DNA from: Balamuthia mandrillaris
Lineage: Eukaryota; Discosea; Longamoebia; Balamuthiidae
Assembly: GCA_031835245.1 (NCBI GenBank)
Contig: JAVKOQ010000019.1
Coordinates: 277,001 to 341,000, forward strand
Reading direction: 5' to 3'
Length of the DNA: 64,000 nt
Part shown: positions 1 through 64,000 of the stretch, one piece after another
Layout of the letters: each line of letters opens with the position of its first letter
Position numbering within the stretch: position 1 is the first letter of the stretch
The notes under the pieces: model-generated
Told to the model about the DNA's origin: nothing
Database searches by the model: none
Seen by the model: the letters and a program-made list of their open reading frames with translations, nothing else
Made by a program: the position numbers and the translations under genes

Positions 1-423
1 GTGCTGTGGAACTTTTGTTTATCTCCTCAAAATGTTATTTCTTTGAATGGACACTTTCCTTTTTTTGACGAATCCCGAAACTGTTATAAGTACCACAACT
101 TCTGCTCACAATGGTCATAAAAGCTGCACCACGAAATGACAATTTTTTCTGAGAAATCCGTGTGGCCAATAGAACGGACGCTTTGAAAAAAATGCTGATC
201 GCGTTATTTTTGGAGAGCTGATGTCACCATTACTTGAAGTTTAAAGTAACAAAAAAAGAACTATAGGATGAATTATTTGAACGTTACTTGAATTGGACTT
301 ATTTTTCATGAAAGTCGACACTTTTTACCTAAAATAAATTTTCCTCCGCGAAATTCATCCACACCACATAAGTCATTCTCCCGTTTATCTTTTCTCTCAA
401 CAAACAAACATCAAAACAACGCA
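1..423. other. 5' flank of the Rho GTPase gene
   Basis: AT-rich non-coding stretch upstream of the Rho-family GTPase ATG. No convincing ORF is visible. It presumably holds the promoter and 5' UTR; the last 40 bases are A/C-rich, as is common before start codons in this window. Confidence 0.5.
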
Positions 424-1008
424 ATGTGCACCAAAGGTATCAAATTGGTGGTCGTTGGGGATGGAGCCGTGGGCAAGACTTGCCTTCTCCTTTCCTACGC
501 CCAAAACAGACCCCCGGCAACGGATGAGTACATTCCCACCATCTTTGAGAACTACGTGGTCTGCCTCACGGCTGGGGATGACATCATAGAGCTCTCCTTG
601 TGGGACACAGCCGGACAGGAGGAGTACGACAGACTGCGTCCCCTCAGCTATGGCAATGCGGACGTCGTCCTGCTATGCTTCTCTGTGGACAATCCGACCT
701 CCTTTGAGAACGTCACCTCCAGGTGGTATCCGGAGCTTCGGCACTACATCCCAAACGTTCCCACAGTGCTGGTGGGGACCAAGAAGGACAGACGTAACGC
801 ATACGACACGACAGGACGGTTCGTGAAGCCAGAGGAGGCTCTCAACTTGGCCAAAACGTTGAAGGCCAAAGATTACGTCGAGTGCTCTGCCATTACAGGA
901 GAAAACTTGAAGCAGGTCTTTGATACGGCGGTGAAGACCGTGCTCTTCTCTGGTAACAAGAAGAGCAAGAAGCGGAGAGGAGGAAAGAAGAAGTGTGCTT
1001 TTATGTAA
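424..1008 (+). CDS. Rho/Rac-family small GTPase
   Basis: Single-exon 194-residue protein of normal length for a Rho GTPase. Visible motifs: P-loop GDGAVGKT (residues about 12-19), effector/switch I YIPTIFENY, switch II WDTAGQEEYDRLRPLSY, base-binding GTKKD (TKxD form typical of Rho) and SAI for the G5 loop. The C-terminus is a lysine/arginine-rich polybasic stretch followed by the CAAX box CAFM, so the protein should be prenylated and membrane-attached. Role by family: a switch controlling actin, polarity and kinase activation through CRIB-containing effectors. Rac/Rho subclass cannot be settled by eye. One of the few intronless genes here. Confidence 0.95.
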   Translation: MCTKGIKLVVVGDGAVGKTCLLLSYAQNRPPATDEYIPTIFENYVVCLTAGDDIIELSLWDTAGQEEYDRLRPLSYGNADVVLLCFSVDNPTSFENVTSRWYPELRHYIPNVPTVLVGTKKDRRNAYDTTGRFVKPEEALNLAKTLKAKDYVECSAITGENLKQVFDTAVKTVLFSGNKKSKKRRGGKKKCAFM

Positions 1009-1130
1009 ACTGATTTTAGCTTGTAAATAAGAAACGGGAAGAGACATAAAGTCTCTAATATTTATTTTTTTTTTAACACAAAAAAGTCTACTCAAGAAAT
1101 GAAAACCACACCACAAGGGAAAGAGACCAT

Positions 1131-2369
1131 TCAAAGAAGAACTGGTAAATTGTCCATCTTGTAAGCCAGGACGAGATCGTTCACTGTTATCGCTCCAAGT
1201 TCAGCCGTATAAAGCTCCACCATTACACCTCTTCCTTCTGTATATGCTTATCAATGTTAAATCCTCAACACTGGAGAAGAAGTTGAGAAGAAGAAGAAAC
1301 GAGTACCACCTTGGAGAATAACTGTCGGATGATGTTTTTCGCGAGCAGCAACTTTGACGACTCTGTTGAAAAAGCTAATACAAGAGTTGAATCCGTCCAA
1401 GTGCCACTCCTTCGCTATCACGAGACTTGGAGCATCTGACAACACGCTCTTTCGAACGCACCATCCCCGTTTCATCATATCCCCCTTTAGCTCCTTCTCT
1501 GCATCCGCTTTGGTGAGAACATGATGTTGGGAGAGCTCTTCTGCAGGGATGCAACTTTGATCTTCCCAGTTATGTCCATCAGTTGTGAAGCTAAAAGCTG
1601 AAGAATAGGAGGACGAGGATGGAGAAGACAAATATGGCGAAGAAGAAGAAGGAAAAGAAGAAGAAAGAAATGGTGATGATGAAGCAGTGGCTGCAGCAAA
1701 CGAGGATGATGAAGTAGGAGAAATAGCAGAAAAACTAGACGAAGCAGTGATGGCCTCTGCTTCAATGGAAGCGAGCAACACGTCCAACTCCTTTTGCGCC
1801 GCGTCCACATCATCCATCTCAACGATCCTTGTCTGTTTCGCATTCTCCGCTTTTTCCTTTTCTTTTTCTTTGTGTCTTTGTCTGTCGGGCATTACTTCCG
1901 CATTGTTCAGAACAGTTCGTTCATTACTTCTAGGTTGTACCTCTTTCTTTCCTTCTTGCTGTTGTGGAGGATTTGGCTGTTGTGAAACGTATTTCTGTTC
2001 GACAAGAGAAGGATCTTCCAAAAGATAAAGCCACGGTTTCGTCTTTCTATCCCATTCCTTCCTTCTTCTCTTCTGTTCCTCCTCCTTTCTCAACAGGGCC
2101 AAGCGCTCTTCCTCCCTCCTCCTCTCCTCCAAGAGCATCTTTTGGAGCTCCTCCTCAGTGAGCTGTCTCTGAAAGCGTCCGCTTTTTGTTGTGCCGGAGT
2201 CCTCCGTCCTGCTGGTCTCAGGTGCTCTTTGCGGTTTGACGGCAGGAATGGAGCCGGAAGAGGATAAAGGATGCGGGGCTACGGTCCCTCCTTTTTTCCT
2301 CAGCTCAGCACGTTCAATAGTCTTTGCAAGACGTTGCTCCTCCAGCGCAGAAGAAGTTATGTCGGCCAT
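1131..2369 (-). CDS. Low-complexity protein with C-terminal pterin-4a-carbinolamine dehydratase-like domain
   Basis: Two exons read from the minus strand: 2369..1310 and 1228..1131, with an 81-bp intron (1309..1229, donor CAAG|GTGGTA). The product is about 385 residues. Residues 1-270 are charged coiled coil (E/R/K-rich, about 70-180) and Ser tracts. The C-terminal ~100 residues match the PCD/DCoH family: a tryptophan-bearing entry strand, the HHP signature in REKHHPTVIL, then VELYTAELGAITVNDLVLAY, which parallels the family's final strand and LTxxDxxLA helix. PCD recycles tetrahydrobiopterin and can act as a dimerisation cofactor. The long N-terminal extension is unusual because PCDs are normally about 100 residues. 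Without the intron the reading frame would run into a poly-Phe tail that does not fit the family. Confidence 0.8.
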
Positions 2370-3002
2370 GGCTTCAACATAGGATTCCTTTTTTTGTTGG
2401 TTTTGGTGCCAATTATAATAACATATTAATTAAAACACTGCCGGGACTGCAACCAGCACTGAAGCAGGCAATGGTATCTTTGGGATGACAAACTCTCAGC
2501 TCTCACCTCAGGGGAACAAAATGAACGTTGAAACACAACCTTCCATCAGAGATTCTCCATCAGCCCCGTGGTTAACATTCCAATTGGAGGAATTAACGTA
2601 TTATTCACTTTTTAAGTCTTCACCAAGGCCTGTTCGGCCGGAGTGGTCTGTTTCCAAACAAAAGAAACAGCTTGGCTTGCTCTCTTGCTCTCTCTCTCTT
2701 GCTCTCTCTCAGTTGCGGAACAAAAAATACACCAAAGCGAAAAGTATTTCATGACGACGTGAAATTAACAAAAAACAACCCCCACAACCAGTTTTTCTTG
2801 GCAAGAAGAAGCTGCACTGCGAGAGAGAAACAACGGAACGAGAAAGAAAGCGAAACGCTTGGTTGTTGCTACGCTTTTCGTTCGTTTGTTGGTTTGTTTG
2901 TAAACTTTTTTTTTAAAAAAAAAAAAACAAAAACAGTACACCGAGTTTGGGTTGATGCTCTGCCGAACCTAGCACTACTGGACGGAACCAAAGGTAAAGG
3001 TG
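2370..3002. other. Divergent intergenic region
   Basis: Shared upstream region of the PCD-like gene (minus) and the ADCK1-like gene (plus). It contains a short pyrimidine stretch of CTCTCTTGC-type repeats (about 2676-2712) and a T9-A12 homopolymer junction near 2907-2928. No supported gene is seen; the ORFs crossing it are short and lack family features. Confidence 0.5.
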
Positions 3003-5258
3003 ATGCTGCGTGGAAGGATAAACTCGGTTGGGAGACACCGCCCTCGCTTGTTCGGTGGTGGATGGGAGCCCCGGCCGCTCATGCAGCGACGTGCAAACCC
3101 TTTCTACTCTCGTTCTTTCTGTACAACAACTGCCACCACTAGCGCAACCACGAGCAACGGTGTAGCAGCTCAACCAGCGATTAGCAACAGGCGCTTCTCT
3201 TTTCGCTTTGCCGCATTGGCGTTGACGGGAGGTGCTGCTGTTTGGTACCAAGTGAAGGACACTTCCTTTGAGCCAGAACCTCTGAAGGAACTCAGAAGTA
3301 CAGAGCTTTCTTTTTGTCTTGTTATCTTTTCTTTTCAGTTTTAGTTTCAAAAGCTGATCATCGTGTTGGCCTCGAAGCTGCGACTAAAACAGTGGTGCGT
3401 GGAGGAAGAACGCTGTTGACGATGGCCGCCATCGCAGCGGACTACAAGTACACGTGGTGGCGCTACCAACCCATCGAAGGGGATGCCGTCTCCGAGCAAA
3501 TGGCCAAGGAGCAGACCTCCCAGGTCCACAAACGCTCCGCCGAGCGGCTGCTGCGACTCTGTCAGACCAACAAGGGGCTCTACATCAAAGTAGGGCAGTA
3601 TCTCTCCTCCATGGTCATCCCTAGGGAGTACACTACTACCCTGCGCGTCCTGCAGGACCAAGCTCCCTCTGTGGACTTTAGCGTGGTGCGTCAGGTCTTT
3701 ATGGAGGACTTGGGGCATCCCCCGGAACACTTCTTCAAGGAGTTTGAGGAAAAGCCCTTGGCTGCCGCCTCTTTGGCTCAAGTGCATAGAGCCATTACCC
3801 ACGATGGCAGGGAGGTAGCCGTCAAAGTGCAGTATCCGAACCTGAGAGCGGAGTTTGCGGGAGACATGTGGACCCATGAGACTGTGCTTAAGATCGCTCC
3901 GATAGTGTTTGAAGGGTTCGACCTGGCATGGGCTCATGAGGAGATCGAAAGCAATCTCGTTAAGGAGCTGGACTTTGAGAACGAGGGACGCAATGCCGAA
4001 CGGTGTGCTAGAAACTTCAAAGACAACCCGAGAATCTACGTGCCAAAGATCTATTGGGACCTCACCTCCAAACGGATACTCGGCATGGAGTTCATTCATG
4101 GCTTGAAGATCACGCAAACGGAGAAGATAAAGGAGGACCTTAGCCTAGACGTTGCGGCGGTGGTAGGGACCGCCATTAAGGCCATGGCCGAACAGATTTA
4201 TGTTCATGGCTTCGTGCATTGCGACCCTCACCCTGGAAACCTCTTCGTCCGCAGGACACCTTGCTCTTTATCTTCTTCATCCTTTCCTTCTTCTCCCACA
4301 CCTTCCTCATCTTGTCTATCTTCGTTATTCTCTCTTCTGCACCATCCACAATCTCAAACACGAGCGAAAGGGGGAAAGAAAGACTTTCAATTGGTCATAT
4401 TGGACCATGGTCTCTATCGCCAGCTCTCGGAGAAGACAAGGATAACTTACTGTCGACTATGGGAATCCCTTATTCTCCGCGACGACGTCAACGTGGCCAA
4501 ACACAGCAAGGCTCTTGGCGTGGACAACTGGAACCTTTTTGCCATTCTTGTTCTGATGAGACCCTACGCAACCTCCTCTGGTGTAGCCTTTTCCAAACAA
4601 TACGTTGACTTCAAAAAGTTGTTGAACAAACAACCACAAACGGAAGCAGAAGCAGCAGAAGACAACTCTTTCAACGACTATTATAAACTCTACTCTCAGT
4701 TTAACACGCAAGACAAAAAGAGTCAACTGTTGGAGGAAATGCAGAGAGCAATGTTTCAACAAGTGACAGAAGTGTTTCAAATGATGAAGCAGATGCCAAG
4801 GGAGTTGCTGTTGGTGATGCGCAACCAGAATTACTTGAGGGCACTCAACAAAGAGCTTGGAGAGCCTGTCAATCGATTTGCTATCATGGCACGTACTGCA
4901 GTACAAGGTACTCACTCTTCCTTCCCTTGTGTTATCCCGTCTTATTCTAGTCATTCCAGTCCTCTCTGTTATTATTTCTTTATTTGTTTGCACTGACGAT
5001 AATGGTGTAGGCATTCATCACCGAAATCCAATTGTACCAGTGGAAAAAGTGCAAGGAGAAGAGAAACTCAAAGTGGCGGACGAGCTTCCAGTGAGATCAA
5101 ATAGCGTGTCAGCTCTCGCCAGCACGCTGCGGTTCGAGCTGAACCTTGTGCTGTCGGATTGGCTTTACTGGCTGACTCGGTGGTACCTCAGCTTGATTCT
5201 CCCCAAAGAGCTGCTCGAACAAGCAGAGTTCAACGAAGAGATTGCTTTGGAAGTGTAG
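3003..5258 (+). CDS. ADCK1-like atypical (UbiB/ABC1) protein kinase, mitochondrial
   Basis: Three exons: 3003..3297, 3339..4907 and 5011..5258, giving 703 residues in frame. The first 45 residues are Arg-rich with few acids, consistent with a mitochondrial presequence, followed by a hydrophobic segment (FAALALTGGAAVWY). The kinase core has the UbiB hallmarks: KxGQ-type motif YIKVGQYLSS, the Ala-rich AAASLAQVH loop that replaces the glycine loop, VAVKVQYP (ATP lysine), ELDFENEGRNAER, HCDPHPGN catalytic loop and LDHGLY in place of DFG. The order and spacing resemble animal ADCK1. A Ser/Pro-rich insert of about 40 residues separates the catalytic loop from LDHG and may be lineage-specific or an overlooked intron. 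The first intron is only 41 bp; acceptors at 3338 and 3344 are both in frame. Confidence 0.9.
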
Positions 5259-5325
5259 GTTGAACTTTGGTGAAGCATTACCGTCGACAAGCAGCTGATT
5301 AATTAACGGAAAAACAAAGCGAAGC

Positions 5326-5331
5326 AACAAT
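5326..5331 (+). terminator. Possible poly(A) signal for the ADCK1-like gene
   Basis: An AATAAA-type hexamer lies about 70 bases after the ADCK1-like stop and only about 40 bases before the next start codon, in a 112-bp gap. It is assigned by position and sequence only. Confidence 0.3.
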
Positions 5332-5370
5332 AAAGAAAGAAGAAAACGAAGCAACCGAAGCAAGAACCAG

Positions 5371-5625
5371 ATGGCGGATGATTTTGACGATGTGGTGAGG
5401 AAGAAGTTTGCAGGAGGATCTCTTGGTTCAACGCCGCCAGGTTCGCCTTCCTCCGGAAGAAAAGCACCCCGAAAGATTCCCGAGGCCCTGCCTTTGCCGC
5501 CTGGAGGGGAGAACAAGCGACAAGTGCTCGACCTGTTCGAACAGCTGAAACCTATGATCGACCGGTACATAGAGCAACGCGTGGAAGAGCGGCTCCGAGA
5601 GGAACTTGCAAAGCTGCAACAATAA
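5371..5625 (+). CDS. Small protein resembling the tail of the Kelch-Hippo kinase
   Basis: Intronless 84-residue ORF starting 112 bp after the previous gene. The N-terminus MADDFDDVVRKKFAGG matches DSAFDDAVRRKFLGQ and TDFAEAVRRKFGMMG in the C-terminal tail of the Hippo-type kinase at 31.6-35.6 kb. After a PLPP linker, its C-terminus (FEQLKPMIDRYIEQRVEER then LREELAKLQQ) aligns with LLRPLVERYVAETVDAVLER and KLQQELDALQ of that kinase. The two blocks are in the same order at similar spacing. The helix is amphipathic and probably a dimerising coiled coil. Function is not known; it could be a competitor or scaffold for the kinase. A high-quality ORF with no low-complexity bias supports it as a real gene. 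Confidence 0.75.
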   Translation: MADDFDDVVRKKFAGGSLGSTPPGSPSSGRKAPRKIPEALPLPPGGENKRQVLDLFEQLKPMIDRYIEQRVEERLREELAKLQQ

Positions 5626-6055
5626 GACAGTCTTGCAACTGGGTTTGTTGCCAACACATCTTTTGTTCTGTTCTCCGCCCTGAACTAGGATCTGTACATC
5701 AATCAACTTTTTTATTTTCTTGCTTTCTTCTCTGCTTTTTTTTCCCCCCTGTTTGCGGCAAAACGTTTATCCGGTCGACGATGGAAGGAGGGAGTGCATG
5801 GCCACAACGTTGATCCGACATACTCGTGCGATGACGCCGATCTCTCTCGCATTGTTCCGAAGGAAGCAAGAAAGGAGGGGCAAGTCGATGCGTAACGATA
5901 TTGTCCTTCTCCTCCATCTCATAGAGGGCCTTCTTCCTTCTCAGCATCCTGTCTATACTCGTGTTCCGTGCCTAGCCAAAATATTCCTTTATTCTCTCTT
6001 TTTTTTGTTGTTTAGTTATTGTTTTTTTTACAAGTGAAGGAATACGCGTTGAAAC
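5626..6055. other. Convergent 3' region
   Basis: 3' UTR space between the small tail-like protein and phytochelatin synthase. It is rich in T runs (5706-5752 and about 5998-6030). ORFs of 60-105 codons cross it on both strands but show no domain, and they look like chance frames. Confidence 0.4.
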
Positions 6056-7518
6056 TCAAGCCCGTAAGGAGCGATAAGCAGCAGCGTCCTTTGCCAGTGC
6101 TTCGATCTTCTCCCTCATGGCGAAATCCTCGTTCTCTGTAGAACAAGGTGAAGAGGATGACGGAGAAGAGGAACAGGAACCAACATTATTGTTGGTGCTG
6201 TTGATGTTGCACGAAGAAGATGATGGAGAAGAAGATGAGAGGCTGGCTGAGGCAGCAGCAGCAAGGCGAGGGCCAATGGCGTTAGGCGTGAGGACCATGT
6301 AACCTCTGGAACGGTTGGTGGCTGGGTCGGTGTCCTTCATTGCGGAGAAGAGGAGAGGCAGCTCCACCCAATGCGGCGGATACTTGAACCTCGCCACGTC
6401 CATTATTAATACTGTTACAAAAAAGTGGTGAGGAAAAGAAAACAGCGAGGGTAGAAGAAAAGTGGAACAGAAAAAAGAGGAGAGGAAAGAAAAAAATAAA
6501 AGAGAAGCAAAGTAGAGGCTGAGAGAGAGAAACCATGAGGGAGAGTTTTAACCTAAATCTCTGTCAGGGTGGTAGCCTCCAACAGGGCTGAAGTGGCCAG
6601 CGCCAGTCTGGCCCAACGTCTCACGGTTGTAACCAACCACTATCTGGCTACCCTCAGCACGCGTCGTTTTTGTGACCGCTTCTCGAAAGCTATTCTCATT
6701 GCTGTATCATGCACTTATCAGACAAATACAGAAAAATGAACGGAAAGAAGATAACAAAAGAAAGAAGAAAGAATAACAAGAAGCAAGAAGAAAGAAGAAA
6801 GAAGAGGATAACAGAAAGTGAAGGGAAAAAGCACCTTTCAGTGGCATAGAAAACAGAACAGTCTGCTCCGTTGCACCTCGCCAAACAAGCAAACTCGTTC
6901 ACGGTGGTTCCTTGTTGCTTGACGACCTCCAGCGGCTTGCAACACTCCAGCAGCTCCTCGCTGAACCATCGCCACGGCCCTTTCCACACCCTCTTTGGGT
7001 CAATGGCCAACGCGTTCAACACCATCGCCAACGTCCCTAGTCCACAGTAGCTGTTGAGTTTTTTACAGAGGAAAATGAGAAGAGAAGAAGAGGAGAAGAG
7101 GAAGAAGAAGAAGAAGAAGAGGAGAAGAGGAAGAGGAAGAAGAAGAAGAAGAAGAAGAAGAAGAAGAAGAAGAAGAAGAAGAACAGAGAGTAGGTACGCA
7201 GGTTCGCTCTGCGTGTGAAATTGAGCAGCTAAACTGAAATAGTTTTCCATGTGGCCGCGCTCCAGAGCTTCACGAAACAAAAGCTTCCCTTTTATTCGAA
7301 ACACAAAAGGCAAATGATAGGAAACAAGTCAGTCACGCATGCATTAAAAGTATTTTCGTACTACCACGTTTTTTTTTAATAAACCAAGAACGAAAGGCTA
7401 GACCGGAGATGGCTTACGTGGAATGCATACCTTCTCTCGAGGCAAAGTTAACACAACGAGAGGGCAGTTCTCTGCGATAAAAGCTCTTGAGCTGCTGCGC
7501 TACCGCCGCCGAACTCAT
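6056..7518 (-). CDS. Phytochelatin synthase
   Basis: Five exons on the minus strand: 7518..7431, 7288..7198, 7050..6835, 6701..6553 and 6411..6056, joining in frame to 299 residues. The protein starts [19 protein letters not shown], as plant and bacterial PCS do. The papain-like catalytic triad is complete: Cys in SEPAYCGLGTL (codon 7044-7046, right after an intron), His in [13 protein letters not shown] and Asp in [13 protein letters not shown]. Other family signatures are [17 protein letters not shown] and [14 protein letters not shown] transpeptidates glutathione to phytochelatins, which chelate Cd, Zn and Cu. The C-terminal ~70 residues are a Ser/Asn-rich stretch instead of the Cys-rich regulatory domain of plant enzymes, so this is the short catalytic form. 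Intron 2 holds a long GAA (sense TTC) repeat. Confidence 0.95.
7081..7182. repeat. (GAA)n microsatellite in phytochelatin synthase intron 2
   Basis: AAG/GAA trinucleotide array with a few AGG interruptions, read as TTC/CTT on the sense strand. It fills most of the intron just before the exon that encodes the catalytic cysteine. Confidence 0.9.
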
Positions 7519-7756
7519 CTTTCTTTTTTTTCTTTTTATTTTTAGTCATCAGATTTTTTTGCCCGGAGGCTGCACAGATGCTGCTGCACTTGTGTTCTCG
7601 GAGATTTTCGGGTTGTCGTGTCGACGGATTAAGTCGACATTTATAAAGAGAGTCCGAAGCTGGCAAATGATGTCTTTTGGAGAAGCGGGCTATTGGGGAG
7701 ACAAAAATATTAGCGGTTGACTCCAGAAAAGATCGCAAGCAAAAACGTCGGGAAGA

Positions 7757-9454
7757 ATGCAAAGCTATGCCCCACCCCCATGTTCCATGGTGGCAACGGC
7801 GATGCCACCGCCTATGACCGCTGGCACTGCTGCTGCCGCTGGCACTGCTGCTGGCCCCTATGACACCACAGGCTTTCAGCAGCACCAGCCTTACCCTTCC
7901 ACCTTGGCCTCATTCCCTGCTGCTGCTGCTGTGGGCTCCATGGCCGCCGTCGCCACTCCCCCAGCCACCTTCTAGTACCATTCTTCTTCTTGTTCTTCTT
8001 CTTGTTCTTCTTCTTCTTGTTCTTCTTCTTCTTGTTCTTCTTCTTCTTCTTCTTTCTTCTTTCTTCTCTTCTTCTTCTTCTTCTTCTTCTTCTTCTTCTT
8101 CTTCTTCTTCTTGTTCTTCTTCTTCTTCTTCTTTTTCTTCTTTGTCGTCCCTCCTTCTTTTGCTTTCTTCTTCATTTCGTTTTTGTGTTACACATATTTA
8201 TATGAGTTCCAACCAACTCTCTATAGCAGCGGTGCTCCAATGGGTATTCCAACGACAACAATGATGGCTCCCACGACCTCTGTTGGGCTGCAGCAACCGC
8301 CGGCGGAGGTGCTGGTCTTTGGCAAAGCCCAGTTGAAGAAGAACCAGTACTCGGAGAAGCAGCAGCTCAAGGCCGAGGAGAAGAAGCACAAGTACCAAAA
8401 GAAGCAGTTAAAGAAATACGAGAAGACCGCTGCTGCCGCCTTCCCTTCCTCAGCCGCCATGTCCTCCCCTCCTCCCCCTTCTGTCTATCCTTCTGCCGCA
8501 CCAGTGGGGTTTGCTCCTCCCCCTTCTTCTTCCATCTACCCTCCTTCTGCCCCTGTTTCTGCTCTGCCTCAGCCCTCTGCTGTCTACCCGCCTTCTGCCT
8601 CTGTCTATCCCCCTCAGACCGGTATGATGATGATGGGAGGAGGGTCGGTTGGCATTTTGGCGATGGAGAAGCAGTACGTGGATGGTAAGGTCCACACCTA
8701 TGCCCAGGGCCAAGGCATCAAGGCACAGATCAAGATTGATAAGAAGACTCAAAAGGTTTATTATCTTGTGGTTTTCTTTCTTATCATTTCTCTCTCTCTC
8801 TCTCGTCTTGCTTTTCTCTTGCCCTTTCTTATCATTTCTCTCTCTCTCTCTCTCTCTCTCGTCTTTCTTTTCTCTTGCCCTTGTTCTTGTTCTTGTTCTT
8901 GTTCTTGTTCTTGTTCTTGTTCTTGTTCTTCTTGTTCTTCTTCTTGTTCTTGTTCTTGTTCTTCTTCTTGTTCCTCTTCTTCTTGTTCTTGTTCTTCTTC
9001 TTCTTCTTCTTCTTCTTCTTCTTCTTCTTCTTCCTCCTCCTCTTCTTCTTGTATCTTTCGTTTTTTGTTTCTATACTTATAACTTCCTATAATAATGGCT
9101 ATATAACAGTACGACGAAAAGGCTGCCAAAAAGATGCACAAACTCGAAAAAGAAAACGCCAAAAAGCAAGACAAGTATCAAATGTACCAACAAGCCTATC
9201 ATCAACACCAAGCACTCGGGGCAGCGCCTTCCCTCTATCCTTCCACCGCATCTCATCTCCCAGCAACAATGCTTCCCTCTGCTTCTTTTGTTGCTCCTCA
9301 ACAACATCCTTCTCTTTATCCCGCTTCTTCCTCCTCCTTTTCTGCTGTCTCATCCTCCACTTTTGCAGCGGCCACGGAGCAACAACACCAATGGCCAAGC
9401 GTTCCTCCTCAAACCTGGGATCCTTCTCCTCCTCCTACTATTCATCACCAGTAA
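7757..9454 (+). CDS. Ala/Pro/Tyr-rich protein with central charged coiled coil, function unknown
   Basis: Three exons: 7757..7974, about 8227..8755 and 9110..9454, giving about 363 residues. The acceptor at 8226 or 8229 is ambiguous by one codon. The N-terminus is Ala/Pro-rich. A Lys-rich helical block (AQLKKNQYSEKQQLKAEEKK and onward) follows, then repeated SVYPPSA/SIYPPSA-type Pro-Tyr motifs, a GMMMMGGGSVG turn, and a second Lys/Glu coiled coil that spans the last splice join (IDKKTQK|YDEKAAKKMHKLEKENAKKQ). The C-terminus again carries SLYPS/SLYPA motifs. No enzyme signature is seen. The coding frame is supported by in-phase junctions and by continuity of the coiled coil. It may be a structural or scaffold protein. 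Confidence 0.6.
7980..8150. repeat. (TTC)n microsatellite in intron
   Basis: Nearly pure TTC/TTG-TTC array directly after the first exon of the Pro-rich protein gene. It produces spurious poly-Leu, poly-Phe and poly-Ser frames on the plus strand and poly-Lys on the minus strand. Confidence 0.95.
8788..9048. repeat. Compound CT / CTTGTT / TTC microsatellite in intron
   Basis: Begins with CT runs and a duplicated ~57-bp block (TCTTGCCCTTTCTTATCATTTC region), then (CTTGTT)n about 8880-8990 and (TTC)n to 9048. All lie in the second intron of the Pro-rich protein gene, pyrimidine-rich on the sense strand. Confidence 0.9.
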
Positions 9455-9510
9455 TGCAACATATCAACATATAACATGCACTCATTCTTTTTTTTTTCTC
9501 CCATTCTTTC

Positions 9511-11892
9511 TTATTGCAGACAACACCCTTTTTGCTTATCCACTTCTCCATTCCTTCTTCGAACCTCATGGTTCTCCGGTGAGGAGGATGCGAAGCTCCA
9601 ACAACGCATTCTGTGGTCGGTGGAGCAGGTGTAGAGGTTTGGCTCGTGGGGAGAGCAATAGAGTCCGCTGATCCATCCTACGTGTGCCTCGAAGCTCCTT
9701 GATAGCTGCCCCTTCTGCACGTCCCATACTTTGATCAGTCCATCTCTCCCTCCTTTTTTTGTTGTGTTGTGCTTGTGAGTAAGAGAACAAGCAGCAAGCT
9801 CACAATAGATCTAAAGCAAACGAACCAGAAACTATCTTAATAGGGTCAACGTGAAGATTCCAAACGCTTCCTTCGTGACGATACAAACACTCATAACTCT
9901 GCTTTGCAAAGTCACAGTGGAGGACCTGGTGGCCTCCATCCACGTTGCTGCATGCCGCTATAGCCGTGTCCTCCTGGGGATTGTAGACAAAAGTGGAGAA
10001 ACCTACCGACAGCGAAATGTCGTTTGAGGAGGCCACTGACGAGGAAGCGGACTGTTCTGTCTCAATTGCACTTCGCTGGAGGCCTATAATAGTGCAGAAG
10101 CAAAAAAATTTAGAAGAGAAAGAGGGGAAGAGAATAAAGAGGGAAAGAGAAAAAGAAACCAGTTCGAAGATCCCAAAGGTGTAGGCTTTCCATGGAGGAT
10201 GCAACCAGAGTCAGCTGATCGGTGTTAAGTTGAAGGGCTGTAATGCGGGAGTTATATCCGTTTGAAAAGTTGAACACGTCGTTCATCTTCTGTGGCATTC
10301 TTCATATTGACACAAAGAAAAAGACAAATAAATAAAGCAAAAACACCCAAAGGAAAGAGTAAAGTGAAAGAGGAAGATGCGCTCACCGAATATCCCACAA
10401 AGTGGAAACACCCTCACGAGAGCCAGTAGCCAAATAGCCTTCTTTGAGCTGCAGCTGACAAACTGCATTGTTGCATTTGGCCACGGCCATCACATGAGCA
10501 GCGGCCTCGACGTCCCACACGTTCAGCTTGGCAAGCGTGTTGGTGTTTGGTCCTGTGCCACCGCTCACTAACGTGGTTCCTTCGAGGCCGCAACACCAAA
10601 CGGAACCGGGGTGATGGTCTGAGAAGATGTGAAGAGGTTTTTGTGCCTTAGAGGAGGCAGTCGCTGACGATGAAGTGGCTTCCGATGCTGTTTCTATAGC
10701 TTCGGTAGGTTCATCTGCAAAGCGTTCATAGAGAAATGAGAAGAAGAAGAAGAAGAAGAAGAAGAAGAAGAAGAAGAAGAAGAAGAACAGGAACAAGAAC
10801 AAGAACAAGAACAAGAACAAGAACAAGAACAAGAACAAGAACAAGAACAAGAACAAGAAGAACCAAGAACGAAGAAGAAGAACGAAGAAGAGTAGAAAAA
10901 AACAAGAAGAACAAGAACAAAAGAGAAGAGAAAGAGACCACAAGCTTCACGAAGCAACTGTTGCGTGGGCTTCCATAGACACACGTTTGTGTCTGAAGAA
11001 CCAGTAGCTATAACTCGATCGCTGGCTGCAATGCAACGAACCCATGATAAGTGATGATGAAGAGTCGCCAAACAGCTTCGTTCTTCTTGTTCTTCTTGTT
11101 CTTTAGACGTTGCGTTGGACACATTCCATACTTTAACGTCGCCTTCTTTGCCACCTGTTAGCAGACATTCGTTTGCTATGTCGGCTATCATACAGAATAT
11201 TTGGCCCTATTTGTTGTTTGCAGGTGAGAAAGCAAGGAAGCAAAGAACAAGAAGAAAGAAGAAAAAACCCTATGCGTGCCCATTTCAGTGCGTGAAGGGA
11301 GTCGCTCCGTTGAACTTAGCCAACTTTTGTCAACAGCTCTCCTCTTCCAATAATAATACCGATAAGAAGAAGCGGAAGAAGCAGAGCTAGACGTCAGTCG
11401 CTGCTCTGGCTGTTGCTGTAGCTCTTTACGGTCATTGCTATCGTCTTGCTCCTTTTTCTTTTCTCTCCTCTTTTCTCTCTTCTTCTCTTTCTCTTTTTTC
11501 TTGCCCTTATGGCTCTGCTTTCTCATTGTGGCTGACAAGAATGACATAGAGGTCACTTCTCCTTCTTCTTCTTCGTCAAACTGAGCAAAGCTTCTCCAAC
11601 GTTGCCGACACAGCGACCGCCAAAGGGAGCCCTCGGAGGTGACCACCTCCCGAAAGAGGCGGCAGGTCGCTCCAAAGCGGAGCAAGGAAGCGGCGTCCAA
11701 CAATTCCAGGACGGAGAGCAGCAATTCCGTCGGCAATTGGTGCATGAAGATCACGACGTGGTTGTTTTTTTTCTCTCGTTTGCTGTTGCGGAGGAGGTTT
11801 GGTTGTGGTTGTTGTGCTTGGTTCTCTCCTTCCTCGTGAGGGTGCTGAGGTCCTTCCATCGTTGTTTCTTCTTTTGCTTTTTGCTTCAACAT
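9511..11892 (-). CDS. F-box / WD40-repeat protein
   Basis: Six exons on the minus strand: 11892..11269, 11206..10939, 10714..10387, 10299..10160, 10083..9826 and 9752..9511, in frame to 619 residues. An F-box lies at about residues 50-100 (HQLPTELLLSVLELLDAASL then RFGATCRLFREVV, SLWRSLCRQRW). A Lys/Glu-rich linker follows, then at least six WD units, recognisable from LLTGGKEGDVKVWN, VIATGSSDTNVCLW, TLVSGG and KLNVWD, YLATGSREGVSTLWD, LHLWDLRT, GGRDGLIKVWD and YTCSTDHRMRCW. By family this is an SCF ubiquitin ligase substrate receptor: the F-box binds Skp1 and the propeller binds the substrate. Only 56 bp separate its stop from that of the convergent gene. Confidence 0.9.
10738..10870. repeat. 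(GAA)n / (AAGAAC)n microsatellite in WD40 gene intron
   Basis: GAA array followed by a regular GAACAA hexamer array. It is read TTC and TTGTTC on the sense (minus) strand, the same hexamer family as the array at 8880-8990 in the oppositely oriented gene. Confidence 0.9.
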
Positions 11893-12225
11893 ATAAATTA
11901 AAAATATTTGAAAAATTGAATTTTTTTGAAAATTAACAGATAGAGTCGATATTTCAGAATTTTAAGAAATTATTGGACAATGGAAATATGATAATAAAAT
12001 ATCGACAAATGGAAAACAATTGCCGATTATCATTCCAGTTTATTCGTTTATTTTTATGCGAAAGAAAAATGAGAAAAGAAAAGAAAAGAAAGAAGAAATG
12101 GAGAATAAGGCGGCCCTGTGCTTGTTTGTATTCTCAGAGTGTGAGTAGTTTATTTTTTTTTTTAAACCCACTCCTTCCTTCGAGGTGAGAGTTGAATATC
12201 TCTTTTAAACAAACAAACAAAAAAA
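11893..12225. promoter_or_regulatory. Divergent AT-rich promoter region
   Basis: Shared upstream region of the F-box/WD40 gene and the RWD-peptidase gene. 11895-12050 is strongly AT-rich with A/T homopolymers. A CAAACAAACAAAAAAA leader directly precedes the ATG at 12226. No defined element can be assigned. Confidence 0.4.
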
Positions 12226-13660
12226 ATGGGCGACGTGGTCATTTCTTCGCCATCACCGGCAGAACAGCAGCAAACCGAACTTCAAACCTTGGAAGCTCTT
12301 TTTCCATCTGAGTTCAAGAGTACATGTTTTTTGTTTTATTTTTGATCCTTTTCTTTTCTCACTTTTTTTTTTTGTTGTACAACAGAGCTGGAAGACAGCC
12401 CTCCCCGTTTTCAGCTTTGTTTGGCAGAAGAGGCGTTGTTGCTGCAAGTCACGTATAGCTCCGAATATCCTCTTCAGGCTCCCCTCTTGGAGGTGCTCAA
12501 CCTTAACCATGAGGATGAGCTTTGGAAGCGGGAAGACTGTCTACTCTTACAAGCCATTCTCTTGTCTGAGGTATTGTTCGTTTCCTGTCGTATTGTTCTT
12601 GTTCTTGTTCTACTGTTTCTTGTTCTTGTTCTTCGTTCTTCTTTCTTCTTGTTCTTCTTCTTCGTTCTTCGTTCTTCCTTCTTCTTTCTTCCCTCTTCCT
12701 GTTGTATTGATGTAATATGATAAATAGGCAGAAGTACATTTGGGAGTGCCTATGATACTTCCATTGGTGCAACGCGCCAAAGAATGGGCCGCTCAATGCA
12801 ACTCTACACAAGGACAACTGAACGGGGAAGAGGAAAATGGAGGCCAAGAAGACTGTTGTGAAGATGAAGAAGAATATGAAGACGATGAAGAAGAAGGATG
12901 GTGGGAAGGACCAAACGACGACGTGATGGTAGCCTTCAACAAAAAGAAGAAAAGAATAATTCACAACAATGCCAACACAAACAACGAAAAAGAACAAACG
13001 AATAACACGTTTGCTCAGCAACAAGTTGGGAGAAGACAACGCAGACGACAAAGAAGAAAACAACAACAGAAACTAGAAACGACATCCTCGACAACAAACA
13101 AAGACAAAGAAACAACACAAAACGAAGAAAAAGAAGAACCAGCAGAAACGATCGAACGAAGAGTTGCTCTTTTTAGAAAAGCTTCCTCTGAGTTACAACA
13201 TGTTGGTATGGTGGACCTGCAATCCATTCAATCCATCCTCGAAGCCACGTTAGACTACCTCAAGCAACGTTACTCCTCTCGTCCACTACCTCTTTCTCCT
13301 TCTCCTTCCTCTTCAGCCGATCTTTCATGTTCTTCCTGGAAGAAAGTTTGTTTGGAGTTCGTTTCAGAATACGACGTGCAGCTGCAATGCCAGGCACAGA
13401 CAGGAAGAATACAAATGGGACTGAGAACGTTGAAAGGAAGTTTTTGGGATGGCGTCACTTCGCGTTATCCGTTGGAGAAACGATTCTTGGAACAGCACGG
13501 CTTGGACAAGAGCAAAGAGGACGTCCTGTTCTGGTTTTTGTTGCACGAGTTTATGCATTTGTTCGCGGGAGGAGAGAAGCATACGGAAGAGTTCTTTAAG
13601 GCGGTCTTAGCTTTAGCTGCTGAGAATCGGTTCTTATTTTCAGAGACATTTTGTGCATAG
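12226..13660 (+). CDS. RWD-domain protein with C-terminal HExxH metallopeptidase-like domain
   Basis: Three exons: 12226..12319, 12386..12570 and 12728..13660, in frame to 403 residues. Residues 10-110 form an RWD domain (ELQTLEALFPSEFK, a strand with LLLQVTYSSEYPLQAPLLEV, and AEVHLGVPMILPLVQRAKEW). These are the order and spacing seen in GCN2/RWDD proteins. The middle is acidic then Asn/Gln/Arg-rich. Residues ~250-403 end in a zincin-like motif, FLLHEFMHLFAGGEKHTEEFF: HEFMH supplies two His ligands and the catalytic Glu, and the following GGEKHTEEF supplies a third His as in SprT/WLM/YgjP-type peptidases. RWD domains usually bind partner proteins. The pairing with a peptidase suggests targeted proteolysis, but substrate and activity are unknown. 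Confidence 0.75.
12594..12700. repeat. TTGTTC/TTC-type microsatellite in intron
   Basis: Imperfect TTCTTGTTC and TCGTTC units in the second intron of the RWD-peptidase gene, again pyrimidine-rich on the sense strand. Confidence 0.8.
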
Positions 13661-14416
13661 TTGTGAATCGATACGGCTTTAAACAATCCCGTCTTTGTTA
13701 CAGGGTAACGCTCTCCAGCTACCTCTCCACGATGTACTGGAGACAGCCCTTGTGTCTTGCCAGTTTGGCAAAGTCAAAGGCCTCTCTGGCGTTGGAGCAG
13801 CCTCAAAGCTCTTACCGAGCCGAACGAAGCTGCCAAGGAGGTAACGAGGTAACGCCTTTTACCGTTGGCATAGCATCGTACGTTGTTCCACAGCAGCAAA
13901 CTTTTCCTGCGGGCTTGGCGGCCAACAGTTGGACCAACAAAGGAACGCTACCGCTCGGCGAGCAAGCGCTTTTCGTTAAGTCGATGCCAAGCCTTGCTCC
14001 TGCGGATGGCTTTCAATGCGAGCCTGCTGCCCTTGCCTGCCTCCGCTCACCATCAAAAGCTATATCCCGATAGAAAAAAAAAAAAAAAAACAGCAAGGTA
14101 CCAAGCGTCCAATGAAAAATCAAATCAAAAAGTGTTACAGATCAGATCAGCTGAAATGGTTCCTGGAAAAATTATCCAAAATTTTCGAAGAAAAACTAAC
14201 ACAGCTGAAAAAAAAAGTGAATTAAAGAAAAAAAGTGTAAGAGAGTCTGTTAGCACTAAGAGACCCCGCTTTTTTTTTTTGGGTCGTAGGAACTTGCGGG
14301 ATGTACGGGTTGATGCGTTATGAGTCTTGGGATTGTGTAAGTTTCAAAACCCTCCTGTCCACAATGGGAAAAAGAAGTTTTGGTGGTTTCCAAACTAATG
14401 CACGCCAAAAAACAAA
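13661..14416. other. Unassigned region between convergent genes, with possible gene remnant
   Basis: 756 bp between the RWD-peptidase stop and the PH-PAS gene stop. The part 13690-14060 is more GC-rich than ordinary intergenic DNA here and stays open in several frames for up to 140 codons, without recognisable domains. A17 follows at 14072-14090. 14200-14290 is A-rich with a T10 run. I cannot assign a gene with confidence; see the separate entry for the ankyrin-like fragment. Confidence 0.4.
13719..13803 (-). pseudogene. Possible ankyrin-repeat C-terminal fragment
   Basis: Read on the minus strand, about 26 codons before a TAG give AREAFDFAKLARHKGCLQYI plus VER. This resembles the second helix pair of an ankyrin repeat (DFAKLARHKGCLQYIVE, compare the DLAxxxGHxxVVxLL pattern). 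An in-frame TGA lies just upstream and no donor/acceptor pair gives a convincing continuation. It may be the last exon of a missed gene or a relic. Low confidence. Confidence 0.25.
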
Positions 14417-16485
14417 CTATTGCTTTATTGGATCTTTTTTGGCGAGCTTGATGTTGCGCATATTACGAGGCGTGTCCGGCTTTGCGGCGCCGCACATGGA
14501 ACAGCTCTCCTGCGCATCCTCGTTCAAGTACGTGCAAGCGGGCTAGAAACTGAAAGCTCTTGATGAGGAGAGCGCAAAGGCCACACTTGATCGACAAAAG
14601 AAGCAACAGGAGTTAGATGTGTTGACCCAGAAATGTAGTCATAGTTCTTCAAGTTGGAAGAAGGACGAAGACGAGGAGATAAGGGTTGATCCACTACGGA
14701 TGAAGATGACGAGGAAGAGGACTTATTGTTGCTCTTTGTTTGTTGGTACCAAGAGTGAACGTCTTTGTTGAGTTTTTGGAGAGATTCCCCAAAGAGCATG
14801 TCTTTCATGATGAGGTTTGTTTTCTCACAGCGATAGAGCTTCCTGCTCAACGTCTTTGTTTGATCTTCTACTTCTGCTATGTTGTGAGGAAAAACAAACT
14901 ATTTAAAAAGGGATTGAATAAGCCAAAGAGGAAGTTAATAAATACCAGCATCTTCCTCCTCGTCATCACTCAAGTACGTCGTCTCGCTGGTGGCTTCATC
15001 ACTGGTGGTAGAATCCTCGAGGCGGTAGGGACGCATGATGGCCACGAAACGACATTCCTCTCCTTCGAAAACTTCCGTCAAAATGAGTTCGATGGTAGTG
15101 ACGCTGCCATCCTTCCGCCTTGCTCGCAGCGGACGCGGTTTGCCTATCAACCTCTTTTCTCTCGATTGTTCATATCTTTACAGAAGGCAGAAAGAAAGAA
15201 AGAAACGACAAGAAAGAAAGGAGAATATCAAAGTTACAAAAAAGACGAGAGCAAGGTAGGAAAAGTGAAGAGAAAAAGGCATACCTTGTCATGAATTTGT
15301 GGTGCATTTGAGCCATGTGACTTTCCATCAAGACGGAAACGCTTTGGCCCACTATCTCCTCTTTGGTGTAGCCATAAAACTTATCAAAGCCCGTACTGAC
15401 ACCCAATACGGTCTGTTATAACGAGGCAGAGAGACAACGCTAAGAAAGAGACCGACAGAGAGAACAGGAGACAAGATAACGTACGCCACGTTGATCAGTA
15501 ACCACAACGACGTCATGCTTTTGCAGAGAGAAGTTGTCAATGTTCTCTTGTGTGGTTTGCCAGGAAGCTCCCGCTTGGCCCTCGCGCGACTGTTCACAGA
15601 GCAGCGTTATCCAGTCGTTCATTTCCTTGTTGTCTTGGGCTTGCAGGAAGAACATGTCTTTGGATTTTTTGTGTCCCTTGGTCACTGTAGCATAAAGGCA
15701 TACACGTGTTAGCGTCTGAAGAAAGCAAGAAGTAAACTACAAGAAAAGAGACAACAGAAAAAGCGGAAGAACGAGAGTGAAGTGAGAACGAGAAATAACG
15801 AGCACAATAGAGCAGGAAGAGAAGAGAAGAAAAAGAGCCCAGGAGAAAGTGAGGAGAGGTTAGTGTGAAAAGAGAGAAAAGAAAAAGGAGAACCAGTTCT
15901 GGCGAGACTAAATGAAAAAGGTCTTCCGGTGAGTGACTCAGCTTGCCGTATGATAACGTGACTCACATCCATAATCTTGACAGGTTTGGCGGCCTATATC
16001 ATCCCATCGTTACAGCATTCAAAAGTGAGTCGGAACAAAGAAGAGCACAAAAAAGAAGAGGAAAGAGAGGAGGAAAGAGTGTCGGGAGTGTAGGCTAAAC
16101 GTACGCCTTCATACTTGTACTCAGCGAGATAGTTCAGCTTCAGCACGAACCAACCCTCCTTCCAACGCCCCCAAAAGTTTTTGGTGCTAAGCCGTCCCTG
16201 TTTGGTGACCGGCGCGGAGAGGCGCACAAACTCCGAGTGGGTGAGGGCGGTGTCCTCCTTCACCGTCTTTTTCTGCTTCTTCTTGTTCGGTTCGTTGTCT
16301 TTTTTGTGGGCTTGCTTCTTCTCTTTGTGGTGTTTGCGGTGTTTGTGATGTTGAGAGTGAGAAGGAAGTTGAAGGTGGTGGGAGTGCGAATGCTGCTCTT
16401 GTTGCTGTTCTTGTTGCTGCTGCTGCTTGTCCTTCTTGTCGTGAGAAGCTCCGTTTTTGCTGCCACCTCGAATGAGCTTCTCCAT
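14417..16485 (-). CDS. PH-PAS domain protein with C-terminal partial RanBP2-type zinc finger
   Basis: Seven exons on the minus strand: 16485..16105, 15993..15967, 15715..15485, 15412..15285, 15151..14946, 14876..14587 and 14542..14417, in frame to about 462 residues. The N-terminus is Gln/His/Lys-rich. A PH domain (about 85-190) shows KQGRLSTKNFWGRWKEGWFV and, after two introns, KDMFFLQAQDNKEMNDWITL. A PAS domain follows (about 215-320: TVLGVSTGFDKFYGYTKEE, IVGQSVSVLM, RARRKDGSVTTIELIL, FVAIMRPYR). A Ser-rich linker leads to PACTYLNEDAQESCSMCGAA, which has the last three Cys and the Asn of a RanBP2 finger but no W-x-C start. The PH domain suggests lipid binding and PAS a sensing role. Start at 16485 chosen as the first ATG clear of an intron-like stretch; 16575 is an alternative. 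Confidence 0.75.
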
Positions 16486-17552
16486 TCCTCTTTGCCAACA
16501 CAACAAACACAACAGGTAAACTTTTTTTCTTGTAGTTGTTGTCTCCTGTTGTTTTTTTCTACCGTTGGGGATCACCTAGTGTGGTTTTGTTGCAAACAAA
16601 ACAAAGAAAAATGAAGCTCAACTATAACTTTCCTAATTGTCTGTGTCTTCCTGGGTCGCCCTTTTCCACCTCCGGAGGAATAAGTGAGGGATATAGTAAT
16701 AGCGTTCAAAAAAAGCAATTTGCGTGCCGCTTCGTGGAAGAATGTGCGTTCACTCCTGGACAGACTGCCTAACGTTCTCGTTATCTGGTTTTTTTTTTTC
16801 GTTTTGGGAAGACCAACATGGAAAAACACGAGACTGAATGCCCTTGCTTGCAACTTCTCAGAAAAAAATAGCGGGAGACCAAACGGGTGGTGTGAAGTCG
16901 CGCTGTATCTCTGGCCTTTCCTTTTTCTTGTGGAATCTGGATGACAAAAAGCCTCTCTTCGATGTCCATGGTTTTGCTGACGTCATGTTTCCACCAGGTG
17001 CTCTCTCATACCATCTGACGTCATCCCTTTCCGTGAGACACCGTCCATCCGCAAAAGCTGCGTTGCACCGCTGGAATGCGACCTCAGATCAGATCCAGCT
17101 TGCGGAAATTTAATCATTGTAATTTTCCAAATCGCGATAACCGGAGAATTTCAAATTCGCCTAAAATTCGTAAAGAAAATCGGTAAATGTCGACACAAAA
17201 ACGAAGCGATAAATAAACAAACACAACGAAAGTAAACGTAAAGCATTGGAGGAAAACTCCCTTCTCGTCCTCGTCCTCGTCCTTGTTTTTAAAAAAACAA
17301 ATCAGATTTTGAAGAGAGAGCTCTCTTTGGTTGAAACTCGTTTTTGTTTTTTTTAAAGAAAAAACTTTTTGGCTCCGGTTGGTACGTACGTGCAGAGGAG
17401 AGAGCCAACAAAAGAGAGAGAGAGCGCACGCACGCTTGCTAACCTCTTCGTTCTTCAACGGATCTGTTAGTACAAAAGGTGGTTGGGTGCACCTGTCCTG
17501 TGTACATACGAGAAGTGGGTGGGACCAACTTTTCATAGAGTGCAAAAAAAAA
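16486..17552. promoter_or_regulatory. Divergent upstream region with two CRE-type palindromes
   Basis: 1.07 kb between the PH-PAS gene (minus) and the alpha/beta hydrolase gene (plus). It contains two perfect TGACGTCA palindromes (16978-16985 and 17016-17023, centres 38 bp apart), a TCCTCG repeat near 17262-17285, and an AGAGAG run near 17412-17425. ORFs crossing it have no domain features. The CRE/ATF assignment rests on sequence identity to the known bZIP site. Confidence 0.5.
16978..17023. promoter_or_regulatory. Pair of TGACGTCA (CRE/ATF) palindromes
   Basis: Two identical 8-bp perfect palindromes 38 bp apart in a divergent promoter region. TGACGTCA is the classical bZIP (CREB/ATF) site. 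Binding in this organism is not shown. Confidence 0.5.
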
Positions 17553-20132
17553 ATGCAAACAACAACAACTGTCCAATCGAAACGTCGTTCTCCTTCCTCC
17601 GAAGAACCTATCGACGACGCTTCGTCTTCTTCTTCCTCCACAGAAGACGAATCCTCCTCCCCCTCCGCCACCGCCACCACTGCCACTACCTCCTCCTCCT
17701 CCACAAAGCCTTCTTCAGAAGACCGCTCCTTTGCCTTTCGCTCCCGCCGCAGCCGCAGCATAGGGGACCTCAAAGAGTACGAGTCGCGCCTCCGCCGCTT
17801 TGAGAACTTTGTGGCCACGCTGCCGGGCAAGCTCCGCGACAAGCACCACTACATCCAGGAGCTGCGGCGCATCCCTGCCCTGCTGCTGCAGAACTCTGCC
17901 TCGTGGGCTGGCCTGGGGGAGGGCCGGAGGGGCTCGCTGTTTGGCCGGAGGCCTTCGCTGTTTGGCAGAAGAGGCGGCGGGGCTCTGCAGAGAAACCAAG
18001 GCGATGAGGAGGTGGAGTTTGACCCGGTGACGGGACAAAAGCTGGTGAGCGAGAACAAGATGGAGCCGGATGACTCCATGCCGAAGACGCCGTTGAGCTT
18101 CAAGGTGGTGATGGTGGTGTTGATGCCGTTCTTCCCGGTGTTTCTGTACGCGCTTCTGTTTTTCTTTTCTTCGTGGTTCCAGTTCATGTATCTCTTGTTT
18201 ATATTGTGCTATTTTGCTGTTCTTGTTGGTACGTCACCTTCTCTTCTTGTTTTGCTCGCTTTCTCGCACTCTTCTCTTTTTGCTTCTCTGTCTGTTTTTG
18301 CTCTTCTCTTCTTCTTCTCTTCTTCTTCTCTCTTCTTCTTATTCTTTTCACTTCTCTTCTATCGTTACTCATGATTTTGGCTTGCATGAATGGCACAATG
18401 CAGCTTGGGTTATAACGGAAATTGCTATCCGACCGCCATGGTACATACCCACCAAACCAGAAGAAGGTCTTACTGACCAACAGATACCTGCCTATTGGCA
18501 AGGCATCTGTCACAACCCCAAGGTAATTTGCTCTTCTCTGTTTGAGTTATTTCTGTCTGTTTGTCTTTCCTTTGTGTCTCTGCTCATCACTGTTATCAAT
18601 GATCAGTATGATTTGGGTCTCGATTATGACGACGTAGAGTTCTTCTCCGAAAAGAACAACTGTACACTTCGCGGATGGTTCATCGGCGCTGCTCCTACCT
18701 CCTCTGTCACAACGCCAAAAGCAGAAGACGGGGCGAGTAAAGACAAATCCGCAACCTCCTCCGGATCCCTAGGCATCGTCTTTGTTCACGGAGGAGGCAG
18801 AGACAGAAGAGCTTTTCTTCGTCACGTGCCTCTTTTCTATAAGCAAGGTTATGGCATGCTTCTCTTTGACTTTAGCGAGCACGGCACCAGCGATAGTACC
18901 ACTCGTGGCTTCTCCTATGGCATCAGAGAGCAGCATGACGTTCATGCTGCCGTAAAATGGATGAAGGAGCAAAAAGGCTTTCGCCGCATCGTTGTGTTTG
19001 GTACTTCAGTAGGAGGGTCCAGCGTTATCATGGCTGCTGCCTCTGATCCTGATAATCGTATCGACGCGGTTATTGCTGAGAATCCTGTTGCTTGTGCTGG
19101 TTTGTTAGACATTTCTTGTTCTCTCTCTCTATTTATGTTATCGTTCTCGCCCTTTCTCTTGTTCTTACATTGCTGTTTATTACAGAGGAATTTGCCATAT
19201 TCCATTTGAAAAAGATGTTGAGCGTATATGCCCCCAAAACTAGCAACTCAATCTTCATCATGCCTTTCTACAAGCTAGTGGCCCTCATCTTTCTCATCCG
19301 CATCGGCGCTCTCACCAAGGGCTACGAGAGACCCTACCTCTGCGTGAGCAAGCTATCTCCTCGCCCGCTATTGCTGATGCACGGCACTTCTGACGATCTC
19401 GTACCACCTCAACACTCTGAGCTCATTTACGCCAATGCTAAAGAGCCGCGAGACTTGTGGCTCGCTAAGGATGCCTGGCATTGCGCTCTTTATGACAAAG
19501 ACCCGGTGGAGTATGGCGTCAGAGTGCACGCTTTTCTTAACAAGTATTTCCATTCGGAGGTGCCTCCCTCGCCGCGTCCTCGTTCTTCTTCTTTGCTGTC
19601 TCCCTCTGTTTCGACTGCTGGTGTAACGCCAACTACAGAGGAAGTTATCGCGGAAGAAGCTCGAGATGTACAGCGACAAAGAAAAGAGGAAGAAGAACAA
19701 CAACTACTTGAAAACGAGAACGCAAAGGAAAGAAGGAAGGAGAAAGTTGGAGAAGGAGAAGAAGAGGAGGAAGGAAAGAATGACGAGGAAGAACAAGAAG
19801 GCGAACAAGCCATTCGCAAAGGAATGGAAGAGAAGGTGAAAGAGATCCGAGAGGAGAAAGAGAGACACAACCAAGAGAGAAAGCGCATGGAAAGAGAGGA
19901 AGAGACCGAAGTGAAGAACAAGCTTCAAAGCATGCAGCCCATCCTGCAATCGCCCCTCAAACGGAGGTTCTCCTTCAACGTCATCGACAGTCTCCCTGTT
20001 CCGCTCAACCGACGACAGCAACAACTGCCCAAAACGTTCTCTGAGAAGAGGTTCAGCATCACTCAAGTGCCTGCGCAGCAACACCTCTCCAATCAAGGAG
20101 AAACGGATGCTTCTCACTTGCAAACGAATTAA
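17553..20132 (+). CDS. Membrane-anchored alpha/beta hydrolase with C-terminal coiled coil
   Basis: Four exons: 17553..18228, 18404..18522, 18607..19099 and 19186..20132, in frame to 744 residues. Residues 1-70 are Ser/Thr-rich. A hydrophobic stretch around 195-225 (KVVMVVLMPFFPVFLYALLF, then FMYLLFILCYFAVLV) predicts one or two membrane segments. The hydrolase fold shows VFVHGGGRDRRAF (oxyanion loop), nucleophile elbow VFGTSVGGSS (GxSxG), acid in LLLMHGTSDDLVP and His in LAKDAWHCALY, so the Ser-Asp-His triad is complete. It looks like a BAAT/ABHD-type esterase or peptidase; the substrate is unknown. After the His, about 190 residues of E/R/K coiled coil and a basic tail are appended, which is longer than usual for the family. 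Confidence 0.85.
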
Positions 20133-20434
20133 ATGGCCTTCCAACACTTATGTGATAAGCTTTTTTGCATTGCAGCAAGTTTGATAGCTTCATCGGTGGT
20201 GCACAGCGGGTTTGGTTTTATCACACGCGTTCCTCACTCAAGAGAAACAGAAGGAAAAGAGACGGAGAGAGGATAAGGAAAAAAAAAAAGGAGAGGGTAT
20301 GAGCACAGGTTTTTGACCAACCCAAGGCAAATCGTTGGCTCTGGCCCATTTTCAATCAGGAGAAGTGGCTTTGTTAGTTGTTTTCTTACCCAAGCGTTAT
20401 CACTATTTATACTTTCATGAAAAAGTCCTTGGGT
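20133..20434. other. Convergent 3' region
   Basis: 3' UTR space between the hydrolase and the Mpo1-like gene. It contains an A10 run near 20279-20290. No gene seen. Confidence 0.4.
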
Positions 20435-21466
20435 TCACTTGACTTTCTTTACGGTGGTGTTGCTCTTGCTTTGCTTCCATTTCGCAATGTCCTTCTCGGC
20501 GTTGGTCTTGATGCGTTGAGCCAAGTCCTTCCTGTAACCAAGCTTGAACAGCACCTCCAACCACACAAACAATGGGGCCATCAAGAATGCTGCAAAAGAA
20601 AGAAGCAAGCCAGAAGAAAAAGAAGAACAATAAGTGGCAGAAGCAAGAAAAGCGAAAAACAAATGGAGAAGAAGAACAAACCTTGTGCTACACTGTCTAA
20701 TAAAGCAGGAGCTCTTTTCTCAGCAACACCGTGGCCAATAAACTTAATTGCCAAACAACAAAAGTTATAACGAGAACAAAACAAGCAATGCATGTTCAAG
20801 GAAGAGAAAGAGAAAGAGAATATAGAGAAAGAGAATATAGAGTAACGACGAAAGAGAAGAGAAAGCGAAACGATGAAAGAGGAAGAGAAAGAGAAAGCGA
20901 GAATTATTACCTGAGCAACCCAGGCAAGAACATGAAGGCCAAGAGCGATCATGTTGGCGTTCTCCACATTGGCCGCAAAGACCTCAGAAGCGTAGCAAAT
21001 GCCCAACACAACTGGTGCATACAAAACCTGCAAGTGATTTATTCCATCAACAAAAAAGTTCAAGAGAAAAAGAAAAGAAGATGAGAGAAAGCAAAGGGGG
21101 GAAAAAAAGTGGGAAAATAAGGGGCGTACGCTGGCGAAAGGCTCCAAGTAGATGAAGAACAGGAGGTAGGCGAGGCTGACGCCCAGGGCTGCGTTCACAT
21201 GCCAAGGCCCGTAGGCCAGCATGCCTTGGGAGATATCCACCGCCATGAAGGGAGGCAGACTTTGCAGCCACACCAAAACGGTGAACATGATGATCGGCAC
21301 ACCGATGATGTGAATCCATTGATTACTATATTCCAAAAAAAAAAATGAACAAAAAAAAACAGTTAAAAAAAGAAAGTGGAAACAGAAGAAAAAACAAGTG
21401 GCAAACGTACATGGGGTTGTTGTGGTACTGGGCATAAAACCCGATCTCTTTCTCCAGGTTGGGCAT
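20435..21466 (-). CDS. Mpo1-like (DUF962/YGL010w) 2-hydroxy fatty acid dioxygenase homologue
   Basis: Five exons on the minus strand: 21466..21411, 21325..21130, 21027..20911, 20742..20682 and 20589..20435, in frame to 194 residues, the usual family length. The protein begins MPNLEKEIGFYAQYHNNPIN and continues QWIHIIGVP, the conserved YHxxPxNxxIHxxGVP block with two candidate Fe-binding His. Four hydrophobic segments follow; the last core block is FIGHGVAEKRAPALLDSVAQ with another conserved His, then APLFVWLEVLFKLGYRKDL. Yeast Mpo1 is an ER Fe(II) dioxygenase in phytosphingosine breakdown. The matching His pattern supports the same chemistry here by inference. It lies head-to-head with the Lines homologue, 258 bp apart. 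Confidence 0.9.
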
Positions 21467-21724
21467 CTTTGTTGGTGGTGGTGGTTCTGCACTGCAGGCG
21501 AAGCTTCTTTTGGTTTAATCGTCCTCGGGCGATATTTTTTAATGCAGGCCATTTGGGGAAACGGTACCAGCGCCTTTGCTCTTTTCCTGGACCAAGGGGA
21601 TACGGCAAAAGCGGGACAACATTTTCTCGTTGCCGTTTCGCAGTTGGATCGAGTAGTGCGGATCGGAGGGTGACGTGTGCAAGAGCGGAAACTTGGCGAG
21701 GCATTGGCTGGGAAGGAAGAGAGA
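21467..21724. promoter_or_regulatory. Bidirectional promoter region with an upstream ORF
   Basis: Short region between divergent Mpo1-like and Lines genes. A 43-codon plus-strand frame starting at the ATG at 21542 runs in the same frame as the Lines coding exon and ends in TGA about 60 bp before its ATG. No in-phase donor/acceptor joins the two, so it is either an uORF or an unresolved first exon. Confidence 0.4.
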
Positions 21725-22318
21725 ATGGAGGAGCCCTCTCCTCCTCCTCCTCCTCCAGCGTCCTCATGGGATGAGGAGAACCTGCTGCTGCCGGAGGGGG
21801 GGTGGAGGGGGAGGGGTTCGGGGTTGCAGCGGGTGGAGGGGTGGATAGAAGCTTGGCAAGGCGGCACGTCCGAGGAAGAGGCAAAGGGGAACGCCTGGAG
21901 CGCCCGGGAGGTGCTGCTTGGGGAGGAGGAGGACCGAAAGGAGGGCGATGATGCGGAGGAGCGGCTGTTGAGGTTGTTGTGGAGGCTGTCTCTCATCCAG
22001 AAGGTTTACTCTTTGAGAGCTGACGAAAACCATTCTTCTGCGGCACTGTGGCTACAAAAGTCGTTGCTTCAAGACGAACGGTTATTGACATCGCTGGTAT
22101 TTTTTTTCTTTAGTCACGTCTTGGTTCTCTGCTCTCTGCTCTCTGCTCTCTGCTCTCTGCTCTCTGCTCTCTGCTCTCTGCTCTCTGCTCTCTGCTCTCT
22201 GCTCTCTGCTCTCTGCTCTCTGCTCTCTGCTCTCTGCTCTCTGCTCTCTGCTCTCTGCTCTCTGCTCTCTGCTCTCTGCTCTCTGCTCTCTGCTCTCTGC
22301 TCTGTCTTCCCTCTCCCT

Positions 22319-22357
<39 letters not shown>

Positions 22358-24396
22358 CTCTGTGGAACAATGCTATATTTTTTTTAAAAAAAAAACAGGT
22401 GGATAAGGTGACGAATGAAAACAGGATGGTGAGCTATGCTGCTGGAAACGCCCTAAAAGCTGTCCTACTGATAACACCCGCTTCATTTGGTTCTTCTTCC
22501 CAAAGCCAACAGTCTTTACGGTATTTGTTGGATGGACTGTTCATGACAACACAACAATTGAACCTCGATGCGATCCATTTCTTTCACAAGTTGCTGAAGG
22601 AGGTAAGGAAGAGAGAGAATGAAGACGAAGAAGGGTCCTCCGGTGAGGAAGGCGATGAGGAGGACAAAAATGAAGTCTTGGCTGTGGTGTTGCTGCGTAT
22701 GATTGCAGACAGGGTTCATGACTTGCTTCAGCCGTTTCTCCTTCAGGTTTTTACTCTTATCTTCTCGTTATTCCTGTTCGTTCTTCATTCCTCGTCTTCT
22801 TCATTGTTCTTTATTCTTTATTCTTTATTCTTTTCTTCTTGCTTCTTTCTTCTCTTCTTTTAACATATCCTGTTGAACAGGATAGCTATGAACAGGCAGT
22901 ATCACTTTTGGGTTTAGTTATTCAACTACTCAAGTTCAACACTAGATTGTTGCAAGAAGATGAAATGGAGGAAGAAAACTTGCATAAAGATGACAAACGG
23001 GTATCGACATTATTGCTCCCATTCTTTTCTTTTTGCTGTAGTGAAGAGGTTCGTTTATTTTTCCACATTCTTTCTCCATTGAGAGCTGATTGTTTGTCTT
23101 AGTTTGTGAGTTCAATACAGAGCTTTTCGCTGGAAACCAGTTCTTCTGTTCTACGATCTACCCTCAAGTTATTGTATTCGCTGTTTTCATGGTTATTGAA
23201 CAGTGGCCAAAAACAACAACAGTATCATTCTATTCATACTGCATACGGACTCAAACTGGTAATTAGTAACATTCTCCTTCTTTCATGCTCCTTCTTGTTC
23301 TTGTTCGATGCTCTCCCTTCGCTGATGCTATCGTCACTTTAAAGATAGATATCTATCTTCAAATCTTACGGCATAATTCTCCCTTGTTCAAAGAGTCTCA
23401 TACTCCAACAACAAGAAACAAGCAGCGCACTATCTTTCTTCCTCACGGGATCATTAGACATAGACACGATAAAACTTTTGCAACGAAACATACTGTTGGT
23501 TCTGTTGAAAAGCTTGCAGCTGTTCACTACCTACCTTCAACGCGATAAACGAATGTTAGAGGAGACAAGGCAAAAAGAAGTACAAAGAAGAAGAGTCAAC
23601 ATTTGTTCCATGTTAACTGATCTTCTTCAATCGCTTTCAGGTAGCTGTTTGGCTTTACTCTTTTGAATCTTAGACTAACCTTTGAATTTGAAACAAACAG
23701 CTTCTCTTGAAGGACCGAAACCACTTCTCAGACAAAAGCTGCTGCAAATGTTCATTGAGCAAGATGACGCTCTAATGGAAGTGTTACATTGTTCGTTAGC
23801 TCTATGTTCGGTGGTTCGGTGAGTATTTTTATTTTACTCATTCTTTACTTTCTTATATTGATTTGCTTCTTCTTCAATGTGCCAACTAACAAAATATAAG
23901 GCTCTTCCATGGTGAACTTGTACATAACGAAAGAGACGTTAAGTTGCTGAATCTTCTACAACAGGAAATGGAGCCACATTTCCTGTTCTTTGATCTGTTG
24001 GCAGAACTTGGCTATGATCATTCCACGCTATTAGATTTTCTCATTTCAAACGAGACCTGCTTCTTGAACTACTTTGTTTCGTATCCTTTTTCTTTGTGTT
24101 TTTTAGTTCTTGTTCGCGTTGTTCTTTGTTTTCTTTAACTCTGATAAAGCTACTTGCGTTATGCTACACAAGACAGGGAACGCTTTCTTTCATGCCATTC
24201 TCTTTGGCTCCAAGAACGGGTTGACGAACACCAGCACTCCTCCAAAGCACTCCAGAAGCAATCATCTGTCATGGCCGCCTTCACCAACTTGAAGGAGGTC
24301 ATTGCTCGACTCCATCGCAAGTCTTTGTTCCCTTACAACCCCGCCCCATTGCTGAAACGACTTGAACTCCTTTGCTCGTTTATCCCTTCTTCTTGA
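21725..24396 (+). CDS. Protein Lines homologue
   Basis: At least eight exons: 21725..22096, 22399..22746, 22881..23000, 23103..23258, one starting at 23345 or 23349, then exons ending with the stop at 24396. Most of the product is helical repeat-like sequence (for example LDGLFMTTQQLNLDAIHFFH; ILLVLLKSLQLFTTYL). The C-terminus carries the features I associate with the Lines family C-terminal domain: LGYDHSTLLDFLISNETCFL, NYF then YLRYATQDRERFL, VMAAFTNLKEVIARLHRKSL and FPYNPAPLLKRL. Lines proteins modulate signalling and transcription in animals; their role in protists is unknown. The start is uncertain. At 23345-23480 two frames are open and the acceptor choice is unresolved. Confidence 0.7.
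22127..22353. repeat. CTCTCTG heptamer array plus (CT)n in Lines intron 1
   Basis: About 24 near-perfect head-to-tail copies of a 7-bp unit (CTCTCTG; 22131-22302) followed by a (CT) run to 22353. Because 7 is not a multiple of 3, all frames on both strands stay open, giving spurious LLSALCS and SREQRAE ORFs. It lies inside the first Lines intron. Confidence 0.95.
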
Positions 24397-24784
24397 ACGA
24401 ACACGCATCATCTTCCGCTTCACCACACCAACCAAAATCCAACATTGTCCCCCAAGGGTCGTCCAGCCGCAACGTCGAACAGAGAGCACGTGCCTGTCGA
24501 CATATTTTAGCCGTGACGTGGCGCGTTTTGCTTCGGAGAAAATTCGTGGAACAATTATCGGCAGATTCGATTTTTTGCCATATAAATTAAAAAAATTTAT
24601 CGCGATTTTTTAAGGTGATACCCATAAAGGTAAAAAGGAAAAAAAAGAAAACCTGACGAAAGACTTTCTTTGCTCTTTTTTGTGACACAACTGATTGCGC
24701 AGTGCACACACAGCTCACTACGCTTTTTTTTTTAACTCTTTGCAGAAATAAAAAAAAAGAGTAGCAGCACAACATCACCACACA
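24397..24784. other. Intergenic region, 5' side of aspartyl-tRNA synthetase
   Basis: Tandem plus-strand intergenic DNA. Near 24585-24612 is an AT-rich element with AAATTTATCGCGATTTTTTA containing the palindrome TCGCGA. A/T homopolymers lie near 24725-24765. No gene seen. Confidence 0.4.
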
Positions 24785-27332
24785 ATGGAAGGGATTACGT
24801 TGAAGGTGTTGTCCGCTGTGGAGGCTGACAAGAACTTGGTGGTGGTGACGGTGGAGGACCGACCACAGCCCGTCTATGCCCTCAATGGCGCGGAGTGGAA
24901 GAAAGTGCAGGAGAAGTTTGCTGCTGGCGCCTCTGTAGCTGACGTCACTTTGACCCAGTGCAAGGAGTTTGTGTTCATCTCGCAGGTGGGTGAAACTGGC
25001 ATTGGCTCCAAAAAGTACGTTCTTTTTTTTTGTTCCCATCTGTGGATCAAAGATTTCGATTTTCTCACGTCTAAACTTGATGAATGGTTATCATTTGCAG
25101 CGCGCGTTCTTCCAAAGGACCCAAGTTTGTGACTCAGTACCAGCGTCGTCTTGCTAGGGTGCTCTATTCTCTCTCGTTCTCTCTTTGTTTCTCACGCCCA
25201 TGCTTAACGTTGGCTGCATGTTTTGTAACAGGAAGGAAGCTCTGACAAGCAAAAAGAGGCAAAAGGAGGAGAAAGCTCTAACGACATTTTTGGAGTGAGA
25301 CCTCTGGTGGAAGAGAAGGTCACCGCAGAAAACAAGCGAACCTATACCAAAATCAAGGATCTCAACAAGTCCTTGGTGGGCAAGGAGGTGTGGATCCGTG
25401 CTCGCGTTCACAACACGCGTAACGTTAGTGCTAAGCTTTACTTTGCCACGTTGCGTGATCAACTCTTTACTGTGCAAACCGTCCTTGCTGAAAACAAAGA
25501 ATTCATTAAGTTTGTTCGGACAAAGTATGCATCCTTTTTTTTTTCACTTCGTTTCTATTCTTGCCCTTAATCTCACGCACAATTACTCTCCGAATAGAGT
25601 TACGAAAGAGTCAGTAGTCGATATTTATGGCAAAGTAACTGGAGTTGAGTTTCCAGTGGAATCAGTGACACAACAAGACGTGGAAATCGCTGTCAGCAAG
25701 TTGTTTGTCGTCTCTTTCGCCAAAGCTGAATTGCCGATTGACATTGAGACGGCGGCTCGACCTGAATGGCTTGTGGATCAACGAGCCAAAGAAATCAGCG
25801 AGCTCGAGCAAACTATCAAGGAAACCGAAGAAAAGCTTGCTGCTGCTAACGGTTCGTTTATTTCTGTTACTTCCTCTGTTGTAATATTAACTATGAATAC
25901 TCTTTGTTTTATAAACAGAGGGCAAGGAATCTTTGCAGGCTGAACTTGATGAACTGTTGAAGAAAAAGAAAGTGTTGAAGCCCTACAACAAAGTGGGTAA
26001 AGATACCCGCTTGGACAACCGTGTACTTGATCTTCGGGTATGTTTCTTGCCTCTTGTTTCTTTATACTCTTTCTTACATAAATTATATGTTTAAAAAACC
26101 ATACAGACACCGGCCAACCAAGCTATCTTTAGAATTCAATCAGGAGTGTGCCGCCTGTTCAGGGAGTACCTTTCTTCTCAAGGTTTCACTGAGATTCACA
26201 GCCCAAAGCTTTTGGGCGCGGCCAGCGAGGGAGATGGTGCTCAGGTCTTCAAATGCGAGTACTTTGAGCAGTACGGCATTCCTTTTGCCTACCTGGCTCA
26301 GAGCCCGCAGCTCTACAAGCAAATGGTTTTGGCAGGTGACATGGACAGAGTATTCGAGGTGGGACCAGTATTCCGTCGCGAGAACTCGCAAACGGCTCGC
26401 CATCTTACTGAGTTTACAGGCTTTGATTTGGAAATGGCCCTTAAGGTAACATCTTTTTTCTTGTTGTTTTCTTTTGTTTTCCCCCTTCTTTTTTCTATCA
26501 CTCATTTCGTGTTTATTTTATTCACAAAACTTGAATTTATAACAGCAACATTACCACGAAGCATTGGAAGTATTGGGCGGTATGTTCATCCACCTCTTCA
26601 AGGGACTGGAGAAGGAGTACGCCGCGGAACTCAAAGCCGTAGGAGAGCAGTATCCCTTTGAGCCGCTGGAATACCGTGAGCCAACGCTTATCCTGCAGTG
26701 GCCCGAGGCCATCCCCATGCTCCAAGCCGAACTGCGGAAGCCCGTCGAGGAGACCGTCGACCCCGTTCTTGTAGGAGAGCTCCTTCAAGACCTCGCTAAG
26801 GAGAATCCTCCCAAGACCAACGTGGAGGACTTGGAGGATCTTAGCACTAAGGCGGAGAAGCTGTTGGGCAAGCTGGTTAAGCAGAAGTATAACACCGATT
26901 TTTACGTGTTGGACAAGTTCCCTGCCCACATTCGTCCTTTCTATACCATGCCTGACCCCCATGATGAGGTGAGTTTTTTTTTCAACTTCCTTTTCTTTAC
27001 CTCCATTTGCTTGTGTTGATCTTAAATCTGACTTGCTGTTTCAAAAATGACAATAGCGTTATTCCAACTCGTACGATTTGTTCCTGAGAGGCCAAGAGAT
27101 CTGCAGCGGTGCTCAGCGTATCCATGAACCAGAGCTCCTGTCCAAGCGCGCCACAGCCAAGGGCGTGCCTCTAGAAACCATCGCAAGCTACATTGAAAGC
27201 TTCACCTTTGGTGCTCCTCCTCACGCCGGCGGAGGCATCGGTCTTGAGCGAGTGGTCTTCCTGTTCCTTGGCCTGGACGACATCAGGAAGTCTTCATTGT
27301 TCCCTCGTGACCCTCGACGTCTTACACCCTAA
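24785..27332 (+). CDS. Aspartyl-tRNA synthetase, cytosolic type
   Basis: About eight exons spanning the interval, roughly 660 residues. The N-terminal ~75 residues are an appended domain ([20 protein letters not shown]). An OB-fold anticodon-binding domain follows ([39 protein letters not shown]). The class II catalytic core shows motif 1 ([20 protein letters not shown]), the aspartate pocket with [20 protein letters not shown], motif 2 ([22 protein letters not shown]) and motif 3 ([20 protein letters not shown]), ending [15 protein letters not shown], which is the eukaryotic/archaeal AspRS ending rather than AsnRS. It charges tRNA-Asp in the cytosol. The N-terminal extension may bind tRNA or a complex partner. 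The stop is 88 bp from the convergent gene. Confidence 0.95.
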
Positions 27333-27420
27333 ATTGGCTTTTGTGCTCTTGCTCACCAACCAATTCGTTCATCTATTCATTTCAGCTTTTTTTTTCTTTT
27401 GCTCTTTCTCTTTATTAACA

Positions 27421-28341
27421 TTAGGAAGATAACTTGGTTCGCTTCAAGTTGCCAAAGCGAAGGGAAGAAGTCAAAGTGGCACCATAGTTGCGCCACGCAT
27501 CCTCCCATTCTTCTTCGGGGCTTTCAAACACCATCTCCACCAGCTGTTCCCTGGGCTCAGACGCAAACAAGAAGCAGGTATTCACCACAACAGCATCGTT
27601 GTCGAGCTTCTCTGCCGCTCCGTGTACATTGTAACCCACTTCTTTGTACTTGATGCCAAGCTCACGCTCCCTTTGGAGCGATACGTGCCACTTGAGGAGG
27701 ATGGTCCTTCTGACAGAAGCTTCCACCCTGGCGATGCAATCCCTGGCAAATTGCTCAGGAGACAACCCCACAGAGCGAGGTAAGTTGGGGTAGAGCCTCA
27801 GGGTAAGGCCTGTCTTGAACCTGCCCGTCTCTTGTAGGTCTTCCTTGGTGAGGAAGTAGTTGATGAAGTTGGGCTCTGGGGTCGATGAGAAGGAGGCAGC
27901 ATCCCCTTCTGGTCCTGCTTCTGCCACCACAAACTGGCTGTTGGTGGACTCTGTGAAGTGCCAACTCTCTGGACACAGTATATGGCCGCTTGTTTTTTTT
28001 GGTTATTTTTGAGAAGAAACATCATAAGAACAATAAAGGGATGAACAAGCAAGTACTTAAGGTCCTTGCATGCTTTCCACTTGAAGCCAGGAGGTGCTTG
28101 CTCGTGAGGATGTTCTGCCTTGGAGCTCGTCAAGAGGCCAGAGCAGAAGCTACACATAGAGCAAAAAAAAAACAGCTTTTCCCATCAAACAAGCAGATAA
28201 TAAACACAGAGAGTGTGTGTGAGAGTACCTTCGCCACCGTTGTTCCACAGGCAAGACACCAGGCAGAGTCGAGCGAGCCACAAGGTGCAACCGAGTATTT
28301 ACAAACGCGCCATGCCCACAGCTCTTCACGGCTCGTATCAT
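27421..28341 (-). CDS. Mitochondrial protein of unknown function
   Basis: Three exons on the minus strand: 28341..28229, 28149..28057 and 27988..27421, in frame to 257 residues. The N-terminus (MIRAVKSCGHGAFVNTRLHL, further Arg, no acids for ~30 residues) looks like a mitochondrial presequence. The mature part has mixed alpha/beta character with GHILCPESWHFTESTNSQFV, INYFLTKEDLQETGRF, LTLRLYPNLPRSVGLSPEQF and VVNTCFLFASEPREQLVEMV. The layout (a core opening PESW then extracellular-like strands and an EEWED C-terminus) loosely recalls PsbP/Mog1-fold proteins, but I do not recognise the family. It is divergent from the isocitrate dehydrogenase gene, sharing 326 bp of upstream DNA. Confidence 0.75.
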
Positions 28342-28667
28342 CCTCCAGTTCTCTCTGCCATTGGGGTGCTCCTGAGGACGAGCACGATGTGAGCAAACCT
28401 TGTCAGCAAAAGCATTGCTTTAGATCGAATTTTCCCTTGTCTATCCGATTCGATTAGATGAATCGAAATTTCCCATTTTATCCTAAAATAGGACATGTTT
28501 TCCTTTTTTTGTTGCATGACTGAGATCATTTAATCAAAACGGAGAAATTCTTACGTGTGCGTTTTTCTTTATTTTCTTTCTTTTTGTTGACGGCAGAAAA
28601 AGAGCCAAAGCTTTTTTTTTTATTGCCGAAAAAAAAACAACAAACAGCGCAAACGGCCCAAACCACA
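28342..28667. promoter_or_regulatory. Divergent promoter with repeated TCGAAwTTTCCC element
   Basis: Between two genes whose products both appear mitochondrial. It contains two near-identical 12-mers, TCGAATTTTCCC (28425-28436) and TCGAAATTTCCC (28463-28474). Between them is an interrupted palindrome, TTCGAT...ATCGAA (about 28449-28468). This arrangement could be a shared operator; no factor can be named. Confidence 0.45.
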
Positions 28668-29214
28668 ATGCTGCAAGGCTCTCTCTGTCGTCACGCCGCT
28701 TCGAGCGGCCGTTTTCTGCTGCGGAGTGCTGCTGGCAAGCAGAGCGGCTCGCTGGCGCCTGCGCTCTCCTCCTCCTCCTCCTCCGCTTGGACGCTGCCAC
28801 TGCTGTCAGCGGTCAGCCCTTCTGCCAGGCGTGGCATGGTCACTGACCAGCCCGTTCCTATCACTGTCGCTTACGGAGATGGCATTGGACCAGGTACATC
28901 TCTCGCTCTCGTTTTTTTAACAACTCCCCCCTTTCGCGCAACTACTTTTTTCCAATTCATCTACTTTTTTTTTTCGGTTGCCCTCTTTTCATCGGCTTAT
29001 CGTTTTGCTACGTGTTTTTTTTAACAGAGATCATGGAATCGACGATGAAGATCTTGGAAGCCGCTGGAGCGAACATCAAACCGGAGGTTATAGAGATTGG
29101 AGAGAAGCTCTATAAGCAGGGACACACCTCCGGCATTTCTCCCGAGTCGTGGGCCTCCCTCCGTAGGACCAAAGTCTTCTTAAAGGCTCCTATCACTACT
29201 CCCACTGGAGGTTT

Positions 29215-29255
<41 letters not shown>

Positions 29256-30860
29256 AATTCTTTACTGTTTGCTCTCTTTTGCTTCTCACTGAGCGCATTT
29301 CGTTCAACCAACAAAAAAAAAGGTGGCTATAAAAGTTTGAACGTCTCCATCCGAAAGACTCTCGGTCTGTTTGCCAACGTACGGCCCTGCCGGACCTACC
29401 ACCCCTTCGTCAAAGCAGCCCATCCCTCCATGAACCTCGTCATCATCCGTGAGAACGAGGAGGATACCTATGCTGGCATCGAACACCGACAAACCCAACA
29501 AGTCACTCAGTGCCTCAAGTTGATTACTCAGCCTGGCTGCGAAAAGATTGTGCGATATGCTTTTGAGTATGCGCGAGCCTATGGAAGGAAGAAGGTGACC
29601 TGCTTCGTCAAGGACAACATCATGAAGATCACCGATGGCCTCTTCTATAGGGTCTTTGAGGAGATTGGCAAGGAGTACCCTGATATTGCACAGGAACGCA
29701 TGATTGTAGATATTGGTGCTGCCCGTCTTGCTGGTATGGCTTATCCTTGTTGTGTTCATTTTTTTTTCAGTTTAGCTTATTTGCTTGTTTGACTTTTTGT
29801 TTATCTTATTTTCATGTTCTTCTTAATGCTGATTGCTTGTCCCATCACTAAGATTCACCTGGTATCTTTGACGTGTTGGTGATGCCAAACCTTTATGGCG
29901 ATATCATGAGCGATATCGCCGCTCAGGTCAGCGGCTCTGTGGGACTCGGTGGTTCTGCCAACATTGGCACTGAGGTAGCCATGTTTGAGGCCATTCATGG
30001 TTCTGCTCCTGATCTTGCCGGCAAGAACGTTGGTTGGTAGTTCTTCTTTCTTGGTTCTTCATCCTCTCTTCTTGCTTCACAGAGACTAATGATTTTTTTT
30101 CTTACACTCTCGCAATGAAGCCAATCCCAGCGGCCTTTTATTAGGAGCCGTTCAAATGTTGGTGCACATAAAGCACCCCAACACTGCCGCTCTCATAAAG
30201 AACGCATGGCTGCGCACCATCGAGGAAGGCATTCGCACTTCTGACATTGTTCCCGCTTCTGCCGTCGCCGGAGAATGTCCTGACTTGCGCTTGCCAGCAC
30301 CAAAGCCGCCTGTCGGCACAAAGGAGTTTACGCAGGCCATTATTGAGCGTCTTGGTCAGAAGCCACAACACCTTACGCCTGTTTCCTACAAGAAAGCGGA
30401 TATGGGAGTAACTCCCTTTGCCGCTGGTCCCCTTCCTGCTCCTCAGGTACGCTTTAACTCTGCTCTGCTATTGCTTCTTTTCCCTCTCCATGTGTCTAAA
30501 CACCTGCAAATAAAACAATAGGAGAAGAAGGAGCTGGTGGGCGTGGACGTCTTCCTGGACTGGAACAAAGGTTCCCCTGAGAAGCTCTCCTCAGTCCTGC
30601 AACAAGCCATGACGGACAACCTGGAGCTCCGCCTCATCACCAACCGCGGTGTCAAAGTGTGGCCTCACGGTTTCCCCGAGACATTTTGCACAGACCATTG
30701 GAGGTGTCGCTTCAGGAGCAAGACCGGAGAGGTTTTGTCGAACAAGGACGTGATCGAGCTGTTGGGTCGTGTTCATGGCACTGGTTTGGACTTTATCAAA
30801 ACGGAACATCTTTACACGTTCAACGGCAAGCCTGGCTTCTCCCTTGGCCAGGGCGAATAA
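28668..30860 (+). CDS. Isocitrate dehydrogenase, mitochondrial, with C-terminal extra domain
   Basis: About six exons, roughly 550 residues. The first ~60 residues are Ser/Arg/Ala-rich without acids, a mitochondrial presequence. The core matches the decarboxylating IDH/IPMDH family: [45 protein letters not shown] (substrate-binding Ser and Arg), [50 protein letters not shown] (metal Asp) and [13 protein letters not shown]. After the core come about 150 residues ending [27 protein letters not shown], and TDHWRCRF, the extension known from Thermus/Rickettsia-type IDH. It makes 2-oxoglutarate in the TCA cycle. The cofactor (NAD or NADP) is not certain by eye. A (CT)n run occupies an intron at 29216-29251. 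Confidence 0.92.
29213..29251. repeat. (CT)n in IDH intron
   Basis: CT run beginning about 8 bases after the donor of the intron that splits TPTGG|GYKSL in isocitrate dehydrogenase. Sense-strand pyrimidine. Confidence 0.9.
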
Positions 30861-31620
30861 GACAGATGAAGCATTACACAAAAGACAGGTTATGCTTTAT
30901 TTTAACCTTGGTTTTTTTTTGTTTTTTAACACAACAACATTTATTTATTTATCAACATTTATTGTAATCTTCACTTCAGACTAACTGGCTTGGTGCACCT
31001 CCTTTCCACTCTAACTTATTTCCTCCTCTACGCACAGCAACTCCCAAAGGCCATCCAATGCTCGTGTGACCCATTTCAGAACTTCAAAGCATGCCCCCAG
31101 CCAAGCTAACCATCTTCTAAACACCGCTTACTTCCTCCTCAAGGCAGTCGTCACACGAGTCCGCTTGCCATCTTTTTCGTGGAACATAATTTATTCAAAC
31201 CCCCAATCAAAAATCAAAAGCTGGTCTTTTCAATTTCAAACCACCAACCAAAAATCAAAACAGCAGACAAATTAATTGGATCGATCGGCGGCGCTGCTGA
31301 CGTCAGGAACACCTTGGGTAATTCTTTTTTTTTGAATTGTTATTTGGAACGAAGAAAGACCTCCCTACTATTCTCTCGCACCCAGGCTTCTTTGTTTCCC
31401 CCCTTGCTTCCTTCCTTCCTTCCCCCCTGTGGTGGTAGGTGCCTCCCGCTGACCAAAAAGAAAAAGCCTTGTCGCTTCTTCTTCTTCTCTCTCTCTCTCT
31501 CTCTGTTCAAGTTAATGGGTTACTAAATTTTTTTTTATTCGTTGTCTGTTGTTTCTCTCTCTTCTTTTTTTTTATTGTTATTATTCCACAGTGTCGTCAT
31601 ATCAGCTGGCATAAGCCTCA
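30861..31620. promoter_or_regulatory. Intergenic region upstream of the Kelch-Hippo kinase, with CRE palindrome
   Basis: 760 bp between tandem plus-strand genes. It holds a TGACGTCA palindrome (31298-31305) about 315 bp before the kinase ATG, two copies of a CAAAAATCAAAA-like direct repeat (about 31206-31219 and 31249-31260), CCTTCCTTCC repeats near 31406-31425, and a CT run at 31488-31504. The start codon at 31621 is preceded by a spliced-leader-like AG-rich context but no further exon is evident. Confidence 0.45.
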
Positions 31621-34600
31621 ATGAGTTGGTTGTTCGTAAGGCCCGGAGAATCGGATCCGCCGCCTCGCTGCGGCCACACGGCCACGGCGGTGGTGGCTGA
31701 GGACAGCGGAAAGCTGGTCGTCTTTGGTGGCTTTGATGGCACGCAATACTACAACGACCTCTACGTCCTTGCTCGCGGTGCAGTTTCTTCTGCTTCATTC
31801 CTTCTTCTCTCTCTCTCTCTCTCCTTCTCCTCTCTCTCTCTCTCTCTCTCTCGCTTCTCCCTTCTCTCGTGCTATGCTCTGCTCGTTCTCTGTTCTCTTT
31901 GCTTCTCTTCTTCCTTTGCTCTGACGCCTGTATTGTAACGCGTTGGTGTGAATAGGTTCTCGCTGGGAACGACCCACGACGAGCGGGGAGAGGCCTTCTC
32001 CTCGCACGGGACACAGCTGCGTTACCGTTGGTAGCCAAGTTTATATATTTGGTGGCTTTGACGGACAACAGGCTCTCAACGATCTTCATGTCCTCGACAC
32101 GGGTTCTTATTCTCTTTCTCTCTTTCTTGTTGTTTCCCTTTTCCGCTCACTCCTTCCTTGTTCTCTTTCTTGTTCTTGTTGTTTCTCAGAAACGTGGACA
32201 TGGAGCAAATTAACGAACAGCAGTGGAGACCCTCCTAAAGGACGGTACAGTCACAGCGCCACGCTGATGAAGGAGAGGTACATGTACGTTTTGGGAGGCA
32301 AAAGTGGCACTGGCCAGTTTTGGAGTTTTAGTGATGTGTACGTGCTTGACGTACAAACCTTGACATGGGAGCACAAAGTATTTCCTAACAACGCCGATTG
32401 TCCTCCTCCTCGTGCCTGGCATACAGCTACCGGTTCTCTTCTCTTCCCTTCCCTTCCCTCTGCTCCTTCTTCCGTTCTTGCTTTAAGCTAACGTTATTCC
32501 TTGAACTGTAAAAGTTATTGGTGACAAAATATATATATTTGGAGGAGGTACCGACAAAGAAAGTTACAATGAACTACACTGTTTAGGACCTGGTAATCTT
32601 CCTGGCGTTCTTTCTCTCCTTTCCGGCTTCTTTCGTCCTTATTTACCATATGACAACCTTCCCTCCTGCTAATGGCAACTCAGAGAAATGGTACCGAGTA
32701 TCAACCTCAGGCAGAACCCCATCGCCAAGATGCGGCCATACTGCAGTCTACGTGCCGGAAGAGAGCATGCTCATCATCTTTGGAGGTGCCGCGCAAAGCA
32801 GAGCTGACTTTCGTCCTTCCGACAATGATGTCCACGTTCTCTCCATTGGTACCTTTTTTTCCTCATTCTCTCTCTTTGTATTTTATTTACTGATGACGCA
32901 ATGTTTCTCTAGATCTTAAAGGAAAGGTCATGAAGTGGAAAACAAAGAAAGTGACGTTCGGAATGAAAGGCACAAAACCAAATGTATACGCCTACCATGC
33001 CGCCGTCTCTCTCTCCCAAAGTAAAATAGCAGTATTTGGCGGTTTCTGCTGCGATGAGAACAACAAGCAACGGGAGGGCACCCGCATTTGCAACGACCTC
33101 CTAATTTTGTATCATTTGGATCAATTATTGGTCCCTGTAAAGACCTTTAAGAGAGGAAAGAGTACTCGGCAGAAGGACGGCAGCATGTTCCAAATACGAA
33201 GGAAGAACACTACGGAGGACAAGAAAGCGAAGATTAAGCCAGTAAAGAAGAAGAAGCGAGAAGGCAAAAAGAAAACTAAGGATGGCGGCGATGATGGTAC
33301 TGTCTCTTCGCTCCCTCTTTCTTTCTCTCTTGCTGTTTCTTTTACTTAATCTTATTTGCGCTTTTCCTTATATTTCGTCGTTATTTCTCCTCTCTGCTTT
33401 TTCTTCTTTCAATAAAATAGGCATCGGTCTACCGTATCAAGTGCAACACACAATTCATGTGGACCAAGATTTCAACTGGACGGGTGGCGAGTCCGTCTTT
33501 CAAATTGAAGAAAAATTGGGAGAAGGGTACGCTTTTTCTTTTCAACACGACAAAGAGAGGTCTCCTTTTGGTTAGTGGTGTCAATGTTCTTATTTATTGT
33601 GATTTTTCAACCAAAAATAGAGCATATGGAGCAGTGTATAAAGGAAGACAGAAGGAGACGGGCTTCATATTGGCCATCAAAGAGATAAACGACGGTGGGG
33701 ACTTTGATGATCTCAAGAAAGAGATCGAAATATTGAAAAGAGTATGAGTATCATCACCCTTTTTTTTCTTTCTTGTTATCTCACCATTCTTTTTCAATGT
33801 TAGTGTCGTAACAAACATGTGGTGTGTTATTACGGAACTACCAACGCAAAGAATAACAACAATAACTTATGGGTATGGTATCCTTCCTATATTTTCTCTT
33901 CTAGTGCTTACTAAACTGTGTATTCATTGCTAAAAAAGATTTTGATGGAATACTGTTCGGTGGGTTCGGTGAGAGACTTGATCGAAATGTCGGAGCTCAC
34001 GCTTGTAGAAGATCAAGTGGCTTTTATTTGCAGGGAGGCTTTGATGGGACTCGTCTATCTTCACGCACAAAAGATCATTCACAGAGACGTCAAAGCAGCA
34101 AATATCCTGGTTGACTCTGCAGGAACTGTTAAAATTGGTTCGTTTTGTTTTTCTTATCTTCTCATTTATCTCTTTTCTTGCTCTGCCCTTTGTTTTGTTG
34201 TGTTTTTGCGAGGAACCGTCCTTATTCTTATTTTCCAACATTAGCCGATTTTGGAGTATCAGAACAACTTAGCGGAGAAAAGAGCCAAGAACGGATAGGT
34301 ACGCCGCTATGGATGGCGCCTGAGGTCATGCAGAACCGTGAATACGATAGCCGCTGCGACATTTGGTCTCTTGGTATCACTGCCATTGAAATGGCGGACG
34401 GCTTGCCGCCGCGTCACGAGCTCTCGCCTGCTCGTGCCATGCGTCTCATTCCCTCGCAGCCGCCCCCTACTTTGGAGAATCCTGCCGAGTGGTCCGATGA
34501 GTTCAATGCCTTTGTGAAGAGATGTCTTGTGAAAGATCCTACCAACAGGCCTACTGCCATGGACCTGCTCACCGATCCTTTCATCGTTAACGCAAAAGGT

Positions 34601-35648
34601 TTTTTTTTGATGTCCTTTATTTTCTGTTTTTAATATTCTTACATTTTTCAAAAAAAAAAAAAAAAAAGGACCGGAAGTGCTGCGCGAACGAATTGTTCAA
34701 GTGATGAAGATTCGCAAAGCACAACGAATGAAGAAGTTGAAAGAAGCAAAAGGAGAAGGAGAGGACGAGGATGACGAGACCAACAGCAGCAACACAACCA
34801 CTACGTCTACCACTACATCCAACCACACTAGCACTCAGGACTCTGCTTTCTCCACGATGGTTGTAGTGGATGGAGAGCAAGGTGAATGTAAACTCAATGA
34901 AGACTTTTCGATCTTCTCCACCGTCATAGTAAATGCCCAAGAACTGGAGGAAGAAGGAGAGGCAGAAGGAGGAGACATGTGGAGCACCGTTCGAGTTCGA
35001 CAAGTGGATGAAGATGAGGAGGATGGATCTGGCAGTGGTGATGCTTTCAGCACTATGGTCGTTCGCGATGACGATGAAGAAGAGGAAGATGAAGATGGTG
35101 GTGACGCGTTTAGCACGATGGTCGTGCGAAAGGCAGATGATGGCGGTGAAGATGATGAAGAAGACGATGACGTCGGCGGTGACGCCTTCAGTACGATTGT
35201 CGTTCGCAAGAAAGTTGTTGAAGAAGAGGCGGACGAAGACGAAGAAGGCGGAGATGCCTTTAGCACAATGGTTGTCACTCGCTCCAACAAAACGGAAGAG
35301 GGAGGAGACGACAGCGCCTTTGATGATGCCGTTCGTCGAAAGTTTTTAGGTCAGCAACAACAAATCGAAAGAAGGACCGAAGAGGAGGAAGAGACCGACT
35401 TTGCGGAAGCTGTTCGAAGAAAGTTTGGCATGATGGGAACAAGCGACAACAACGAAGAAGACGATCAGCCACCTCCTTTGCCTCCACGAACGAAAGGTGG
35501 AAGAAGGAGAGCGGAGAAAATGACGGCGGAGACGATCGAGCTTTTGAGGCCTTTGGTGGAGCGGTACGTAGCTGAAACTGTGGACGCCGTTTTGGAACGA
35601 AAGCTTCAACAAGAGCTGGATGCGCTCCAAAAGAAAGCCTCTGGCTGA
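31621..35648 (+). CDS. Kelch propeller - CRIB - Hippo/MST-type protein kinase fusion
   Basis: About twelve exons, roughly 1,000 residues. Six Kelch units (for example RCGHTATAVV...LVVFGGFDG; RTGHSCVTVG...VYIFGGFDG; DKIYIFGGGT) occupy the first ~400 residues. After a Lys-rich linker, GIGLPYQVQHTIHVDQDFNW fits the CRIB pattern (I-x-x-P-x4-HxxHV). The kinase domain has LGEGAYGAVY, AIKEI (ATP Lys), IIHRDVKAANIL, ADFGVSEQL, GTPLWMAPEV and DIWSLGITAIEMADG, closest to Hippo/MST by its continuation PTLENPAEWSDEF and the post-kinase AKGPEVLRERIVQVMKIR. The tail repeats FSTMVV-type motifs in an acidic background, then two FDDAVRRKF-like blocks and a final helix. The kinase part has no ATG of its own; the last Kelch exon (..GGDDG) splices in phase to the CRIB exon (33298 to 33421). 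Probably autophosphorylated and GTPase-regulated. Confidence 0.85.
31803..31855. repeat. (CT)n in Kelch-kinase intron 1
   Basis: Two CT runs in the first intron of the Kelch-Hippo gene, close to the donor. Sense-strand pyrimidine. Confidence 0.9.
34845..35290 (+). repeat. Array of FSTMVV-type motifs in the kinase tail
   Basis: Seven to eight copies in about 145 codons: AFSTMVVVD, IFSTVIVNA, MWSTVRVRQ, AFSTMVVRD, AFSTMVVRK, AFSTIVVRK and AFSTMVVTR, separated by Glu/Asp-rich spacers. In animal MST1/2, autophosphorylated TM motifs in the linker dock MOB1 and SLMAP/STRIPAK. The match of position (after the kinase), motif (TM in acidic context) and copy number supports the same role by inference. 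Confidence 0.8.
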
Positions 35649-35773
35649 CTTTGTTTTTTCTCTCTTCTGCTGTTGTATTTTGTGTACTAAACTAAACTTT
35701 TTTGTTTTTACACCTTTTTTTTTTGGGGGTCCACAAATGAAAGAGAGAACAGTTCTTCAACTTTGTTTTATGT

Positions 35774-36839
35774 TCAGCAGTTGCCACAATCATTCTTCTT
35801 TGCGGGGGTTGGATCTCTCTCGAGGTCAACGGTGCAGGAGAGCAGGTCCACGGGTTCCAGTTTAGCAACGCAGAGGTCACAAACGGCCTCGAAGGCTCTG
35901 TCCACGTTTCTGCCTTCTTTGGCGCTGGTCTCGAAATATCTAAAGTTGTGTTGTTTGCAATAGGCCACGAGGTCCTCTTTGGACACCGCCCGTTGTTCCT
36001 CCAGATCCACTTTGTTGGCAACGATGACCGTTGGGAAGTCTTTGCTGCCCTCTTGACCCACTTGAATCAAGAACGACTCACGCCATGTCTCCAATTCCTA
36101 ATTGTTTCGGGTTGAGTTTTCTTTCTCGCTCTCCTCTTTCCTCTTTCCCTTTCAGTTTGCTTCTCTTCTTCTTTGCTTTCTCTGTTGTTCCTTTCTGGTC
36201 TCTTTGCTGTTGCTTTTTCTTCTTGCGCTCTTTTTTTTTTCTTTTCTTTTCTTTTCGTGCTTTCTCTGGAAGTTGTTTTCTTCGTGTGTATGAAGCAAAC
36301 AACGTACCTCAAAAGACTTTCGGCGCGTTACATCAAAGACAAAGATGACACCGTCTGCACCTCTGTAAAACGCCGTTCCCAAACCTTGGAAGCGTTCCTG
36401 ACCAGCTAAGAATAAAAAGTATGAGAGAGAAGGAGAAGGAAAAAAAAAACGGAGAGGGAGAGAAGGAAGTCCAAACCTGTGTCCCATATTTGACAAGTAA
36501 CCAAGCCTTCGTCCGCTGTTTTTGTTTTTTTAAACAGTTAGAAAGAGGGAGATTAAAGAAGAAGAAGCAAACGCACTCTCTATTTCTTTGGAAAGGAAGT
36601 TGGCGCCGATGGTAGACTTGGTGTTGATGGTAAATTTGTTTTGGACATAGCGCAACAAAAGCGACGTCTAAATCAACAAAGCAAGTGAGAGAGAGAAAAA
36701 GTGGTTAATCATGGGAGAAATAATAGAGGGGCAAAATAAAAACAAATATGGCTCATGTTGCACAGCAAACACAAACCTTTCCTACTCCAGAGTCTCCCAG
36801 AACCAACAGCTTCAACAAAATCTTGCGTTTGGAGGCCAT
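35774..36839 (-). CDS. Rab7-like small GTPase
   Basis: Five exons on the minus strand: 36839..36777, 36667..36577, 36515..36477, 36405..36308 and 36097..35774, in frame to 204 residues. [21 protein letters not shown], switch I with [50 protein letters not shown] and [14 protein letters not shown] match Rab7 spacing (human Rab7 is 207 residues). The C-terminus CGNC is a double-cysteine geranylgeranylation site. By family it directs late endosome and lysosome or phagosome traffic. The intron after exon 1 splits the P-loop GK|TS. The 195-bp gap to the upstream HECT gene stop contains a (TAAAA)n repeat. Confidence 0.93.
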
Positions 36840-36942
36840 CCCGCTTGCTGTTTTTTTTCTTTACTTCTCTATTTTTTCTTTCGTTGCTTTTTATTTTACG
36901 TAAATTTCTTTTAATTAATTAACAAAAAATTTTGCGAAGAAA

Positions 36943-36980
36943 AAATAAAATAAAATAAAATAAAATAAAATAAAATAAAA
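36943..36980. repeat. (TAAAA)n microsatellite
   Basis: About seven copies of a TAAAA pentamer between the Rab7 start and the HECT gene stop, in the presumed Rab7 promoter. Confidence 0.9.
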
Positions 36981-37034
36981 GCTTTATCATATTAAAGGCG
37001 TGTAAACCCACCATCCCATCACCATCTCAACTCT

Positions 37035-38560
37035 CTAACCATCAAGATCGTACTCCACGCCCACGCTGATGGCATAGAGCAGCTTGCTGCGGAGGGCCTC
37101 CTTGGTGGTGTAGGCGGGGAGGTCCAGGCCGAAGCTGCAGGTGTGGGCCTTGGGCAGGAAGTTGTCCACCGGTTGGCCGCGCGGCGTGCGGTAGGCCTCC
37201 AGGTTGAACTTTTGGGTGAACTCGGCGGAGGTGGCGGGGATGCTCTCCCGCCCCCACACGAACACCAGGAACTTGCGCTTCTGCTCGGGGGTGAACTCGG
37301 AGAGCACGTTCCAGAACATCACCACCTCCTTGGCCGTTGCGCTTATGCCGTACCCATAGTGCGTGTTTCTCTGTTTGTTTTTTTTTTTTGTTTTAACAAA
37401 TAGTTTAAATAACGTATAAAACGAGAAACAAAAAATAAAAAAAAAGGAAGGAGCAAAACCTTTAACATTTCGACGTCAATGTCGCGATCACCGCAAACGA
37501 GGCGTTCCAACTCAGGAGCGGTGAAGAGACAAACGGCGGAGGAGGGAGTGATGGAGGCAAGGCCTTCCCTCATGCTGCGGATGGCTCCCTCGAATTCTTG
37601 AGTCTTGTACGCTTGCACCAGTTCCACATATTCTTCTCTGTTCTCCCATCTTTCATTTTTGTTTTTGGTTTTAAAGACGTCAATGAAAAAGATAAGGAGT
37701 GAGGAGAAGAGAATAGTTACGTGACAGGGATGTCGGCACCGCCTTCGACGAGTTCGACTTCTCTGCCATCAGCTGAGTTGGTGGTGAACGTTAGGAAGAT
37801 AAGATCACCAAACATTTCCTCGGTGATACCCTCCTTCTCCAAGTTGCGTAGCGTCTCTAAGCTCTTTACTCCCATCAGGTCCACTCCTTCTAAGTCCTCT
37901 AGTGTTATCCTTACTCCATCTCCTACCTATAATAGAGAGAGAAAATCAGGAAAGAAAAGAAAGAGCACAGCAAGAGAAGAAGGAGTTTAAACAAACCAAA
38001 AGCTTCCAAACGAGAGGAGCAAGGTCAAGGGCAACAGCCGTGGTGCTGGAGCCAGAGCGCAGAGCCATGCCCAACAGCCTTCCCACGAAATTAAAGAGGG
38101 ACAGATGGAAGGGGGAATTGGCGGATGGATTTGGGATGAGACACCCCTGGTGCTTTCCAATCTTGTGTTTAGTGTTGGGGCTTTCTATGAACAACGGCTG
38201 CTCTGATTGTATGGCCACTGTCTTCAAGTCTGTGCAGATTTGAGTGAAGCACTCACGATAAGGGCCACCTTTTGAGATGTTATTAATCTCAATAACAAAG
38301 AGAAGATGCAAGAGAAAAAGTAAGAAGAAAAAAATTTAGTAAGAGTTACCCGCATCAGTTGCTCTTTCGCCTATGAGCTTGACTTTGAAGGGCTGACGTC
38401 TGGTGCAGCGGAATGAGTCAGGACGGAGCGGTTGCAACTGTTTATAAGCCTGCAGCAACAAACACTGTTTCTCCGGATCATCTGATCAAAGACGATAAAT
38501 CAAAAAGAGAATAGGAAAGTAGAAGCCAACAGAAAAAAAGAAAGGGCTGATAAATAACAA
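37035..38560 (-). other. HECT catalytic domain of the giant ligase
   Basis: Five coding exons. N-lobe signatures: [38 protein letters not shown] (canonical GRhxGhAhr helix), [20 protein letters not shown], and [15 protein letters not shown]-lobe: [29 protein letters not shown], and [10 protein letters not shown] with the ubiquitin-accepting Cys. All expected elements are present, so activity is likely. Confidence 0.9.
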
Positions 38561-40536
38561 ACCAGTAGCATCTTGTCGGGAAAGATGAATATGAGGCATA
38601 TCATAGTAGCCTCCACTGCTGCGGTTGTTTAACACATTATTATAGTGCTTAAGCTTAACCATCATAAACAGCTTGTGGCGAGCTTGACAAGCTTGTTGAG
38701 CAATGCTGCGCCAGCGAGGATGAGCCCAAGGGCATGCTTCACCTCCTTGTTCTTGGGGTTCATTCGACTCGTTGTTACTTGCGCTTCCGTTTGTAGAGGT
38801 AGAAGAAGAGATTTGGTGGTTATCAAATGTGAAACCAGATGTAATGGCGTTCATCATCTTGGTGTTGTAATAGCGAAGCAATGTATAACGTTTACGAAGA
38901 AGCTCCAAAGAGATGCCGGAGAGGAGAGGGTATTTGAGGAGATCGTTGGAATTGGGCATGAGGAGTTCGCTCGGATGCAAAGAAGCGGAGAGATCTTGCA
39001 CGTCCAAATGTGTCAGTATCTGTTCGACATACTGCACTATCTGTTCGTCAAGTGAATCTGGTACCTCGGAAAACCATTGATTCACAGTTTGCATTGCGAC
39101 GATGATATTCTCTGCTGGAGAGTCGGAAAAGAGTTCGTCGTCATCATCGTTTTCTTCTTTGTCCTTTTCTTTCTTTTCCTCTTTGTCTTCTTCCATTTTG
39201 TCTTTGTTAAGAGAAGCAGGTGTTGAATCGACTTCAGAAAGGAGAGCTTTCTCTATGCTCTCGGTTGATAATATTGGCTTGATGACATAACGGAAGCCCC
39301 ATGGTCCTCCTGCTCACGTATTAAACCATAATAAGCACGAAAGGAAGGAAAGCAGGTAGAAAGGAATCATACCGAAAGCAGTTTGAGAAAGGAGTGGTTG
39401 AACTAGCTGTTGCTGTGGACTAAGAGGGCGCGGAAATTTGAGGAAAATGTGAGAGGAGCCTTGATGCCAACTGTTTTTAGTCTCGCATGTTTCGCACAAG
39501 GTATAATTGCAGTGGCCACACTCGAAACGAGCTCCAGCAAAGTCCTCCGCACGACATACCCTGCATACTGCTCCTTTGTGGCATTGAGCAGAAGCAGAGG
39601 CACCATCACTGGTTCCTTCGCTCTCCTCTTTCTTCTCTTCTTCGACTGTTTAACAAACACATGGTAAATAGACGCATACAATAGACACGTCCAAGAAAGA
39701 AAATATGAATGAACTAGCAACAAAAAGAAAGATAGAAACAATGACGAGGTGGGGATGGCACGCACCCATATCAAAGGACAAGGGTCCAGTACTTAGGCTG
39801 CCAGAAATAGTGCCACGTAGTTTCGCAAAGACGTGTTTTGCGGGATGCTGGTACTCGCCTTTGCTCTCGCATTCGCTGCACAGGTTGTATGGATCGGTAC
39901 ACGTTACGCAACGATAGCAAATGCCTTCAATGGCCACTTTTCCACAATGAGCACAAGAGCTGTCCGTGTGAATTGTTTCTTTTTTGAATAAGAGGAAAGT
40001 AAGTTTTGAGCGGAACAAAATAAGAATCCAAAAAAAAATAAATAAATAGGATTGTGAGAAGTACATACTCGAGCTGGGGGTAAAGCGAATGAATACACCT
40101 TCAGACGATATGTTGGACTGTAAAGAAAAGTTTAACTTGCTTTTTTTTTACGCAAAAAGGAGATAGGGGAGTAAAGAAGCAAAAAGATAGGGAGTGAGGA
40201 GAGGAAGAAAGATGACTTACCGTGCCACGGAGTTCAATTGCTTTATCATCATCAAAGCCAGAAGGGGAAAAAGTGATCCGATTTCCCCAATTGATGTCGA
40301 AGCGAGGATCCGAACTGAATTCCAATGAAGCAGCTCCTGGGATTTCCACATACTGTTCCCAAGTGTCCATTTCAAGAGGATGGTTACTCTCTATCACAAC
40401 TTCCTTGTTGGCTAATACAGGTGCAAACACAGTGAGCGGCAATGATTCTCGTTTGTTGAAATGTCTCAACATGTAACCTATTTCTAACATGTCCCATACT
40501 CGCTGTTGAGTTGGTCGAAAGGCTTAGTGCGATGTT

Positions 40537-40570
<34 letters not shown>

Positions 40571-43500
40571 GAGAGAGTGAGAGAGAGGTGGTCTTACTGT
40601 GTTCGTTTTCAACGCGCCAATGGTCTTCTGCCAATCAGCCTCCTCCCAGCTTACCTTCGTCGTTATGTGTGTGTCGTTGAGTTCCTTCTCCTTGCCTTTA
40701 TCTGTCTCTCGTGCATCCACTGCTGCGTTGTTGGAATGTTCCAGCAGGCGATACTGTCGTCTCCGTTGCAAGGCGATGGTCAATGCGACCACCATTTCAC
40801 AAAGAGCAGAACAGTATAGCAAGTTATCTTTAGTTCGAGGATTGATGCGCCACAGTTCGCCGGGAGAGGCAAGACGATGATATAACTTGAGCAAAGGACC
40901 AGAGAAGAGCTCGTCCAACAAAGTCCAGAGCTCTGGATTGACTTTTCTTAGAGCCGGTTCTTGTTTTGCGTCAGCAGTTGGAGGGTAACACAATTGCTCC
41001 AAGTTTTGAATGGTTCTGATGAGCCAACGGGCGGTGATTACGTTAAAAGGTGCACAACGGTCCAACGTATAGTCCGCCAGTAGACGAATGAACTCCTCCG
41101 AATAAATAAACGCTGCGGCCGAGCTAATGGTTGGTTTAGCTGCCGAAGACTCTTCCTTTTCTTTTTGTTTATCCTTATCTCCCTCTCCCTCCTTGCCTTG
41201 TTTGGCATCAGAGCCTTCTAAGAAAGACTTAGTGTCATCGCAGCGATGATAGAGGAGTTGCACGATCCAAAAGGAAAGCGTGAAGTTGAACGGGGAAAGA
41301 GCTTGCCAGTCATCCAATACCAGCAAATCGTTCGGAAGAAACGCGAACGAGATGCTATAATCGCCTTGGTCTTTGTCTTCCTCTCCAGTTTCGGAATTGT
41401 AGACAACGTGCTTGACCCACACCTCGCTACAATTGAGCCTGACAGGGGTGTTAGTATTGTGAGAACAAAAATCGAGCCGTTTGACCAGTTCAGTGCAGGA
41501 TGGATCCTTAAAAAAGTGAACTTCCGCTCCTACATTTTGGAAATACAGAGAAAACAGAAAAGATAATGAGTACTCCACAGAAGAACAACCCGAAGATGGA
41601 GAAGGGATTTAAAAATAAAGCATAACGCGAATGAGAAAAACGAAGCCCATACCAGTTTTGTGAGAACTATAGTTATTGAAAATGATGGCAATACCTCCAC
41701 CCCCACCAACGCTTACTTTGGCGGTGACGCCACATTTCGGCAGAGTAACCGTACCAAGAGATGGAAAGAAGGTCTGATGGCTTTCCGCTTTCTTTTCGGT
41801 GGTCTCCCTATACTTCTTGACCTCTGTGCTAAAAGTTTGCATGGAGCGAAGATTGAGCTTGCAGTAGTCCACAAGAGAAACGAACAGCGGATCGACGTCT
41901 GTCCAAAGATCGACCCACTTCTGACTTTCAGCTTCATCTTCAGAAGCAAACAGCCGACAAGATATGCAAAGAGAAAGAGAACATAAACGTCAGGAATGAA
42001 AAAAAAAAAACATTAAGGTTTGTTGCACGCTACCTTCTTTAGATTCGGAGATTTTAGGAGGAGTCGTACTGGACTTGTTGAGTCGAACAGGTTGCGAGAT
42101 AAGTTCCTCCAAGAATGGAGTAAAAGCTGCAAGCCCATCTTGTACGACTGGTTCTGTCGGTTTAGAAGAGTAAGAATCTATCTTGTTCCAATCGGAAGAG
42201 AGCAGCCTCGCGCCAAGAGGAATTAATGGTAGAGTGATATGCTTAGCAGCCAACAGTTGCAGAAATTTGATTAGACGGTCGTTAGAGCCAAAGGCATGTG
42301 TCATGGTCTTGCTAAGATGCGATGTGTTTGTGCGCGGTTCTTTTGGTGTCGTTGCCATCCAATATTGCTCTCTTTCCATCAACACTTGGCCCATTATTTG
42401 TCGCGCATAAATGACCGACAATTGGCTATCGGCTTGCATTCCTATTGATGCAAGAAAGGGTAGATGAGAGTATCAACAAAACAACCAGTAGAAGAATGAT
42501 GATGCGATCCTACCGATTGTTTGCAAGCGTTCTTTCTTGGCTGAAAACAGCTTGTCGTCAGGATGGTAGACATATTTGGAGGGGGCGTGGATGTCATTAT
42601 TGGAGAACCACCACTGTTCCAGAATTCCAGTTTCCGTATCATAGAATTGAACTTGGATGCGCCTTTTCATTTTAAGCATCACATAACCAGTCTTTCCAGC
42701 ACAGGGAATATCCTACATACAAAACAGAAGATAAATAGGAAAAATACTAGTTATTGAATCAAAAGCATAAAGAACGGAAGAAGCGCAAAGAAAGAAATAT
42801 GAAGTGCATGAATAGAAAATAAAAATAAAAGCAAACCTCGCCTTGATTTTTCTCGTGTTCTCTTTTTCTGATACGGAGAACCATGCCCTTTTGTAATTGT
42901 GGCAAATCTTGCTCTATCATGTTAACAGGAATGATACCTCCGTTTTCCTCATCATCGCTATCCTCATCGCTATCTTCATCTTCGTCAATAACGTTTTGTC
43001 TTCGTCGGCGAGCAATTGCAGTTGGTTCCTCTTCACCCACCAGTTCGTCTTCTTCCGCTTCGTCGTCAATCATTTCTGAGCTGATCACATTATTATTGTT
43101 GGTATTTGGTAACTCTTCGATGGGTGGCTCGTCATTATCAGCAGAGTCCATTCGATAATTGTAACTGCGATAGCCGTTTTCGAATTTCTTCCAAGTGGCT
43201 CTATCCAGCACAGGGCCAAATTCAACAGTCGCTTCAACCTGTTTCTCGTTTGCTTGCTCATCCGATTTCTCTGAGGTTTTGTCTTTGCCTTCATCTTTTC
43301 CGCTCTCATTATTTCCTTCCAGTTCCATTTCTTGCGGAGACAAATCCAAAATATCTTGAATATCTCCATCAGGCACTTGATTGAACAAAAGTTTCAAGTC
43401 AAACGACGGAAGGAAAAAAGAAGGTGATGTGGAAACAGAAGCCACGGAGGAGGAAGCATAAGTAGAGGATATATCTTTGTCTGCGTCCTCGTCGCGCCAT

Positions 43501-44362
43501 CGCCGCTTGCGATTGCTAAGCATGCGAGGCTCATCGTCAAGCGTAAAGTCTTCGTCGTCCTCATCCACCTTCTTTTTCTTGGATTTTCTCGAAGTACTCT
43601 TCTTCTGCTTCTGCTTCTGCTTCTTCTTTGAGGAGGCCTTGTCTTTTTTCTTGCTTTGCTTCTCGTTGTTTTCTTCAACTGCTTTTTGTTCCTTTGTTGT
43701 CCTATACCGAAGTTCATGAAGCAGTCTTTCCGCTTGCATTGAAGCGCTTTCCAAATGGAAAGTGGACAAAACCTCGTTCTTTTGGACTCCCTGCGCCGCA
43801 AACGCTGCTAACTTGTTTGTCCAGCCTGAATTAATTAAATGATCAGTTTGTATACAGCAAAGATATGGCGAAGGAAGAAAGAAAAGATACCTTGAGCGAG
43901 GAGAGGCGCCATAACTTGAGAATGATTGGAAAGGATGTCGCAAAGTGCCTTAAACGAGAAACTTCGAAGCTTGATGTAAAGGAATAACCTTGCTTTGCGA
44001 TCCGCCAAGTTCTCCACAACTTGGGTCTTTTCTTTGCCTTTGAGGGAAGATGAAGGAGGACAACCAAAGAAAGCCCCCACAACGCTGAGCAACGGCGTTA
44101 TCAGGGAGGTCAGGTCACAGCTTTTTGTTGGCGTGTCAGCAAATGGACGCAGCTTAGAAACTTCGCATTCCATTGTTACAGGAGAACCCTCCACCTTCAC
44201 TGGCACTATCGCCATTTGGGGAGAGTAGCTGAGTATGCGACCCTTTTGTACTACTCCTTCGCTCATATGAATTTCTACTCGAGCGCCCTTACGCAAGAGA
44301 TTTTTGTTACCACCTATTCTTGAAAACAAGCAGACATGACACTTCCGTCAAAAGGACCAATC

Positions 44363-44401
<39 letters not shown>

Positions 44402-44402
44402 G

Positions 44403-44454
<52 letters not shown>

Positions 44455-46407
44455 ACTGACCGATAATGCACAGGGCAGCGAGGGCAAACCAGACGTGCTC
44501 TGTAGAGTGTGGCGTCTGTTCACAACGAGAGAGGGCCAATATTATGGTAGGTAGTCGCTCCAAGCATTCCCTTAGTAGAGTGGCAATGGAGTCTTTCCAC
44601 ATGGAAGGAGCTGAGGGTTGAAGCAGCACTCGTATTAAACTTATAACCTCTTCCGCCAAACTTAGCATGGAGAATCCCGAGTTCCATGGCTTTCTGTAAA
44701 CTTTTCCTGTATTTATTCAAAATGTCGTGTTAGTTAAATCATTTTTGCAGTTGGTTAGTACATTTCGTTGTGATTCATTTTTTTTTTTGAATAACGACAT
44801 ACCTGGTGGCAGTTCGCTTGCTTTGACGGGATCTCCTTCGTAGAGGGCTTCTCCGTTTTCTATCTGTTTTTTCCTGGCTTTTGCAGTTTTCTTTGGTGGG
44901 TGTCGGTAGGTAACGCGGTGGTCTTTAGCGCGCTTGCGACAATTCTCACCAAGCTCGCACACTTTGGTGTCAACATTAGTTTGTGGGTCTAACGAAAACT
45001 ACAGAAAAATAGAGCTACCAAAACAAACACAAAACCAATACACACCTGGGAGCTCCTCAACGCGGAGTCTTTGAACCTCTTGTTTGCTAAGTGGTTGGAA
45101 TAAGTCGATGCCCTCCTTTTCCAAGTCCAATTGTTCATCGGGATTAAACACAGCAACAGATGGATAATACGCTTTTCCCACGCTTTGCAATAAAAGGGGT
45201 ATGAATCCAGCAGCAACGCTTGTTGAACGGTCAACGTTTTCTTGCTGCTCTTTGTCTTTTTCTTGTGCTTCGTTTTCTTTCTGCTTAGTAGAAGCACGAC
45301 GGCGTTTAATCGCAGGACTTGAGTTTTGTTCTTTCTTTTTCTCTGAAGACGAAGATGGTGTTGAGGTAGTAGCAGGTGAAGTTACGAGTAAGGCAACAGA
45401 AGTAGCATCCAACAAAGGCAGAAAACGTCTGCAAAGGCGAAGATTGATGGTTTGAACCCGAGGCGTGCCCAGTCCTTCCTGAACCAAAGAAAGCACAAAG
45501 GAACAGAGGCGCAGACAGCCACGATTCTGATTGGCCAAAAAGTAGGACTTGCTGCTGTCAAAGTGGCTGTTGAGCAGCGCGAGAGAGTCGAAGATGAAGC
45601 GATCCATGTTGCGAATGAGAATGTTGTTGAGCGGATCGTTGCGAAGGGAGTGAGGGGTCTCTTTCCACATGTTTTGTTGGTAGCGAGTTTCCAGGAGAGA
45701 GGCATAACGCTTCATGAAGGCTACTTCGCGCTCCAAAAGGTTGAACAACATTTCAAAGATTCGCTCTTGCAACGCTCTGACTTGCTCATTCTCTTGGAAT
45801 GAAACGGTTTCTCCTTTGTTGTTCTTGTCGTGGACGTCATTAGAAACAACATTCATAGCATTATCTTCTGCTGCCTCTTCTTCGTCGTGGTCAGAAACAA
45901 CTTGATAACCCAGACCTAAACGAGCCAAGAACAAGAACAATGTCCATGCCGATTCCAATGTCTGTAACTGTTGTTCGTGATCTGCATGCTGCGTTTTGGT
46001 CGTGCTTTTAGCGGAGGAAGATGAGGAAGAAGAAGGGCTAGATCTGTGTGTTCGTCTTTGTCTCTTGGAGCTACGCGGTTTAGTTTCTTGCTCTGTTTCA
46101 TCATTTAGTTCAACGTCTTCCTGAAGGATGAGTTGCACAAAGTCATCGCGTTGTTGATAGATGAGCTTTATGAGGAACTCCAAAACTCCGCTCTCAATCA
46201 GCATCTTAGCATCGCTGGCCTTTGTAAAGAACATTGTCAAAGAGTTGAGAACCAGTAAAACAAGCGGAGTATTGTCTCTGTGTGCTTCCAGGAAAGACGC
46301 CAGCAGAGAAAGCAAAGGCAGTAATGCTTCCTCCACTGCAGCTACCAACATTTTGCCTGAGCTCTGTATTCATCGTCACATTTTAAGTTTAACCAATATT
46401 AACCAAG

Positions 46408-46447
<40 letters not shown>

Positions 46448-47686
46448 GCGAAGCGGAAACGAACCTGAATGCAATTCAAGTAGTGAACTTGGTCCACACG
46501 GCGGTTAGTGACAAGAGCATTGACACTGCGTAAGCTATCGCTTATCCGCCACAACAAATCTACCTTCGCGGGTGTCAATTCAACCGAGCGCAAGAGAGAA
46601 TGCAGTGACTTAAATGCAGTCAAGAAGGAAAAAGCTCTTTCCTTTCGTTGTGTAATTACTCGTTTGAACATTGGAAGAGGAACGTCTTCTTCTCCGGCTT
46701 GAATGAAGTTAAGCACCTCATTGCATACTGCCTCAATGCGTTTCATCTCTTCCGGCTCAGATTCCTCTTTGGTGGCTTGTTTTCGCAGCGCATGAAGAGC
46801 TGACATCAAAGGAAAATAGAAATAGAGAAAGGAAATATTAATCAGAAAAATGGCAATAGAGTAAAGAATATAGCAAAGAAATGAAAAGCGGAGGCCTGAA
46901 GAGGCACCTTGCATTGTTTCGATCAAGAAATTCCAGTTAGGAGACACGACGGCAGTCCCACGCTTCGTTCTTTTTACGGAGGCGCTGTCTCCTTTGGCAA
47001 TCTCATGGACATTGCTGAGAGTAGCCGAACGAACTAGTCGGAAAAACCCCGAATCTTTTTTTCTTCCTTGTTTCTCACTCTGCTGCTTTCTGGAGTCTGA
47101 AATTTCTTGTGTCAATTCCTTTCGTTTTCTGACTTGTAGACCAACATTGACAGAGGCGATGCGTTGAAGTTGCTGGGGTCTAAGCCTCGTGCTAAGCCTT
47201 TTGTAAAAAAAGTAACACATCCCGTTAGTTTTAGATGTTCTCTCTCTCTCGCTCTCTCTCTTCAAACAAAAAAAGAGCGAACAATACAACGAGAGGAGAA
47301 TCCAATTACCTCTTATCTATGTTCTTGGTGGGTCGGATGGCAACGGACCCGCTGCTATTGTTCAATGTGATAGAGGAGGACATTTGGAACTGTACCCTTT
47401 TTCGTTTGTTTGTGGAGAGGCCGCCAGTCTTTCGGTCCGCAGAGGAATCACGGAAATAGACCAAAGCGCCCACAACTTCCAGCAAGAAAGAAGCCCTCAT
47501 AACGACCGCATCAGCAAGCCTTTTATAGGACTCCTTTGTGTGCCTTCCCCAATAGCATTAATCAGGTCAACACCCATTATCAGTTTGGAGAATAGGATAG
47601 AAATACTTACTTTGAGGAATAGTCCGATGAGTTCATACGCGCTCTTTGGTGTTTATTGATGAGCCAATGCTTAATCTGAGTGAGAG

Positions 47687-47730
<44 letters not shown>

Positions 47731-48452
47731 GGTATAATCATGAAAGCTGAAAACAGCAGGTTGATGAACCTTGTGTGATAACCGACAGATAAGCTGAATG
47801 CGCGGTGGTAAGGCAGACTGATATTCAGCATTTCTGGCACACGCAATAGCCTCGACCACAAGGTTGGTGTGCTTCAGCATTGCTGCAATAACTGCTCTTT
47901 CTGCATGGGCCACTGTTATGCAGAGAAAAGAGTTAGTGATAGTGAAGAGAAAGAATAAGGAGAAGAGGAGAAGAAAATGAGATGAGGCAAGGAAGCTCAC
48001 AAAATACGTCACGCTCGCTGTAGGTAGGGGATCTAAAAGTTGTATTTTCACCCATAAGCTTTTGCATACTTTCGAAGAGAACTTTGCCTTCTCCTTTGCC
48101 ATAAATGAAGTCCTCAAGAAAAGTTCTCGTGTGTTCCATTGGCTGAATGAGGACAGAGAAAGAGAGCGAGTGGGTAGGTGAGTGAGCGAGTGACTAGTAA
48201 CATCGAGAGCGGAGCAACAGAGGGAAGGCGCCAAAAGCGTACAATTGGTTGTTCGCCCCGCGATGGCGAGGAGGGTAATGACGAGGAAGAGTGAGGACGT
48301 TCGGTACTATTCAATTCATTTTCCAATCCCCCACAGAACAAAATGGAATCCAACCACTTGTTTAATTTTATCTCGTCGCTGAGCTTCGAGCCTTTTATCA
48401 ACAGTGAGACACCCTTCAACAATATGCGTCAGACAAAAAAAGCATTCTACAT

Positions 48453-48490
<38 letters not shown>

Positions 48491-51375
48491 CGAGCGAACC
48501 CTCGATACTAAGCAAGCAACAGTTCTCTCGAAATCACGAAGCCAACTCATAGTTGAAGCAACAGTTTCATTCTTTTCGTCAATCGGTTGTTCAAGAGTGA
48601 ATGCCACGATCTTGCAAGACCAACCCCACTTGTTTGTGTTGATATCTAGTGATTCAAATGCAAAACTAGCTGAGCTGCCTGGCACATAGAATGCATCCTT
48701 TGGCCAGTCGTCGGCCCCTCCCAAAGATGTAGCTGATGAAGAGGTATTATTTTGAAGGATAGATTCTATGCTAAGAAGTTGTCTTTTATCAGGTTTACAT
48801 GAAAGTTGGAGGCGGTCGTCAACACTTGTACAATATTGAGAGAGGAGAGGAGAGAGAGAGAAATCAGCATTTTGTTCGAAGAGGGTGAAGGAAACAAAGT
48901 TGAAGTACGTACGAGGTACAACATTTGGGATCGAATTTTAGCTGCAAGAAAGCAGCGCCAGGCATTGAAACGTTTTTGACAACATTCTCATGGTAAGGAT
49001 GGTTCGTTTCAACAACCAACGGTTCTGATTTTCGATACGGAATAGCGGCAGTTGAAACAGCATCATCCTGATAGATCCAATATTAAAGAGAATGAGAGAG
49101 AGTGGGAGAGTGAGAAAGAGATTAAAAAAATGTTACCAGAGAACAGAGCTTATAGAGGGTATCAATGGACGTCAAAAGGGAAGCCAAAGCGCCAGCTATT
49201 TGCGTAAGGTTGCTTTGAATCGCCAGTTTCTCCATCAAAGCACTTAGTGAGACTAACAAGCCAGGGAGAAGCTTGCCAACAAAAGTGGAATTCAACAAGT
49301 GTAGCAGAGCGGCTGCGTTCTCGCGGGTCTGTCGCATAGATATGAATTCTTGGCTCATCTTGATGACCTGTGAAGACTTGTCGAGGATCAATGTGAAGTA
49401 AGCTTGAAAGAGTTGGCTTATTTCTTCAGCCATGTTTGCATCTAACTCTGGTAGCAAATGCCAAAGATGGGCGAACAGGTCGTCTTGAAACTTAGCCAAC
49501 AACTGCAGATCCGTGGACTGAAAGTGGTCGCCGGAAACCGACAAAAGAGTGGAGGGGGGGGCCTGTCTCTCAGAACTCGAGTCCTCCTTGTTTATTTTTT
49601 TGCGCTTGCTTTCTCTCTTACAGAAAAAAAGAAGAGAAAATTCAATTAGCAAGCAGAGAGTGGTTGAGAGGGAGAGGGAGAGGGAGAGAGGGAGAGGGAG
49701 AGGGAGAGGGAGAGGGAGAGGGAGAGGGAGAGGGAGAGGGAGAGGGAGAGGGAGAGGGAGAGGGAGAGGAGAGGGAGAGGGAGAGGGAGAGGGAGAGGGA
49801 GAGGGAGAGGGAGAGGGAGAGGGAGAGGGAGAGGGAGAGGGAGAGGGGGAGAGGGAGAGGGAGAGGGAGAGGGAGAGGGAGAGGGAGAGGGAGAGGGAGA
49901 GGGAGAGGGAGAGAGGGAGAGGGAGAGGGAGAGGGGAGAGGGAGAGGGAGAGGGAGAGGGAGAGGGAGAGGGGAGAGGGAGAGGGAGAGGGAGAGGGAGA
50001 GGGAGAGGGTACTGTTTTATCAGATCCTAAAGAAGAGCTTTTTGGTTGGGGTGCACTAATGTTAGAGAGCAATTCGTGGAATGTCTGTATCTGTCGCTGA
50101 AAGAAAATAGACAACAGAGCCTCCACATTTTCTACAGTATATCTAGATAGTTCACGTTGAACTGCTTTCTTGAACTTTGGTTGCGCAGCATCATTGCTCG
50201 GGTCTATAATGGCAAACGGTTCCGTCTCGGGAAGGAACAAGAGAGTCAGGCTTTTGTCCTTTTGCAAGCACCAATCTGTCACCTCAGCACGAAGGAGGGC
50301 GTTGTCTGGTGGTTCCGGAGAGGTCTCGGTTGCACTGAATTGGGTTTTAAACAGAGATAAGAGCAGCTGTACTTGTTGTTGCTTCGTGTAAAACAGTTTG
50401 AATCCGGTAACCAGCACAGAGGCGGCCATTTTTCGCAGATTTTGATGGACCGTACAGGAGGAAGAAGCCTCGTTCATTTGTTGGGTGACGGTGATTTAAG
50501 TAATTGCAATAGAAGCTCGTGGATGTTGCTTAAGACATCTGTATCCTCTTTCTTAAGCAATAGAAGCTCTTCGGAGCTTGCGCTTCGTGGGGCTTCTCTC
50601 CACAAGGTCAACGAGTGGCAATGAAGTCGTAGAATACGGAGGCAAGCAAACAAGGCATACGTTTGACAAGCTCCCTACAATGTATTTTTGTTAGCAACTG
50701 GTAAAACAGAGGGGAGGAAGGGAGTGGGGTGACAAACGTAGGAGCTACAAACCATCTCCAGCCCGGAGGTATTCTCTTCCGCTTCGTCTCCACTCATCAA
50801 GTAAGATTCTGTAAGATGCTTAAGCAACTTATATGTAGCACTAAACGTGGAGGATTCTGTTTGCAGCGCAAACGGATGTTTTGTGAAGGATTTAGCATAT
50901 TCGGGGTTGCCTAGAAGAGTTGTTGTCCATCGTACTGTAAGTTGATCCACCGAGTACAAGAGCAATATCGCGATCTTCATCGGACTGCAATCTTCGGGTT
51001 GTTCCAACAATTCCGTTTGATAGCCATTGTTGACGGTATGATCTTTTTCGTCTTCCTTCTTTGTATTTGTCCCTACCTGTTCTGCTTGGTTGTAGGATTC
51101 AACAGAAATCTGATTTGACAAAAAGCGATTGCTGTTTTCGATGTAGTCGCGCTTGCGCAGGAACTTGGCTCTCATGGAGCGTGGGGGTGAGAATAGCACT
51201 GGAGGATAGGCTCGCTTAAGAAGACGGTAATGATGAGGAGGAGGAACATCACTGTTATTGTAGGCTTCCAATTGGCCATGTTGCTCCTTGTTATACCGCC
51301 AAATAAGGTTGCTGAGTACGTCATAACAAAAGGGGTCGCCAGCAACACGTCCTAAAGAGTGAAGAGTAAGTGAAA

Positions 51376-51412
<37 letters not shown>

Positions 51413-54302
51413 GGAGAAAACATCAGCCTTACCCAGTGTCTTACTATTGACATCTGCTAGCCTCCTACTAAAAGCACACACAGTGTACCCTTGATCGAGA
51501 GCGAAAGTTATTGCAAAAACGTTGGCTGCATCCGGTTTATCACGCGGGGCACTATTATTGCCAACAAAAAAGCAAGATTTGAGTGATCATGCCTTTCTCT
51601 AAGACAAGAACAGCAACAAAAGGAAAAAAAGAAATTGAAATTGAAAAGAGAAGGCAAGAAAGCAAAAAATGGTGCTTACTTTGGAGCCAGAATGACTAAC
51701 TCGAGGCCATTTGTAAAGAGGGAACACTTGGGTAGGCTGCCCACATGATCAAGATCCGGCACTAAAGATTACAATAAAAAGGGTGTTACTTCAAAGCAAC
51801 GGGGAGAAGCGACAACACAAAACAAAAGGTACCTTCCCGTTTGATGTGTTTTATGAGAGTAAGTTTATCTCCTTGATGCGGATCGTACACATCGATGGTT
51901 AGAGGACGCTCTATGAGCTGCGGGGAATCTATGAATGGATCCACTTCTGGACAAAGTTAAGCCAAATATTTGTTAAACATAACGGCTATTTACCTTGTTG
52001 AGGTGAATCCACTACGAATGTGTCAGGCGAGTTGTCATGAGCGAAGAAATTAGAGTCTGAAACGGTGTTCATGTCCAGGGTAGGCACGTTCTGGGAGGAA
52101 GCAGCCGTTGCTAAACTGTCAGCCTCAGAATCATCATTTGGTGTATCACTCTCCTCCTGACTGGAGGTGTGTGAAGCCTCGCCAACCATGTTATTGGCAA
52201 AAGAGGGAGTAGAGAAGGAAGCATTTTCTCCCATTCCTATATCAGATACGGAAGAATACGTCGGTGTAGTGGGAGAATAACCAGGAGATGTAGGGGAATA
52301 ACGTGGAGAAGTAGGGGAATAGCCGGGAGAAGAGGGAGAATAACCCGGAGAGGTGGGATTATAGCTTGGCGAAGTAGGAGAATAACCTGGAGAAGCAGGA
52401 GAACAGAGAGAGAGAGGGTTGTACGAAACAAAGTACAGATACTGGCCATCAGTTACCATTGCTGTGTTAAGCTGCACTGATAAAGGCATATCGACTTTGG
52501 CTAATACCTAATGGTAGAAAACAGTTACATAAGCGTAAAAGAGAAGTACTGCAGGAAGTGAAAGCTATCTTTGATTGCTTACCTCAAGTGTATCCGTACT
52601 GATTTTGAAGAGAGTATAGGGCTCATCTGAAGATTTGAAATAGAGAAAAGAGCTGCTGTCGCTAGAAGTACATAATCCCTGGCGAGTATCATACACACAA
52701 GCAAGCCAACAGTCATGCGCACCCATAAACACGTTATCCGGTCCTACAGAGTGAGCATAGCACTTGCCTTTCGTGTTACTACGCCCAGTTCCAATTTTAA
52801 AAAGTCCATTCACGTTTCTCACATAGACAAAGTGTTCATTGGCGGCAATACTAGTGGAAACGGGAAGCGAATGTCCAGGCCGATCGGTGGATTTGAGTTC
52901 TGGCTGGAATGCTATTCATAGAGAAAGATGAATTCAAACGAGAGAGAGAGAGAGAGAGAAAACAGAGAAGAACTTACCTTCAATAAACTGAGTGTCATTG
53001 AGAGTGAACACTTCCGTAGGTTTGAGTTGCGTTCTGGCTGATTCTATGTACTGCAAAACGGGAAGAGCTTCCCTCCACACAGATGGAGAAATACGGTGGC
53101 TGTAGCTGGCTTTTTCTTTGCTTTTCTTTGAGAGTTCGCGGTGCCCTTCCTCGGCCAATTTGTACAGAAAATGAACGAGATGCAGAGTCCCGCTCAAATT
53201 GGAACTAGCGGCAGTGTAAGCAAATAGTGTCTTCAACGCCTCTTCTCGTCGTTGAGCTACTTCTGCACCAGTCCCCTCTGTTTGTGTTATTTTTGTCATA
53301 TATTTTTTTGTTCGTTTGTTAATAAGAAACCGAAAAAACACAGCAACCGAAAAGATACACCAACGAGTTCAGTACCTGAGTGATTCAAGTTATTTACTAG
53401 CCACTTTTCAATGCAAGTTGATAGTTGAGCTGCGTGTAGCAAGGAACCCACATTCAAGAGCGATGAGGCGTGAGGAGGACGGGGCTGAATGGAGATATGG
53501 CCAATAGGTTGCAAAAGAGACTCGCGGAGTCGTTGACAGGTCTCAGTGAAGACAGCCGTGGGCTGGCCGTGTTGCGTCAACAAAGGAAGAAAGACCGAAG
53601 TGACCAGCTGTTCTGTGGGAAGAGGGCGGGGAATAACAGGATAGCTCGAATATAAAAGCATCTGTACAAACCAAAGCTTCTCTCAGAACGATAGAAGAGC
53701 ACGAGAGAGAGAGAGAGAGAGAGAGGAGGAGGGAAGGGGAGGAGGAGAGGAGGAGAGGAGGAGAGGAGGAGCGAAGGGGAAGGGGAGGAGAGAAGTTAGA
53801 AGCAGGAGGCGCTGAAGAAAGTTCAAACAAAAAGCAAAAGGGGCAGCAAGTGTACCTCCAAAAAACTCCAATACTTGAATCTGGCACGATAGACTTGCTC
53901 AGCAAGAAGCGCTCTGGCTCGCACCACCTCATGAAAGGTGGCTTGCTCGGCGTCCTCGGTGAGGGTCATCACCTTGTTAAACAGTCGTTTGGAGTGAAAG
54001 TAGGAGCGAGAGGCCAGCAAAGCCTCTCTTTTCTTTGCACTGTAGCTCTGATCCTGCTGTTGCCGTGATGAAGACAGAAATAAAGGGTAGGGAGTGATGC
54101 CGCTCTCAACCAAAAAGCGGTCGAGGGCAGCGGGCTCGGAGAAGAGGGAGGAGAGGTCCCATGAGGCCACCTGGATGCTGTGGCGAAGCCCTTCATGAAC
54201 CACCCCGGCCACCAAGGGTTGGTGGCAGCCACCACCCGCGGCCGCTTTCTTGGGATGATCGGAGGACGCAGCCGTGCTGCTACTGCTACTACTGCTGGCC
54301 AT
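37035..54302 (-). CDS. Giant HECT-domain E3 ubiquitin ligase (HECTD4-like)
   Basis: Minus-strand gene of about 17.3 kb with some thirty exons and a product in the range of 4,000 residues. All exons tested join in phase from [16 protein letters not shown] (ATG 54302) to the stop at 37035, with no internal gene end. From N to C: helical/beta regions; an exon with CTD-like heptads (52.3 kb); repeated beta modules of the type [25 protein letters not shown] and [23 protein letters not shown]; two ZZ-type zinc fingers (about 39.9 and 39.5 kb); a chromo/Tudor-like patch ([20 protein letters not shown]); and the HECT domain from ~38.6 kb. The HECT C-lobe has [20 protein letters not shown], with catalytic Cys codon 37137-37139. 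Size, terminal HECT and module style resemble HECTD4. Several introns hold CT or CCTCTC arrays. Whether it is one or two transcripts needs RNA data. Confidence 0.8.
39440..39960 (-). other. Tandem ZZ-type zinc fingers in the HECT ligase
   Basis: First finger (about 39815-39960): [19 protein letters not shown] then [21 protein letters not shown]. Second (about 39440-39600): [33 protein letters not shown], then [12 protein letters not shown]. Both show the CxxC...CxxC...CxxC...HxxxH layout of ZZ fingers. An intron separates them. Confidence 0.8.
40530..40588. repeat. (GA)n microsatellite (sense CT) in HECT gene intron
   Basis: GA run with GAGTGA interruptions. Similar sense-strand CT runs lie in other introns of the same gene near 44370-44450, 46411-46442, 47691-47729, 48451-48490, 51381-51409, 52939-52962 and 53704-53795. 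Confidence 0.9.
44368..44451. repeat. (GA)n microsatellite in HECT gene intron
   Basis: Two long GA runs separated by GGGGGAGAGGAGA. Sense-strand (CT)n. Causes spurious poly-Ser/Leu and Glu-Arg frames. Confidence 0.9.
49664..50010. repeat. (GAGAGG)n hexamer array, ~345 bp, in HECT gene intron
   Basis: Nearly perfect GGGAGA hexamer tandem array with a few single-base slips. It sits inside an intron whose donor follows GATAAAACA|GTACCC (about 50012) and whose downstream exon encodes [14 protein letters not shown]. On the sense strand it is CCCTCT. It is the longest simple array in the window. Confidence 0.95.
52259..52384 (-). repeat. RNA polymerase II CTD-like heptads in the HECT ligase
   Basis: Six consecutive heptads in one open exon: [35 protein letters not shown] and YSPTTPT, flanked by CSPASPG and YSSVSD. 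The consensus YSPTSPS is that of the Rpb1 C-terminal domain. The exon continues in frame on both sides into non-repetitive coding sequence. Confidence 0.9.
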
Positions 54303-54693
54303 TTTGGCGGTACCTCTAGCCAACAACCCAATCAACCAACCAAGCAAAGGCTCTCCTGCGGTTTAAAAAAAAAATATTGATTGAGTCTTAAACGTTTGAA
54401 TGGAGATTCTCGAGCGGCCGGAGCAGGAGATGCACAGTACACAAAAAACAAAAAACAAAGGAGAGTCGATTGGAGTTTGGCGCGGTGGTGGGATAGAGGA
54501 CGAGGGAGAGGGCGTTACCTTGTGTTTTCCTCTCTCTTTCCTTCCTGCCTTGTGTTTCTTTTCTGTGCCCTCCCCTGATTATTTGTAGACATATATTCCT
54601 CCAAAATTTTTCTGCGAAAAATTCTATATTCATCGGAGATGAACCTATTATGTGTGATCTGATCAATGAAGAAAAACAACAAGAACGACCCCG
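54303..54693. promoter_or_regulatory. Divergent promoter between HECT ligase and thioesterase genes
   Basis: 391 bp with A9 at 54364-54372, a C/T-rich block near 54525-54560 and an AT-rich element CCAAAATTTTTCTGCGAAAA (54600-54619). No gene seen. Confidence 0.4.
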
Positions 54694-55993
54694 ATGAGAA
54701 TGAATGCAGTAAAAGGAGGAGGAGCCAGGGCGCGGTTCGCCTGCCTTTTAGCCCTCCCCAGGCCCTTTGCGCTGACCGCACGAGCGAGCCGCCCCCGAGT
54801 CACCGCCAACTCTCCCTTCACCTCTTCCAAGGCATGGCTTTCCTCCTTCTCCTCCTCTTCGCCCCAACCACCACCCTCACAGAAGGAGCACGAGAACGAC
54901 TACAGCGGTCGTTCCACCGCCAGAACTCAAGTCACCACCGCTCTTTGGGAGAAACGAGTCCAAGCGCAACGCCTCCAGCTGGAAAAATTTGTGGAGGAGC
55001 TGACCGGGTCGGAGGGCGCCTCCAGCGGAGCACCGGCCGCCGCCGGCAAGAGCGCCGTGCAAGAAGACCTGGAGGCCAAGATCAACAGCGAAGCGCCTTC
55101 CTTTCTGCTGGACAAAACGCCGGCAGAGTCTGCCGTAGAGCTGTACCTGCCCTTCAGCACGGACCAAAACCTCAGAGAGCAGTATGTCAACTTTTATGGC
55201 AACCTTAGGTATTTAGCTTTCGTCACTCTCCCTTCCTTTCTTCTTCTTCCTTCTTCCTTCTCAACACGACTACCTCCATTCTCGTTGTTGCGCCAAAAGG
55301 TTCGGCAAGATCCTGGAAGATCTGGACGCAGCTGCAGGTAACGTGGCGCATGCCCATGCGGACGACAACAATCCAGTGACCCGCCCACTTACCATCGTTA
55401 CGGCCAGCGTGGACCGCATCGACCTCCTCGACAAGCTGCTGCCCGATCGAGACATGCGCATGAAGGGCTGCGTGACGTACGTCGGCAGCAGCTCCATGGA
55501 GGTGAGGGTCGATGTGGAGAGCAAGGACCCCGACACAGGACGCTTTTACCCTTTGATTCTGGCAACGTTCACCATGGTGGCCACTTTCGAGGGGCGACCT
55601 GCTCCCGTCAACAGGCTGAACCCCCAAACGGAGCAGGAGAAGCTGCTCTATGCGCTGGGACAGGATAACAAGCAGTGGAGGAAGCAGTGGGCCAAAGAGG
55701 CATTGCACGTGCAGCCACCCACGTTGGAGGAGCAGCAGCTCATTCATCAGTTCTTTACGGACAAGAAGTGGGAGGTTGTAAGGCAGGCACAAGCACAAGG
55801 CCAGAACGGTGGAGGTGCTCGAGGAATGGACGGAGCTGGCGAGGAAGTGGTGGAGATGAAGGACGCAAAGTTGCAGTCCGTCATGCTCTGTCAACCGCAG
55901 GACAGAAACACTAACGACAAGATCTTTGGTGGCTATCTCATGCAAAAGTCTTTCGAACTTGGTAACTATATTCCCTTGAATACAGCAGATATG

Positions 55994-56037
<44 letters not shown>

Positions 56038-56425
56038 TACTGCAAATGCTCACTATGAAAACACAGCATGGACCAACGCTCACGTTTACTGCCGAAGCCG
56101 CCCTTGGTTCTTGGCATTAGACCATGTGGCCTTCCACCGGCCCGTCTCCATCGGCTCCATCGTGAGCTTCAACTCGAGCATCGTCTACACAGAGCAACGT
56201 TCCTTGGGCGTCAAGGTAACGGCGGAGGTGGTCAACCCAAAGGATGGCTCCAAGCAAAGAACCAACACCATGCATTACACTTTTACCTGCCCGGAGAGCA
56301 GCATCCCCCACGTTCTGCCAGTTACCTATCAGGAGGCCATGGACTGGGTGGAGGGACGAAGACGATACCTGCGAGGCAAGGAGACTGCCACCAGGTTGGG
56401 AAGTAACCTCCTCAGATTTTACTGA
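54694..56425 (+). CDS. Acyl-CoA thioesterase, ACOT9/10 type, mitochondrial
   Basis: Three exons: 54694..55208, 55300..55961 and 56067..56425, in frame to 511 residues. The N-terminal ~65 residues are Arg/Ala/Ser-rich, a mitochondrial presequence. Two hot-dog domains follow: the first with NFYGNLR|FGKILEDLDAAAG, TIVTASVDRIDLLDKLLPDR and MKGCVTYVGSSSMEVRVDVE; the second with MLCQPQDRNTNDKIFGGYLM, FELAWTNAHVYCRSRPWFLA and LDHVAFHRPVSIGSIVSF. This is the order in animal ACOT9, which hydrolyses acyl-CoAs in mitochondria. The N-terminal hot-dog Asn/Asp positions appear kept. Intron 2 contains a GA run on the sense strand, unlike other introns here. Confidence 0.92.
55996..56034. repeat. (GA)n microsatellite in thioesterase intron 2
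   Basis: GA dinucleotide run on the sense strand of a plus-strand gene: the only purine-sense intronic array found in the window. Confidence 0.9.
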
Positions 56426-56564
56426 GCTGCAGTATGAGCTCTTCTCTCTTTTGTATCTTTCTCGCTTTCGTTTGCTGGCTCTCATGCGAATGTGATGACT
56501 TGTATTATTTGAGCAACAAAATGACTCAATCGATATCTACAAAAAACACATCGCCGCAACAGCT

Positions 56565-57012
56565 TCATCTTCGCTTGGTAAGGCCAGCAGGCGAAGGCAA
56601 TCCAAACAATCGCAATCTCGAGATACCTCCACAAGGGTATATCTTAAGCAGGGCATGGGTGCAGGTCTTGTGGCGTGCCTCCTCCATCACTTCAAACACG
56701 TGCTCCTGGTGAGGATGAAGCAAAGTGGGAGGGATCAACGTGAAGTAAGACGCTTGATGAAAGTCGTCACCGTCAAGACCTTCAGGAGCGAGGCAGCCCT
56801 CCAGAGAGAAGGCCACAGGGGAGTTGTTCTTGAAGTGGAGGGTGTCAATGCCAACCGTCACGATGTGCCCGGAGCGATGCAGCCTGACCACCGTCCAGTT
56901 CCAGACGGAGGAGAGGGGTCCTTTCATTGTGAAGATTTCATTTGGTTGGGCTGGTCGAAGTCTTGCTGTCTCCCATCCATCCCCTGTTTGTTTTTGTTAA
57001 CGAATTCGTTTG

Positions 57013-57049
<37 letters not shown>

Positions 57050-57716
57050 CGGTGAGCAGACAAACCCATGTTTATGCCCCGTCCTGGTTTGAGCATATTA
57101 CCAGGCAAGCTATAATGAGCGCTGCTGCTGGCCACCACTTGAGCATCAGAGCCACAAGCCAATTCCGTCAACTCTGGAAAGTTAAAGGATGACGGTAGTA
57201 CTTCCGTCAGTGTTGTGGATGTTTCACTCGCCTTCTTCTTCTTTGTTTTGCTCAGCTCTATTTTGGGATTCTTTGGAGGGACAAAGTCAGCGGGAAAACC
57301 GTTGTTGAAGTTGAGGGTTTGCAGCCATGCTTGCTTCAGTTGAAGGTCGATTCTAGCATCATCAGAGTCGCTCCTTCTACGCGGTTGCTCCAACGAGTCT
57401 TCCAACTCTTCACCGTAGAGCTCCAACGAGCAATGCCTCCATCAGGATAGCTGCAAAGACGAATGAAGCGAGTCCAAGGACAACCCTCACTCGCACTGCT
57501 ACTCTGGTCCTCCGCAGTTATCGTTGGGAAGTAATTTCTGGAGTTCGGTTTGAGGACGGAGCAAGGCACAGCGGTCACCCACTCAGCAATCTTGCGGCGG
57601 TTCACAATGTGTTCTTTGAGGCATTCAAGCCTTGCACCAGGTGCATGATTGCCATCAAAATGAGCCGTATCAACTGACGTTTGTATTGGATAGAAGGGAG
57701 GGACGAAGAGGGTGAG

Positions 57717-57750
<34 letters not shown>

Positions 57751-60549
57751 CGTACTATTTACACCATATATCTTACAATATTTTGGGAGTTCAATAACTG
57801 CAATATCAGGGGGATTCATGTTGTGTCTAGTACTCTGTTTGTGGGAATTGACAATCAGAAGAGAGCACAAAGAGAATAGAGAACGGAAAAACGCTAACCT
57901 CCCAGCCGTCATAGACTTGGCCCTGATTGCCAAAGGAATGCGGCTCAAAGCGCGGAAAGTTGTTTTTCAACAAATTGGCGGCTTCTGCGAAAGTCTCGTC
58001 AGAGACGAACAGTATTTTGGCCTCCGAAATGTCGATTTTGGGATATTCGGCCAGAAAAGAGAGATGAGATTGTGTGGATTGAAGGTACCTCTCCAACAAG
58101 GCAGGATTGTTTCGAAACGGATAGAGCAGGTACTTGCTGGTAAGAGCTGTGAAGTACTCCACAGGCTTTGGATCGGTGCAGAGAGACCGGACAATGGAGA
58201 GAGCAATGTCATATGCGTTCTTGGTCTCGGCGGTGAAAGGAATGTCGGCTGCCTCTTCTCCTTCCCCAAACTTAATTTGTTGCATGACATTGCGGAGATG
58301 GTCTTCCAACTGGGAGGCCGTCATGCGAACTTTTTGGCCCGAGCGGCTGATTATCTCTTTCTGATAGTTTACGATGCTCCATATTTCGCGTCTGGAACGT
58401 TCTAATGTTGCAGCATCTTCCATCAATCGGACTCTGCAATTTAGAGAGGATGAGGGAAGAGTCCTTTGTCTGTTGTGAAGTAGTGGGAGGGGAAACGAAA
58501 AAAAAGAAGGGCTTGTAGAATTGTACTAACCTAACTCCATCCTTAAATTTGGTGGTGAGACCAACGCATCCTTCTCCGGTGATGTAGGAGGTCAAGTATT
58601 GCAAGGCGTCGCTGAGGTTTCGCTCAAACTCTTCTTCAGTGCAGAACACTTCCTCTAAATTAGTGACCAACATTCTCTCGTGCGTTATCTTCTTGATTCC
58701 TTCCTGGAGCTTAGCTATCCTGTTTTCTCTTTCGGACTCAGACTCCGCTGTTTTGAGGTAAGAGGAGTTAACAAGAAAGATGTTGTTGGGTGGAAGTGAA
58801 GAAGAACAAGCGAAAGGCTCTACCTTTTCGTTCGAGTTCCATTTCAGTGATGAGTTCCTGGATAACTGGGACTAACTGTGGGTGAGCCAACCAACAGCCC
58901 TCTAAACCTCTCCCAACTTGCACTCGGAAATCTTGGGAGAACGCCTCCACAATCCTTTCCATGCTGTTCTCACTTCCGATTGTTGGTGGAACCATCGCGT
59001 TCATCCCACCAATAGGAATGGCTCCTCTTCTCTTACAAACGTCAACGATTCCCATTTGATATGCTTCCAAGTGCTCCACCACAATTCTAACAGCGAGGAG
59101 AGAGGGAGAGAGAGAGAGAGAGAGAGAGAGGGGAGGGGGAGAGAGAGGGAGAGATTAACATGGTAATTAACAAATGATAAGAAGGAGAAACAATACCTTA
59201 GGTTAGACTTGGGAGGCATAGAAAAGCGAGGTAAATTTTGATGAGCAGCTCCAATGCTGGCCATGTAGTCATGCCAGCCGCAATTAAGGCCAATAATATA
59301 GTTTCTTAAAGCGTAGAGTATCTCTTCCTTTTGATAGGCAGCGCCCACATTCTCGATGATGGCCAAACATTGAATCGTTCCAACTTTAATGTCTTGGTCG
59401 CTGGTATGCTCTCTCAATAGCTTTTCGCTGGTCTCGAAGAGTTTCGCCAGATAGAGGGCTTCTTCGAAGGTTTCAAGCTTTGGGATGTAAAAGGCCGGTG
59501 CTCGGTTCTCGTTCTTCAACGTAGACCAGTTGTGGAAGAGGTAAAGAGCAATGGTCATGAGGTGAGCTGGCATCGGATGACCATCCACCAAGAAATGGCC
59601 TTATAGCGGAACAAACAAATCTAGTGATAAGGAATAACAGGGAGATAAGAGGAGAGTATAGGAGAGAGGACGTACCATTTGGAAGGTGGAGGCCTTCGAA
59701 TCGAAGAATCATTTCAGCCATTTGCACGTCTTCCTCGGGCAACACCGTGTAACGCTTTCCCTTGGCGCTTCGGTAGTCCAACTGCCGACGGTTGGCCAAC
59801 GTGACGGCCGTTAGGCCTTCCAACAAGCTCTCTCTTGCCACGGTGGAGGAGTCCTCAAAGTCTACCATGAAGAAATGAACTCCGGACTTGAGGGCGTTGG
59901 CGATGATATTGGCTTTGGGAGGTCCCGTGATGGTGTCATGAAACCTGGCGAAGCGGGGCGGAATGTCGGCCACCTTCCAGGAGGGGTCTTCGCGGATGCC
60001 TCTGGTGTCCTCTCGGTAGCCCAACGCCACCGTGCCGTCCTTTAAGGGAACGTCCCTCAGCTGTTCTCCAGTGCGGGAGGCATCCTTGGCAGCCTCCGCC
60101 AGGCATTCCCTCTTCATTTTCCGGTGCTCCAAAAGGGAGGCCAGATTCGGGGAAAACTCCAGCGAAGCCCGGTAGAGCTCCACCGCATAGCGCAGAGCTT
60201 CGGGGCAGAGCAAGTCCAGGGAGGCGCCACCGTACCTCTGGGCGAAGGCGGCGTCCTCCTGGAGTGGGCCAACCACGCGAAGGCCCTCCACGCCAGGCAC
60301 GGGTTGGCTGTAGCGCTCCACCAGGGCGTCCACCACGGGGGCAGGCAGGTAGTCGTAGAACGCAGGGATAGGGCAGTTGCTCGCATCCCGCTGCGCCCGC
60401 TTGGTTTTTTGAGGTTGTTGTTTTACAGGGGATGAGGGGCCTGCTTTGCGTGATGGGTTGAGATCCCCCTCGCACATGGCGCTACGTGAAGGCCCTTGGG
60501 GCTGAACATTTTTCATTTCCTCCAGGCTGGGGTGTTGCAAAAGTTCCAT
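56565..60549 (-). CDS. Malate synthase - allantoicase fusion protein
   Basis: About eight exons on the minus strand, near 1,130 residues. The malate synthase A part (1-~640) has PAFYDYLPAPVVDALVERY, FHDTITGPPKANIIAN, HFFMVDFEDSSTVARESLL, NRAPAFYIPKLETFEEALYL, IIGLNCGWHDYMASIGAAHQ, GGMNAMVPP, LEGCWLAHPQLVPVI and VRLMEDAATLERSRREIW. The same exon (58433..57899) continues directly into allantoicase: AKILFVSDETFAEAANLLKN, GQVYDGWE. Two allantoicase repeats follow, with DTAHFDGNHAPGARLE, IRLCSYPDGGIAR, MLKPGRGINMGDGWETARLR and DTLHFKNNSPVAFSLEG, ending CTHALLKIYPCGGISRLRLF. Allantoicase makes ureidoglycolate plus urea; malate synthase uses the glyoxylate later released. No peroxisomal PTS1 ends the protein (..LTKRR). 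The frame shifts by one base near 57426-57441. Confidence 0.88.
57017..57047. repeat. (GA)n microsatellite in fusion gene intron
   Basis: Sense-strand CT run in the intron that splits NMG|DGWE of allantoicase repeat 2. Similar runs lie in its other introns at 57719-57747 and 59108-59155. Confidence 0.9.
57426..57441 (-). other. Apparent one-base frameshift in the allantoicase domain
   Basis: The frame reading SYPDGGIAR runs into WSSTVKSW, whereas the family's next strand (L-x-x-YGE) appears one base out of phase as LELYGEELEDS. Both frames are well conserved on their own side. No canonical GT-AG intron of usable size spans the join. Either a genuine 1-bp deletion, an assembly error in GCTCGTTGG, or an unconventional splice. 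Confidence 0.6.
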
Positions 60550-60977
60550 GGTTGCCGCGTTGGGTGGTTCCAGTGTTCCTCTTCCCGCGAAGAAAATGTT
60601 CCTTTGGCACCTTTTCCCCCTATTTATACTTACCTTTAATGGGAATAGTTTTAATGTGGTTTTCCTAAAAGAAAAACAGGAGGAAACCCTCGGAAAGTCA
60701 AAAGGGAAGAAATAAAACTCCGGTTATAACTCCTATTTCACGACTTATCTATCCGTAAGGTATTTGATTTTTAAGGTGAGTTACGGTTTTTTTTTTTTGT
60801 TGGTGCAGTTTTTTTTATTTTTTTCATTGTGACGCTTCACAAGCAAGAAGGAAACAGCAAAAAAAAAAGAGTAGCAGCTGCGTGGTGGCGGGTTGGCTGG
60901 TTTTTTTTTTTTTCAAGTAGCAAGTGGTGGTGGCGTTGGTTGCTAAGCAAAGAGGTGAGGGACTGAGGGACGAAACG
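60550..60977. promoter_or_regulatory. Shared divergent promoter of the purine-catabolism gene pair
   Basis: 428 bp between the malate synthase-allantoicase start and the allantoinase start. Visible: T11 near 60787-60800, T7 near 60809, A9 near 60860, T14 near 60900-60913, and one GATA-type site TTATCT (60745-60750). Yeast allantoin genes use GATA factors, but one copy is weak evidence. Co-regulation is inferred from head-to-head layout. Confidence 0.5.
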
Positions 60978-63226
60978 ATGGCAAGCGTAGCGGAGCAATC
61001 AAAACAAGCGGTGCAGAGCAGCCTCCAGATCTTTCGTAGCTCGAGGGTGGTGTTGGACAGCGAACTGAGACCAGCCGCTGTTATCGTAAGGTACTTTGTG
61101 GTTTCCGTCCGCGTTTTTTTTCTTCTCTCTTCTCAGTTGTGTGTCGGCCCAACATCTAATGTTTTGGCGTTCTGCAGAGATGGTGTCATCCTGAAAGTGG
61201 AGACGTTTGACTATGAGCCTTCCGGAGAAGACGGAGAAGTCCAAGTTCTTGACTTTGGCGATCTGATCCTGATGCCTGGTTTGTACTTTCCTCTGGTTTC
61301 CAAAAAAAAAAAAAGAAAAGAAAAAAAAGGAGATTAACTGGTTAATATTGAACAAACAGGTCTTGTGGACAGCCACGTTCACATAAACGAGCCCGGCAGG
61401 ACGGAGTGGGAAGGCTTTCATAGCGCCACGCGGTCGGCCGCCGCTGGCGGAGTGACCACTGTCGTGGACATGCCGTTGAATTGGTGCGTTGTTGATTCCT
61501 CTATTTATTTTCTTTTGTTCTCTCTGCTTCTCTCTCTTTCTCCTTGAGCTTTCTTTCTTCCCTTGCTTATCTGTGAGTTGGTGACTGACTTTTTCTGTTC
61601 AACTTAAACAATGGATAGTTCGCCAGTGACTACCTCTGTAGAGGCCCTTGACACCAAGCTGGACAGCACGGAAGGAAAGCTCTGGGTTGATGTTGGTTTG
61701 TTTAGTCTCATCCGCCTTGACATTTCTGTCTTTTACTGTGTTCTCCTATTTTGTCCTCGTCTATTGTGTCAGCCAACCAACTTGTTTTTGACTCCGTTTT
61801 TTCTTCTCCAGCCATGTTGGGCGGAATAGTACCCGACAACATCGACCAAATCAAACCGCTTGTTGCTCAAGGAGTTGTTGGCTTTAAGGTACTTTTTATC
61901 CCTACCCTTTTCTATCGTTGTAACGAACCGGTCACTGACGTTGGATATGTTTCCAGGCGTTCATGGTTCATTCAGGAATTGAGGAGTTTCCTCATGTGGA
62001 AGTCAATGATATTCGGCGAGCCATGCAAGAGCTGGCTGATTTAGAAGAAGAGGGTAAGCTGTTTCTTTATTAAGTTGTCAATTGTAAATTGGTCGCCTTT
62101 TAATCGTTTCTCGTTTCTCTACCTACAGGAAATGGAGTCGTATTCATGTTTCACGCAGAAGTAGAAGAGCCCATTAGCAAAGCTATGGAAATAATCAAAG
62201 CTGAGAAGAAACCTCCCCACAAATACGCAACCTTCCTCGAATCTCGGCCAAGAGAAGCTGAGAATCGAGCTATCGCTACCATCATCGAACTGTGCCGAGA
62301 ATATAGAGTTCCGTACGTATTACAAAATGAGAGAAAGAATGAGTGCAAGCACACGACTAATTTGTTAACACCGATATGTTGTGAAGTTGTCACATCGTGC
62401 ATCTTTCCTCTTCGGATGCCATCGAGATGATCCGGCAAGCAAAGAAAGAGGGTGTGCCCATCACCGCAGAGACCACGTTCAACTACCTGTACTTCAAATC
62501 GGAGGAGGTGCCCGATGGCAACACCCTCTATAAATGCTGCCCTCCTATTCGCGAAACTGACAACCGTGAATACTTGTGGTACGTTTTATTCCTAGTTTTT
62601 CTAGTGATTGTTTTCGTTGTTTTCGTTTGAGTGTTTCTCTTTTGGTCGATACTGTTTCTCATAATTATGTTCATTGCCAATTACAGGGAAGCCCTCAAAG
62701 ATGATGTCATAGAGTTAATCGTATCAGACCATTCCCCATGTACCTGCGACCTCAAGTTATTGGATAAAGGAGATTTCTTGGAGGTACACTGGCACCGTGT
62801 TTTCACCCTATTTGTATGTACACCATTTTTTTTCTAACCCTACTCATGCACAAACAAAAGGCATGGGGTGGTATTTCTTCTTTGCAACTGGGATTAAGCG
62901 TTGTATGGACAGAAGCCAAGCGGAGAGACATCCCAATCCCCCAACTGGCCAAATGGTTGTGCTATAACACATCCAAGCTAGTGAAGCTGGCCGACCAGAA
63001 GGGCAGCATCAAGCCAGGCCTCAGCGCTGACTTTTGCGTGTGGGACCCCGAACAGTCCTTCACGGTCAGCGAGGGACGGTTGCACATCAAGAACAAGAAG
63101 ACCCCCTACGACCAACAAACGCTTTACGGAGTGGTCCAGCACACTATTCTCCGCGGACAGGAGATCTATGGCAAGGGTGACTTTACCACGGATAAGCCTT
63201 TGGGCCAAGTCCTCACCGCTCAGTAG
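60978..63226 (+). CDS. Allantoinase
   Basis: About nine exons; the first are 60978..61090 and 61178..61278. The product is near 500 residues. Amidohydrolase signatures: [20 protein letters not shown] (HxH metal ligands), [20 protein letters not shown], a GVVGFKAFMVHSG segment with the carboxylatable Lys, [51 protein letters not shown] and IVSDHSPC (final Asp ligand), then [20 protein letters not shown] and [15 protein letters not shown]. These distinguish allantoinase from dihydropyrimidinase. It hydrolyses allantoin to allantoate, the substrate of the allantoicase encoded on the other side of the shared promoter. No PTS1 is seen at the C-terminus (LTAQ). The start was chosen as the first ATG in frame; upstream codons are non-ATG. 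Confidence 0.95.
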
Positions 63227-63560
63227 GCCATCTCGCGTTTTGAGGAGTGCGTGGTACCTTCCTTCGATAGATGTATGGCTACCAACCGACGACGTTTCTG
63301 TGGACCTTATCTACCGTCTGCCACCGCCACATGTATTACGAGTTTGCCCTTCCCCTTTCAGCCTGGTTTACAGCGCCCTTCTTAGAGTTCTCAGCCCGCG
63401 CAAAGTTTGCCATGTTTGCCCAGTCAAAACAATCTCTAACGCCGCCACCAGCAGTAGCTCTAACCAATACTAACCTTAACTTATTAAAATGTTCTTCTGT
63501 TCAGATTGAACTTGCTTCTTCCAACAACGAACAACAGAACAACACCAAACTATTCAATAC

Positions 63561-63610
<50 letters not shown>

Positions 63611-63746
63611 TCTCACAAAAGAGACAAACAACAAGCAGAGTTTTGGAGTTTTATGCGTCAAAAAATAGGTTTAAAGCGAGCAAGGAAAGGCGCTGAAGGT
63701 TGAGCAGAAGGAAAGAGCCATCGTCCTCATGGAAGTGGCATTGGCT
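63227..63746. other. Convergent intergenic region with (CT)n
   Basis: 520 bp between the stops of allantoinase and the ELO-like gene. A (CT) run spans 63563-63615. ORFs crossing it are short and give poly-Ser/Leu from the repeat. No gene seen. Confidence 0.5.
63563..63615. repeat. (CT)n microsatellite
   Basis: Dinucleotide run of about 25 repeats with a terminal CCTCTCTC variation, in the 3' intergenic region. Confidence 0.9.
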
Positions 63747-64000
63747 TTATTCCTCCTTTTTGGTTCTGGAGGCCTGGCCGGGCTTGCCAGCGGCGGTGGT
63801 GGGTCTCTTTTCGGCGGCGCCGAACCTCTTCAGGTAGAAGCTCAAGAACAGGTAGAAATAGCTGCCATAGAGAGCAACGGAGGAGAGGATGACAATTTGG
63901 TGGACGTAAGGACCACCTCCTTGAAGAGGGCAGGGCAAGCCGGACAGGTAGAAGTAAGCCCAGGCGCCAGAGGTGAACAGGCCGACCACCATTTGGGAGA
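63747..64000 (-). CDS. ELO-type fatty acid elongase, C-terminal part (truncated by window edge)
   Basis: The minus-strand frame is open from the window end to a stop at 63747; 84 residues are visible. It reads SQMVVGLFTSGAWAYFYLSG, LPCPLQGGGPYVHQIVILSS and VALYGSYFYLFLSFYLKRFG, then a Lys/Ala-rich tail (KKEE end). Membrane segments separated by a loop and the YxSYFxLFxxFYxKRF ending are typical of ELO elongases, which use malonyl-CoA to extend acyl-CoA in the ER; the C-terminal KKEE-like lysines could act in ER retention. The HxxHH catalytic motif lies outside the window, so the family call is moderate. Confidence 0.65.
   Translation of the reverse strand, partial: SQMVVGLFTSGAWAYFYLSGLPCPLQGGGPYVHQIVILSSVALYGSYFYLFLSFYLKRFGAAEKRPTTAAGKPGQASRTKKEE

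Follow-up and report, generated by a model that had tools for sequence, protein, structure and literature searches.

A 64,000-nucleotide stretch of the Balamuthia mandrillaris genome (hereafter, the window) raises the question of whether malate synthase (MS) and allantoicase are encoded there as one polypeptide and, if so, what such a protein would do. Allantoicase yields ureidoglycolate, further cleavage of which gives glyoxylate, and malate synthase turns glyoxylate into malate.

One gene joins malate synthase to allantoicase

On the minus strand, positions 60549-56565 of the window hold the eight exons of one gene, in which a type A-like MS is followed by allantoicase. The seven introns are 64-110 nt long and GT-AG throughout. 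Taken in reading order, and all on the minus strand, exon 1 (59676..60549) contains the start codon, an N-terminal extension, and the N-terminal part of MS as far as the RFEGLHL motif with the predicted catalytic Arg. Exon 2 (59197..59599) encodes MS barrel together with both predicted Mg2+ ligands (the Glu of IEN and the Asp of GWHDY, roles assigned from alignment), exon 3 (58824..59086) more of the barrel, and exon 4 (58531..58747) the barrel end and the start of the MS C-terminal domain. Exon 5 (57899..58433) carries the MS motif MEDAAT, the rest of that domain and the first part of allantoicase repeat 1, through GQVYDGWE, and exon 6 (57756..57834) continues the repeat. Exon 7 (57066..57673) completes repeat 1 and, after a frame change of one nucleotide at about 57.43 kb, continues in the new frame with a linker and the start of repeat 2, which exon 8 (56565..56983) carries to the stop codon and a C-terminus ending in LTKRR.

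Pfam, applied to the spliced protein as far as this frame change, identifies the MS TIM barrel (PF01274, residues 280-523 of the spliced model; 149 bits against a cut-off of 26.4, E=1.5e-43), the MS C-terminal domain (PF20659, residues 550-684; 46 bits against 23.1, E=8.4e-12), and allantoicase repeat 1 (PF03561, from residue 724; 108.8 bits, E=2.9e-31). Repeat 2, read separately in the frame that follows the change, scores 109.6 bits (PF03561, E=1.6e-31), and the two repeats thus occupy two different frames. Placed on the window by hand, again on the minus strand, these four domains span 58719..59712 (introns included), 58139..58640 (intron included), 57432..58021 (introns included), and 56598..57144 (intron included). 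The N-terminal domain PF20656, which is listed for canonical MS hits, was absent by Pfam from the window protein and from all eight relatives described below, and the isocitrate lyase domain PF00463 was not found by Pfam on the spliced MS-allantoicase chain.

The case for a fusion centers on exon 5 (58433-57899, 535 nt), which is open from end to end and reads VRLMEDAATLERSRREIW...ILFVSDETFAEAANLL...GQVYDGWE. The initial annotation had claimed that the two enzymes share one polypeptide and that this does not depend on a guessed splice site. Both statements hold: a single uninterrupted exon carries the MS motif and the allantoicase start, an in-frame stop within 57899-58433, looked for as a refutation, is absent, and protein database searches found both enzymes on one chain in eight other proteins, in the same order and with the same joint. 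A gene-model error at the joint was rejected in view of the open exon and these eight relatives.

The same joint recurs in eight other proteins

Three protein searches recovered the eight proteins in which MS precedes allantoicase (P0001, P0002, P0003, P0004, P0026, P0027, P0028, and P0029). These searches can detect a relative only if it has short exact words in common with the query; in one of them, 8000 candidates were scored and the best 120 of 410 matches were listed, with P0002 and P0004 outside those 120. Both domains are detected by Pfam in seven of the eight, and the MS half of P0004 is recognizable by weaker similarity only (24.9% identity over 578 columns; E=1.5e-9 with TIGR01344; no Pfam match). 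MS identity to the window protein is 60.5% for P0027, 59.7% for P0026, 52.4% for P0029, 48.9% for P0001, 48.7% for P0003, 47.5% for P0028, and 46.9% for P0002, and about 30-35% for the canonical MS among the matches listed. The distance between the MS catalytic motif and a point just beyond the allantoicase GWE motif is 181-189 residues for all nine sequences compared, with an aligned substitute serving as the starting point in P0004, whose catalytic motif is gone.

All eight relatives come from jgi, lgn, or ena sources and carry no protein names; none comes from ncbi, uniref, or nr. Four of them (P0026, P0027, P0029, and P0004) occupy most of contigs of 2.9-3.5 kb, which suggests that these contigs are transcripts. 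One scan of viral contigs with P0026 gave zero matches. Three further sequences (P0040-P0042) are partial fusion-type MS that lack their N-terminus. No allantoicase match was found in them, but as their tails resemble intron read-through or frame-shifted sequence, they were counted neither as standalone MS nor as fusions. P0041 has an ncbi source and no name.

Phylogenetic analysis separates the fused proteins on both halves. In the MS tree (35 rows), the nine fusion rows and the partial P0040-P0042 split at 100/100 from 23 others, namely 22 chosen canonical hits (of the 111 listed, P0043-P0153) and the MS-isocitrate lyase protein of the same genome. In the allantoicase tree (23 rows), the nine fusion rows split at 100/99 from 14 others, which were chosen by hand, with the window row represented by its first half only and filling 40% of the columns. 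Both splits are unrooted, and the trees were drawn with the root at the midpoint. Within the MS tree, 12 of 32 internal branches are open, P0002, P0003, and P0004 are unusual in composition, and P0004 has a branch length of 9.82 and an unsure placement; in the allantoicase tree, the fusion group includes P0004, which joins P0026 and P0027 at 85/84. Because both halves of the fused proteins group together, the fusion looks ancestral rather than a gene-model artefact, and a single ancient fusion would account for both splits.

Unlike the joint, the C-terminal ends differ among members. They read AKL in P0001, AKM in P0029, SAL in P0026 and P0027, ASL in P0002, GEQ in P0003, VPE in P0004, and KRR in the window protein (P0028 is incomplete). 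Judged against the PTS1 motif, the C-terminus of the window protein has no PTS1. Peroxisomal targeting common to the fusion members was rejected on these differences (AKL and AKM in P0001 and P0029, KRR in the window protein), and a shared subcellular location is not supported by the predicted ends.

A divergent type of malate synthase

The fusion-type MS carries GWHDY and RxEG motifs, and the canonical rows printed alongside it carry GRWDY and RxRG. Four columns aligned to E. coli MSA (3cuz) hold an Arg, a Glu, and two Asp, which we take to be the catalytic Arg, the two Mg ligands, and the catalytic Asp, respectively. These predicted catalytic columns are kept in the window protein and seven of the eight relatives, and all four are lost in P0004. 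With TIGR01344, the MS A equivalog model, P0026, P0029, P0028, P0002, and P0004 score 36.7-267.9 bits, below its cut-off of 594.5 bits, and the MS half of the window protein falls outside the canonical rows of the MS tree. The fusion-type MS is a divergent sister type and not canonical MSA.

With the allantoicase equivalog model (TIGR02961, cut-off 277.9 bits), the five of eight relatives run score 147.5-273.9 bits, the best of them just short of the cut-off. In P0004, the two allantoicase repeats are retained despite the lost MS active site; judging by this protein, at least one member of the fusion family seems able to do without MS activity.

A frame change between the allantoicase repeats

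The reading frame near 57.43 kb shifts by one nucleotide between the two repeats, in a place without room for an intron. Therefore, the full protein cannot be read in a single frame from the present assembly. An intron as the cause of the shift was rejected, as the coding sequence runs without a gap on either side of a conserved motif. Local identity to the eight relatives is 40-46% before the change and 33-47% after it, over 92 (P0028, incomplete) to 279 aligned columns, and no further lesion was seen in the allantoicase half, where splice sites are in place. Both repeats lie on one chain in seven of the eight relatives; P0028 ends early. The fusion-gene stretch occurs as one copy in the assembly, a second copy having been looked for and not found. 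The frame change had gone unmentioned in the initial annotation.

Purine catabolism genes and a second malate synthase in the genome

Published diagnostic oligonucleotides (PMC7473209 and PMC2612680) identify the genome as that of B. mandrillaris or a very close relative. The 18S primer BalaF1451 has exact matches on contigs C10 and C24. The C10 locus also matches the probe BalaP1582 exactly, but not the reverse primer BalaR1621, even when three mismatches are allowed; at C24, the reverse primer matches exactly. The RNase P probe has an exact match on C71 and one with two mismatches on C103.

An allantoinase gene (60978..63226, plus strand) stands head-to-head with the fusion gene, with 428 bp between the two start codons. 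It encodes 475 amino acids when spliced by eye, is free of lesions, and scores 524.5 bits with TIGR03178 (cut-off 357.85). Elsewhere in the genome (64.8 Mb in 775 contigs were searched), uricase matches occur on two contigs with equal scores, and ureidoglycolate lyase (PF04115) has one partial match on another contig, covering positions 61-129 of 162 (35.9 bits, cut-off 23). All three allantoicase matches of the genome lie within the fusion gene, and no other allantoicase was found in this search.

The only other MS locus found lies N-terminal to isocitrate lyase (ICL) in one gene on contig C107, which also holds the genome's one ICL match. Within the reach of these searches, each of the two MS found in the amoeba is fused with an enzyme leading to glyoxylate. 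The MS-ICL protein could serve the glyoxylate cycle. Neither this second MS, which lies outside the window, nor the adjacent allantoinase was part of the initial annotation.

Comparison with known systems

One of the closest known systems is the yeast cluster of DAL1, DAL2, DAL3, and DAL7, in which Dal2 (allantoicase) and Dal7 (malate synthase, which disposes of surplus glyoxylate) serve allantoin breakdown with the same two activities (PMC3646786 and PMC3743077). The yeast enzymes are encoded by separate clustered genes, whereas the amoeba has them on one polypeptide, with allantoinase also adjoining. Another is the fusion of allantoicase to ureidoglycolate hydrolase, for which PMC3646786 reports cDNA over the whole open reading frame and deletion mutants. 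There, as in the amoeba, allantoicase is tied to an enzyme acting further down the pathway; however, that protein joins consecutive steps, while in the amoeba the partner is MS, it lies ahead of allantoicase, and one step is skipped. The MS-ICL and ICL-MS enzymes of the glyoxylate cycle (Euglena and nematodes; PMC1630690) tie MS to the enzyme that makes its glyoxylate, as we propose here. The amoeba's own MS-ICL has the Euglena order, MS then ICL. The MS-allantoicase protein differs from it in that its likely glyoxylate source is purine breakdown and that its MS half falls outside the canonical tree rows.

To place the fusion beside bacterial gene order, we examined the flanks (up to 10 kb) of 80 allantoicase loci, the best 80 of at least 503 confirmed matches, all of which look like Actinomycetota from the names in their titles and many of which come from related families. 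An MS gene was present in the fetched flanks of 15 of the 80 and absent from those of the other 65, and an allantoinase-like hit was present in 56; as some loci end early, these neighbor counts are lower bounds. In 14 of the 15, MS lies on the allantoicase strand. At one MS gene per several megabases, we estimate that chance would yield well under one such locus. The canonical model gives these flanking MS 336-805 bits, and the fusion-type model 86-259 bits. At these loci, the two are separate genes, in contrast to the fused amoeba gene, and a prokaryotic MS-allantoicase fusion was found at none of these 80 best-matching loci.

Proposed function and competing explanations

We place a probability of roughly 70% on the reading that the gene encodes one bifunctional purine-catabolic enzyme, whose predicted MS half would clear purine-derived glyoxylate, a single-chain counterpart of yeast Dal2 plus Dal7. 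At the sequence level, this reading draws on the fused frame at the joint, the conservation of that joint, the retained MS active-site residues, and the neighboring allantoinase. Also counted in its favor were the eight fused relatives and the grouping of both halves in the trees, the matches for uricase and (in part) ureidoglycolate lyase, the second MS as a candidate for the glyoxylate cycle, the role described for yeast Dal7, and the actinobacterial loci with a flanking MS. The C-terminal half, with its two allantoicase repeats, would convert allantoate to urea and ureidoglycolate. Glyoxylate would then arise from ureidoglycolate by the action of a separate ureidoglycolate lyase or of allantoicase itself, and the N-terminal half, as an A-type MS, would combine glyoxylate with acetyl-CoA to form malate. 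In this way, a reactive aldehyde would be kept low and its carbon passed into central metabolism. We counted against the bifunctional reading the frame change, the MS loss in P0004, the intervening ureidoglycolate step, the 65 of 80 bacterial loci without MS, and the lack of a common PTS1.

The pathway logic offered in the initial annotation, by which the product of allantoicase feeds MS, is plausible but incomplete, as the ureidoglycolate-cleaving step stands between the two fused activities. Because of this step, the fusion does not imply direct channelling unless allantoicase also cleaves ureidoglycolate, and co-expression at a fixed 1:1 ratio is the more likely gain from a single chain, if a gain there is. 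Urea and glyoxylate are described as the outcome of allantoicase activity in some animals (PMC3743077), by analogy with which the fused allantoicase might perform both steps. A more ambitious version, which we regard as tentative and rather doubtful, is a eukaryotic fusion family whose allantoicase would cleave ureidoglycolate as well, such that glyoxylate would be made and consumed in one protein, the dead MS of a P0004-like branch may sense acetyl-CoA or glyoxylate, and every MS found in the amoeba would be chained to an enzyme toward its own glyoxylate.

Three other explanations bear on the bifunctional reading. It is most improbable that two adjacent genes with separate native products were run together in reading: yeast does keep both enzymes as separate clustered genes (PMC3646786) and none of the 80 actinobacterial loci is fused, but one open exon spans the joint here, and eight other proteins share that joint at near-constant spacing. 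A second explanation takes the frame change as a true mutation: the allantoicase half would be decaying in the amoeba, leaving the MS half, or else a truncated protein, as the sole working product. The one-nucleotide shift without room for an intron, in a stretch found once in the assembly, speaks for this explanation; nevertheless, we consider it unlikely, given intact splice sites with no other lesions seen, conservation past the shift similar to that ahead of it, and the position of this gene as the sole allantoicase found in a genome with uricase matches and allantoinase. Draft assemblies do contain single indel errors, which we also counted against decay.

The remaining explanation questions the other half: MS might be mainly a structural or regulatory partner (e.g., a sensor of acetyl-CoA or of glyoxylate, or a platform for oligomerization), with allantoicase as the main activity. 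P0004 speaks for it, since the fused order is kept there while the MS domain fails Pfam, reaches only 1.5e-9 with TIGR01344, and has lost four active-site residues, and since its nesting within the fusion group of the allantoicase tree suggests a secondary loss. For the window protein, however, we give such a partner role little credence, as the four residues are retained in it and in seven of the eight relatives, to which its MS half is 47-61% identical.

Place among metabolic fusion enzymes

The MS-allantoicase fusion is undescribed in the literature searched, where no description was found, and no named record of it was found either, in agreement with the earlier statement that it is not known to have been characterized. 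It belongs among metabolic fusion enzymes, a known kind; a paper on such fusions (PMC4921024) names isocitrate lyase/malate synthase, and the word "allantoicase" appears nowhere in its main text. A conserved fusion provides evidence that, in some eukaryotes, MS is the sink for glyoxylate from purine breakdown. For a fish malate-synthase-like protein, a link of MS to purine-derived glyoxylate has been proposed (PMC8919083). The presence of both MS-allantoicase and MS-ICL in the same genome suggests that glyoxylate handling favors a physical link between the enzyme that consumes it and the one that produces it. The fusion family would be a good system for channelling tests, for which P0004 offers a natural dead-domain comparison.

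Malate synthase beside allantoicase in Actinomycetota

In Actinomycetota, a malate synthase gene flanks allantoicase at no fewer than 15 loci (L023, L025, L030, L037, L043, L045, L046, L053, L054, L058, L065, L067, L071, L074 and L098) out of 80, the 80 being the best of at least 503 matches. The two genes run in the same direction at 14 of these loci, with L065 having them opposed.

Malate synthase fusions in Balamuthia and in a related protein

In the window's fusion gene, the allantoicase repeats are separated by a one-nucleotide frame change near window 57430, which is either an assembly error or a recent lesion. The fused relative P0004 (953 aa; source jgi; contig of 2935 nt) retains both allantoicase repeats and has lost all four active-site residues from its malate synthase domain; it may be a natural pseudoenzyme. 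The genome's second malate synthase precedes isocitrate lyase N-terminally within a single gene (G000:C107:74.1-77.8 kb; L008 3100-6790), a Euglena-like domain order.

Neighboring sequences and matches on two contigs

Convergent with the fusion gene is an open frame (window 55217-56425, +) whose product looks by eye like a putative acyl-CoA thioesterase. Several introns and intergenic stretches within window 56000-63610 contain long CT or GA dinucleotide tracts. Elsewhere in the assembly, uricase matches of equal score lie at G000:C102:132502-133347 and G000:C115:32023-32868, possibly as uncollapsed haplotypes. The RNase P probe likewise matches two contigs, exactly at G000:C71:109352-109378 and with two mismatches at G000:C103:92779-92805, representing either two copies or two haplotypes.
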